DNA from: Microcaldota archaeon
GTDB lineage: Archaea; Micrarchaeota; Micrarchaeia; Micrarchaeales; CABMGC01
NCBI GenBank assembly: GCA_021810455.1
Contig: JAJZIU010000003.1
Span: 1 to 49,172 of the forward strand
DNA: 49,172 bases
Direction of reading: 5' to 3'
Positions 1 to 49,172 of the stretch are shown here, in pieces (within the stretch, counting starts at the first letter, position 1; each line of letters starts with the position of its first letter). The translations under genes were made by a program, and so were the position numbers. Below the pieces are notes generated by a model. That model was not told where the DNA came from, ran no database searches, and saw nothing but the letters and a program-made list of their open reading frames with translations.

Positions 1-589
1 GAGTTGTAGGAGAGCCGTAACTGGTTGTAGGAACACTCCACACGGTTTCGCCATTATAAGCATTAAGCGAAGTGAGGTACGAAGAAGATGATGTTGTATT
101 TGTTGTGAAGAGCATGTTGTTGTAGAGCATTAGATAACCCGGAGTCGAGGTTGGGAAGTTTCTTTGCCATACTTTGCTCCCATAAGTTGCATTCAGAGCG
201 TATATCGTATTTCCAGAAGCAAAGTAGATATTGCCATAATTGACAAAAACCTTGGAGTTTATCGTGCTGTTGGTTGGAAATATGAATGATATAGAAGATG
301 ATAAAGGACCGTACCCGGTAGCACCACTGTTTGCATTGTTTTTTTGATACTCGTTCCAAGTATCAGTACTTGCAGCTCCTTGATAGGTTATATTATATGC
401 AGTAGGGTTTCCAGTAGCCAACTCGCCGATGTTTGCTGACATCAATGTTTTTGATATTCCTTGCACATCGGCATAAGCAGATAGATAAGGAGCTGGAGGA
501 TAATAACTGAAGTATAGAAGTATGGATATGGCTACCGAAGCTATTATCAATGAGAATATTGCGTCTGTGGTAAAGACTACGGCTCGCAT
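1..589 (-). CDS. Partial (runs off left edge) membrane-anchored PQQ/beta-propeller-like surface protein, N-terminus MRAVVFTTDAIFSLIIASVAISILLYFSYYPP...
   Basis: Open minus frame from ATG at 587-589 to window edge, absent from ORF track; N-terminal hydrophobic segment and propeller-like repeats (YFASGNTIYALNATYGSKVWQRNF, SLNAYNGETVWSVP). Confidence 0.8.
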   Translation of the reverse strand, partial: MRAVVFTTDAIFSLIIASVAISILLYFSYYPPAPYLSAYADVQGISKTLMSANIGELATGNPTAYNITYQGAASTDTWNEYQKNNANSGATGYGPLSSSISFIFPTNSTINSKVFVNYGNIYFASGNTIYALNATYGSKVWQRNFPTSTPGYLMLYNNMLFTTNTTSSSSYLTSLNAYNGETVWSVPTTSYGSPTT

Positions 590-679
590 ATGCTTTAGTA
601 TCCATATTCATGTTTTTATTGCTATGCGTGGACGACAGTGTAGATGGTTTATAATTGGCAAACCATTATACAGGATAAA

Positions 680-2743
680 TCACGTTCTGACCTTGTTTGG
701 AGTCGGATTTGATCTGCGAAGCACACTTGCTATATTGACTCCGGAAGTGCTTATCTCTTTTATCTTATCTTCGCAGAATTGCGAGAAGCGAGATAGCATG
801 TTGCCATAAATTCCGCCGTTGGTGATTTTATCGCTTAGTCCTCTCCTCATCATCTGCATATCAACATATCTGGATTTTTTGGACAGTTCCTGCAATGAAG
901 ATATAACACGCTCATCGTAAGAATTCTCACGTATCATCCTTCCAACATCTATTGCTTGCACAAAGTTGAGTTTGGGATCTGAAGAGTTAAGTAGAAGTTT
1001 CATGTCAAGCCGATCTATCCTCCCTCTTTCGAAATCTGCTATGTGTACCATAGAGAGAACCATGTTGTCTATTATTGCGTTTTGCTTGTCTGGTACGAGT
1101 CCGAAATCACGCATAATTACATCAAGACCAACTTCCCTGCCCAGCAAGTATGTAGCATATGCTTTTGATGCTTCGTTTAGTTCGCGACTGCGGATTACAT
1201 ACTTTAGCATAGGAAAATAACTCTCGCTTATTTTGTCTTTCATAAGGAGTTCCCCGAATAGTGGCTTTCTCACATCGCTATCGTGAAATGCATGCTTTGA
1301 GAGATTACCAGCTATTTCAGGATCATTGAGTTTGCCAAACCTACTAAGTTCCACAACTATTTCTTTTTTTATTACCGCAGGCTGGTTCTGTAATTCTTTT
1401 TTAAGAACCTCGAGTATGCGTTCCTTGGATCCATGGACCATTTCGAGTTGATATGCTCTCAGTTTCAGTTCGTTAGATTTTGAATCGAAAGTATCGTGAA
1501 GCGTTTTTATTATATCGGCCATACCTTCTGAAGATTTAGTATAAGTCATAGATTTTACTAAAGCTATAAGAACGGTTTCGTCAGACTCTTTGAGTAGGGC
1601 TTTTTGAGCCATTTGAGGAGTTATTACACCATGCTCACCTAGCTGCATGAACGCTTGCATGCGTACCGCAGGTATTGAGTCGTTGTATGCTGAGAACTGT
1701 ATGATCGGTTTGTATCTTTCAAAATTTATTTTTGACATGGCATATATGGATAGTTCTCTCATTCCAGGATCGTCATTTGATTTGAAGGCGCGAAGAAGAA
1801 CGTCATTCTCATCTATCCTTGCCGATATAGAAAACCACATAGCAGCATATGCGAGAGACTTGTTTCCATTCTTTTTCATGCCTTCATCGAAAAGATATCG
1901 AATATCCTTCTGCAGATCAGCTTCACTTATCATACCAGCGTGCAGTAGTATGTTATCCCTAACTTCTATCATTAGCGGATCGCTTGTCTTGAATTTCAAG
2001 GCTCTTTCTCCAAGTTCATTGAAGCCGTCCTTTCCAAGCATCATTAGAAGTGTGGATATTTCAAATGCACCAGTGTATCTTGCAAGGAAATATAGGTGAT
2101 CGCTCTCCGGCCAGAATTTTTGGCCTTCTTTTGTAACATGTATTGGTTGCAATCCGTGTTTAAGTAGATAGAAGCTTGTAAAAAGTCTGTCCAATCTTCC
2201 GTTTCCATCTTCGAAAGGATGCAGATCTACAAGTCTTAGGAAAAATTCTGTTGAACTTGCAAATGCATCAATAGGGGAATCATGTTTTAGGTTTAGTAAG
2301 GATATTATCTCATTAAGGTCTTTTTCTACAGTGCTTACTGGAGTGACTATGTGTGGTCCGTTGCTAAGTCTGTATCTTCTCAATCCTTCTTTGTACTTAC
2401 CGTTCCCATATATGCCATCAAGTAATCTTTTTCTTACCGCAAGCACATCGGATGTTGTTACCTCCTTATCATTCAAATCAACAAGCATGTCCAGTACATT
2501 GGATGAGTTAAGTATGGCTATGTAATCAGGTATTTTGCCGTCTTTTTCGCGTATCGCACCGCTCAAAAACAAATCTATGGGACTGATGGATTTCGCATCC
2601 GCATCTGTTTCAGAATAGAATATTGCTTTAATTATACTGTGTGACAATTCCGATCTGAAATCGCCTTTTACGGATATCAGATCAGATATCCCAAGTCTCT
2701 CGAGCATCTCCTTGTAATGGGCTTCCATAAAAACATTCCACAC
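680..2743 (-). CDS. Fic-domain protein with long C-terminal HEAT-like helical repeat region (start may be ATG at 2728)
   Basis: Canonical Fic motif HPFEDGNGRLDR; C-terminal ~400 aa with HEAT-like helical pairs. Confidence 0.88.
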   Translation of the reverse strand: MWNVFMEAHYKEMLERLGISDLISVKGDFRSELSHSIIKAIFYSETDADAKSISPIDLFLSGAIREKDGKIPDYIAILNSSNVLDMLVDLNDKEVTTSDVLAVRKRLLDGIYGNGKYKEGLRRYRLSNGPHIVTPVSTVEKDLNEIISLLNLKHDSPIDAFASSTEFFLRLVDLHPFEDGNGRLDRLFTSFYLLKHGLQPIHVTKEGQKFWPESDHLYFLARYTGAFEISTLLMMLGKDGFNELGERALKFKTSDPLMIEVRDNILLHAGMISEADLQKDIRYLFDEGMKKNGNKSLAYAAMWFSISARIDENDVLLRAFKSNDDPGMRELSIYAMSKINFERYKPIIQFSAYNDSIPAVRMQAFMQLGEHGVITPQMAQKALLKESDETVLIALVKSMTYTKSSEGMADIIKTLHDTFDSKSNELKLRAYQLEMVHGSKERILEVLKKELQNQPAVIKKEIVVELSRFGKLNDPEIAGNLSKHAFHDSDVRKPLFGELLMKDKISESYFPMLKYVIRSRELNEASKAYATYLLGREVGLDVIMRDFGLVPDKQNAIIDNMVLSMVHIADFERGRIDRLDMKLLLNSSDPKLNFVQAIDVGRMIRENSYDERVISSLQELSKKSRYVDMQMMRRGLSDKITNGGIYGNMLSRFSQFCEDKIKEISTSGVNIASVLRRSNPTPNKVRT

Positions 2744-2766
2744 TATGTTTTTGACACATTTTCATT

Positions 2767-2794
2767 TTGCATGTCATTGAACTTTGACATGCAA
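2767..2794. repeat. Perfect inverted repeat TTGCATGTCA-TTGAACTT-TGACATGCAA
   Basis: 10-bp perfect arms, 8-nt spacer, upstream of the fic start codon. Confidence 0.85.
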
Positions 2795-2807
2795 TACCCT
2801 ACCTGTA

Positions 2808-2905
2808 CAGAGTGATAATAGGTGCATACATGCCAGGCACTAAAGAAGAAGTTAAGGCAGTGAGCTAATGCAGTTCGTTGTCTTAAACCAAACACCTACA
2901 CTCTG
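2808..2905 (-). ncRNA. Candidate structured leader or small RNA upstream of fic
   Basis: Closing stem CAGAGTG..TAGGTG / CACCTACACTCTG around ~70 nt; internal TTAAG/CTTAA pairing; TATA-like TTTATATC on minus strand ~25 nt upstream. Confidence 0.4.
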
Positions 2906-3060
2906 ATTATGGTGTCTTTTTTGCTGATATAAATACTTTTCTAACGTGTAAAGTCAAGAATTGAAAATCAAGCATAGCAATAAATAGTAGTAATTACTTA
3001 ATAGTTAGTTTGTTGACTAACAGAAACACTTGCACTGTTAAGCTGTTTTTTATTTATATG

Positions 3061-4215
3061 TCATCTCCATCGAGTCTTTGGAAGCAGCACATCCTTGTAA
3101 TTTTCTAGCCTGTTTTTGTTTGGAAGTAGATCCTTTATGATTTCACCTATTGCATCTTTCATTTGTACTTTTAGCTTGAATCCTAATGAAGGCAGCACGG
3201 TCCTTTCAGGATTGTAATGATGCTGTTCCTCTTCAACTCTTGGATTTTCAACATTTTTTATTTTTGCATCTATACCTAGTTTTGCTGCTTCAGTTTTTAC
3301 TATCTCGGCGATCTCATTCACACTTAGCAATTCCATGAATTGGTTTACAGATCGGTATTCTCCAGTCTTTGGTTTGTTCTCTATGAGAAGGGTCAATGCA
3401 TCCATGCTATCTTGCAATGAGAGGAATCCGCGAATTTGACCCCCTTTACCGTATGGCGTTAGTGGTTCTCCCAGAATGGCCTCGACACAATACCTATTGA
3501 CAACAGTCCCCCACACCGCATCGAAATCAAATCTCGTGAATAGATCTTCACTTTTTATCTCGCTCGTCCTAGTACCATATACAGGCCCTTGCATTATGTC
3601 GGTCATTGTTATCCCCCATAATTTATTTGCGAATAATAGATTGTTAGTATCGTGAACTTTTGTCCAGTGATACCAGGAACCGCCCCATTTTGGAGTGGTT
3701 ATCTTGTCTCTTTTGCCTTTTATTTCCACGTCAACAAACGGTGCTTCGGGTATATCGAATTTTGGAGTTCCGAATTCCCCCATAGTGCCCATTTTCACAA
3801 CGTGAGTATCTAAATCAGCACCCCTTATAGCATAAATGAGGTTGATTGTTCCGTTGATATTATTTCTCATAGTGTAGGTAGCATGATTTACATCAATCAT
3901 CGAGTATGGTGCAGATCTTTGCTCAGCAAAGTGTACTATCGTTTCAGGTGTGTGCTCTTTTATAGTATCACATATGAGTTTGTAATCAGTTATGTCACCC
4001 TTTACAAATGTTATTTTGCCTTTGAATTCTTTATTTGCAATTTTGACACGTTCATCCATGGACTTAATCGGGAGGGCCGATATAGACCCAACCTCTTCCA
4101 CAGATTTCCTTGTTGCCATGTTGTCGATTCCTATAACTTCGTATCCTTTAGATGCCATTCTCAGTGCCAGTGGCCATCCCAAATATCCGTCTATTCCCAA
4201 TATCATTACTTTCAA
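3061..4215 (-). CDS. NAD-dependent epimerase, UDP-sulfoquinovose synthase (SQD1)-like
   Basis: MILGIDGYLGWPLALRMASKGYEVIGIDN Rossmann start; SQD1-like segments HFAEQRSAPYSMID, KMGTMGEFGTP, GSWYHWTKVHDTNN. Confidence 0.85.
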   Translation of the reverse strand: MKVMILGIDGYLGWPLALRMASKGYEVIGIDNMATRKSVEEVGSISALPIKSMDERVKIANKEFKGKITFVKGDITDYKLICDTIKEHTPETIVHFAEQRSAPYSMIDVNHATYTMRNNINGTINLIYAIRGADLDTHVVKMGTMGEFGTPKFDIPEAPFVDVEIKGKRDKITTPKWGGSWYHWTKVHDTNNLLFANKLWGITMTDIMQGPVYGTRTSEIKSEDLFTRFDFDAVWGTVVNRYCVEAILGEPLTPYGKGGQIRGFLSLQDSMDALTLLIENKPKTGEYRSVNQFMELLSVNEIAEIVKTEAAKLGIDAKIKNVENPRVEEEQHHYNPERTVLPSLGFKLKVQMKDAIGEIIKDLLPNKNRLENYKDVLLPKTRWR

Positions 4216-4236
4216 TTACTCACCAGTAAACACGAT

Positions 4237-5613
4237 TCAACCTAAATTTTCCTCAACCAGCCCCTTAAGCTTATCGGATATGGATTTGGCTTCAGAATTA
4301 TCCTTTGCTTCAGTAGTTATCCGTATTACAGGTTCTGTTCCACTTTTGCGCACTATGAACCAGTATCCATTTCCAACAAACTTCAGACCATCTTCGTCTA
4401 TATCATCAACTGTGCCATTTCCGGAATATTTTTCTTTGATTTTTTCTATAATAGATTTCATGTTTGTACTTCTTGATGCGGATACTTTCAATTTTTGGGT
4501 GTGATACATAGGCAAAGTTGAGAATAACGTAGATGAATCCTCATCGTGGTTAGAGAGCATTTCCACCATTATGGCAAATGCCATTCCACCGTCACGAACA
4601 GGTTGATGCTCGGGATACATAAATCCCCCACTGTCCTCTATGCCGGCTATCCCGCCATCATTTATCAAAGCCCGTGATATGAACATAGGTCCTATTTTTG
4701 TCCAGATGGTTTTTACATTGAATTCGTTGAGATATTCTTCTATTAGAGGGGAACTGGCTATAGGAGCAAACACCCTCCTTGGAAGCTTCTTTTCTTTTGA
4801 TGCTAGCCAACCAGCAAGAAGAGCGCCGCTTCTATCTCCAAACTGGACTTTTCCCTTAGAATCTATGAATATAGCTCTATCAGCATCTCCATCATGAGCT
4901 ACAGTTATGTCTACCCCTAATCTGACAGATATTTCAGCGGTTTTTATTAGTGTTTCTGGAGTTGGTTCCGGTTTTCTTGAAGACATAAGAGGATCCAACT
5001 TCGTATTTATTTCGTAAATTTGGCATCCCAATTCTTTTGCTATAGCGACAGTTGTTATAGAGCCAACACTGTTTGCCCCATCTATCAAAACTTTCAATCT
5101 GCGTTTTGATATCTGTGCTTTGTTAACGTGTTTAACAACACCAGAAACATAGTCTTTTATTGAATTCTCATAAGTGTGTATATCTGTTGTAAGCTTTTTC
5201 CAATTGACAGGATTCATATCGTTTTTGAAGTATATCGATTCTATTTTGTCTTCTTCTGAAGAATCTATTTCTATGCCATCTTTACCGATGACCTTTATCC
5301 CATTGAATTCGGGAGGGTTATGACTAGCTGTTATCATTACACCAGCATCAAATCCTGCAGCTTTAACATTGAATTGTAATGCGGGAGTAGGAAGCACGCC
5401 AGCGTATGTGACTATTTCTCCAGAAGCCATTAACCCACTTTCCACAGCCCTTATGATCATATCTCCACCAGCACGCACATCCCTGCCTATTAATATTTTC
5501 TTCCCTTCACCGAAGTATGTCCCTATGGATTTGCCCATTCGCATAGCTAACTCAGGTGTGAGTTCTTCGTTGGTTACACCGCGTATTCCATTCGTGCCAA
5601 ACAGTTTTCCCAT
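4237..5613 (-). CDS. Phosphohexomutase (phosphoglucosamine mutase / phosphomannomutase family)
   Basis: FGTNGIRG, TASHNPPEFNGIK, DGDADRA, GTEPVIRI motifs. Confidence 0.92.
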   Translation of the reverse strand: MGKLFGTNGIRGVTNEELTPELAMRMGKSIGTYFGEGKKILIGRDVRAGGDMIIRAVESGLMASGEIVTYAGVLPTPALQFNVKAAGFDAGVMITASHNPPEFNGIKVIGKDGIEIDSSEEDKIESIYFKNDMNPVNWKKLTTDIHTYENSIKDYVSGVVKHVNKAQISKRRLKVLIDGANSVGSITTVAIAKELGCQIYEINTKLDPLMSSRKPEPTPETLIKTAEISVRLGVDITVAHDGDADRAIFIDSKGKVQFGDRSGALLAGWLASKEKKLPRRVFAPIASSPLIEEYLNEFNVKTIWTKIGPMFISRALINDGGIAGIEDSGGFMYPEHQPVRDGGMAFAIMVEMLSNHDEDSSTLFSTLPMYHTQKLKVSASRSTNMKSIIEKIKEKYSGNGTVDDIDEDGLKFVGNGYWFIVRKSGTEPVIRITTEAKDNSEAKSISDKLKGLVEENLG

Positions 5614-5616
5614 GAT

Positions 5617-7044
5617 TCAACCTTCTTTATTATTTATCCCATAGAAGCTTAATATCATTTCGAATATGTCAACAACCTTGAGATATTTTGAATGTTTAAA
5701 GCTGTTCGGATAAAGACCGAAAATTCCTTCTCTAGTATGGTCACCGTTTCTTGCAGGTTCTGGAACAGAGAATAGTTCCGATCCAGAATAATTGAATATA
5801 TCTATAGTGTGACCATCACTTATTTTGAAAATAATATCCGGGGTTATGTTGTCTTTTGACTTTTTTGCATCGTAGAGTTCTGTGACAAGTTTTTTCCCTT
5901 CGTCATCCTTCATAGCTAGCATTTTTTTGATGATTTCTTTCTTCAACTTGTTTCGTTCTTTTTCTGTTACGCGTTGTGAAATAAATCTTGAGTCATTTAT
6001 CCATATGCTACCGAACGGATTGTTTGTTAATGATGCAAATGCTTTTGTCGATTTCATATCTAATGTTTTTGTGTCCTTTGTTTCTTCAATATCATTTTCC
6101 ACTACGCTCGCGCATATGAATTTCATCACGGTTGTCTTAGAAGATACATTAATCTGTTCTAACTTGTTTCTTGAAGCCTTGTTATTTTCAAGATTTGACG
6201 TTTCATAAGGGTTGGGTTTCTCACTTGTTCGTTTTATAGAAGCGTAATTGTTGTTTATCAGCCATGCATTAAGCATGAATTTGCTACGTATTCCCTGCGC
6301 ACCATGATCGGAAACTAGCATTATTACATCTTCCGGATTCTTCCATGAAATCAGCCACTCGATGAATTGCGATATGTGACGATATAGAGGTTCGACAAAA
6401 TCCTCCCAGTTTCGCATATTGAGTGTATAATGTTGTATTCTGTCAATCTCAGTGAAGCAGATAAATGAGAATCCGTATTTACCAGAGGTAATAAGGTTTT
6501 TCGTCATTTCTGACCTGTTTTTAATGCTTTCAGAGTATATTTTTGTTGCCTCAGATAGTTTAAGCGTACCTTGCCTTAAACCTTCTTCTATCTCTGGCTC
6601 TCCATAGAAACCAGATTTTTTTGCTGCGTTTTTAAGTTTGTTGGAAGAATAGCGCGGTTTTAGTGGAAAACCCGTAATGATATCGACGTTTGATGAACCT
6701 GTTTGAACAACTGTTGCAGGGGTTACTATAAGGCACTTCACACCGTTTCGAGCAAGGATTTCCCAGAATGGAGGATGTCTTTTTGTGTCATAGTATATGA
6801 GTTCTTTAGTGTAATCCTTATTTAATTTAAAAAAATTAGTTACTCCGTGAATACTGGGATCTAATCCAGTGTATATGCTTGGCCATGCTACAGGAGTAAG
6901 AGGAGGTATGGTAGATTCCAAGTTTTCCAGTGTTCCGGAATCAATAAATTTTAGAAATCCTTTGAGTTTGTATTTAGAAGATAATTTTTTTATTATCCAT
7001 TTTGGTGCAGAATCTATACCTATTACGAACAGTCTCTTGTTCAT
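5617..7044 (-). CDS. Alkaline phosphatase superfamily / type I phosphodiesterase-nucleotide pyrophosphatase-like
   Basis: VIGIDSAPKWII, PPLTPVAWPSIYTG, VSDHGAQG metal-site motifs. Confidence 0.85.
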   Translation of the reverse strand: MNKRLFVIGIDSAPKWIIKKLSSKYKLKGFLKFIDSGTLENLESTIPPLTPVAWPSIYTGLDPSIHGVTNFFKLNKDYTKELIYYDTKRHPPFWEILARNGVKCLIVTPATVVQTGSSNVDIITGFPLKPRYSSNKLKNAAKKSGFYGEPEIEEGLRQGTLKLSEATKIYSESIKNRSEMTKNLITSGKYGFSFICFTEIDRIQHYTLNMRNWEDFVEPLYRHISQFIEWLISWKNPEDVIMLVSDHGAQGIRSKFMLNAWLINNNYASIKRTSEKPNPYETSNLENNKASRNKLEQINVSSKTTVMKFICASVVENDIEETKDTKTLDMKSTKAFASLTNNPFGSIWINDSRFISQRVTEKERNKLKKEIIKKMLAMKDDEGKKLVTELYDAKKSKDNITPDIIFKISDGHTIDIFNYSGSELFSVPEPARNGDHTREGIFGLYPNSFKHSKYLKVVDIFEMILSFYGINNKEG

Positions 7045-8228
7045 TTTATAACACCTATACCCAAAAATCCTTTTGAGTCGTACATGGTGAACCGGGATAG
7101 TTCGGGTATGCTTCTTTCTATTACGACAACGTCCTGAACCCTGACTGTTGCGAATGATACTGAAAGAGATTTGAGCACTTTCGAATCTTTAAGTCCCCCG
7201 TATTTATCAATCAAGGCCTTGGGAGCTATTAGGGATTTTGAAATGGTGCCATTGATGTTGATTGAAATATCGCCTCTTTGATTTCTAATAGGAAATACCA
7301 ACGAATCAAAGGCTTTGACAGTGTGCAGATTGGAATTTTTTGTTGATGCAACATTTCCGCGTGTCACTCCGATAGGAGGATTTACACGTATGGCTACGTT
7401 TATACCTTTGCGTGCAATTTTTGAAGATTTATTTTTAACAAAAATGTTTTCTATTTTGCAGTTTTTCATATAAGGCAGTATTAGTAACTTGTCATTTATG
7501 TGGATACTTCCAGACAATATTTTGCCCAGTATAGTATTATTATCAAGGTTGCCTTGAAGAATTATAGATAGTTTTTTGCTTTGTGAAACTTTGCTTTTCG
7601 GAGCGTTGAGTATAGTTGTGATGAGGCATTCGCCCTCGTACCATGGAATTTTGCCAGATCTCGATATGAGATTTTCCATCTTGTATGCAGATATTGGAAC
7701 AAATGTGCACCATGTCCACCCTATCCTATCAAGATAAGTTTTGAACTCGTTTTTTATTTTATTGAATGTTTTTTCATCGTAAGATATTAGATCCATCTTG
7801 TTTACTGCAACTATCAGATTTTTTATGTCTAGCATTTTTGCTATCAGTACATGCCTCTTTGTCTGTTCGGTTATGCCTTCGTTTCTTAATGCAGAAATGA
7901 TGATCAGGGCAGTGTCCCCGTAAGATGCACCAGTTATCATATTGCCAATAAGTTCTTCATGACCTGGAACGTCTATAAATTCTATGAAATTCCCATTAAA
8001 AACCAAGGATGCCCTAGAGGTATCTATTGTCAGTCCGCCTTCGTGTTCTTCCTCAAAACTGTCTATTATGAATCCAGGCTCAAAGATTTTCCCAAGTTTA
8101 GAACTGATGGACTTGGCTTTTTCCAAACGTTCACTACTTACGGATTTTGTAACTATTAGCATACTACCTATGAGTGTCGATTTGCCATGATCCTTATGGC
8201 CCAATAATGTAACCCTGTTTGAAATCAT
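7041..8228 (-). CDS. cysN: CysN-like ATP sulfurylase GTPase subunit (EF1A/EF-Tu-type)
   Basis: GHKDHGKST P-loop, DVPGHEEL, NKMD; directly follows cysD. Confidence 0.8.
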   Translation of the reverse strand: MISNRVTLLGHKDHGKSTLIGSMLIVTKSVSSERLEKAKSISSKLGKIFEPGFIIDSFEEEHEGGLTIDTSRASLVFNGNFIEFIDVPGHEELIGNMITGASYGDTALIIISALRNEGITEQTKRHVLIAKMLDIKNLIVAVNKMDLISYDEKTFNKIKNEFKTYLDRIGWTWCTFVPISAYKMENLISRSGKIPWYEGECLITTILNAPKSKVSQSKKLSIILQGNLDNNTILGKILSGSIHINDKLLILPYMKNCKIENIFVKNKSSKIARKGINVAIRVNPPIGVTRGNVASTKNSNLHTVKAFDSLVFPIRNQRGDISININGTISKSLIAPKALIDKYGGLKDSKVLKSLSVSFATVRVQDVVVIERSIPELSRFTMYDSKGFLGIGVIK

Positions 8229-8235
8229 CTACCCA

Positions 8236-9024
8236 CTACATGTAACCTAGTGCTCTTAGTTTGGACATGACATAATCTTTCTCTTTATCTTGATCTCTCC
8301 CTTGCCTTTCTTCGGTTGTTGAGACTTTCAATTCTGCCATTATTTGTGGTATGTTTTTTGCATTAGATTTTATCATAGATGTGCAATGTGTGCAACCAAG
8401 GCTCCTATACCTGAACCCATTTCTTGAGAAGTACAGCGGATTAACAGGTATTTTTTCGGCTTGGGTATAGTTCCAGACATCTATCTCGTTCCAATCTAAA
8501 AGAGGGTGTATCCGGGCATGCTCACCCTCTTCTATTTTTGAAGAATAATCATCCCACAATTCAGCCTTTTGATTTTTGTAATCCCACTTGAAATCCTTGT
8601 TGCGTTTTGATACGTATCTTTCTTTAGAGCGTATACCATGTTCATCTCTTCTTATCGATACTATTAATGCATTGAAACCTTGTTCTTTCATTATCTTTTT
8701 TAGGGCTTCAGTTTTGTTTGAACCGCAACAACTAAATCCGGAAAGTTCCTTTTTTATTTTGCTTTCTGCAACTATGAGATCTAATTTCCATTTTTTTGTT
8801 AACAGATCCCTGAATTCGTAAGTTTCTGGAAAGTCTATCCCATTATCTATGTGTATAACGGGGAAAGGTATTTTGCTAACAAATGCTTTTCTTGCTACTG
8901 CAAGCATAGCAGTAGAATCTTTGCCCATGCTCCATAGAGCAGCAACATTGTCAAAGCGAGAGACGGCTTCCCTAAGCAAGAATATGCTTCTCTCTTCCAG
9001 TAGGCTGAGGTTTTGTTTTATCAT
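8236..9024 (-). CDS. cysD: Sulfate adenylyltransferase subunit 2 (CysD), PP-loop
   Basis: SMGKDSTAML PP-loop; RRDEHGIRSKER, FRYRSLGC, VSTTEERQGR CysD signatures. Confidence 0.88.
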   Translation of the reverse strand: MIKQNLSLLEERSIFLLREAVSRFDNVAALWSMGKDSTAMLAVARKAFVSKIPFPVIHIDNGIDFPETYEFRDLLTKKWKLDLIVAESKIKKELSGFSCCGSNKTEALKKIMKEQGFNALIVSIRRDEHGIRSKERYVSKRNKDFKWDYKNQKAELWDDYSSKIEEGEHARIHPLLDWNEIDVWNYTQAEKIPVNPLYFSRNGFRYRSLGCTHCTSMIKSNAKNIPQIMAELKVSTTEERQGRDQDKEKDYVMSKLRALGYM

Positions 9025-9305
9025 TTAGACACCAGATTAACACTCCGAAGATCTTTGAGATATATGAGAGCTCCGCGAATATCGTTCTTTTTGATTACGG
9101 ATAACGGTACTCGAGTTATAGGTTTGTTTTTTATATCGTACAATTCGACGTAAGAGCGTTTTAGATCATCTGATTTGTTTAAACCTTTGTAAAAGACACG
9201 ATAATATTTTACATTGCTTTTTTTGAGCTCTTCTGAGAATGATTCCCAATCATCTATTTTGTTAGACTTTTGAAGTTTGAGTGCCGCTTTTTCTATGTCT
9301 GCCAT
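9021..9305 (-). CDS. Small protein of unknown function in sulfur operon (overlaps cysD start)
   Basis: 94-aa ORF, 4-bp overlap with cysD, 8 bp after RHH gene. Confidence 0.65.
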   Translation of the reverse strand: MADIEKAALKLQKSNKIDDWESFSEELKKSNVKYYRVFYKGLNKSDDLKRSYVELYDIKNKPITRVPLSVIKKNDIRGALIYLKDLRSVNLVSK

Positions 9306-9313
9306 AAAATCAA

Positions 9314-9526
9314 CTAGGTATATCCAAGCGCCTTTAGGCGTTCTATCACCGAGTTTTTTTCGTTTGAATCAGATTCCATTGTTGCCATCGTTTCCCTCAG
9401 TATATAAGTTACACAATCTGAAACTGAAGAAAAACCCGTGTTCTTTATCTTGTCTTCAATTCTCTCAAAAAGTGGCGTTGGTATGGTTATAGTAGTGTAC
9501 TTTCGTTTAGTTCCATTCTTTTTCAT
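9314..9526 (-). CDS. Ribbon-helix-helix (CopG/MetJ-type) DNA-binding regulator
   Basis: KYTTITIPTPLFERIEDKIKNTGFSSVSDCVTYILRE pattern. Confidence 0.85.
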   Translation of the reverse strand: MKKNGTKRKYTTITIPTPLFERIEDKIKNTGFSSVSDCVTYILRETMATMESDSNEKNSVIERLKALGYT

Positions 9527-9534
9527 ACAATCCC

Positions 9535-9558
9535 AATGTTGTTTAATGTTACAACATT
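9535..9558. promoter_or_regulatory. Operator-like palindrome AATGTTGT-TTAATGTT-ACAACATT upstream of RHH operon
   Basis: Perfect 8-bp inverted repeat with an extra internal AATGTT half-site, lying just before the RHH ATG and near the expected TSS. Confidence 0.65.
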
Positions 9559-9671
9559 ATAATACAAGATTATAAAAACCTTTCAGAAGCTGACTCAGAT
9601 AACTATGCAGGCATAATGAGGTTATAGAAACATTTTTAAACGATAGGTTTTTATGAAGAATAGGGATTGGT

Positions 9672-9869
9672 ATGAACGGTTTTGAATCAAACATAGAGAC
9701 GGATACTGTTGCAAATGGAGATTTTAGAAGGGTTTTGTATACGGGAAAGCATAGCCAACTTGTTCTTATGAGCCTAAAACCCGGGGAGGAGATAGGAGAG
9801 AGTATAGGGTTTGATGCTGTTGATGCTGGGAAGTTAAAGTCTGCAAGATATCTTGAGGCTCTGGGAATG
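9672..9869 (+). pseudogene. Cupin N-terminal part fused in frame to C-terminal part of F420/NADP oxidoreductase-like protein; 5' part, interrupted by TnpB element
   Basis: MNGFESNIETDTVANGDFRRVLYTGKHSQLVLMSLKPGEEIGE (cupin) + SIGFDAVDAGKLKSARYLEALGM (reductase C-term). Confidence 0.7.
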
Positions 9870-9915
9870 CGTGACATCCCCCCCACCCGTAAACGGCGTG
9901 GGCTTCCTCTGCGTT
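9870..9915 (-). ncRNA. Predicted 3' part of TnpB omega/reRNA scaffold, guide expected to start at 9869
   Basis: Right-end hairpin CCCAC-CCGT-AA-ACGG-C-GTGGG downstream of tnpB stop; position matches known TnpB guide RNAs. Confidence 0.45.
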
Positions 9916-11126
9916 CATGCAATCACTGCATCGTGCAGAGGATGTGTTTTATCGGTTCTCAGTTCTTCGAGAGTTGCCTCCTGTTGAGGTCTTACATTCT
10001 CTCCCCGAGCGTGACTTTCCCTCTGTCCGAGGGTAGCTCTTTTGGGTATGTTTATTGATGCGTTTATGTCCCTGTCCAACTGCAATCCGCATTTATCGCA
10101 GTTGTATTCTCTGACGGAGAGTGGCATTTCCCGTATGTTGCCACAATTACTGCACTCCTTTGATGTATTCCTTGCGTCTACTTTCATTACCTTCATACCA
10201 GCACTTTCAGCCTTGTATGAGAGGTATTGGACGAACCTGTTCCATGAAGCGTTCTGTATCGAACCTGCCAATCTGTGATTCTTTACCATGTTTTGTATAC
10301 GCAGGTCTTCCACTGCAAATGAAGTATATCCTGAATTGACGAGAGTATCTGAAAGTTTGTGAAGATAATCATCTGATTGGTTTGTTATGTGTTCGTATGT
10401 CTTCTGGAGATCTGCCTTCGCCTTCTCCCTTCTCTTTGAGCCTTTGTTCCTCCTTGCGACTACCCTTTGCCAATGCGAAATCCTTTTTCTGTTCTGTTGC
10501 ATGAACTTTGGCTTCTCTATCTTTGTTCCGTCTGAAATTGCAATGAATGAATCCAGTCCTAGATCTATCCCGACTGGATTGGTGTTCTCCACTTCGGGAA
10601 TTCTGATGTTATTTATCGTGGTGAAGATTGCGTAATAGTTCTTTCCTTCCCGCTTTATTGCGAGCGTCTTTATTGTGCCTTCTATCTTCCTATGCAAATC
10701 TATCGGCATTGTTCCTATTCTTGAAATTCTTAGCCTGCCCTTTCTTATCGAGAAGGAACCATTGTCCTGTGGATAGGTTATTGACTTGTATCTGTCTTTT
10801 GACTTGAATCTTGGGAAGCCTGCCTTCCTGTTTCCTTCCTTGATTCTCCTGAAGAAATTTTGGTATGCCTTCATAAGCCTGAATTCTATCTCGCATCTTG
10901 TTTGCGAATACAGTTTCAGGTATTTCTTGTCTTCTTGAATTATTTCTTTTACAAATCTGTTGAATTGCGCCATTGATACTTTGTGATTGTCATTCTTATA
11001 TGATCGAATCGATTTCTCAAGAAGTCTATTGTAGAACCGCTGCGCAAGAATTAGGCGTTTATCTATTTCTTCCTGCCGTATGGTATCAGGATAGATTCGG
11101 AATTTATATGCCTTCGTCAATTCCAT
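9915..11126 (-). CDS. tnpB: TnpB, RNA-guided nuclease / IS605 OrfB
   Basis: GIDLGLDSF (D), VEDLRIQNM (E), DRDINASINI (D) and CSNCG..CDKCG zinc finger all present. Confidence 0.95.
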   Translation of the reverse strand: MELTKAYKFRIYPDTIRQEEIDKRLILAQRFYNRLLEKSIRSYKNDNHKVSMAQFNRFVKEIIQEDKKYLKLYSQTRCEIEFRLMKAYQNFFRRIKEGNRKAGFPRFKSKDRYKSITYPQDNGSFSIRKGRLRISRIGTMPIDLHRKIEGTIKTLAIKREGKNYYAIFTTINNIRIPEVENTNPVGIDLGLDSFIAISDGTKIEKPKFMQQNRKRISHWQRVVARRNKGSKRREKAKADLQKTYEHITNQSDDYLHKLSDTLVNSGYTSFAVEDLRIQNMVKNHRLAGSIQNASWNRFVQYLSYKAESAGMKVMKVDARNTSKECSNCGNIREMPLSVREYNCDKCGLQLDRDINASINIPKRATLGQRESHARGENVRPQQEATLEELRTDKTHPLHDAVIA

Positions 11127-11178
11127 GTTGTTTATATCAATATCCCATTTCTATATACCTTTTGCGGTTCGCTTTCAT

Positions 11179-11199
11179 CCCACCCATAAATGGTGTGGG
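11179..11199. repeat. Left-end hairpin CCCAC-CCAT-AA-ATGG-T-GTGGG
   Basis: Same fold as right-end hairpin (9882-9902) with a compensatory G:C to A:T change. Confidence 0.8.
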
Positions 11200-11215
11200 A
11201 TTTCCCGCTCACTTT

Positions 11216-11281
11216 GTTAACATAGAGCTTGGTTTTTCTCAGAAACTCGGCACTGCAATAGGATTTAGATTGGTAAGATAA
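11216..11281 (+). pseudogene. 3' remnant of reductase-like frame (VNIELGFSQKLGTAIGFRLVR*)
   Basis: In frame with 9672-9869 once the element is removed. Confidence 0.7.
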
Positions 11282-11383
11282 CGGTAATAAATGCTGGATA
11301 TTTTATTAGTTATGCTTTAGAGAGCAGCAGTCAAGACTTATTATTCTTGCTATGTAAATCTTATGCGGTAGTGAGGAATTACA

Positions 11384-13081
11384 ATGAGGATACTTCAATT
11401 CGACGTTGACAACATAACTTATAAAGCGGTGAGACCAGAGGCAAGCATATATGAAGATCTTAAAAATAAAGATACGGTCTCAGTAGATGATACGCTTGTA
11501 ATATTCGTATGCGTTGAAAAAGGGGATGATGACAGCATAGCTGACAAGGCAATGGACGATACTGAAGAATTTATGAAAAAGTTAGACAGGAAAAAACTAG
11601 TGGTGTATCCGTTTGCCCATCTGAGCAGCGACTTAGCAGCACCAAGAGACGCGATGGCAATAATAGATCGCATGTATAAGGCAGTGCCTGAAAATATAGA
11701 GGCTTATAAAGCGCCTTTTGGATGGAACAAAAAATTGGATTTGGATGTTAAAGCCCATCCGTTGGCAGAACAATCCAGGAGCTATGGAGACGGAATTGAG
11801 AAGAAAATTTACAATAAAGCACGGCCAACAAGCATAAACACAGCAATAGTGAAGAAGAGCAGTTGGGCAGGTTTGCCTGAAAATGATCACAGGACGATAG
11901 GTGAAAAACTAGACCTATACAGCTTTCAGGAAGTTTCTCCAGCAATGGTTTATTGGCATCCTAATGGTTATGTTATATACAAAGAACTAATGAAATTCAT
12001 GAGGGAGAAGGAGGACGAATATGAATATAAAGAGATAAGCACTCCGATAGTTGCAAACACTGCACTATGGCATGTCAGCGGTCATATGGACTTTTACAGA
12101 AAGGATATGTTTATATTCGACTCTGGGTTCGGCGAATTGGGATTAAAACCGATGAACTGCCCTTCATCCATACTAATTTACAAATCAAAAACATGGAGCT
12201 ACAGGGATCTTCCTTTCAGAACTGCGATATTTGATAAGTTATATAGAAGTGAATTATCCGGAGTTGTGACAGGATTGTTTAGAGTTAAGGAGTTAACCCA
12301 AGATGATGGACACATCTTTCTTAAAGAAGATCAGATAGAGGATGAATTAACTTCTTTCTTAAGGATGGTTAAGGAAGTTTACACAACTTTTGACCTTAGA
12401 TTTAATGCGAAGTTATCAACAATGCCAAGTGAACATGTTGGAGATGAAAGCATGTGGGAAAGGGCCACCGCAGCGCTGAAAAATGCTTTGGAAAAAAATG
12501 ACGTGAAGTACGAAATTAAAGAAGGAGAGGGCGCGTTTTATGGCCCGAAGATAGATTTTGATGTTTTGGATTCCTTGGGAAGATTATGGCAGTGTGCAAC
12601 AGTGCAAGTAGACTATCAGATGCCACTAAAATTCAATCTTGAATACATGAACGAGAGTGGAAGCACAAGCATACCCGTAATAATACATCGTGCAGTATTG
12701 GGCAGTTTGGAGAGATTTATAGGAGTGATGACAGAGCACTATCAGGGGAAGTTCCCAACATGGCTTGCCCCAGTACAAGTGCGTGTAATATCGATATCCG
12801 AACAAACTGAAAAATATGCAAATGAAATTTACAAAGAACTCAGAAGTAATAGAATAAGAGCCGAGCTTGATGTCGGAGACAAAACATTAGAATATAAAAT
12901 AAGAGATTGCACGCTTCAGAAAATTCCTTACGCCATAATACTAGGTAAGAAGGAGGAAGAGAGGAATGAGATTACAATAAGGAGCAGGTCTGGACAGCAG
13001 AAACGTAATGTAAAAATAGGAGAATTTATAGAACAGCTAAAAGACGAAGTGACAACACGTTCCAATAATTTAGCGTTTTAG
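11384..13081 (+). CDS. thrS: Threonyl-tRNA synthetase with archaeal DTD-like N-terminal editing domain
   Basis: Class II aaRS motifs (LGLKPMNCPSSILIY, FRTAIFDKLYRSELSG) and archaeal N-terminal domain. Confidence 0.95.
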   Translation: MRILQFDVDNITYKAVRPEASIYEDLKNKDTVSVDDTLVIFVCVEKGDDDSIADKAMDDTEEFMKKLDRKKLVVYPFAHLSSDLAAPRDAMAIIDRMYKAVPENIEAYKAPFGWNKKLDLDVKAHPLAEQSRSYGDGIEKKIYNKARPTSINTAIVKKSSWAGLPENDHRTIGEKLDLYSFQEVSPAMVYWHPNGYVIYKELMKFMREKEDEYEYKEISTPIVANTALWHVSGHMDFYRKDMFIFDSGFGELGLKPMNCPSSILIYKSKTWSYRDLPFRTAIFDKLYRSELSGVVTGLFRVKELTQDDGHIFLKEDQIEDELTSFLRMVKEVYTTFDLRFNAKLSTMPSEHVGDESMWERATAALKNALEKNDVKYEIKEGEGAFYGPKIDFDVLDSLGRLWQCATVQVDYQMPLKFNLEYMNESGSTSIPVIIHRAVLGSLERFIGVMTEHYQGKFPTWLAPVQVRVISISEQTEKYANEIYKELRSNRIRAELDVGDKTLEYKIRDCTLQKIPYAIILGKKEEERNEITIRSRSGQQKRNVKIGEFIEQLKDEVTTRSNNLAF

Positions 13082-13083
13082 GT

Positions 13084-13416
13084 ATGGTTATGGATTTGGC
13101 TAGGAAGAAATGTGTGCCTTGTGAGGGTGGAGTGAAACCTTTTTCACGAAAAGTTGCAAAAAACTACGCAAAACTTGTGAGTGGCTGGAAACTGAACGGG
13201 AACAAAATACAGCGTGAATTTAGATTCAAGAATTTTTTACTTGCTATGAAATTTGTAAATAATGTAGCAAGGATAGCGCAGAAGGAAGGACACCACCCAG
13301 ATATACTATTATATTCATGGAATCACGTAAGAATAACAACGTATACTCACGCGATAGATGGCCTTTCGGAAAACGACTTCATACTCGCTGCAAAAATAGA
13401 TGGTATTGACAAGTAA
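13084..13416 (+). CDS. Pterin-4a-carbinolamine dehydratase-like protein
   Basis: FKNFLLAMKFVNNVARIAQKEGHHPDI..NHVRITTYTHAIDGLSENDF. Confidence 0.85.
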   Translation: MVMDLARKKCVPCEGGVKPFSRKVAKNYAKLVSGWKLNGNKIQREFRFKNFLLAMKFVNNVARIAQKEGHHPDILLYSWNHVRITTYTHAIDGLSENDFILAAKIDGIDK

Positions 13417-13441
13417 TAAAAACTTAAAAGCGTAAAGTATA

Positions 13442-14104
13442 GTGATGGATAAGCCTGTAGAGATAATTATTGATGATAGAGAACGCAACGAAGAGATAGT
13501 CAATGGTCTTGAACAACATAATGTGAGTGTGAGATTCGCACAATTACCAGTAGGAGATTATATCATATCTGATAGGATTTGTGTTGAGAGGAAAACTGTC
13601 TCAGATTTCTCAAATTCGGTAATGGATCTTAGATTATTTGATCAGATAGAAAGACTTAGTAGAAGCTTTCAGAAGCCGATTTTGATAATAGAAGGAGACG
13701 AAGAAATTTCCATAACAAAAAATGCAATGATAGGTGCAATGCTAAAGGTGTGCATAGATTCGAATGTACAGATACTTAGATCTGAATCAGGAGAAGAAAC
13801 GGCATACATGTTATCAAGATTAGCCGAAAGAGAACAGATAGTTGATGATAGGGAACCGAGAATATTAGGGTTCAAAAAAGCTTATACAAATAGACAGTGG
13901 CAATTGCTAATCCTTAGTTCGATACCGGGAGTAGGACCAAAACTCGCAAAGGATCTTTTAGCAAAGTTCAAAACAATTAGGAATGTGGTCGATGCGAATA
14001 TCGAAGATCTAATCTCTGTAGATAAAATAGGAAAGATTAAAGCAAGTAGGATACACAAGATACTTAATATGGAAAGCGGGGATGAGGTAGATGGATCTTA
14101 TTAA
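13442..14104 (+). CDS. XPF/ERCC4-type nuclease with HhH domain, short form without helicase
   Basis: IIDDRERN, GDYIISDRICVERKTVSDF; HhH SIPGVGPKLAKDLLAKF. Confidence 0.9.
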   Translation: MMDKPVEIIIDDRERNEEIVNGLEQHNVSVRFAQLPVGDYIISDRICVERKTVSDFSNSVMDLRLFDQIERLSRSFQKPILIIEGDEEISITKNAMIGAMLKVCIDSNVQILRSESGEETAYMLSRLAEREQIVDDREPRILGFKKAYTNRQWQLLILSSIPGVGPKLAKDLLAKFKTIRNVVDANIEDLISVDKIGKIKASRIHKILNMESGDEVDGSY

Positions 14105-14723
14105 AAAGTTGTTTGAGAGTGGCGAACAAAACATACTGATTAAGTGCAGAAATCTTGTCAGCATATCCATAAAGGCAAACACAATGCTCAGGGAAGTAAT
14201 AGATGGAGCACAGGTTTTGGGAGAAGTGAAAAAACTTGAAAGTGAAGCGAGCAAAAAATCGTTCATGCTTTCGAATTTGATAACTTCTGGTGCAATAGCT
14301 CCAAATATCATAGACAATATGATATCATTGGTAAATACTGAGGATGAAATAGTAGACTCAGTATTCAATCTTTCTAGACAGCTTTTGAGATACAAAATCG
14401 CTGATAATAAAAATGGAAATTTCCTAAGAGAGAATCTAATAAACATGAATGAACTGGCTTCCAATGCGCTTGGACAGCTATATGACATGCATACGACAGA
14501 TGACATAGGTAACATAGGAAAGATACGGACGAAGATAAAAACTCTTGAGAATAAGGGAGATGTGATAAAGGATAACGTTCTGGATTTTGTTTATAAATCA
14601 GACATGGACTTTAGAAGTTTTTATCACATTATGAATTCCACATATTTGGCAGATGATATATTAGATAATTGTGAAGATGCATCTGACATTTTCATGAGCA
14701 TAATGCTTTCACTAACAACATGA
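14091..14723 (+). CDS. DUF47/PhoU-like phosphate transport regulator
   Basis: Helical DUF47-like sequence, next to PiT transporter. Confidence 0.7.
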   Translation: MDLIKKLFESGEQNILIKCRNLVSISIKANTMLREVIDGAQVLGEVKKLESEASKKSFMLSNLITSGAIAPNIIDNMISLVNTEDEIVDSVFNLSRQLLRYKIADNKNGNFLRENLINMNELASNALGQLYDMHTTDDIGNIGKIRTKIKTLENKGDVIKDNVLDFVYKSDMDFRSFYHIMNSTYLADDILDNCEDASDIFMSIMLSLTT

Positions 14724-14834
14724 CCATAATTTAGAGGTATTGCTATCAACAAAGACACGCCATACATAAAAACAATGTTGATACACATCACATAAGTATT
14801 TTCTCTTCTTTTACCTGAATATGGTAGAATCATA

Positions 14835-15761
14835 ATGCTTCCCTTTGCGCTGATAAATCTGATAATGTCATTCGTACTTATAGCCTTAGTTTCGGGAAAC
14901 AATCTGCCAGTATGCTCTGGTTCCATAATAGCTGCAAAAATAGTTAACAGAAAAACAGGCATACTTCTGACCGTATTTGGTTATGTCATAGGTCTGGCAT
15001 TGCAGGGAAGTTTGCTAAGATACGGACTTAACGCCATACTTCCCGTAAATGAAACAGCCCTTCCTTCCGTAGCACTTTTCATAGCAATGATTATATTCTT
15101 GATAGCTCACAAGTGGAGAGTTCCGCAATCATTATCAATCACTTTTAGTATGGCGATTTTGGGGATAAGCATGGCATACACAGAGAGCATAAATTGGACT
15201 TTTGTGGGATTTATGCTGGGTTTATGGATATTTGCAACAGGAGCAGCATTGGTAACTACATTCGTTTCTATGAAAATGCTTCCCTTACTCATGTATAAAA
15301 GGAGAGTATGGAGAGTTGTTGGCGCAATAAAACCAATGCTCATAGTAACCTCTTTTTTAGCAGCATTTACATTAGGGGCAAACACCATAGGATTTGTATC
15401 AACTGCTGTGAATGGAGGCGTATATACGATTCCAGTATTCATATTGGCCATAATTGTTGGTAGTGTGTTTCTTAGCAGAGGGGAATTGAAACGCATAGGA
15501 CACGAAATACTACCTTTAAGATACGCAAACGCCCTTGTATCACAGTTTGTTTCGGTGATTTTGGTAGAACTTGCCACGTTGTTCGGCGTGCCTTTATCAA
15601 ACACACAGACATTTACTATGGGATTGTATGGGGTTGGACTTGGTTATAAAACGAGACTGATAAGAACCAGACCAGCAATGACAATATTTCTTACATGGAC
15701 GGTAACTGCAATAGTTAGTTTGATATTAGGTTATGTAATGACAAAGACACTTATTCTGTAG
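14835..15761 (+). CDS. pit: PiT-family inorganic phosphate transporter
   Basis: SGNNLPVCSGS motif, multiple TM segments, duplicated GVPLSNTQT. Confidence 0.85.
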   Translation: MLPFALINLIMSFVLIALVSGNNLPVCSGSIIAAKIVNRKTGILLTVFGYVIGLALQGSLLRYGLNAILPVNETALPSVALFIAMIIFLIAHKWRVPQSLSITFSMAILGISMAYTESINWTFVGFMLGLWIFATGAALVTTFVSMKMLPLLMYKRRVWRVVGAIKPMLIVTSFLAAFTLGANTIGFVSTAVNGGVYTIPVFILAIIVGSVFLSRGELKRIGHEILPLRYANALVSQFVSVILVELATLFGVPLSNTQTFTMGLYGVGLGYKTRLIRTRPAMTIFLTWTVTAIVSLILGYVMTKTLIL

Positions 15762-16179
15762 GCAGACCGGCATAAGACACAGAACTTGCTTCGTTGTAAT
15801 CCAAAGACAAAGTGCATTTTTTACCGAGTCTGATCTTAGTCTTTTTCACGAACTCAGTAAGAACCCTAGTACTTGATGCAACAATCATAAATTTGTATCC
15901 CGATGCACCACAAACCCTAATAGCCGTTTCTATGCGCATTGTTTTAGCTATGAATAGAAGCATTTCCATTCTGAGAGTTTTAGCCCGAGCTATGCCATCA
16001 TTTTGTCTGACAATGGAATTAAGATATGCAGGAAGTACCCTGTTTAATATTGATTTGTCATTTTTCAGTAGTAATATGAACTCGTTATCACTAGTTTGTG
16101 CGGATTCACGAAGCAGGTCATTAACAGGTACATGCGAAGATGCGAAATAGACTACAGGCTTTTTAACGTGATTTTCCAT
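15751..16179 (-). CDS. KEOPS subunit Cgi121-like
   Basis: ARAKTLRMEMLLFIAKTMRIETAIRVCGASGYKFMIVA resembles Cgi121/TPRKB core. Confidence 0.68.
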   Translation of the reverse strand: MENHVKKPVVYFASSHVPVNDLLRESAQTSDNEFILLLKNDKSILNRVLPAYLNSIVRQNDGIARAKTLRMEMLLFIAKTMRIETAIRVCGASGYKFMIVASSTRVLTEFVKKTKIRLGKKCTLSLDYNEASSVSYAGLPTE

Positions 16180-16241
16180 TAAACCACAATGAATATAGCC
16201 TTTCTCTTCTATATTTTTATCTACTGTTTATAAGTGATTAG

Positions 16242-16643
16242 ATGAGTCAGTTCGGTTCACAGTTTCATGGAAAATCTGAAAGGAAGATAGGCGGTAATGG
16301 GAAGCAAAAGAAGAAGTCCAGAGATAAGAAAAGGCACGAGATGGGAGGCTTCTTCGTAGCGACAAGAGTAACTGAGGCTGAAGCCAATGTTTCAAAAAGT
16401 GTCAGGACTAGAGGAGCAGGAAGGGTAAACAAGCTAAAGTATGCCGCATTTGCAAATGTGCTTACAAAACAAGGATACAAAAAAGCGAAGATAAAGTCAA
16501 TTTTGGAATCTAAGGATAACAGAAACTTTGCCAGACTCAAGATAATGACAAAGGGATCCTTAATAGACACAGAACTTGGAAAGGCAATAATAACAAACAG
16601 GCCAGGGAGAGAAGGCTGTGTTAACGCTGTTCTCCAAGTGTGA
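16242..16643 (+). CDS. rps8e: Ribosomal protein S8e
   Basis: KKRHEMGG..TKGSLIDTELGKAIITNRPGREGCVNAVLQV. Confidence 0.93.
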   Translation: MSQFGSQFHGKSERKIGGNGKQKKKSRDKKRHEMGGFFVATRVTEAEANVSKSVRTRGAGRVNKLKYAAFANVLTKQGYKKAKIKSILESKDNRNFARLKIMTKGSLIDTELGKAIITNRPGREGCVNAVLQV

Positions 16644-16647
16644 TTAG

Positions 16648-17022
16648 ATGCCTGAAAGAGTTTACGCGTGTGAATCGAAGTACATAGATTCATTAAAGAA
16701 ACTTATGGAGTATGACCCCTATCTTGATAAAAATCTTACCGAAGAACAATTGTCTAAAATTAAGACCGATCCAGAAGCAAATGTTATATTCGCAAGGCAA
16801 GATTATAAAATAAAGGATGGAATATCGGTAGGGCTTGACGGTAAATTTTACTACTTGTACATAAGCGCTAACGACGAGTTTATAGAAAAGGCAGACAAGA
16901 AATTAAAGAGCACGATACCTGGAATAAAACGTGTTGATTCAGAAACCGAAACTAAAATAATATCAACAATAAACAAAGAAAGGGAAGAGAGTGAGGAGGG
17001 CATAGGCCTAATCTTCAGGTAA
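16648..17022 (+). CDS. Conserved-looking small protein, unknown function
   Basis: 125-codon ORF tightly spaced between rps8e and carbamoyltransferase gene. Confidence 0.6.
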   Translation: MPERVYACESKYIDSLKKLMEYDPYLDKNLTEEQLSKIKTDPEANVIFARQDYKIKDGISVGLDGKFYYLYISANDEFIEKADKKLKSTIPGIKRVDSETETKIISTINKEREESEEGIGLIFR

Positions 17023-17027
17023 TCCAA

Positions 17028-17915
17028 ATGGATCTGTTGAGCATCGCAGACCTTTCAAAATATGAAATAGAAAAGATATTGTCTCTTTCGAAAACTAAAC
17101 AAAAGAGCATAACTGGGAAACATGTAGTTGCACTTCTTTTTGAGAAACCTTCAACAAGAACCAGAACTTCATTCGAATCAGCTGCAACACGAATAGGGTG
17201 GAGTAGCATATATCTGGATTCTCTATCATTACAGATGTCTAGAGGAGAAAGTATAGAGGATACAGCAAAAGTACTGAGTATGTACGTTGATATGATAGTA
17301 GCAAGGCTTGGAAGCCATACGGATATAGAACGCGTAGCTTCAAGTTCTACAGTACCGGTGATAAATGCTCTCACAGATCTTGAACATCCGTGCCAGGCTC
17401 TTAGTGATCTTTATACTATAAATGAAGCGAAAGGGAAACTGGATGGATTAAAAATAGCATTCGTGGGAGACATAGCGACAAACACGGCAAATTCACTTAT
17501 GATAGGAGCGGTGAAAATGGGAGCCGCGATGGCCCTCGTAGGACCTAAATCATGGAAGCCTAATGAAAAGTATTTTGAAATGGCAAAAAAATACGGAAGT
17601 ATAGAAGTGTATAACAACATGAAAGATGGACTTGAAGATGCAGACATAGTTTATACTGACACATTTGTTAGTATGGGCAAGGAATCCGAAGCAGCAAGAA
17701 GAAGGAGAATATTTACACCTTATCAGATAAATGAAAGAACTCTTGATTACGCAGATGATAAGGCGTTGGTTATGCACTGCCTTCCAGCACATAGAGGAGA
17801 GGAGATAACAACAGAAGTACTTGATGGTAGAAGAAGTCTCGCATGGAAACAGGCTGCAAATAAATTACCAGTAGAGGAAGCCATATTGGAGTACGTATGG
17901 AGAAGCGAGAATTGA
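17028..17915 (+). CDS. argF: Ornithine carbamoyltransferase-like
   Basis: FEKPSTRTRTSFE, HPCQALSDL, MHCLPAHRGEEIT. Confidence 0.87.
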   Translation: MDLLSIADLSKYEIEKILSLSKTKQKSITGKHVVALLFEKPSTRTRTSFESAATRIGWSSIYLDSLSLQMSRGESIEDTAKVLSMYVDMIVARLGSHTDIERVASSSTVPVINALTDLEHPCQALSDLYTINEAKGKLDGLKIAFVGDIATNTANSLMIGAVKMGAAMALVGPKSWKPNEKYFEMAKKYGSIEVYNNMKDGLEDADIVYTDTFVSMGKESEAARRRRIFTPYQINERTLDYADDKALVMHCLPAHRGEEITTEVLDGRRSLAWKQAANKLPVEEAILEYVWRSEN

Positions 17916-17987
17916 TTTCAGTCATAAATATGTGTCTTGAAATCAGTATAGGTTTATAAATATTGACAAGCTCTATTAATAGGTTTC

Positions 17988-18677
17988 ATGGAAACAATCT
18001 GTATCTCCTTAGGCGGAAGTATAATCTCTAGAAAAAATGGTATAAACGTAGGATACGTAAGAAGGCTTTACAGGCTGCTTAAGAACTACAAAAACACTTC
18101 TAAATTCGTGATTGTGGTTGGAGGAGGATACACATCGAAATTGTATGTCCAATCATCAAAACAGATAATAAAAAACAATCTCATACTAGATGAAATTGCA
18201 ATATCTATAACCAGAATAAATGCGATGATATTGAAAGATATGCTTTCTGAGCTTAACGTTTATCCGAATATAGTTACAGATCTTGATGAACTGAGAGCCG
18301 CGTCACACAACAGTGGAATTGTGGTTATGGGAGGTTTGCTTCCTGGAATAAGTACAGACTCTGTCACAGTCTTGGCATGTGAAGTAGTCAATAGTAAGAC
18401 ACTGATAAATGTAAGCACAGAAGCTTATGTTTATGATAGACATCCATCCGAACCAGGAGCTAGAAGATTAGAGTACCTGACACATGATCAATTGATAAAA
18501 CTTGCTTCGAGGTTGGACCCCAGAGAGGCAAGATCTAATTTTATATTTGATTTAGTCGCAAGCAAATTAGCTAAACGATCTAACATAGAGATAAGATTTG
18601 TAAACGATAAAATGGATGAATTGAGATTTGCAATAGAGGGCAAGCATCATCGCGGAAGTACAGTAAAGAGAGTCTGA
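17988..18677 (+). CDS. pyrH: Archaeal UMP kinase (amino acid kinase family)
   Basis: ISLGGSII, VVGGGYTSKLY, GGLLPGISTDSVTVLACE. Confidence 0.88.
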   Translation: METICISLGGSIISRKNGINVGYVRRLYRLLKNYKNTSKFVIVVGGGYTSKLYVQSSKQIIKNNLILDEIAISITRINAMILKDMLSELNVYPNIVTDLDELRAASHNSGIVVMGGLLPGISTDSVTVLACEVVNSKTLINVSTEAYVYDRHPSEPGARRLEYLTHDQLIKLASRLDPREARSNFIFDLVASKLAKRSNIEIRFVNDKMDELRFAIEGKHHRGSTVKRV

Positions 18678-18728
18678 TAGAAAATTTAACGCGATTTATC
18701 TACTATCGGGATTTCGAATTTCAAAAAC

Positions 18729-19418
18729 GTGAGTGTTGTGAAGGTCGTAAGAGTACTAAGAAAAGATAATGTAGACGTCTGTAAAATGACAGAAAAATCT
18801 TTTAGATGGGGAGACTACATCAATGATGTTTTTGATGATTGGGTTAAAAATGGCGTATTCTTAAAGGCTGTAGAAAACGATAAAATAGTTGGTATAATAC
18901 ATGTAAAGGTTTTCAAGGATTTTGTGTGGTTTGAAGGATTGCGTGTGCACAAGGATTACAGACGGAAAGGAATCGGCAGATTGCTAACTACAAAAGCCAT
19001 GGAGATTTCAGATGGAAAAACGATTAGGTTATTGATACATGAACACAACAAACCGTCAATGGCACTGTCAACTTCTCTAGGATTTAGACAGATAGACAAG
19101 ATTTATTATCATAGTGGAAGGGAGAGGGAGTTTTCAAAGGTGGTAGAGACATTAAAATTGAAGAAAGTAAAGGTAGATTTGCAAAAAGGGTACATGGACG
19201 GATGGACTTGGCATCCGAAAGAACATTACAAAAATCCAGTTTATTCGGGTATTTTTAGAGGGAAAAGAATTGTTGCACTTGAAACAAAACCATTATTTCT
19301 AATAGAAGGCAGTATGGGAAGTATGGCGTATGTGTCACATAATAAGGATGCGGGAAGCGGTTTCATTGTTTTTGAGTTAGATAAATCCAAACATAATGTG
19401 CAAAATACGAAACTTTGA
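18729..19418 (+). CDS. GNAT-family N-acetyltransferase
   Basis: GLRVHKDYRRKGIGRLLTTKAME acetyl-CoA binding motif. Confidence 0.87.
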   Translation: MSVVKVVRVLRKDNVDVCKMTEKSFRWGDYINDVFDDWVKNGVFLKAVENDKIVGIIHVKVFKDFVWFEGLRVHKDYRRKGIGRLLTTKAMEISDGKTIRLLIHEHNKPSMALSTSLGFRQIDKIYYHSGREREFSKVVETLKLKKVKVDLQKGYMDGWTWHPKEHYKNPVYSGIFRGKRIVALETKPLFLIEGSMGSMAYVSHNKDAGSGFIVFELDKSKHNVQNTKL

Positions 19419-19463
19419 CATATGAATAAATATTTTTCCTGATTCTTAGATATTGGTGGAAAA

Positions 19464-19898
19464 ATGGTAAAAAGAAGAAGAGGCTCGTGGATGGAGCCAA
19501 GATCCGAACTAGGATTGTGGCCTTTTAATGAATCTTTTTGGGGAAGGAGTATGCCGTCAAGGCTTTTAGGTATTGAATCTTCAATGCCGGATATTGACCT
19601 TGTGGATCAAGGCGATTCGATAAAAATAAGAGCCGACATGCCCGGAGTCAAGAAGGGTGACATAAAGATTAACGTAGATGAGAATTTTGTGACCATAAGT
19701 GCCGAGACGAAGCATGAGAAGGAGGAGGAAGGTAAAAACTATTACTTCAAGGAAAGAGCATCTTCAGGATACTATAGAAGATTGCGGCTTCCGACAAGCG
19801 TTGATCCGGAATCTTCAAAAGCCAAGTTTGAAGATGGAACATTAGAAGTGACCTTGAAGAAAACTAAAAATTCAGGGAAGAGTATAACAATAGATTGA
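19464..19898 (+). CDS. hsp20: Small heat shock protein Hsp20
   Basis: Alpha-crystallin domain (IRADMPGVKKGDIKINVDENFVTISAE..YRRLRLP). Confidence 0.93.
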   Translation: MVKRRRGSWMEPRSELGLWPFNESFWGRSMPSRLLGIESSMPDIDLVDQGDSIKIRADMPGVKKGDIKINVDENFVTISAETKHEKEEEGKNYYFKERASSGYYRRLRLPTSVDPESSKAKFEDGTLEVTLKKTKNSGKSITID

Positions 19899-19927
19899 AT
19901 AACCAGTACACAAACTAATGATAGGGT

Positions 19928-20974
19928 TCACTCTCCGGATTTTACTTTTTTAATATCTTCTTTTTTTATTGCAAGTTTTACAGCGCCGGTACCTATTGGT
20001 ATCTGTTTTCCTACGAGTATGTTTTCAGTGACTCCCTTCATAGGATCAACCTCGCTGAACAGCGCAGCGTTTACAAGATGTTTGACTGTTTCTTCATATG
20101 CAGCTCTTGCAAAAACAGAATTTTTCTGCCCGCTGAGTCCGTGTCTGCCGACTCCCTTTATAGTGCCACTGTAGGTCATCGCATCGGCAACTAGCAAGAG
20201 ATGCCTATCATCCACAGATATTTTCTGTTCTTCTAATGTTTTTCTGAGTTCATTTGCAAGTGTGTTCCTCGCAGCTTCTATTCCAAACAGCTTGTACATA
20301 GCAAAAACATCGTTGGTGTATGTTCTTGATTTGTCAACACCGTCCAACTTCATTACTTCACTTATGTTGCTTCCTGCAGTTATTACATAAAAGCTTCCAT
20401 CCTTGCTTTGTTGTATAAGCGCTTTTCCGGCATCCTCAATGCCCTGTATCACTTTTTTCATTATGCGTACTCCAGTTACTCTTATTTCTTTAAGGCTCTT
20501 GGTGTGCAGTTTTATGAGTATATTACCTTCATTGACTTCTGTTTCGACAGACATCAACTTTGCTATTTTTTGCGCTACTTGGTTGGGAGTCAATTCTTCA
20601 GCTGCAAGTGCCTGCTTATCAAGAACAAGTTTTACTGTGGATTTCGAAAAATTCTCTACAACTCTCTTCACAAGACTGCTGACTTTTATTTCGCTTATTT
20701 TCTTTGACATAGCATCAGACTTTTCGAAGTTCTTCTCTATGTCACTGTTGAAGTACACGTAAGTTATAGGAGTTGCTGGCTTCTTTTTAACATCTACAAG
20801 TTCGACTATTCTTGGAAGTCCTGATGTAGCTATTGTTGCCTCTATCCCAGCATAGTGGAACGTTCTGAGAATCATCTGAGTTCCTGGTTCACCGACAGAT
20901 TGTGCTGCAAGCATACCTACAGGTTCACCATAATTTACTTTATACTTATTTGCATTTTTTTCCATAGCCATCAC
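19928..20974 (-). CDS. rpoA2: RNA polymerase subunit A''
   Basis: VGMLAAQSVGEPGTQMILRTFHYAG; GRHGLSG. Confidence 0.96.
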   Translation of the reverse strand: MMAMEKNANKYKVNYGEPVGMLAAQSVGEPGTQMILRTFHYAGIEATIATSGLPRIVELVDVKKKPATPITYVYFNSDIEKNFEKSDAMSKKISEIKVSSLVKRVVENFSKSTVKLVLDKQALAAEELTPNQVAQKIAKLMSVETEVNEGNILIKLHTKSLKEIRVTGVRIMKKVIQGIEDAGKALIQQSKDGSFYVITAGSNISEVMKLDGVDKSRTYTNDVFAMYKLFGIEAARNTLANELRKTLEEQKISVDDRHLLLVADAMTYSGTIKGVGRHGLSGQKNSVFARAAYEETVKHLVNAALFSEVDPMKGVTENILVGKQIPIGTGAVKLAIKKEDIKKVKSGE

Positions 20975-23490
20975 TTTTCTAACTCAACAAACTTTACGTT
21001 GACGGGATTGATTGCGTCACCACCGTAGACAGTCTGTATGATGTTGTTGTTGACATCTCTTACACTGTCATCCTCAGTTACGTAATAATCCTGCAGTGCG
21101 TTTGACAGTCTTCTGTACAGGTAGCCGCTCCTTCCAGTTAGGAGTGCCTTGTAAACTTCAGAACCTCTTGAACCTACAGCATGCATGAACAGATCTGCAG
21201 GTGAAAGTCCCATGTAGTAGTTTGTTATGATGAATCCTCTTGCACTGGGTCCGATATCGCGTTGTTTTATGTGAGGAAGAAGCCTTCCCGTATAGTAACC
21301 TCTTTTTATTCTTCCTCCGCTAAGAGTTGCCTGTTGCCCAAGGAACATGCTCATCTGTTCAAGATTGAGCACGCTTCCTCTGGATCCCGATCTAGCCATC
21401 TCTACTGCACTGTTCGTGCTATCCTCGTTTGATGCCAGAGTTTCACCAGCCTTGCTTCTCGCCATGTTGAGTTCTGCTATTATCATGCGTTCGAGAGACT
21501 CTCTTAACGTTTGTCCAATGAGTGCCTCTAACTTACCTTCCTTGTAGCTTTTTATCAGTTCGTTTACTTTAACCAAGGTTGCGTTAAGTATTTTCATCCT
21601 TTCGTCTTCCATGTGCTTGTTTATCGAGTACTCTTTGACTCCGACAGTTACTCCTGAAAGAGTAACGTATGCATCCGCTAGCTTGGATGAAACGAAGATG
21701 AATTTCCTAAGTTCTTCGTAACCATAGTTTTTGGCTATTTCGACGGATAATTCATTATCCCTTCCGTAAGTGTCCTTTGTGATGACACCTTCGAGGAGCT
21801 TTCCGTTCTTTATCTTGAATGGACCGTACACAGTGTCTTCCTCGTAATTGAGATCCTTGGGCAGAAGCATTGAGAATATATCCTTACCATTGTACTTGCC
21901 ATCCTTTCCAGGCTTTGGCATTTCATATATTCCTGCTATTCCGAGAAGATACGCGGTCTCATCATACTCAAGTTTTGTTTCATCTTTGGTTAATTGGAAT
22001 AAACCACTGATTCCGTCTTCGCTGTTTGTTATCACGGCTGCTCCGTCTCTTGGAGAGAATATTTGATACTGCACTTCCATGAGATACCTGGCTTCTGCTT
22101 GTGCTTCGAGGGTTTGAGGAACGTGAAGGTTCATTTCGTCTCCGTCGAAGTCTGCATTGTATGGAGTTGTAGTACAGTAATTTATCCTGAATGTCTTGCC
22201 AGGCAAAACGCGTATCCTATGCGCCATTATTGATATGCGGTGCAGTGACGGTTGTCTGTTGAACAGAGCTATGTCACCATCTATTACCTGTCTTTCCAAT
22301 ATCGAACCTACAGTCAATTCCTTGAGTATATCTTCTCTGTTTGCGTCTATGACACGTTTTCTTTTACCATCCTTTGAAATCATATTTACAACAGATGGAT
22401 ATTCGTTCCTTTTCAACAACTCCTTGGCATGCTCGATATTCCACGCGGTTACATAGAATGGTACAGTAAGCTTTGATGCTATTTCTATAGGAACACCAAC
22501 CTCGTCTATATCAAGATATGGATCTACGCTGATTACCGTTCTTGCAGAGTAATTAACTCTTTTTCCACTGAGGTTGTATCTAAATCTCCCTTCTTTTCCT
22601 TTCAATCTTTGTGCTATTGTTTTAAGTGCCCTGCCACTTCTGTGCCTTGCAGGGGGTATTCCTGATGTTTCATTGTTGAAGTATGCAGTGACATGATATT
22701 GGAGAAGTTCCCACAGATCGTCTATTATGATCTGCGGTGCGCCTGCGTTTATGTTCTGTTCAAGCCTTTGGCCTATCCTCATTATATCAACAAGCTTGTG
22801 TGTCAGATCGTCTTCGCTTCTTTCTCCTGATTCCAGAGTTATCGATGGCCTTACATTTACAGGAGGGACAAGAAGTGAACTTATTATCAGCCATTCTGGT
22901 CTGCTAACTTTTGGATCTATATTTAACAATCTAAGGTCATCATCACTTACCTTTGCAAGAAGATCACGGATTTCATCAGGTTTTAATCTCTTGTCTCCTA
23001 CGGTAAAGTATGTTGGTGCAGAGAAGTGTATTTTTGGTTGTTGTGAACCGCAGTGAGGACACTTGTTTCCAGACCTCTTTGCCATCTTGCCAGGCACGGT
23101 GTGATGATTTTCGCCATTTGCCTCAGATTCTTCGGATACAACCTTTTTCATCTCGTCTATCTGTTTGTCATCTAGAAGTATCCTATGGCATGTCATGCAT
23201 GTTGCATTTAACAGCATTCTAAGCACTTTTGCGAATTCAGAATGTATTACGGGTCTGACCAACTCTATGTGTCCGAAATGTCCAGGACATGTCTTTGCTC
23301 TTCCTCCGCAAGTCTTGCATACCAAACCAGGATCTATTACTCCGAGTCTTTGATCCAGTAAACCGCCATCTATCGGATAGCCGTCCTCGTTATACGTATC
23401 TGGAACCGTCAGTTTTGCAACGCTCATGTGCTTTATCTCTTCAGGAGAGACTATTCCGAATTTTATATGATCTATTACTTCTGCATGCAT
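20971..23490 (-). CDS. rpoA1: RNA polymerase subunit A'
   Basis: NADFDGDEMN metal site, zinc motifs. Confidence 0.97.
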   Translation of the reverse strand: MHAEVIDHIKFGIVSPEEIKHMSVAKLTVPDTYNEDGYPIDGGLLDQRLGVIDPGLVCKTCGGRAKTCPGHFGHIELVRPVIHSEFAKVLRMLLNATCMTCHRILLDDKQIDEMKKVVSEESEANGENHHTVPGKMAKRSGNKCPHCGSQQPKIHFSAPTYFTVGDKRLKPDEIRDLLAKVSDDDLRLLNIDPKVSRPEWLIISSLLVPPVNVRPSITLESGERSEDDLTHKLVDIMRIGQRLEQNINAGAPQIIIDDLWELLQYHVTAYFNNETSGIPPARHRSGRALKTIAQRLKGKEGRFRYNLSGKRVNYSARTVISVDPYLDIDEVGVPIEIASKLTVPFYVTAWNIEHAKELLKRNEYPSVVNMISKDGKRKRVIDANREDILKELTVGSILERQVIDGDIALFNRQPSLHRISIMAHRIRVLPGKTFRINYCTTTPYNADFDGDEMNLHVPQTLEAQAEARYLMEVQYQIFSPRDGAAVITNSEDGISGLFQLTKDETKLEYDETAYLLGIAGIYEMPKPGKDGKYNGKDIFSMLLPKDLNYEEDTVYGPFKIKNGKLLEGVITKDTYGRDNELSVEIAKNYGYEELRKFIFVSSKLADAYVTLSGVTVGVKEYSINKHMEDERMKILNATLVKVNELIKSYKEGKLEALIGQTLRESLERMIIAELNMARSKAGETLASNEDSTNSAVEMARSGSRGSVLNLEQMSMFLGQQATLSGGRIKRGYYTGRLLPHIKQRDIGPSARGFIITNYYMGLSPADLFMHAVGSRGSEVYKALLTGRSGYLYRRLSNALQDYYVTEDDSVRDVNNNIIQTVYGGDAINPVNVKFVELEK

Positions 23491-23494
23491 AATA

Positions 23495-25315
23495 TCACTC
23501 GTTCAGTTTTACGCTCGGTAGTATGTGGAGCGATTTTATCTCATCAAGGAGAACCTTAAATGCGTAGCTTATCTCAATCTCCTCGAGAGAGTTGCCTCCG
23601 CAAAGCGGACATATGGCAGTACGCTTTATGTAATCGTAATATCCCATGCTTCCACACTGTGAGCAAACAAGGACGCTTGTCTTGTCGCTCTGATCGAGCA
23701 TACGTTCTTTTAACAACAAGCTTGCTCCGTGGCCTATCAGAGCATCTCTTTCCATCTCTCCAAATCTCAGAGCCCCTTGTCTTGCCTTTCCTTCAGTAGG
23801 TTGATGAGTTAGTATCTGTACCTTTCCTCTGCTTCTTACCTGTATCTTGTTGCTTACCATATGGTACAGACGATTGTAGTACACGACTCCGGTGAATATT
23901 TTAGCCTTGAACGGCCTTCCGGTTATTCCATCATAAAGTATTTCGTCCCCGTGTCTGTCAAAGCCGTATTGGCTTAGTGTGTTTCCATACTCATCTATCC
24001 TATTCTTTCCGCTTGTGGTGAATGCAGATCCATCAACTTTCTTACCAGATACAGCACCGACTTTTCCTCCAAGCATTTCGAGTAGGTGCCCGAACGTAAG
24101 TCTTGTAGGTATGCTGTGTGGATTAAGAAGCAGGTCTGGAACTATGCCATTTTCACTAAATGGCATGTCTTCCTGATTTGCAAGAAGTGCTATTACGCCT
24201 TTCTGACCGTGTCTACTTGCAAATTTGTCTCCCTTTTCAGGTATTCTTTGGCTTCTAACCCTGACTTTTACTATCCTAGTAGCTCCAGTGGTTTCAGTTG
24301 CTATTACGCTGTCTATAGTTCCGTTTTCTCCTGCCTTAAGAACAACAGAATCATCTCTGACTTTTTCTTCAAGACCTCCTGCCCCTATGTTTTCTTCAAG
24401 GAATCTCGGTGGTGCAACCTTACCTATTAAAACATCACCCTCGTCTACAGACACTTCGGGTTCTATTATACCATCTTCACTGAGTTTTGAATATGCGTGC
24501 TCTCCCATGTAGCCTTCCGCAGTAGGAGGCGGAATCCTAAACTTGTCGCGTTGACCTCCAGGATATCTTCTTTCTTCATCACTGTATGATTTGTAGAATA
24601 CGCTTCTCCCAAGACCTCGGTCTACAGCTGACTTGTTTATCACTATTGCGTCTGCCATGTTGTATCCATAGTAAGTTGATATAGCTACCACGAAGTTTTG
24701 ACCGCTAGGATGCGACTTTATGTTCGCATAGTCATAAGCAGCGGTTGTAACTATCGGAACTTGTGGATAATAGAGAAGGTATCCTCTTGAATCAAATCTT
24801 TGATCAAAGTTTGTTGAGTACAATCCTTGCGATTGTTTTATGAAGTTTGCACTCATTGCGTGTCTTGCAAGTGCATTGTGTTCTGGAAATGGTGATGTGT
24901 TAATAGTCAAACCGAATACCGAAGCCAGGTCAAACTCCAGATGAGTGGTTTCCGGAGTTACATCTTTTCTGAAGAATGCTATTAGCGCGTTTTCCTCTTC
25001 TTCAGCATCAAGAAACTCGACCACACCATTTCTAAGCAGATATGCGAAATTTATTTCGTTTCTCTTTATTTTTTCAATCATTTCGGTTGTTAGTTTTGGT
25101 TGCCCGTTTTCGACTATTATGTATGGCTTTCTTATTCTGCCCCTATCCGTATTAACGCGAACTTCTCCAAGTTTTTCCATGTAAGATATGTTGACTTCAC
25201 CGGATATCTGTCCCTTTCTTCTTGATGTTCTTACTTCGTTTACGAATTTTGCAGGATTGTCAACAGAGCCTATAGCGCGTCCGTTCAAATATATGTAGCA
25301 TTTTTTTATTTCCAT
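23495..25315 (-). CDS. rpoB1: RNA polymerase subunit B' (C-terminal half of B)
   Basis: GDKFASRHGQKGV, GYNMADAIVINKSA, C-terminal zinc finger. Confidence 0.96.
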   Translation of the reverse strand: MEIKKCYIYLNGRAIGSVDNPAKFVNEVRTSRRKGQISGEVNISYMEKLGEVRVNTDRGRIRKPYIIVENGQPKLTTEMIEKIKRNEINFAYLLRNGVVEFLDAEEEENALIAFFRKDVTPETTHLEFDLASVFGLTINTSPFPEHNALARHAMSANFIKQSQGLYSTNFDQRFDSRGYLLYYPQVPIVTTAAYDYANIKSHPSGQNFVVAISTYYGYNMADAIVINKSAVDRGLGRSVFYKSYSDEERRYPGGQRDKFRIPPPTAEGYMGEHAYSKLSEDGIIEPEVSVDEGDVLIGKVAPPRFLEENIGAGGLEEKVRDDSVVLKAGENGTIDSVIATETTGATRIVKVRVRSQRIPEKGDKFASRHGQKGVIALLANQEDMPFSENGIVPDLLLNPHSIPTRLTFGHLLEMLGGKVGAVSGKKVDGSAFTTSGKNRIDEYGNTLSQYGFDRHGDEILYDGITGRPFKAKIFTGVVYYNRLYHMVSNKIQVRSRGKVQILTHQPTEGKARQGALRFGEMERDALIGHGASLLLKERMLDQSDKTSVLVCSQCGSMGYYDYIKRTAICPLCGGNSLEEIEISYAFKVLLDEIKSLHILPSVKLNE

Positions 25316-25325
25316 TAGATCAACC

Positions 25326-26813
25326 TTAGAACTCTTTTATCCCTATCTTCTTGAGCTCTTGTTCAGTCATGGCTTCATCAGCACCGACAGTGACTCTTGA
25401 AAGAAGTGCGAGATACTTTGTCAAACCTACCTCCTGTCCTTCAGGACTTTCTGATACACAAATCTTTCCCCATTGAGTCCCATGGACATCTCTTGCTTTG
25501 AAGTGGGGATGCTTTTTAGCTAGAGGAGACTTTACTCTTCTCAGATGTGCATACGTGCTTATCATGTTTGTTCTGTCAAGTACCTGCGATACCCCAGTTT
25601 GACCAGCAACCCACATTCCAGTACCCATAGCATAAGCTATCTTTTCGGTGAGAGTATCGGGACTTATTATCGATTGCATTCCTAGTCTCCTTCCCCTGGC
25701 ACTCATCCTTTCGACTTGGTATTTGACTTCTTTTAGGAAGAATCTAAACGCATATGCAAAAAGTTCTTCCATGAGTTCTCCAGAAAATCTGACTCTCTTA
25801 TTTGCATAGTGATCTTTGTCATCCTGTTTGACCATTTTATTAGCAACCAGTGTTCCCTTTCTTGCCATTTGCAGCAGATATCTTGCCTTTTCTTTTCTGC
25901 TAGTTGCATCATTGCCTATGTGAGGAAGAAGATAGCTATCCATCTGAGTTTCTGCCCTTTTTATCTGGTACTCCTTTGCCTGTCCCGGAGCTGCCATTTT
26001 ACCTATCTCCCAGAGTGCTTCTGAAGGCTGCATATCTCCATTTTCTGACAGGGGGCTAGTCTCTATACACAGCAATATATCATTTTTGAAATGCAGTACA
26101 TCACTCGCGTACTCTTTCATATCAGTAACCTGTAGACCCAATGCCCTAAGTAAAAGTATTAGATCTATGCTTTTACTCACTGTTGGAAAATCAACAGTAA
26201 ATATGCCATTTTGATTTCTAGATACAACACACCTTGCTCTGAATCCAGGTGTTGATGAAAACACCCTACTTTTAACTTCGGTACCTCCCTTCTCTTTTGT
26301 AGTTATTATCCTGTTTGAAGCCACATCCTCTAGACCTATAAGAACTCTTTCTACTCCTTTTATTATGAAATATCCGCCAGGATCATCAGGATCCTCACCG
26401 TTTTCTATGAGTTGATCCCTGCTTAATACGCGCGTGTTGCATATGCTGCTTCCGACCATAACCGGAAGTTCTCCTACGAATACATCCCCATAAGACCCGA
26501 CCTTTTCTATACCACGTATAACAGGAATTACTTCCATGAATATAGGAGCGGAATAAGTAACGTTCCTAAGACGCGCCTCGTTCGGAGTTATACTTCTCCT
26601 AGAACTGTCTGCCTCTATTATTGAAGGGCTACCTATACGGACATTGCCAAGTTTTAATGCGAAGCCCTCTACACTGGGTTCTATCAAACTCTGTTTTGCA
26701 ACTATTTTTTTAATACCAGTATCGACAAATCTATTGTAACTCTCAGTCTGGTGCTGCACCAGTGCTGAAGGGCTTAGATACTTATCCATCAAGCTAAAAT
26801 CTTCATCAACCAT
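25326..26813 (-). CDS. rpoB2: RNA polymerase subunit B'' (N-terminal half of B)
   Basis: GGYFIIKGVERVLIG, HGTQWGKICVSESPEGQEVGL. Confidence 0.96.
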   Translation of the reverse strand: MVDEDFSLMDKYLSPSALVQHQTESYNRFVDTGIKKIVAKQSLIEPSVEGFALKLGNVRIGSPSIIEADSSRRSITPNEARLRNVTYSAPIFMEVIPVIRGIEKVGSYGDVFVGELPVMVGSSICNTRVLSRDQLIENGEDPDDPGGYFIIKGVERVLIGLEDVASNRIITTKEKGGTEVKSRVFSSTPGFRARCVVSRNQNGIFTVDFPTVSKSIDLILLLRALGLQVTDMKEYASDVLHFKNDILLCIETSPLSENGDMQPSEALWEIGKMAAPGQAKEYQIKRAETQMDSYLLPHIGNDATSRKEKARYLLQMARKGTLVANKMVKQDDKDHYANKRVRFSGELMEELFAYAFRFFLKEVKYQVERMSARGRRLGMQSIISPDTLTEKIAYAMGTGMWVAGQTGVSQVLDRTNMISTYAHLRRVKSPLAKKHPHFKARDVHGTQWGKICVSESPEGQEVGLTKYLALLSRVTVGADEAMTEQELKKIGIKEF

Positions 26814-26817
26814 TAGA

Positions 26818-27051
26818 TCACTCTACAACCAACCTGTAATAAGGATACTTCTTTCCGTAGTCATTTCTGCTTATTTTTATAACCTGACCAGGCTTCGCGC
26901 CTATGCCCTGTATCTGAGGATCTTCTACGGATATCTTTGGAAGATTTTCCCTCTTCAACTTCATACTTCCCAATATCTCTTCTGCATCTTTCTCGTCGAG
27001 TATTTCGTGAACTGGCACGAATCTATGGCCGCCTTTTTCTACCAAAAACAC
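26818..27051 (-). CDS. rpoH: RNA polymerase subunit H
   Basis: VPVHEILDEKDAEEIL...RNDYGKKYPYYRLVVE. Confidence 0.93.
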   Translation of the reverse strand: MFLVEKGGHRFVPVHEILDEKDAEEILGSMKLKRENLPKISVEDPQIQGIGAKPGQVIKISRNDYGKKYPYYRLVVE

Positions 27052-27283
27052 ACCTTTTTAAAAAGAGAACTAACTGTAACGCTAGTCGATTTCGCATGCA
27101 TTAGTGTATATTTGAAGAATATCTTTAAATATCTTATCTAGCAAAACGTGTTGGCAAGTACCTATATATAATAGCATTGTTTTTGTTGTGTCTTTTTTGT
27201 AGGTGCAGAAAATGCTAAAGGGATAAAAATATGAAAGCATAGATTGATTCAGAGTAGTTTAAACGCTACGACAAAATGGTTTT

Positions 27284-28399
27284 ATGAAAGAGTTAGTAAC
27301 TCCTTACGATGTTGAGGGGAATGTGGAGTATGATTCGCTTGTTAAGAACTTCGGAGTGGATCTCATAGACAATAAACTCATCGAGAGAATAGAGAAACTT
27401 GCAGGAGAACCGAATTACATGATAAGAAGAGGCATATTTTTCGCGCACAGAGATATGAATTGGTTGTTAGACCAGTATGAGAAGGGAAACGGATTTTATG
27501 TATACACAGGCATAGCGCCTTCGGGAACTATGACAATCGCACACCTGATACCATTCGTGATGGCACAGTGGCTTCAGGAAAAATTTGATGCTGAAGTTTA
27601 CATACAGATTCCTGATGAGGAAAAATTCCTAACAAAAAAGAACATAAATGACTTAGAGATCACACACGGACTAGCGTATGAAGACGCACTCAGTATAGCT
27701 GCGTTGGGTTTTGATAAGAAGAAAACGCACATATTTCTAGATACAGAATATGCAGGAACGATGTACAAAAACGCGGTAAGAGTTGCAAAGCACGTTACGT
27801 TTTCTATGATAAAAGATGCGTTTGGATTCACAAATGAAACAAACATAGGTGCAATATTTTATACAAGTCTTCAGGCAGTCGGGACGTTTATAAAATCAGT
27901 AAGGGATAAAAAGAACGTCCCATGTCTCATCCCCTTGGGAATAGACCAGGATGTACATTTCAGAATAGCAAGAGATGTAGTGGGTAAACTGGGTTACTAT
28001 AAACCAGCAATAATGCATAGTAAGTTCTTGCCAGGACTCAAGGGAGAGCCGAAGATGTCATCAAGCGACCCAAGCAAGACAATATATCTGAACGACGATC
28101 CAGAAACCGTTAAGAGAAAAATAAATTCTGCGATAACTGGGCAGCAATCCACAATTGAACTCCAAAAGAAGTACGGAGGTGATCCGGAAAAATGTTCAGT
28201 GTGCCAGTATTACAAGTACCTTTTTGAACCTGATGACAAAAAACTTGAAGCGATATTTGATGGTGAGAGAAGTGGAAAGGTGCTTGCCGGTGAACATAAA
28301 GCTGATCTAACCAACAGAGTAAATAAATTTATAGAGAACCATAAGAGGGAAAGAGATAGAATAAGACCGCACCTAGAAGAGTTCATGTTGAAAGATTAG
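27284..28399 (+). CDS. trpS: Tryptophanyl-tRNA synthetase
   Basis: YTGIAPSGTMTIAHLIP, EPKMSSSDPSKTI. Confidence 0.93.
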   Translation: MKELVTPYDVEGNVEYDSLVKNFGVDLIDNKLIERIEKLAGEPNYMIRRGIFFAHRDMNWLLDQYEKGNGFYVYTGIAPSGTMTIAHLIPFVMAQWLQEKFDAEVYIQIPDEEKFLTKKNINDLEITHGLAYEDALSIAALGFDKKKTHIFLDTEYAGTMYKNAVRVAKHVTFSMIKDAFGFTNETNIGAIFYTSLQAVGTFIKSVRDKKNVPCLIPLGIDQDVHFRIARDVVGKLGYYKPAIMHSKFLPGLKGEPKMSSSDPSKTIYLNDDPETVKRKINSAITGQQSTIELQKKYGGDPEKCSVCQYYKYLFEPDDKKLEAIFDGERSGKVLAGEHKADLTNRVNKFIENHKRERDRIRPHLEEFMLKD

Positions 28400-28410
28400 A
28401 TGGTAAATAG

Positions 28411-29391
28411 ATGGCAATAATCGGCTTAGAGAGCAGTGCACATACCTTTGGAGTTGGCATAGTTGATGAAGGCAAGATACTTGCCAATGAAAAATCGATG
28501 TACAACATAGGAAAAGGCGGCATGATACCTGCAAAAGTTGCAGAACACCATATAGAAAGTGCACGTGACGTCATAGTTACTGCTTTGGAAAAAGCTGGAT
28601 TAGAAATAAGAGAAATAGAAGGTGTGGGATACACAAGAGGCCCGGGAATTGGGCCGTGTCTCCAGGTTGCGCAAATATCAGCAAAGACTATAGCAAAAAA
28701 ACTAGGAATAAGGGTAGCAATGGTTAACCACTCAGTAGGGCATATAGAGATAACAAACCATTTGATGAATCTTAAAGACCCGATAATAATGTATGTTAGT
28801 GGAGGCAATTCTCAGATACTGAAAAGGGTGAATAAACCTTTTTCACACTACTCAGTTCTTGGAGAAACTTTCGACATTGGAGTAGGCAACATGCTGGATT
28901 CTCTAGCTAGACAACTAAAGTTAGATCCTGCATGGGGTTCCAGCATAGAAAAAACGGCAAAAGGTGGAAAGTATATAGACCTGCCTTACACGGTTAAAGG
29001 CATGGATTTCTCTTTCACAGGATTACTAACAAAGGCTACTGAATTGATTGGTAAGGAAAGTGATGAAGATATTTGCATGTCAGTGCAGGAGACTGCCTTC
29101 TCAATGTTGTGTGAAGCTCTGGAGAGAGCCATGATGCTAACGAATAGTAATGAAATCAATCTTTGTGGAGGAGTTGCGCAGAACACAAGACTTCAGAATA
29201 TGCTTCAGAGCGTGGCAGATGAACATGATGCCAAATTTGGATGTGCAGATAGGGAATTCAATGCAGACAACGGTGCAATGATAGCGTACGTTGCAGAGAA
29301 GATGCTGAAACACGAAGCTTATACGAAATTGGAAAACTGTGATGTTAAGCAGAAATATAGAGTGGATTCGGCGATGGTGTATGGCAGATAA
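28411..29391 (+). CDS. kae1: KEOPS Kae1 tRNA threonylcarbamoyladenosine transferase
   Basis: GLESSAHTFGVGIV, VNHSVGHIE, YVSGGNSQ, GGVAQN. Confidence 0.95.
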   Translation: MAIIGLESSAHTFGVGIVDEGKILANEKSMYNIGKGGMIPAKVAEHHIESARDVIVTALEKAGLEIREIEGVGYTRGPGIGPCLQVAQISAKTIAKKLGIRVAMVNHSVGHIEITNHLMNLKDPIIMYVSGGNSQILKRVNKPFSHYSVLGETFDIGVGNMLDSLARQLKLDPAWGSSIEKTAKGGKYIDLPYTVKGMDFSFTGLLTKATELIGKESDEDICMSVQETAFSMLCEALERAMMLTNSNEINLCGGVAQNTRLQNMLQSVADEHDAKFGCADREFNADNGAMIAYVAEKMLKHEAYTKLENCDVKQKYRVDSAMVYGR

Positions 29392-29977
29392 CATGAAAAA
29401 AATAGCAGAAGGAGCTGAAGCAAAAATATACAAAGTTAATATATTTGAGACGGACATGATACTTAAAAATAGAGAAGCAAAAAATTATAGGATAAAAAAA
29501 CTTGACGAGGAACTTAGAAGAAAGAGAACAAGGATGGAAGCCAGAGTTATGTCAAGAGTCAATGACGCAGGAATTGCTGCTCCAAGAGTTATTGCTGTTG
29601 GTAAATATTCAATATATATGGAGCTGCTGAAAGGCGTGCTTATGAAGGATATGAAACTTAACAAGCAGCTTATGAGGAAGGTTGGAAAATCTTTGGCTAA
29701 ACTTCATGATAATGACGTAGTCCATGGAGATTTTACTCCGGCAAACATAATCGTAAATAGAGGCAGGGTGATCGTATTTGATTTCGGTATATCAGAGATT
29801 AGTAACGGTATTGAAGAGAAGGCACTCGATGTGTTATTAATGAAACGGTCTTTACGGGAAAATATGTATTATGAATTTATTAAAGGATATGACACTTATC
29901 AAAAATCGAGAACGATTCTCAGGAGATTGAGGAGCATAGAGGAGCGCGGCAGGTATCAGTCAAGAACACTCTCGTGA
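29381..29977 (+). CDS. bud32: KEOPS Bud32 kinase (ORF track starts at 29339; ATG at 29381 or 29393 more likely)
   Basis: GAEAKIY, VHGDFTPANIIV, IVFDFGIS. Confidence 0.93.
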   Translation: MADNMKKIAEGAEAKIYKVNIFETDMILKNREAKNYRIKKLDEELRRKRTRMEARVMSRVNDAGIAAPRVIAVGKYSIYMELLKGVLMKDMKLNKQLMRKVGKSLAKLHDNDVVHGDFTPANIIVNRGRVIVFDFGISEISNGIEEKALDVLLMKRSLRENMYYEFIKGYDTYQKSRTILRRLRSIEERGRYQSRTLS

Positions 29978-31327
29978 TTAAGTGCCCATTTTCCATCCAG
30001 ACATGTAGCGTTCCTGTTCTTCGCTGACGGAATCGATTGAAATACCTATTCCTGAAAGTTTTAGCCTTGCGACTTTTTCATCTATTTCTCCTAAAACGTT
30101 GTATAGATTTGGAGGAAGTTTGTTGTTAACAAGATATAGTATAGATAGTGCCTGGTTTGAAAAACTAAGGTCCATAACTTCGCTCGGGTGACCCTCTGCA
30201 GCACCGAGATTTACAAGACGTCCTTCTGCAAGAAGATATATTTTGTGTTTGTTTTTTAGAGTGTATTCGTCTAGATACTGGCGTATTGTTTTAACAGATG
30301 AAGAAGTATTTTTTAGGCTATTAACATCTATTTCGACATCGAAATGCCCAGAATTTGCGAGTATGGCTCCATCTTTCATTTTGTTTATTACGGATATTGG
30401 TATAACGTTTTTGTTTCCGGTTGCAGTTACAAAGATATCCCCCATAGGAGCTGCCTTGGATATAGGCATCACATCGAAACCGTCCATAAGGGCTTCGAGA
30501 GCCCTGAATGGATTTATTTCTGTGACTATGACTCGTGCCCCAAGGCCATGAAAACGCATAGCTATGCCTCTTCCAACCCAACCATAGCCTACTACAACAG
30601 CGCATTTTCCAGCTATAAGCACGTTTGTTGAACGGAGTATGCCATCTATTGTGCTCTGCCCTGTTCCGTACCTATTATCGAAAAGATACTTTGTATTTGC
30701 ATCGTTTACTGAGATTATGGGATATCGCATTAAGCCCGCTTTCTGAAGTGCTTTTAGCCTGTTTACTCCGGTAGTAGTTTCCTCAGTACCACCGATCAGC
30801 TTTATGTTTTTGTACACCTCATGCAAGGCTATATGCAGATCGCCGCCGTCATCGATTATGAGATTTGGTTTTGATTCTAAAACTCGTTTTAGATTGTCAT
30901 AATATTCTTTGTCAGTTTCACCTTTCCATGCGAATACGTGTATTCCTTCTGAAGCCAAAATTGCAGCAACATCATCCTGTGTGGACATTGGATTTGATGC
31001 GGTAAGATAAAGCTCCGCACCCATAGTTTTCAATGTACGGGCAAGGACTCCAGTTTCTTTTGTCACATGAAGAGCGGCAGCTATCCTTAAACCCTCCAAA
31101 GGCTTTGATCTCTTATACTCGTCTCTTATAGCAATAAGGGCAGGCATATGAGCTTCAGCCCATGCGAGTTGGTTTGCCCCAGAGTGTGCCAATCGTATGT
31201 CTTTGACTTTGTAGGTTTGGCGCTTTGAAACACTCAGAGTTCTCCAACTCTTCTCTTTTGGGCTCTCTTTATTCTTCGTCTTCTTTTCTTTACCCATTTC
31301 CATCGCATTCTTCCTTTCTTTTTCCAT
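29978..31327 (-). CDS. ahcY: Adenosylhomocysteinase
   Basis: [35 protein letters not shown]. Confidence 0.95.
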
Positions 31328-31494
31328 TTTCTAGGTATACTTCCCAAATAAACACCGTGATACTCTGATAGTTACAACGTGTATCAATCAGTATTTATAG
31401 TATATAAATTTAGTCTTTCCTAACCAGCAGCAATGTAGAAAAGGTATTTAAGTTTGAATAGAGCAGTTAGCTTAACTTATAAGGAATTTGAGTT

Positions 31495-32268
31495 TTGATA
31501 GTTATGGCAAGTAAAAATACTTTAGTATTTATAATAGTCCTCATTGCATTGGTACTTGTTGCCGTGTATGTCATAACATCACATAACAAAACAGGACCCA
31601 TAACCAGGACCATAACTACTACACAAACAACTACAATAGAAAATCAAACGCAGACGAACCAAACAGCGAACAGCACTACAACAGTAGGACAGAGCTTTGA
31701 TTGTTTATCAAATCTGCCAACAATGCCGATAAAGAATGGCAATTTCAGTACTGGAACGTATGATGGATGGAATGCTACTGGTGGCTTTGGAACAAATCCA
31801 TTCAATCTAACGCAAGCAAACATTGAAGGGAATTATTACAACCATACATGGGAGGGTTACAATGGCACGTACTTTGCAACCACATATATGGGAGGTATCT
31901 CGCACTACGTAGGCAATCTCACTTCGGATCCGTTCTTGGTTACAGAACCTTATCTCAATTTCAAAATAATATCACCTTATAACAATCTCCTTTACGTTGA
32001 AGTTTATCAAGACGGCGTGCCATTTATGAGAATACATTATAACACTTATGTTTCTGGAAACAAAAACGCACCTAGCACATTCATGAATGCTACAATACCA
32101 TTGGAGACATTGTTGTGTCAGAACGTAAGCATAAAGGTTACGGCAGGAGTAGCCGGAGCAACTCCCTCTGCTGTGATGGATTACATAGCTGTAGGCGATT
32201 TTTATCTTAGCAAAACAGTCGCACCAAATGCAGTGGCTCCAACTAACCAAACAATATTTGCAGTGTGA
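31495..32268 (+). CDS. Membrane-anchored, Thr/Asn-rich surface glycoprotein candidate
   Basis: N-terminal TM, TTTQTTTIENQTQTNQTANSTTT linker, many N-x-S/T sequons, NGNFSTGTYDGWNATGG carbohydrate-binding-like start. Confidence 0.75.
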   Translation: MIVMASKNTLVFIIVLIALVLVAVYVITSHNKTGPITRTITTTQTTTIENQTQTNQTANSTTTVGQSFDCLSNLPTMPIKNGNFSTGTYDGWNATGGFGTNPFNLTQANIEGNYYNHTWEGYNGTYFATTYMGGISHYVGNLTSDPFLVTEPYLNFKIISPYNNLLYVEVYQDGVPFMRIHYNTYVSGNKNAPSTFMNATIPLETLLCQNVSIKVTAGVAGATPSAVMDYIAVGDFYLSKTVAPNAVAPTNQTIFAV

Positions 32269-33707
32269 ACATGGATTCGGTCCTTACCGTTTACAATACT
32301 CTGACAAGATCTAAGGAGGAGTTTGCACCTTTGAATGGAAAAAAGGTCAAAATGTTCGTATGCGGACAAACTGTTTATGATGATGCACATCTGGGCCATG
32401 CTAAAACGTATGTGGATTTCAGCATTATAGCAAGATGGCTAAGATATCTGAAGTACGACCTTACATACATGCAGAACATAACAGATGTTGATGATAAGAT
32501 AATTGCAAGAGCAAGTGAGAAAGGAGAAGACGCAATAGAATTGGCAAGAAGGTATGAAACAAGATTCATGGAGGACATGGAAAGCATAGGAGTAAGAGAT
32601 GATATTGATTTATTCCCAAGATCACACGATTATATAAGTGCAATAAAAGAACAGATACAATTGCTTTTTGACAATGGTTACGCCTATTACGTGGATGGAG
32701 ACGTGTATTATGATGTGTCAAAATTTGAAGATTATACGAAACTCTCAGGAATGAAAATAGATGAATTAAAATTGCATAGGATAGAGGTTGTTGAAGGAAA
32801 AAGAAATCCGTATGATTTCGTTTTGTGGAAAGCTGCAAAGAAAGGCGAACCATCATGGGACATTGAAGTGCTCATTGATAGTTCTAAGGTAATGCTTTCT
32901 GGAAGGCCAGGATGGCATATTGAAGACACTGCAATAACATACGCTATTTTCGGACCACAGTATGATATCCATGGGGGAGCAAATGAGCTGATATTCCCAC
33001 ATCACACGAATGAAATAGCGCAAGCTGAAGCTGCTTTTGGAAAGAAACCTTTTGTTAAATATTGGCTGCATTCGGGAATATTGAGCATAAAAGGCCAAAA
33101 GATGAGCAAGAGTTTGAAAAATTTTGTAACTATAAGAGAATCGGTAAAGGAGTATAGTCCAGAAACCATTAGACTCATGGTTGCATCAACACATTATAGA
33201 AAAGAGATCACTTACACAGAAAGTACCTTAGAAGAAGCGGACAGAAGGTTGGCACATTTCTATTCGTCTCTAGGAGTGTTTTATAGCATGGATATGGGAA
33301 AAGAACATCATGACGAAATAAAAAGAATAGTTGGGAAACTTGATACCGAATTTACAAGTGCAATGAATGATGACTTTAATACACCACTGGCATTATCACA
33401 CTTTCATTCTTGCATAATGGATCTGAGAAAGTTTGCAGACACACACGAAACGATAAGCGATGAAGACAAAAGGTTTGCTATTGAAAATGTGTTGAAATTT
33501 GCAAAAATAATAGGAATTCTTGAAAATGATTCTTACAAAAAACCAGTACCTAAGGAGGCAATTAATATGATGAAAAGTAGAGAAGAACTTAGAAAGACAG
33601 GGAATTATAACGATGCTGACAGATTGCGTAATGAAATAGTTGAAAAGTTTGGTTTGGTGATAGAAGATACGAGTTACGGTACGGTCTGGTGGTGGAAGAT
33701 TAGGTAA
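32265..33707 (+). CDS. cysS: Cysteinyl-tRNA synthetase
   Basis: CGQTVYDDAHLGHAKTYVDF, KMSKSLKNF. Confidence 0.96.
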   Translation: MNMDSVLTVYNTLTRSKEEFAPLNGKKVKMFVCGQTVYDDAHLGHAKTYVDFSIIARWLRYLKYDLTYMQNITDVDDKIIARASEKGEDAIELARRYETRFMEDMESIGVRDDIDLFPRSHDYISAIKEQIQLLFDNGYAYYVDGDVYYDVSKFEDYTKLSGMKIDELKLHRIEVVEGKRNPYDFVLWKAAKKGEPSWDIEVLIDSSKVMLSGRPGWHIEDTAITYAIFGPQYDIHGGANELIFPHHTNEIAQAEAAFGKKPFVKYWLHSGILSIKGQKMSKSLKNFVTIRESVKEYSPETIRLMVASTHYRKEITYTESTLEEADRRLAHFYSSLGVFYSMDMGKEHHDEIKRIVGKLDTEFTSAMNDDFNTPLALSHFHSCIMDLRKFADTHETISDEDKRFAIENVLKFAKIIGILENDSYKKPVPKEAINMMKSREELRKTGNYNDADRLRNEIVEKFGLVIEDTSYGTVWWWKIR

Positions 33708-35154
33708 TCTTTATTTTTGTGAATAGATAAGAACCGCGCTTTGGAGTGCCATTGAATTCTTTAAAGATGCAATCGCTTATCTTCTCTTCTGCGGTACCTA
33801 ACTGTTCAGTTATTTTTTGTGAAGCATCGGGCATGAATGGTTTTATTAAAATGGCTATTATACGTATCGATTCGAGTAGATTGTAAAGTGCATTGGATAA
33901 TTTTTCATCAGAAAGTTTCCAAACTTGATTTTCATTTATATATTTATTAGAAGCTCGTATGAATACCCATATCTTTTCTAAAGCTGCAAAGAAGTTAAGC
34001 GATTCCATGTCATGTTTTATGCCTTCGATGTCTAGGTGTTTGTCGAGTTCAGGTATACCTGCTATTTTTTGTGTTCTTTCAGATAGTGTTAAAGTCCTGT
34101 AAACAAGATTACCGAGGTCGTCTACGAGTTCGCCGTTGATTCTTGCGATAAGTCCTTTTTCTGAAAAATCCCCATCTTCACCAAAGGGCATCTCCCTGAA
34201 AATAAAGTATCTGAAAGCATCAAGTCCATACTTGGATACAACTTCGGCGGGATTCACTGCGTTTCCCAGGCTTTTGCTCATTTTCTTTCCTTCGACAGTC
34301 CACCATCCATGTGCAAAAACTTTTTTTGGAGGTTCTATACCTACAGAAAACAGCATAGCAGGCCATATCACAGTGTGAAACCAGTTTATTTCCTTTCCAA
34401 CTATGTGAACGTTTGCTGGCCAGAAATGTTCAAAATCGTTAGAAGGCCAACCTATCGCACTGAGATAGTTTATCAACGCATCAACCCAAACGTATATAGT
34501 GTGTTTTTCATCTATAGGAAATCGTATCGCCCAGTTGACCGATGTTCGAGTTATACTAACATCATTGAGCCCTGCTCTGACCCTGTTTATTATTTCATTC
34601 TTTCTTAAAGAAGGAGAGAGAAAATCAGGATTGGTTTCATAAAAAGATAAAAGTCTGTCCTGATATTTACTTAGTTTGAAAAAATATGACTCCTCCTTGA
34701 TTTTTTTAACTTCCCTCCCGCATTGTGGGCATTTGCCTTCATTAAGCTGCAATTCTGTGTAAAATGTTTCATCAGGAGTGCAGTACCATCCTTCATAGTA
34801 GCCCTTGTACACATCACCGTTGGAATACATTCTTTTGACGAATTCGGTTACTGCGTTTTGGTGACGTTGTTCTGTTGTTCTTATAAAATCATCGTTGGTG
34901 ATTTTAAGGGTCTTCCACATTTCTACAAACTGGAGTACAACGCCGTCTACGAATTGTTCAGGTGTTTTTTTGGATGCTACAGCTGCTTTCTCTATTTTTT
35001 CTCCATGTTCATCAGTTCCAGTAAGGAAGAATACCTCATTGCCACACAATCTGTTCCATCGGGCCATTATGTCAGCAGCTATTGTTGTGTACGCATGACC
35101 TATGTGTGGCTTGTCATTCACATAGTATATTGGAGTTGTTATGTAGAATTTCAG
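33700..35154 (-). CDS. metG: Methionyl-tRNA synthetase; probable CTG start at 35154 (track ORF begins at GTG 35121)
   Basis: KFYITTPIYYVNDKPHIGHAYTTI extends upstream of the GTG; KKMSKSLGN; no in-frame ATG/GTG/TTG before the upstream TAG. Confidence 0.88.
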   Translation of the reverse strand: MKFYITTPIYYVNDKPHIGHAYTTIAADIMARWNRLCGNEVFFLTGTDEHGEKIEKAAVASKKTPEQFVDGVVLQFVEMWKTLKITNDDFIRTTEQRHQNAVTEFVKRMYSNGDVYKGYYEGWYCTPDETFYTELQLNEGKCPQCGREVKKIKEESYFFKLSKYQDRLLSFYETNPDFLSPSLRKNEIINRVRAGLNDVSITRTSVNWAIRFPIDEKHTIYVWVDALINYLSAIGWPSNDFEHFWPANVHIVGKEINWFHTVIWPAMLFSVGIEPPKKVFAHGWWTVEGKKMSKSLGNAVNPAEVVSKYGLDAFRYFIFREMPFGEDGDFSEKGLIARINGELVDDLGNLVYRTLTLSERTQKIAGIPELDKHLDIEGIKHDMESLNFFAALEKIWVFIRASNKYINENQVWKLSDEKLSNALYNLLESIRIIAILIKPFMPDASQKITEQLGTAEEKISDCIFKEFNGTPKRGSYLFTKIKIT

Positions 35155-35236
35155 ACAATCACCGGAACTGCCACTAACTGTTTTTACAGGCTATTCTTTA
35201 TAATCTTTTATTGCGAAACCGATAAAAGGTTAGTCT

Positions 35237-37300
35237 ATGGAAGAAACAGTAGCAAGCGCTGAACTTTCTGATAGGTTCATAGAATTCTTCAATTCTTATT
35301 ACATAGATCAGATAAATAGCATGTATCTTAGATATCCAGCAGAGAAAAGCGTAAATATTGATATTAAAGACTTGGAAAAATTTGACACGGAACTAGTTGA
35401 AGAATTGGTAAGCAATCCAGATAGCACACTTCAGAGTGCCAATGCAGGTCTTTTGAGGCTCAGCCCAAATCCCGAATTTGAAGGACAGGTGCATGCTAGA
35501 TTTTATGGAGTTGGGACAAATACCCCAATGATACAAGATGTCGGTTCAGAGTACATAGGCAAATTGCTTACAGTGGATTCGCTCGTAGTGAAGAGATCTG
35601 AGATAACTCCGAGAGTAAGTATAGGTGTTTTCAAATGCACATTCTGCGGTACTGTGCTTAAGGCAAGAGTTGACAGAGACACGAATGTAGAGATATGTCC
35701 ACAGTGCAAGAGACGGTCATTGAAGCAAGACAATGCAGAATCAAAATTTACGAACCTGCAGAGGATAGCTGTACAAGATCCTTTGGAAAAACTTAAAGGA
35801 AGCACACCGACGTGGCAACTCGAAGTGTGGCTAGAAGACGACATGGTAAATCTTGTAATACCAGGAGACAGAGTTGAGATAACAGGGATATTGAGGATAA
35901 AACCAAGAAAAACAGCAAGGGGGAAAGAAGACAAGTTACTATACACTATGTTCTTCGATGCGGTATCTATAAAACCGAAGGAAAAAGAGTTTGCCGAGTT
36001 TGACATAACATTGGATGAGGAAAAAGCCATAAAAGAACTGGCAACTGATCCGCTGATATTTGAAAAAGTCGCACAATCAATAGCCCCTTCAATTTATGGT
36101 TATGATGAAATAAAAAAGGCACTAGCTCTTCAACTGTTCGGTGGAACACCTGACAAGAAATTGGTTGATGGAGGTAGAATCAGAAGCGATATACACATGA
36201 TGCTTATAGGAGATCCTGGAAGCGCTAAAACGAGGCTTTTGCAGGCTGTAAGCACCATCGTACCTAAAGGGATATATGTGAGTGGAAAGTCAACAAGCTC
36301 TGCCGGACTTACAGCTGCTGCGGAAAGAGACGAATTTTCTGAAGGAGGATGGACGCTTAAAGCAGGAGCATTAGTACTGGGTTCTGGAGGGGAAGTGAGC
36401 ATTGACGAATTTGATAAGATTGGAGAGGAAGATAAATCATCACTTTTAGAAGCACTCGAATCGCAGAGTATAAGCGTGGCAAAGGCTGGAATTGTTGCCA
36501 GATTTAGTGCAAAAACATCAGTTCTTGCAGCAGCAAATCCCAAGTATGGAAGATTTGATCCGAACGTTTATCCTGCTGAGCAGTTCGATATATCACCCGC
36601 TTTGCTATCAAGATTTGATTTGATATTTCCAATAAAAGACATTCTTGATGAAGAGAAAGACAGAATGATTGCAAAGCACATATTAATGCAACATGAAGCC
36701 GCAGGCGCGCAGATAGCAGAGATGAGCGAGTATGAACAAGTCCAGAAACCGCAGATAGATCCCGAGTTATTTAGAAAATACGTTGCTTATGCAAGAAAGA
36801 ACATAAAACCTAGGTTAACTCCGGAAGCCAGTGAAAAAATATCAGAGTATTACATCGATTTAAGAAAAACAGGAATAAAGCAAGGTGCTGTACCGATGAC
36901 TCCTAGACAGATAGAAGGTCTCGTAAGACTTGCTGAGGCGAGTACGAAGTCTAGACTCGCAACGCAGATCGAAGTGAAGGATGCAGAACTTGCGATATCA
37001 CTATTTGAATACATGTTGAATACACTAGCGGTTGACAGATCGGGAAGAAGAGATATCGACACACTACTTACAGGAATGCCTAGGGAAAAGATAAGCAAGA
37101 TGAATGTTTTGATGGAGATAATAAAAAGACTTGATGAAGAAGAGAAGAGTGCGAAAATAGTCAGAATACTTGAAGAGGCTGAGAAGCAAGGGATTGATAG
37201 GGCCACAACTACAAAATACATAAATGAGTTAGAACGCAGTGGAGACATATTTAGTCCAAAACCCGGGATAATAAAGGTAGTCAGAAGGGATGACGAGTAA
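35237..37300 (+). CDS. mcm: MCM replicative helicase
   Basis: GDPGSAKTRLLQ Walker A, IDEFDKI Walker B, zinc motif CTFCG..CPQCK. Confidence 0.97.
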   Translation: MEETVASAELSDRFIEFFNSYYIDQINSMYLRYPAEKSVNIDIKDLEKFDTELVEELVSNPDSTLQSANAGLLRLSPNPEFEGQVHARFYGVGTNTPMIQDVGSEYIGKLLTVDSLVVKRSEITPRVSIGVFKCTFCGTVLKARVDRDTNVEICPQCKRRSLKQDNAESKFTNLQRIAVQDPLEKLKGSTPTWQLEVWLEDDMVNLVIPGDRVEITGILRIKPRKTARGKEDKLLYTMFFDAVSIKPKEKEFAEFDITLDEEKAIKELATDPLIFEKVAQSIAPSIYGYDEIKKALALQLFGGTPDKKLVDGGRIRSDIHMMLIGDPGSAKTRLLQAVSTIVPKGIYVSGKSTSSAGLTAAAERDEFSEGGWTLKAGALVLGSGGEVSIDEFDKIGEEDKSSLLEALESQSISVAKAGIVARFSAKTSVLAAANPKYGRFDPNVYPAEQFDISPALLSRFDLIFPIKDILDEEKDRMIAKHILMQHEAAGAQIAEMSEYEQVQKPQIDPELFRKYVAYARKNIKPRLTPEASEKISEYYIDLRKTGIKQGAVPMTPRQIEGLVRLAEASTKSRLATQIEVKDAELAISLFEYMLNTLAVDRSGRRDIDTLLTGMPREKISKMNVLMEIIKRLDEEEKSAKIVRILEEAEKQGIDRATTTKYINELERSGDIFSPKPGIIKVVRRDDE

Positions 37301-38286
37301 TGCAGAGCATTATAAGGATTAGCAAACTTACGAAAAAGTATGGGGAATTCGTAGCGGTAAATAACATAACTTTTGATATAAAAGAGGGAGAGATTTTCGG
37401 GTTGTTGGGACCTAATGGTGCAGGCAAGACAACGACCATATCAATGCTTTCAACAATAAACGAACCTACTTCAGGCAGTGCAAAGGTAAATGGGCACGAT
37501 ATAGTAAAGGACAAGGACAGAGTAAGAGCTTCGATAGGTATAGTATTTCAGGATCAGAGCCTTGATGACCAACTTACAGGAAGAGAAAATCTTGATCTTC
37601 ATGGAAGGTTGTACGGAGTGCCACCAGATGAAAGAAAAAGAGCGATAATCAGATCCTTGAAAATAGTAGAATTAGAAGATAAACAGAATAACTTAGTGAA
37701 AACATACTCGGGAGGCATGAGAAGAAGATTAGAGATAGCAAGGGGACTTATACACAAACCAAAGGTGTTATTTCTAGATGAGCCAACCGTAGGTTTGGAT
37801 CCGCAAACAAGAAGAAGACTCTGGTCATACATAATGGATCTTAACAAAAAAGAAGACATGACAATAATATTGACGACTCATTATATTGAGGAAGCTGAGT
37901 TTCTTTGTGATAGAGTAGGGATAATAGATAATGGGAAAGTGATAAAGATAGGAACACCTGACGAATTAAAGGATTCTTTAGGAGGAGACATAATAACTGC
38001 AGTAGTATCAAATCAAAAAGCATTTGAAAAGATCGCAAATGAAAATCCAGAAGTTAAGAACGTGAAAGGGTATGATAAAGGAAAGGTAGATATAGCTACA
38101 AAAAATGGAAGCAAATTAATACCAGAGCTCATAAACATTGCACATCAGAATAGAATAGACGTAGAGAGCATTATGCTAAAAAGACCCAGCCTGGAAGACG
38201 TTTTTATATCACTTACGGGTAAGGAGATCAGAGAGGAGAGTGGTGATAACACTACAACTATGAGGATGAGATTCCGTGGCAGGTGA
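37300..38286 (+). CDS. ABC transporter ATPase (DrrA-like)
   Basis: LGPNGAGKTTT, YSGGMRRRLEIARGL, LFLDEPTVGLDP. Confidence 0.94.
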   Translation: MQSIIRISKLTKKYGEFVAVNNITFDIKEGEIFGLLGPNGAGKTTTISMLSTINEPTSGSAKVNGHDIVKDKDRVRASIGIVFQDQSLDDQLTGRENLDLHGRLYGVPPDERKRAIIRSLKIVELEDKQNNLVKTYSGGMRRRLEIARGLIHKPKVLFLDEPTVGLDPQTRRRLWSYIMDLNKKEDMTIILTTHYIEEAEFLCDRVGIIDNGKVIKIGTPDELKDSLGGDIITAVVSNQKAFEKIANENPEVKNVKGYDKGKVDIATKNGSKLIPELINIAHQNRIDVESIMLKRPSLEDVFISLTGKEIREESGDNTTTMRMRFRGR

Positions 38287-39067
38287 CTTGTCAGCCATCT
38301 ACACCCTTTGGCTAAGGGAAATCATAAGATTCAAAAGAGCAAGGTCGCGAGTGATCGGAGGATTTGTAGGCCCGTTGATGTGGATAGCCATAATGGGAGT
38401 TGGTTTAGGAGCAGCATTTTCAGGAGCATTCGCACAAGCTACACATGGCGAAACGTATCTGATGTTTGTAGCTCCCGGAGTCATAGGTATGATACTTTTG
38501 TTTGGTTCAATTTTTTCAGCAATTTCCATAATATGGGATAGGCAGTTTGGATTCATGAAGGAGATACTGGTGGCTCCCATATCACGAATGAGCATTGTTT
38601 TAGGCAAGGTTATCGGAAGTGCTACTGTTTCTTTGATAAATGCACTTGTTCTTTTCGTTATACTTGTGATCTTTGGAGTGATAAATGTTTGGACTATAGG
38701 GATAATAAATTTTCTTTTGGCGATGGTGTTTATGGCACTCATCTCAACAGCGTTCGTGTCTATGGGATTGATTATCGTTTCAAGAATGGATAGTTTTGAG
38801 GGTTTTCAACTTATATCAAACTTCTTGGTAACTCCGATGTTTTTTCTTTCTGGAGCTTTCTTCCCGATAAACACTGCACCGGATTGGATGAAGGTGCTTG
38901 CGTATATTGACCCCCTATACTATGGTGTTGATGGATTGAGAGGTTTGCTAACAGGATTCAAAGGGTTAGGAACTAACATAGACCTAGTAGTATTGATAAT
39001 TGCAAATGTGATTCTTTTTATAGTTGCATCGATATTATTCAGAAGAATAAAGGCAAGCTTGAGCTGA
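38276..39067 (+). CDS. ABC-2 type permease
   Basis: Six-TM-like hydrophobicity, SGAFFPI motif, overlaps ATPase gene. Confidence 0.9.
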   Translation: MAGDLSAIYTLWLREIIRFKRARSRVIGGFVGPLMWIAIMGVGLGAAFSGAFAQATHGETYLMFVAPGVIGMILLFGSIFSAISIIWDRQFGFMKEILVAPISRMSIVLGKVIGSATVSLINALVLFVILVIFGVINVWTIGIINFLLAMVFMALISTAFVSMGLIIVSRMDSFEGFQLISNFLVTPMFFLSGAFFPINTAPDWMKVLAYIDPLYYGVDGLRGLLTGFKGLGTNIDLVVLIIANVILFIVASILFRRIKASLS

Positions 39068-39157
39068 AGTAGGATCAAGAATCATGAATATTAAAGAAAT
39101 GATGCTTGGATAGTATAATATTGATATTTATGGAAATTGCGCAGTAGATATGTAATC

Positions 39158-39613
39158 TTACTGAACTTCTGGGTTTTCATATGTGCGTTGTTTCCTGTTT
39201 CTCCTACCGGTCTTTGCAGTTGCAAATAGAGTAGTCAGATCTTCTGTTTTTTCTATGTCCATCCATGATTTTATATACACTGAAATGTTTCTCAGTGGTT
39301 TTGAATACCTGTCAGTAAAACTATACACATTATCTTCATGCTTTAGTATGCCAACCATTACGCCAAAATCAAGATATCTTTTCCATGTTGCCATAGGAAG
39401 ATCTTCTGGGCATGATTTAAGTCGCAGTGCTTTCTTGATTTTAACCTCATATAAAGCCCGTGCAAATCTGTACGCTTTTGTCTCGTTATCAAAATAGATT
39501 TTTGCTATCTCCCTGACGTTTGGATCTTTGAGTTTTTCTTTAAGTGGTGCATCCTCAAATTCCCAGTATCTGATAGCCATCTGCTCATCCTCTATGACGT
39601 TAATACTTATCAT
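39158..39613 (-). CDS. Conserved-looking protein, possible winged-helix
   Basis: 151-aa ORF overlapping the drg stop region; WKRYLDFGVMVGILKHEDNVYSFTDR wHTH-like. Confidence 0.55.
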   Translation of the reverse strand: MISINVIEDEQMAIRYWEFEDAPLKEKLKDPNVREIAKIYFDNETKAYRFARALYEVKIKKALRLKSCPEDLPMATWKRYLDFGVMVGILKHEDNVYSFTDRYSKPLRNISVYIKSWMDIEKTEDLTTLFATAKTGRRNRKQRTYENPEVQ

Positions 39614-40715
39614 ATATAATTGTTACTACATCCTGATCTGATAGTATATGATCGATTCCGACTTTCTGATTTTCAAATCTTACACTACGTCCGCTTACAT
39701 AGGCATACTTAGTATTTTTGGCCATCTTTGAATGAAGAGCTTTTGCAACATCGAATACGGTGCTGCCGGACTTTACAACTATCGGTTTGGACAGATCCGT
39801 TTCTCCGTCCTTAGGTTTGAGGTAGATGCGCATGAGATTAAGAGATGAAAATATCGAATCCTTGAGTTTTGGTATTCCCGTATTTTTTATCGCGCTTGTT
39901 AATATAGTTTTCATTTTTGTTGTTTTTTCAAGTTCTTGCCTTATCCTTTCTGCATACTCCATATCAACAGTGTCGATTTTGTTTAGAGCAACTATGGCAT
40001 TTATATAAACGGAATTTCCTTCAACAATTTCAAACAAATCTTCAAGATCTGCATCCGAATAAAAAATGACTTTTGCATTGAATATTTTGAAGTCATTTAG
40101 AATATTGGTTATGCTTTTCTTGTCAGGAATTTTCTTCTTTAGACTCTCTATCTCTATGCCTCCGGTAAGTTTTTTTTCTATCCGTATGTTTGGCTTTTTT
40201 CTGTTAACTATTATCTTCAAATCGTAAAGTTCGTCAACAAGTTTGTATAACTGCTCTGGATGATTAACATCTATTACGAATAGTAAGAGATCGCATACGC
40301 GGACAGCACTTGCTATTTTTGCGCCTTCGCCTTTACCAGTGTGTGCCCCTTCTATAAGACCAGGAACATCCAGTATCTGTATGCTTGCGCCGTTGTATTC
40401 AAGCATTCCAGGTATTACAGAAACTGTTGTGAAAGAATAACCGGCAACTTTTGATTCGACACCGGTAAGTAGACCTATCAATGATGATTTTCCGGCATTC
40501 GGGAAACCGACTAATGCAACAGTAGAATCGCCAGTTTTCTTTACAGAGAAACCTACACCGGAGCGGGATTTGGGCTTGCTAAGTTCCTTTTTAACGTCGG
40601 AGATTTTTCTCCGAAGTATTCCAAGGTGTTTATTTGTAGCTTTGTTGTAGCGGGTCTTTGAGTATTCCTGTTGAAGTTCTTCCAACTTTGTTTTAAGGTC
40701 TGGCATGCGTATCAA
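39600..40715 (-). CDS. drg: DRG/Obg-family GTPase with TGS domain
   Basis: VGFPNAGKSSLIGLLTG, DVPGLIEGA, C-terminal TGS. Confidence 0.94.
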   Translation of the reverse strand: MIRMPDLKTKLEELQQEYSKTRYNKATNKHLGILRRKISDVKKELSKPKSRSGVGFSVKKTGDSTVALVGFPNAGKSSLIGLLTGVESKVAGYSFTTVSVIPGMLEYNGASIQILDVPGLIEGAHTGKGEGAKIASAVRVCDLLLFVIDVNHPEQLYKLVDELYDLKIIVNRKKPNIRIEKKLTGGIEIESLKKKIPDKKSITNILNDFKIFNAKVIFYSDADLEDLFEIVEGNSVYINAIVALNKIDTVDMEYAERIRQELEKTTKMKTILTSAIKNTGIPKLKDSIFSSLNLMRIYLKPKDGETDLSKPIVVKSGSTVFDVAKALHSKMAKNTKYAYVSGRSVRFENQKVGIDHILSDQDVVTIIYDKY

Positions 40716-40839
40716 TCTTCTATGTTTTAAGATACAGAATCATTTATCTCAATACAACAATATGTATGTTGTTTTCAAATTAAAAAGGATTTGCTTTAAA
40801 TAGTTACCTATCTTTACTTCATCGATAAAAGTGTATAAA

Positions 40840-40920
40840 ATGGCAAAGAAAACCGTAAAGAAAGCTGCAAAAAAAGCAGTTAAGAAAGGGAAGAAGTCAG
40901 TAAAAAAATCCAGAAGATAA
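40840..40920 (+). CDS. 26-aa Lys/Ala-rich basic peptide MAKKTVKKAAKKAVKKGKKSVKKSRR
   Basis: ATG-to-TAA ORF with upstream TTTAAATAG TATA-like box and downstream T-rich tract. Confidence 0.65.
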   Translation: MAKKTVKKAAKKAVKKGKKSVKKSRR

Positions 40921-40945
40921 ATGTTTTGTTTTCTTTTTTATTTTT
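40921..40945 (+). terminator. T-rich archaeal-type terminator after mini-ORF
   Basis: ATGTTTTGTTTTCTTTTTTATTTTT. Confidence 0.5.
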
Positions 40946-40948
40946 TGA

Positions 40949-42247
40949 TTATTTCATAAACTGTGAAAATCTCTTTTTTACGTTTCTATCGTTTTTAAAC
41001 ATTTCATAAAACTTTTTCATTTTGCTGAAGTCGCTTAACAAGCCTTTAACTTCTTTTTCGTCGGTACCGCTGCCCATCGAAATCCTTCGTATCCTACTTG
41101 GATCTCTCACTAATTTTTCGCTTTGTCTTTCCTCTTTAGTCATTGAACCGATTATTGCCTTATACACTTTGAGTTTGCCTTCTCCTTGTTCAACGTACTC
41201 TTTTGGAACATCTGCAAAACCCATCATACCAAGTACATTTTTCATCGGACCCATTTTTGACATGGCTTTCAACTGTGTGTAGAAAGTATCAAAATTAAGT
41301 TCGGTTACTTCGACTTCTTCGGGTTTTATATTAGCTTCCCTTATTGCTTCGTTTACATGCGTTGCGAGGGCCTCTAAATCAGGTATACCAAGCAATCTGC
41401 CTACAAATTTCTCAGAGTTATACAGTTCAAGAGAGTTGAGTTTTTCACCAGTACCTATAAACATTATATTTACATTTGCAGCGCTAACCGCACTTAGTGC
41501 ACCGCCTCCTTTGCCACTTCCGTCCATTTTTGTTACTACTACGCCAGTTATATTTATCGCGTTATTGAACTCTTTGGCTTGTGTTCCTGCAACTTGCCCT
41601 ATATCAGCATTTATTACCAGGAGTTTTTCGTCGGGTTTGAATTCGTTGTTTATCTGTATTAGCTCGTTTACCAGTTGTTGGTCCAATGCACTCCTTCCGC
41701 TAGAATCGCATATTATTACCTTCCTTGAACCAAGTTCTTTCAATCCTTCAGTTACTATTTTCTTTACATCTGTTTCCCCTTTTATTCCGAAGAATTGTGC
41801 GTTGGCCTGTTTTGAGAGCATCTCTAGTTGTTCAAATGCGGCTGGTCTTGAAACGTCACAACAGATCATGCCCACGCTAAGACCGCGGTCTTGATAAAAT
41901 TTCGCGAGTTTTGCAGCAGTGGTTGTCTTTCCAGAACCATATATCCCTACAAGCAGTATCCGTTTGGGTTTTATTTCTGGCTGATGATTCTTTCCCATCA
42001 ATTTAACAAGTTCCTGATAGACAGTATTAGTTACATATTCTTTAGGACTTATTCCTTCTGGGAGCTTATTATGAAGCGCTATGTCTTCTATTTTTTTAGT
42101 AAATTCGAATACGAGATTTATATCAACATCAGAAGAGATTAGTGCTTTTTGAAGTTCTTTGTTAAACTCGCGTATTGTTTTCGAATCTATTATTGTTGAG
42201 CCGGTGAGCCTAGATATTGCCTTCCTGATACCCTCTCCTAAATCCAT
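40949..42247 (-). CDS. ffh: Signal recognition particle GTPase SRP54
   Basis: GIYGSGKTTTAAKLAKFYQDRG, DSSGRSALD, KMDGSGKGGGALS. Confidence 0.96.
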   Translation of the reverse strand: MDLGEGIRKAISRLTGSTIIDSKTIREFNKELQKALISSDVDINLVFEFTKKIEDIALHNKLPEGISPKEYVTNTVYQELVKLMGKNHQPEIKPKRILLVGIYGSGKTTTAAKLAKFYQDRGLSVGMICCDVSRPAAFEQLEMLSKQANAQFFGIKGETDVKKIVTEGLKELGSRKVIICDSSGRSALDQQLVNELIQINNEFKPDEKLLVINADIGQVAGTQAKEFNNAINITGVVVTKMDGSGKGGGALSAVSAANVNIMFIGTGEKLNSLELYNSEKFVGRLLGIPDLEALATHVNEAIREANIKPEEVEVTELNFDTFYTQLKAMSKMGPMKNVLGMMGFADVPKEYVEQGEGKLKVYKAIIGSMTKEERQSEKLVRDPSRIRRISMGSGTDEKEVKGLLSDFSKMKKFYEMFKNDRNVKKRFSQFMK

Positions 42248-42270
42248 AAGCAGACACTGACAAATAGTTT

Positions 42271-42281
42271 AATATTTATAC
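42271..42281. promoter_or_regulatory. Shared TATA-like box AATATTTATAC (reverse strand GTATAAATATT)
   Basis: About 24-29 nt from both the tRNA 5' end (+) and the ffh ATG (-). Confidence 0.5.
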
Positions 42282-42304
42282 TGATTACACATATATAAAG
42301 TTAG

Positions 42305-42393
42305 GGGCTCGTAGCTCAGCCTGGTTAGAGCGGCGGTCTTATAATAAATCATAAGAGAGCCGTAGGTCAGGAGTTCAAATCTCCTCGGGCCCA
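42305..42393 (+). tRNA. tRNA with 14-nt intron at 37/38 (42344-42357), predicted anticodon UAU (Ile)
   Basis: Acceptor GGGCTCG/CGGGCCC, D GCTC/GAGC, anticodon stem GCGGT/GCCGT, T AGGAG/CTCCT; BHB CTTA/TAAG with TAA and AGA bulges. Confidence 0.85.
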
Positions 42394-42423
42394 TCCATAA
42401 TAATAGAGACGAGGTTTGGGATG

Positions 42424-42470
42424 CCTCCTTCACACGGAGGAGACCCGGAGTCCGATTCTCCGCGGGCCCA
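42424..42470 (+). tRNA. tRNA-Val(CAC)-like 3' portion without a canonical 5' half
   Basis: CCTCC-TTCACAC-GGAGG anticodon arm, CGGAG-TCCGATT-CTCCG T arm, CGGGCCC-A acceptor strand. Confidence 0.7.
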
Positions 42471-42500
42471 CTTAATAACTAATTTAAGATTATTGATAGA

Positions 42501-43265
42501 TTATGCCACTACTGCATAGTTTACAACAAATGCAACAACGAATCCTATGAGAATTCCGAGATAGGTAAGCAACATCAGATATTTCATTTCTTTTCTGTCT
42601 TCAATCCTACTCTTGTTTATATTTACATGGAATAGAGCAAGTATTACATATAGAATCGCAGCGCTTGCCAATGCATCGAAGAAGACGATGAACATTTTCG
42701 AAAAGAATACTAGACCTAGAAGCGTGCCTAGTATCGTAGGTATTCCGCCTATCAGAAATGCGGCAGACATGAATTTCTTCTCTATCTTTACTTTTGAACC
42801 AACGAGAGGTGCGGCTATTGGAAATCCTTCAGTAAGATTCTGGAGTGTAAAGCCTATAGCTGAAAGTACATATATGGAAACTATGCCTGCGGCGCCTGCG
42901 GAACCGAAAACAAGACCTTCGGTGAGATTCTGCAAGCCGATACCTATCGCAGCTAATATTGAAGTGCGTTTGGGATTCTCTTCAGGATCTCGGCTCTCTT
43001 TAGGGCCTATGAAAAAAAGAAAGGAAACAAGAAATCCGACAAGAAAAACTATTTCTAAAGGATCTGTAATTGGCATGTTGCCGAATATTGAAGACACATC
43101 ACCATAAATATCTACAAGGAGAAACGCAAGAATACCTATAGCAATCGCATTGAAGCCTAGCATCTGTCGTAGTGTTATCTTTTTATAAAGTATAACGGGT
43201 AATGAAAGGAAAACAGAGAAACCCATCACTACAGATAGTAATACAGTAAGATCAATGTTAAGCAT
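42501..43265 (-). CDS. ZIP-family metal transporter-like
   Basis: Eight-TM-like, paired QNLTEG motifs at the positions of HNxPEG. Confidence 0.8.
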   Translation of the reverse strand: MLNIDLTVLLSVVMGFSVFLSLPVILYKKITLRQMLGFNAIAIGILAFLLVDIYGDVSSIFGNMPITDPLEIVFLVGFLVSFLFFIGPKESRDPEENPKRTSILAAIGIGLQNLTEGLVFGSAGAAGIVSIYVLSAIGFTLQNLTEGFPIAAPLVGSKVKIEKKFMSAAFLIGGIPTILGTLLGLVFFSKMFIVFFDALASAAILYVILALFHVNINKSRIEDRKEMKYLMLLTYLGILIGFVVAFVVNYAVVA

Positions 43266-43319
43266 ACCGAACCAGTAAATATAACTGGGTTATATTTTAT
43301 ATGTTTTTCTGGTTTATGG

Positions 43320-44060
43320 TCACTTGCGCCATTTTGACATGTAATCTGTTATGTTTTTTATTTCTAAGGAACTTAGCAAGCCCTGTTCTGCAAGCCAGTT
43401 TACTATGTCACTTATCTTTGCTGCAGAATGAAGCTTCATGCCATGTTCTGAAAGAACTTGGGATCCCCCTTCTTCCCGATCTATCAAAACGAAGACGTCC
43501 TTTACAGTTACATTTAGTTTCTTATTTGCAGCTTCGGCGAGTATCATGTCTCTTGCTTCTATTTTGCTGCCTGCATCAGTAACTACGTCATCCACTATGC
43601 CTATCACATCGTTGTTTTTCATTTCGCCATCAACAAGGCGTTTTATACCGTGAGATTTGAGATTACCCATTTCTTCTATTACGTGTAAAACTTTATCAAC
43701 AATGGGAAGCTCCGAGCTATCGAACTTTTCATGTGACATTTTTTTAAGATTTGCGACTAGCTCTTTGTATATTGAAGGTTCTTTGCGCGTGTAGATTGAA
43801 GGAATACCTGCTTCTGCACCTACGGAAGTTACAATAGCTATACCTGCGAGAGGTATGCCACACAGCCTGTTTACCTCGGAATTAGAATTTTGAATAAGCT
43901 CGGCGATAGTTTTTCCAACAAGAGACAGAGCTTCGGGATGAGAAGGTAACACGCGAAGATCGATGTAGTACGGACTCTGTCTACCTGATTTTATTGTGAA
44001 TGTGCCAAACTTTATTGCGTTGATTTCGAAGAGGGTTTTGGCAAGCAGTTTCCCATCCAT
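43320..44060 (-). CDS. pyrE: Orotate phosphoribosyltransferase with ~40-aa catalytic-loop insertion
   Basis: FTIKSGRQSPYYIDLR, YTRKE, GIVDDVVTDAGSKIE. Confidence 0.9.
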   Translation of the reverse strand: MDGKLLAKTLFEINAIKFGTFTIKSGRQSPYYIDLRVLPSHPEALSLVGKTIAELIQNSNSEVNRLCGIPLAGIAIVTSVGAEAGIPSIYTRKEPSIYKELVANLKKMSHEKFDSSELPIVDKVLHVIEEMGNLKSHGIKRLVDGEMKNNDVIGIVDDVVTDAGSKIEARDMILAEAANKKLNVTVKDVFVLIDREEGGSQVLSEHGMKLHSAAKISDIVNWLAEQGLLSSLEIKNITDYMSKWRK

Positions 44061-44070
44061 AAGAGCACCT

Positions 44071-44667
44071 TCACAACTTGCCTATATCATTTACAATGTC
44101 GATATCCAACGCTCTCTTTCCAAGACGCCAGTTTGCAGGAACCGCACATACGTGACCTTCTGCGGCAGGAGTCTCACGAACATACTTCAAACCCATAAAT
44201 GCAGTGAATATATGATCCGTATCCTTCCCTAAAGCGTCGTTGTGAATTGCGAAATATTGCACCTTGCCATCTGGATCTATTATTACCGTGCCACGTCTTG
44301 CCGCCCCAGTATCTGAATTGAGAAATCCATAATCCGTAGAGATCTTTTTATTAAAGTCATCTATAAGAGGAATTTTGCTCTTCTTTACACGAGGAGAAGT
44401 TTCACTCCATGCCTTGTGTGAAAACACACTATCGGTACTTATTGCGTATATCTTGGCGTCGTTCTTTTCAAAATCTTCATAGTTAGACATAAACGCTTCT
44501 ATGTCAGTTGCACACACAAAAGTGAAATCTCCAGGATAGAACGCAAGTATAATCCATTTGCCCCTCATTCCAGAAAGTTTGAATTCGGATATTTTACTTT
44601 CGCTCGGAAACCATGCTTTAGATTTTATCTCTGGTGCTTGTTCCCCTATATTCAAAAGATTTTGCAT
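44071..44667 (-). CDS. 2-Cys peroxiredoxin (AhpC family)
   Basis: FYPGDFTFVCATDI; C-terminal HVCAVPANW. Confidence 0.93.
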   Translation of the reverse strand: MQNLLNIGEQAPEIKSKAWFPSESKISEFKLSGMRGKWIILAFYPGDFTFVCATDIEAFMSNYEDFEKNDAKIYAISTDSVFSHKAWSETSPRVKKSKIPLIDDFNKKISTDYGFLNSDTGAARRGTVIIDPDGKVQYFAIHNDALGKDTDHIFTAFMGLKYVRETPAAEGHVCAVPANWRLGKRALDIDIVNDIGKL

Positions 44668-44733
44668 TATACCATCAGTAGAAGTTATATCAGTAAAGGT
44701 ATAAATTCCTTGTTGTAAAACAGAGTTATACTG

Positions 44734-45363
44734 CTATTGAATTAGCATCTTTAAAATCGTGCTCCTATCTTTAAGGTCTTTCAGCACTGTTGATGCTCCG
44801 GCAAGCTCAAGCTCCTGCTTGGAGTGTCTGCTTGTTTCTATACCTATGCTTTTCAAACCCAAGTCAGAACTTGACTTTATGTATACAGGAGAACAGCTTA
44901 CAAACACTCCTGCTTTTTTAGGCAGATTGTAATCCTTTTCTATAGTTGAAAGCGCATGGGAAAGTATATCCTTCATATAAAATCCATTTTCGTTGTACGA
45001 GCCGAACTTGAAATATTCACTGATTTTTGCCTCTTGAAGCCTCATCTTTGTGATCTTCTCTTCATCACCAGTAGCCGCACCTACAAGGACATTTTTTTGT
45101 TTAAGTTCATTAAGAAGTTCGACCATGCCATCCAATACATTCATCTTGCCTTTCCAGGAAACATTGTAATAAGAATAAGGAAGATCTTCGAGATAACGAT
45201 CGAGTTTGCTTTCTATCTCAGCATTTGGCATACCGTAAACGTTTAGAACATGTTTAGCTATTTCCTTTGCGGTTAGACCATCATAGGAATCTAGTTTGAC
45301 TTTTACTATTGCACCGTATATATTCATTATCGACTCTTCAACATACGGAGAGACGTCCTTCAC
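44734..45363 (-). CDS. HAD-superfamily hydrolase-like; conserved N-terminal strand lies upstream (possible ATT start at 45426)
   Basis: VGAATGDEEKITKMRLQ and GVFVSCSPVYIKSSSDLGLKSIGIET HAD-like segments; upstream in-frame NFILFDTQKVII. Confidence 0.7.
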   Translation of the reverse strand: MKDVSPYVEESIMNIYGAIVKVKLDSYDGLTAKEIAKHVLNVYGMPNAEIESKLDRYLEDLPYSYYNVSWKGKMNVLDGMVELLNELKQKNVLVGAATGDEEKITKMRLQEAKISEYFKFGSYNENGFYMKDILSHALSTIEKDYNLPKKAGVFVSCSPVYIKSSSDLGLKSIGIETSRHSKQELELAGASTVLKDLKDRSTILKMLIQ

Positions 45364-45461
45364 ATCGCTTATTATAACCTTTTGGGTATCGAATAATATG
45401 AAATTGTCCGTAGAAACACGCTCAATTGAATGAGTGTGTTAAAGTATAAAAATTTGATTGT

Positions 45462-45761
45462 ATGATCGAGTCTACTGAACGTAAGATAGCGATTGAGAGG
45501 ATGCAGAGATTATTTGAACTTGCAAGTCAGAGGACACTTATGGGAGGAGATTCCCTAAAACTTGCTAAAAAGTACACATTCATAGCTAAGGGAATAAGCA
45601 AGCATTATAGGATAAGCATGCCTAAAGAAATCCAAAGAAACATCTGCAAAAAATGTGATGCGATATTAATACCAGGCATTAATTGCAATGTGAGAGTGTC
45701 TAGGGGATGGATAATAAAAAAATGCAACATTTGCAGTACACAAAAGAGAATTTTTATCTGA
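45462..45761 (+). CDS. rnp4: RNase P protein component 4 (Rpp21)
   Basis: RMQRLFELASQ..AKKYTFIAKGISKHYRISMPKEIQRNICKKCDAIL..CNICS. Confidence 0.9.
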   Translation: MIESTERKIAIERMQRLFELASQRTLMGGDSLKLAKKYTFIAKGISKHYRISMPKEIQRNICKKCDAILIPGINCNVRVSRGWIIKKCNICSTQKRIFI

Positions 45762-46280
45762 TTACTTTATTCCCAGTTTGGAAACTATAGTGTCTGCGAA
45801 CTCGTATATTAGTTCGGAGTCTCCAAGAGTTACTATGTTCTTGTCGCTTTCTAGAGCAGAATTTGTAATAACTCCTTTGAACAGTTTCACGAGATGGTTT
45901 GTATCCTGATCTTTTGTGTTTGCTATTTTCATGTTTTGTATCATGTTGGTCCGAGCTATTATTTTTATTGCATTTCCAACACCAGCGACAAGCTTGTTGG
46001 ATTGAATAAACATCATAAGAAGATCGTGCAGTTGGCGAAGATCGTATAATTTAAACTGTTCCACGCCAGGGCCGTCGGCGAGTATTATGCCATCATAATC
46101 AAGAGGTATTAGTTGTGAGGTATTGAATGGTTTATAAACTGCGCCGTGATTTCCCATACAGTTCTTTGACGTATAGCTAGTTATAATGGTTTCAACCCCC
46201 CATTTTTCCAATATCTTTTTAGTTATGCTTACGGTTTCATCGCGAAAACCGGCCGGAGCTATAAGTATCGCAACTCTCAT
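45762..46280 (-). CDS. DJ-1/PfpI-like protein lacking nucleophile Cys
   Basis: DYDGIILADGPGVEQF; VAGVGNAIKIIA at the elbow. Confidence 0.75.
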   Translation of the reverse strand: MRVAILIAPAGFRDETVSITKKILEKWGVETIITSYTSKNCMGNHGAVYKPFNTSQLIPLDYDGIILADGPGVEQFKLYDLRQLHDLLMMFIQSNKLVAGVGNAIKIIARTNMIQNMKIANTKDQDTNHLVKLFKGVITNSALESDKNIVTLGDSELIYEFADTIVSKLGIK

Positions 46281-46319
46281 TATATCAGTTTTAGATAGAA
46301 AACAAAGGATAAAAAGGTT

Positions 46320-48299
46320 TCACTGTGTTTGAGAGGTTCCCCTGAGTCTGCGTTTTGAGATTTCATGTGCGAGTACTCCTAAGATTATCACTACGACAAA
46401 TATGATTATGTCGGTTATAGATATGAATATGATTGATGCGTTTGATCCTCCTGATGCTTTTACGGGCATCGTGATTCCTAGATATGTTGCTTTTCCAAAG
46501 ATTTCACCATATGGTACATCATTAAAGTTAACAATGCCACTAGAACCAGAATACATGTGAATATCCGTACCATTACTGAAGTTAAGATCCAAAGAGGCAT
46601 TTACAGGAAGGTCAAAAATGTCACGAGTAGTTACTTTTACATTGTAGATAGGTAGGTTGATGTAAATTGTAGAATTATCACTTATTGTTTCATTGTTGTT
46701 TGATGCCATAAATGTGTTTTTGTAGTAAGCTCCATTTATCAAGTATGTGACGCCTTCAAAGAGGAAATTTTCTGTAGGACTTGGTTTGTTGTTTATTACT
46801 AAGGAAGTGGGGGTTAGTACATTGCCATACGCATCCTTTAAAAGTATAGGTACAAGATACTCGTTTCTGAATTGCGCGTTAAGTTCAATGGGATTTTTAA
46901 CAAGCACATTTGCACTGCTGTTTTTGATCCCATTGCTCCATGAAAAGAATGAGTATTTTTTGTTTTGAGTTATTGTAGTGGTGTTAGGATAAACAGAAAC
47001 ATGCGCATATGTATTGTTAATGTACCAGCCGGTCCCTGTAGTGTTACCGTATGGCGTAGTGACATTTACGAAGTATTGATCGTCCCACAAGGCAGTTATA
47101 TTAGCAGGTGAGTTTACTACAATGCTGCTTTGTGTTGATGGCGATCCCATGCTCCAGTTAGCAAATACGGATCGGTAAGTATGATTATGATAAATGGTTG
47201 TAGGACTTACACCGAATTGTGCATTTGAGTGCGCATCGTACCAGCCGGTTCCTGTAGTGTTACCGTATGGCGTAGTGACATTTACGAAGTATTGTGTGGT
47301 CCACGTTGCAACTTCTGTTATGTTACTATCCATACGTATTACAGTGTAGTTTGAAGATCCCGTGTAAGAACCGTAACCCGTCCCCGTCCATCCCGTGAAC
47401 TTTTCACGTGTATAATTATTAATGTAAATGTATTCTGGCACGCTTATTGGAACGCGAGTATAAGCAACGTAACCGAATAGACCACCGATCCCTGCGTATT
47501 TCGAAACGATATCAAGGCTGTATCCAAGACTCCATAGTTGTGTCCCGTCAATAGGTCTTGACAATCCAGAACCCACCATAAAGTAATTTGTTCTACTATC
47601 GTATTCCTGGACTCCGTAAGGGTCTTGAATATTGCGTTCACCTTGGGCTCCAAAACCTATGTATGAATAACCAGTAGCTGCGGGCTTGAAGCGCCCATTT
47701 TTGTAATATGACAGATTGTAGAAAGTGACAGGTTGTATGTATGGGGTTATACCTGTCGAATTGGCAAGTTCTCCAAACGCAACTGGTATCGATGGTCCGG
47801 ATGTTGCAGAGCCAAGATCGGCAGTGCCTTTTTCTTGCCCATTAACAAGAATGTGCCAGGTGGTTCCTGTTGAATAGAAAGAATATGTATTAGAAGTACC
47901 GTTCGCACCGGCGGAACCTTGAGGACCTATAGCCCCAAGAAATGAAGCGTTGGCATTGCTTGCTGGAAAATATTCATAGAACCATTCAGCTTGTCCGGCA
48001 TTTATGATCTGGGTCGTACATTCAGATAAATCACAAAGCAGGGGATAATTGGCAGTAGTATTGGTTATCAAATAACCGACTTGGAGAAATGCGCCATTCT
48101 GAAGATTTTCACCAACCCAGAATGCAAGAGATCCGCCATTTGTGTTTTGAGGAATGATGGTCTTTATTGTTATTGCAGTGCCATTGTTGAATGCTGAATC
48201 TATGCCGCCCCTAGCCCCAAACTGAAACCAGTAAGTTGCACTTACTGTGTTAAGTATAAGCAGAAACAAAATAACTGCAAATAGATTATACCCTCTCAT
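46320..48299 (-). CDS. Large secreted, C-terminally membrane-anchored surface protein with InlB B-repeat-like domains
   Basis: Signal peptide, two QYFVNVTTPYGNTTGTGWY repeats, C-terminal TM IIIFVVVIILGVLAHEISKRR. Confidence 0.85.
   Translation of the reverse strand: MRGYNLFAVILFLLILNTVSATYWFQFGARGGIDSAFNNGTAITIKTIIPQNTNGGSLAFWVGENLQNGAFLQVGYLITNTTANYPLLCDLSECTTQIINAGQAEWFYEYFPASNANASFLGAIGPQGSAGANGTSNTYSFYSTGTTWHILVNGQEKGTADLGSATSGPSIPVAFGELANSTGITPYIQPVTFYNLSYYKNGRFKPAATGYSYIGFGAQGERNIQDPYGVQEYDSRTNYFMVGSGLSRPIDGTQLWSLGYSLDIVSKYAGIGGLFGYVAYTRVPISVPEYIYINNYTREKFTGWTGTGYGSYTGSSNYTVIRMDSNITEVATWTTQYFVNVTTPYGNTTGTGWYDAHSNAQFGVSPTTIYHNHTYRSVFANWSMGSPSTQSSIVVNSPANITALWDDQYFVNVTTPYGNTTGTGWYINNTYAHVSVYPNTTTITQNKKYSFFSWSNGIKNSSANVLVKNPIELNAQFRNEYLVPILLKDAYGNVLTPTSLVINNKPSPTENFLFEGVTYLINGAYYKNTFMASNNNETISDNSTIYINLPIYNVKVTTRDIFDLPVNASLDLNFSNGTDIHMYSGSSGIVNFNDVPYGEIFGKATYLGITMPVKASGGSNASIIFISITDIIIFVVVIILGVLAHEISKRRLRGTSQTQ
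47023..47078. repeat. 56-bp intragenic repeat copy 1
   Basis: One mismatch to 47239-47294. Confidence 0.9.
47239..47294. repeat. 56-bp intragenic repeat copy 2
   Basis: One mismatch to 47023-47078; offset 216 bp = 72 codons. Confidence 0.9.
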
Positions 48300-49083
48300 A
48301 GTCTAAACCAAATTCATTTAGTGTATTTATGACTTTTGTTCTTTCATTGGAATTCATTCCCTTCCAATCAAGTATGGCAACTTCTACCTCAAGTCTGCTT
48401 CTTTCTATAGCCAAAGGTATCATATCAAAATTATCAGTGCCGTCCTTGTTATGGAAAGAGTGTCTAGACATTATGTGTCCAAAGGCATAGTTGCTTTCCA
48501 TAGATTTTTTGTAAAACTTTGATGGGTAATGATTTCCGCCTATGCCTATTGCTATTTTTTCATAACCTACGTCTTCGTCTTTTATCGAGTCGTAAGCCAG
48601 GTCACCAAGCAATGCAATAATGTAAGGGCGAGATGTTATCTCGTCATTGCCGCCAACTTCAACAAAAAGAGAAGGAGTGTTCAGAAGTGGACCGTGATGT
48701 GTTGCCTCGTATGTTTTTTGTATTTCTGGAATAGTGTTTGGCATGTGTTTTAACACGGAAAGCATCTCCGCAGGAGCAGAAACTGAAAGTTGTTTAGGCA
48801 TTCCACCAAGACTTGCATCTTTTGTGAAATTCCCAGTAGCGTGCGTGGTGAATGAAGCTATACCAGCAGAACTTTTGTGCCTGCTGACCATATACAGAAT
48901 ATCAAACCCTTCACTATCGGCTTTTTCATAATGTATGAGTTCTTCTTCAATGCCAATAAATGAAACCTTATCAAGCATACAACGATGGTTTTCATCTTCT
49001 TCAAGATCATATTTTTTGAATAGCGAAGCCATTGCATTTGAAGCTGTTAAGTCGCGTTTTGAATAAATTAGCCCTATCATCAA
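48286..49083 (-). CDS. dtdA: Archaeal D-aminoacyl-tRNA deacylase DtdA
   Basis: THATGNF, YEATHHGPLLNTPSLFVEVG, GIGGNHYPSKF. Confidence 0.92.
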   Translation of the reverse strand: MMIGLIYSKRDLTASNAMASLFKKYDLEEDENHRCMLDKVSFIGIEEELIHYEKADSEGFDILYMVSRHKSSAGIASFTTHATGNFTKDASLGGMPKQLSVSAPAEMLSVLKHMPNTIPEIQKTYEATHHGPLLNTPSLFVEVGGNDEITSRPYIIALLGDLAYDSIKDEDVGYEKIAIGIGGNHYPSKFYKKSMESNYAFGHIMSRHSFHNKDGTDNFDMIPLAIERSRLEVEVAILDWKGMNSNERTKVINTLNEFGLDYERV

Positions 49084-49172
49084 AAAAAGAATGCAGTTTA
49101 AGTTATAAATAAGGTTGCGTGTTTACAGGTATAGGATTTTATTATTATCTATGTAATATTATTTGTATTCCT

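What the first reader, a model, noticed from the sequence alone, without database searches (positions are those of the whole stretch)
42387..42470. tRNA-Val(CAC)-like gene without normal 5' half: overlapping, split or degenerate tRNA
Anticodon arm, T arm and 3' acceptor strand CGGGCCC-A are good, but no standard acceptor/D arm precedes them. The previous tRNA's 3' end GGGCCCA (42387-42393) could pair with CGGGCCC, i.e. a 7-nt overlap, followed by T8 and CAT/ATG as D-stem with an oversized ~22-nt D-loop. Alternatives: 3' half of a split tRNA with the 5' half elsewhere, or a pseudo-tRNA. The T-loop TCCGATT has C at position 55, which is unusual.
Basis: partly seen in the sequence, partly recalled or inferred. 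Interest (0 to 1): 0.7.

Follow-up and report, generated by a model that had tools for sequence, protein, structure and literature searches.

The report
Displaced 3' fragment of tRNA-Val(CAC)
A valine tRNA gene lacking its 5' third sits just behind a normal isoleucine tRNA in a small archaeal genome; it looks like a leftover of DNA integration at tRNA genes, a known process, rather than a new kind of overlapping or split tRNA.

Summary
The half-gene is real. After an intact intron-containing tRNA-Ile(UAU) (42305-42393), bases 42413-42470 carry the D-loop end, D-stem 3' strand, anticodon arm (CAC), T arm and acceptor 3' strand of tRNA-Val(CAC), with no 5' part. The overlapping-cloverleaf idea fails: GGGCCC is a palindrome, so any two tRNAs ending in CGGGCCCA pair this way, and shuffled spacers fold just as stably. 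A split tRNA lacks positive evidence: no 5' half was found in the assembly, and nearly all related genomes, including the one held from the same genus, have an intact tRNA-Val(CAC), usually just behind scpB. scpB itself is missing from this 85%-complete assembly, so an intact gene may lie in the gap. This lineage carries tyrosine-integrase elements that use tRNA 3' parts as attachment sites. The same genome has one (tRNA-Glu, integrase, a modification methylase, 56-nt tRNA-Glu fragment). In sister genera the same tRNA-Ile(UAU) is followed by integrase genes and stray tRNA 3' fragments, one with the anticodon arm of another tRNA. The window fragment opens about 3 kb of DNA interrupting conserved gene order. 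Best reading: a displaced attachment-site relic. The exact route is inferred.

The parts
42305..42393 (+). intact tRNA-Ile(UAU) with a 14-nt intron; the gene behind which the fragment lies
   Evidence: ARAGORN and Rfam, 57.8 bits; conserved beside SRP54 across the family
42394..42412 (+). 19-nt spacer TCCATAATAATAGAGACGA, not tRNA-like
   Evidence: sequence
42413..42470 (+). 3' fragment of tRNA-Val(CAC): D-loop end, D-stem 3' strand, anticodon arm, T arm, acceptor 3' strand and A73
   Evidence: Rfam 22.6 bits; 50 of 51 bases of 42420-42470 equal intact tRNA-Val(CAC) of G027
40949..42247 (-). SRP54 gene, conserved left neighbour of tRNA-Ile(UAU)
   Evidence: Pfam SRP54 domains; synteny
42471..45461 (.). 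about 3 kb (42501-43265, 43320-44060, 44071-44667, 44734-45363) between the fragment and the ancestral right neighbour
   Evidence: relatives have 46-1548 bp between tRNA-Ile(UAU) and the homologue of 45462-45761 in six genomes
45462..49083 (.). conserved block (45462-45761, 45762-46280, 46320-48299, 48286-49083) that follows tRNA-Ile(UAU) in relatives
   Evidence: tblastn against regions behind tRNA-Ile(UAU)

Best explanation
The feature is a non-functional 3' fragment of tRNA-Val(CAC) left by site-specific integration at tRNA genes. In this archaeal lineage tyrosine-integrase elements carry a copy of a tRNA's 3' part as attachment site. They integrate into the tRNA gene, which stays whole, and leave a 3' fragment running from about the D loop to A73 at the far end. 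Here a Val(CAC)-type fragment ended up directly behind tRNA-Ile(UAU), probably because an element with a Val-type site integrated there (both tRNAs end in CGGGCCCA), or because related elements at the Ile and Val genes recombined, after which the element's interior was lost. Shown: the fragment, the integration process and its fragments in the same genome, the same tRNA-Ile gene as an integration site in sister genera, and the break in gene order. Inferred: the order of events and the lack of function.
For: Same genome: intact tRNA-Glu, integrase PF00589 opening at the tRNA 3' end, Eco57I-type methylase, then a 56-nt tRNA-Glu fragment beginning in the D loop. Sister genera: integrase or its pieces behind tRNA-Ile(UAU) (G021, G022) and behind tRNA-Val(CAC) (G033, G004); two tandem tRNA-Ile 3' fragments in G021; in G006 tRNA-Ile(UAU), short spacer, then a 3' fragment with the anticodon arm of a different tRNA and no element between. 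The window fragment lies where conserved order SRP54, tRNA-Ile(UAU), 45462 block is interrupted. Intact linear tRNA-Val(CAC) in nearly all relatives.
Against: No integrase remnant remains next to the fragment, the intact tRNA-Val(CAC) of this genome was not seen, and no tRNA-Ile fragment marks the right end of the 3-kb insertion. The fragment shows no decay in its stems, which would also fit a working gene.
Confidence: 0.72

Rival explanations
1. A true split tRNA: the locus is the 3' half of a trans-spliced tRNA-Val(CAC) broken in the D loop, with the 5' half in the unassembled part of the genome.
For: All stems of the half are perfect; no intact tRNA-Val(CAC) in the assembly; GGAT could pair with GTCC of a Val 5' half like that of G001.
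Against: No convincing 5' half found. All relatives examined that have the gene have it whole, including G001 of the same genus. The locus where most relatives keep it, behind scpB, is itself missing from this assembly. No own promoter-like stretch. Fragments of the same kind in the same lineage are explained by integrases.
Confidence: 0.07
2. A fragment moved by an ordinary chromosomal rearrangement, without an integrase: a piece of the tRNA-Val(CAC) downstream region was inserted behind tRNA-Ile(UAU).
For: A homologue of the neighbouring gene (42501-43265) lies downstream of tRNA-Val(CAC) in G047 (about 0.7 kb) and G024 (about 13 kb); the fragment starts a 3-kb interruption of conserved order.
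Against: That gene is oriented the other way in G047, and integrase-made fragments behind this very tRNA gene in sister genera make an integrase route more likely.
Confidence: 0.17
3. An overlapping tRNA using the 3' end of tRNA-Ile (GGGCCCA) as its acceptor 5' strand.
For: 42387-42470 folds into a cloverleaf-like shape at -33.8 kcal/mol.
Against: GGGCCC is self-complementary; 71% of shuffled spacers are at least as stable and 19% give the same acceptor plus a D-like stem. A-C at 7:66, no positions 8-9, 22-nt D loop. One transcript could not give both tRNAs.
Confidence: 0.02

Closest known systems
Displaced tRNA 3' fragments (attR) of archaeal tyrosine-integrase elements, SSV-type and pNOB8-type
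   Same: 3' part of a tRNA gene, from about the D loop to the discriminator base, at an integration hot spot in a lineage with such integrases (PMC8371274).
   Different: No element between the intact tRNA and the fragment, and the fragment belongs to another tRNA than the one in front of it.
Split (trans-spliced) archaeal tRNAs of Nanoarchaeum, Caldivirga, Staphylothermus, Aeropyrum
   Same: A 3' half with intact anticodon and T arms and no adjacent 5' half.
   Different: No 5' half, complementary leader, bulge-helix-bulge or own promoter found (PMC3218864).
Scattered tRNA-Thr fragment of Caldiarchaeum subterraneum
   Different: There a 5' fragment together with an intron gain; here a 3' fragment behind another tRNA.

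Membership tests
Integration-derived tRNA 3' fragment (attR type) | Near-identical copy of the 3' part of a tRNA gene ending at the discriminator base | tested here: met
   50 of 51 bases equal the intact gene of G027, ends at A73
Integration-derived tRNA 3' fragment (attR type) | Integrase gene or its remnant between the intact tRNA and the fragment | tested here: not met
   Only 19 nt lie between tRNA-Ile and the fragment; present in the tRNA-Glu case and in sister genera
Integration-derived tRNA 3' fragment (attR type) | Intact cognate tRNA at the other end of the element | tested here: inconclusive
   No intact tRNA-Val(CAC) in the 84.6%-complete assembly; scpB, its usual neighbour, is also missing
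Split (trans-spliced) tRNA | A matching 5' half elsewhere in the genome | tested here: inconclusive
   No convincing candidate in the assembly; 15% of the genome is missing
Split (trans-spliced) tRNA | Complementary leader and trailer forming a bulge-helix-bulge | tested here: inconclusive
   11 sites match the complement of the leader with G-U allowed; none was seen beside a 5'-half pattern
Split (trans-spliced) tRNA | Both halves transcribed and joined | not testable with these tools
   needs RNA
Overlapping tRNA | Complete cloverleaf with 7-bp acceptor, positions 8-9 and D arm | tested here: not met
   6 bp only, A-C at 7:66, no 8-9 linker; stability within shuffles

The most novel reading that the evidence does not exclude
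The locus is the working 3' half of a recently split tRNA-Val(CAC) with a D-loop junction, created by an integrative element, with the 5' half in the unassembled 15% of the genome: a split tRNA caught soon after its birth by mobile-element insertion.
Probability: 0.07. Interest if true: 0.65.

Novelty: new member of a known kind. Interest (0 to 1): 0.22.

Why it matters
As a relic it is ordinary, but it shows how tRNA 3' halves can be moved next to unrelated tRNA genes in small archaeal genomes, the raw material that published models invoke for the origin of split tRNAs. It also warns that split-tRNA searches in incomplete archaeal genomes will pick up attachment-site fragments.

Tried and rejected
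Overlap cloverleaf: folded and compared with shuffled spacers, no better than chance. 5'-half patterns: every strict hit is a complete tRNA (some with introns) or lies in protein-coding sequence as far as read; two searches gave no convincing candidate, though not every loose hit was read in full. Circularly permuted gene: nothing like a 5' half in the bases after 42470. Shared 5' half with tRNA-Ile: the acceptor fits but the D stem does not (GCTC against GGAT). Reading the fragment as an integrase N-terminus, as in suicidal integrases: open frames exist, but no start codon and no clear similarity. Neighbourhood of tRNA-Val in G001 (lemA-htpX): not the usual place, and no Val gene there in this genome. 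Viral contigs: no exact match to the Val T-arm and acceptor.

Full report
What is there. The window lies in a 788-kb, 84.6%-complete assembly of 52 contigs. At 42305-42393 is a complete tRNA-Ile with anticodon UAU and a 14-nt intron. From about 42413 to 42470 follow the 3' two thirds of a tRNA-Val(CAC): D-loop end, GGAT as D-stem 3' strand, a perfect anticodon arm, a perfect T arm and CGGGCCC-A. Rfam gives this part 22.6 bits, below its cut-off of 29. Over 42420-42470 it differs at one base from the intact tRNA-Val(CAC) of another genus of the family and at nine bases from that of the one genome held from the same genus.

Overlap model. The pairing of GGGCCC at 42387-42392 with GGGCCC at 42464-42469 follows from the palindrome, since both tRNAs end in CGGGCCCA. 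With the spacer shuffled, 19% of sequences give the six acceptor pairs and at least four D-like pairs, and 71% are at least as stable as the real one. Positions 7-9 would be missing. This model is rejected.

Split model. Patterns for a 5' half that would complete the acceptor and D stems were searched in the whole assembly. The strict pattern finds complete tRNAs and coding sequence; two looser ones add no convincing candidate. The assembly is incomplete, however. In related genomes tRNA-Val(CAC) lies within 1.5 kb downstream of scpB on the same strand in 23 of 30 loci; scpB is found in 39 of 41 genomes and is missing from this one. The intact gene may therefore be in the gap, though in G001, the same-genus genome, tRNA-Val(CAC) lies elsewhere. 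No tRNA for His or Trp is among the hits either (by reading the anticodons). Two tRNA-Val(UAC) genes are present, so GUG codons could be read without the CAC tRNA (general knowledge). Absence of an intact gene is thus no evidence for splitting.

Integration fragments in this lineage. In the same genome contig C4 has intact tRNA-Glu(UUC) at 99-173, an integrase (PF00589) whose reading frame opens at the tRNA's 3' end, an Eco57I-type methylase, and at 6025-6080 a 56-nt tRNA-Glu 3' fragment beginning in the D loop. Contig C26 has intact tRNA-Asp and a degenerate copy 1 kb later. Related integrases or their pieces lie directly behind tRNA-Ile(UAU) in G021 and near it in G022, and behind tRNA-Val(CAC) in G033 and G004. 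In G021 two tandem tRNA-Ile 3' fragments lie beyond the integrase. In G006 tRNA-Ile(UAU) is followed after a short spacer by a 3' fragment whose anticodon arm reads TCGACTGATAATCGA, as in the tRNA-Ile(GAU) of the window's own genome, while its T arm matches the adjoining tRNA-Ile(UAU); that it came from G006's own Ile(GAU) gene was not checked. This is the layout seen in the window: an intact tRNA-Ile(UAU), a short spacer, a 3' fragment related to another tRNA, and no element.

Gene order. SRP54, tRNA-Ile(UAU) and a block of four genes are neighbours in several genera; the first gene of the block starts 46-1548 bp behind the tRNA in six of them. Here it starts 3069 bp behind, and the Val fragment is the first thing in the added stretch. 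A homologue of the gene next to the fragment (42501-43265; no Pfam match) lies downstream of tRNA-Val(CAC) in G047 and, further off, in G024, a hint that the fragment brought some of its own flank.

Literature. A review of archaeal tyrosine recombinases lists tRNA-Val(CAC) among the most targeted genes, notes attachment sites extending over the D loop, a case of integration in a non-cognate tRNA, and recombination between related elements (PMC8371274). [quoted passage not shown] Split archaeal tRNAs have own promoters, a bulge-helix-bulge and long complementary leaders (PMC3218864); none was found here.

Verdict. A displaced tRNA-Val(CAC) 3' fragment, most likely an attachment-site relic at an integration hot spot. 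Shown by the data: the fragment, the process in the same genome, the hot spot in sister genera, and the break in gene order. Inferred: which of non-cognate integration, recombination between elements, or a plain rearrangement produced it, and that it is not used as a half tRNA.

Noticed in passing
L177 (G000:C4:1-6400), 99-6080: About 6-kb integrated element in tRNA-Glu(UUC): tyrosine integrase, Eco57I-type methylase and further genes, ended by a 56-nt tRNA-Glu 3' fragment.
   Followed up: partly
L178 (G000:C26:2900-4900), about 326-398 and 1419-1490: Intact tRNA-Asp(GUC) followed 1 kb later by a degenerate copy (28.7 bits) with the same 3' end; content between them not analysed.
   Followed up: no
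L048 (C14:20543-20601, minus strand), L051 (C39 from 20033), L049 (C4 from 33958): tRNA-Arg(UCU), tRNA-Arg(CCU) and probably tRNA-Ala(GGC) carry an insertion in the T loop (after GTTCAAAT or GTTCAAA), which looks like a non-canonical intron; ARAGORN misses all three.
   Followed up: no
L260 (G021:C27:79900-87476), about 2446-2570: Two tandem tRNA-Ile 3' fragments about 93 nt apart beyond an integrase, as if two elements had used the same site.
   Followed up: partly
L164 (G006), behind tRNA-Ile(UAU): Chimeric 3' fragment: anticodon arm like tRNA-Ile(GAU), T arm and acceptor like tRNA-Ile(UAU); looks like integration of a non-cognate attachment site followed by loss of the element.
   Followed up: partly
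window 42305-42393: tRNA-Ile with a UAU anticodon, conserved beside SRP54 across the family; as far as I recall most archaea read AUA with a modified CAU anticodon instead.
   Followed up: no
window 42501-43265: 254-aa protein that looks like a ZIP-type metal transporter by eye, without a Pfam match at E 0.001; homologues in 16 of 41 genomes searched (this genome included).
   Followed up: no
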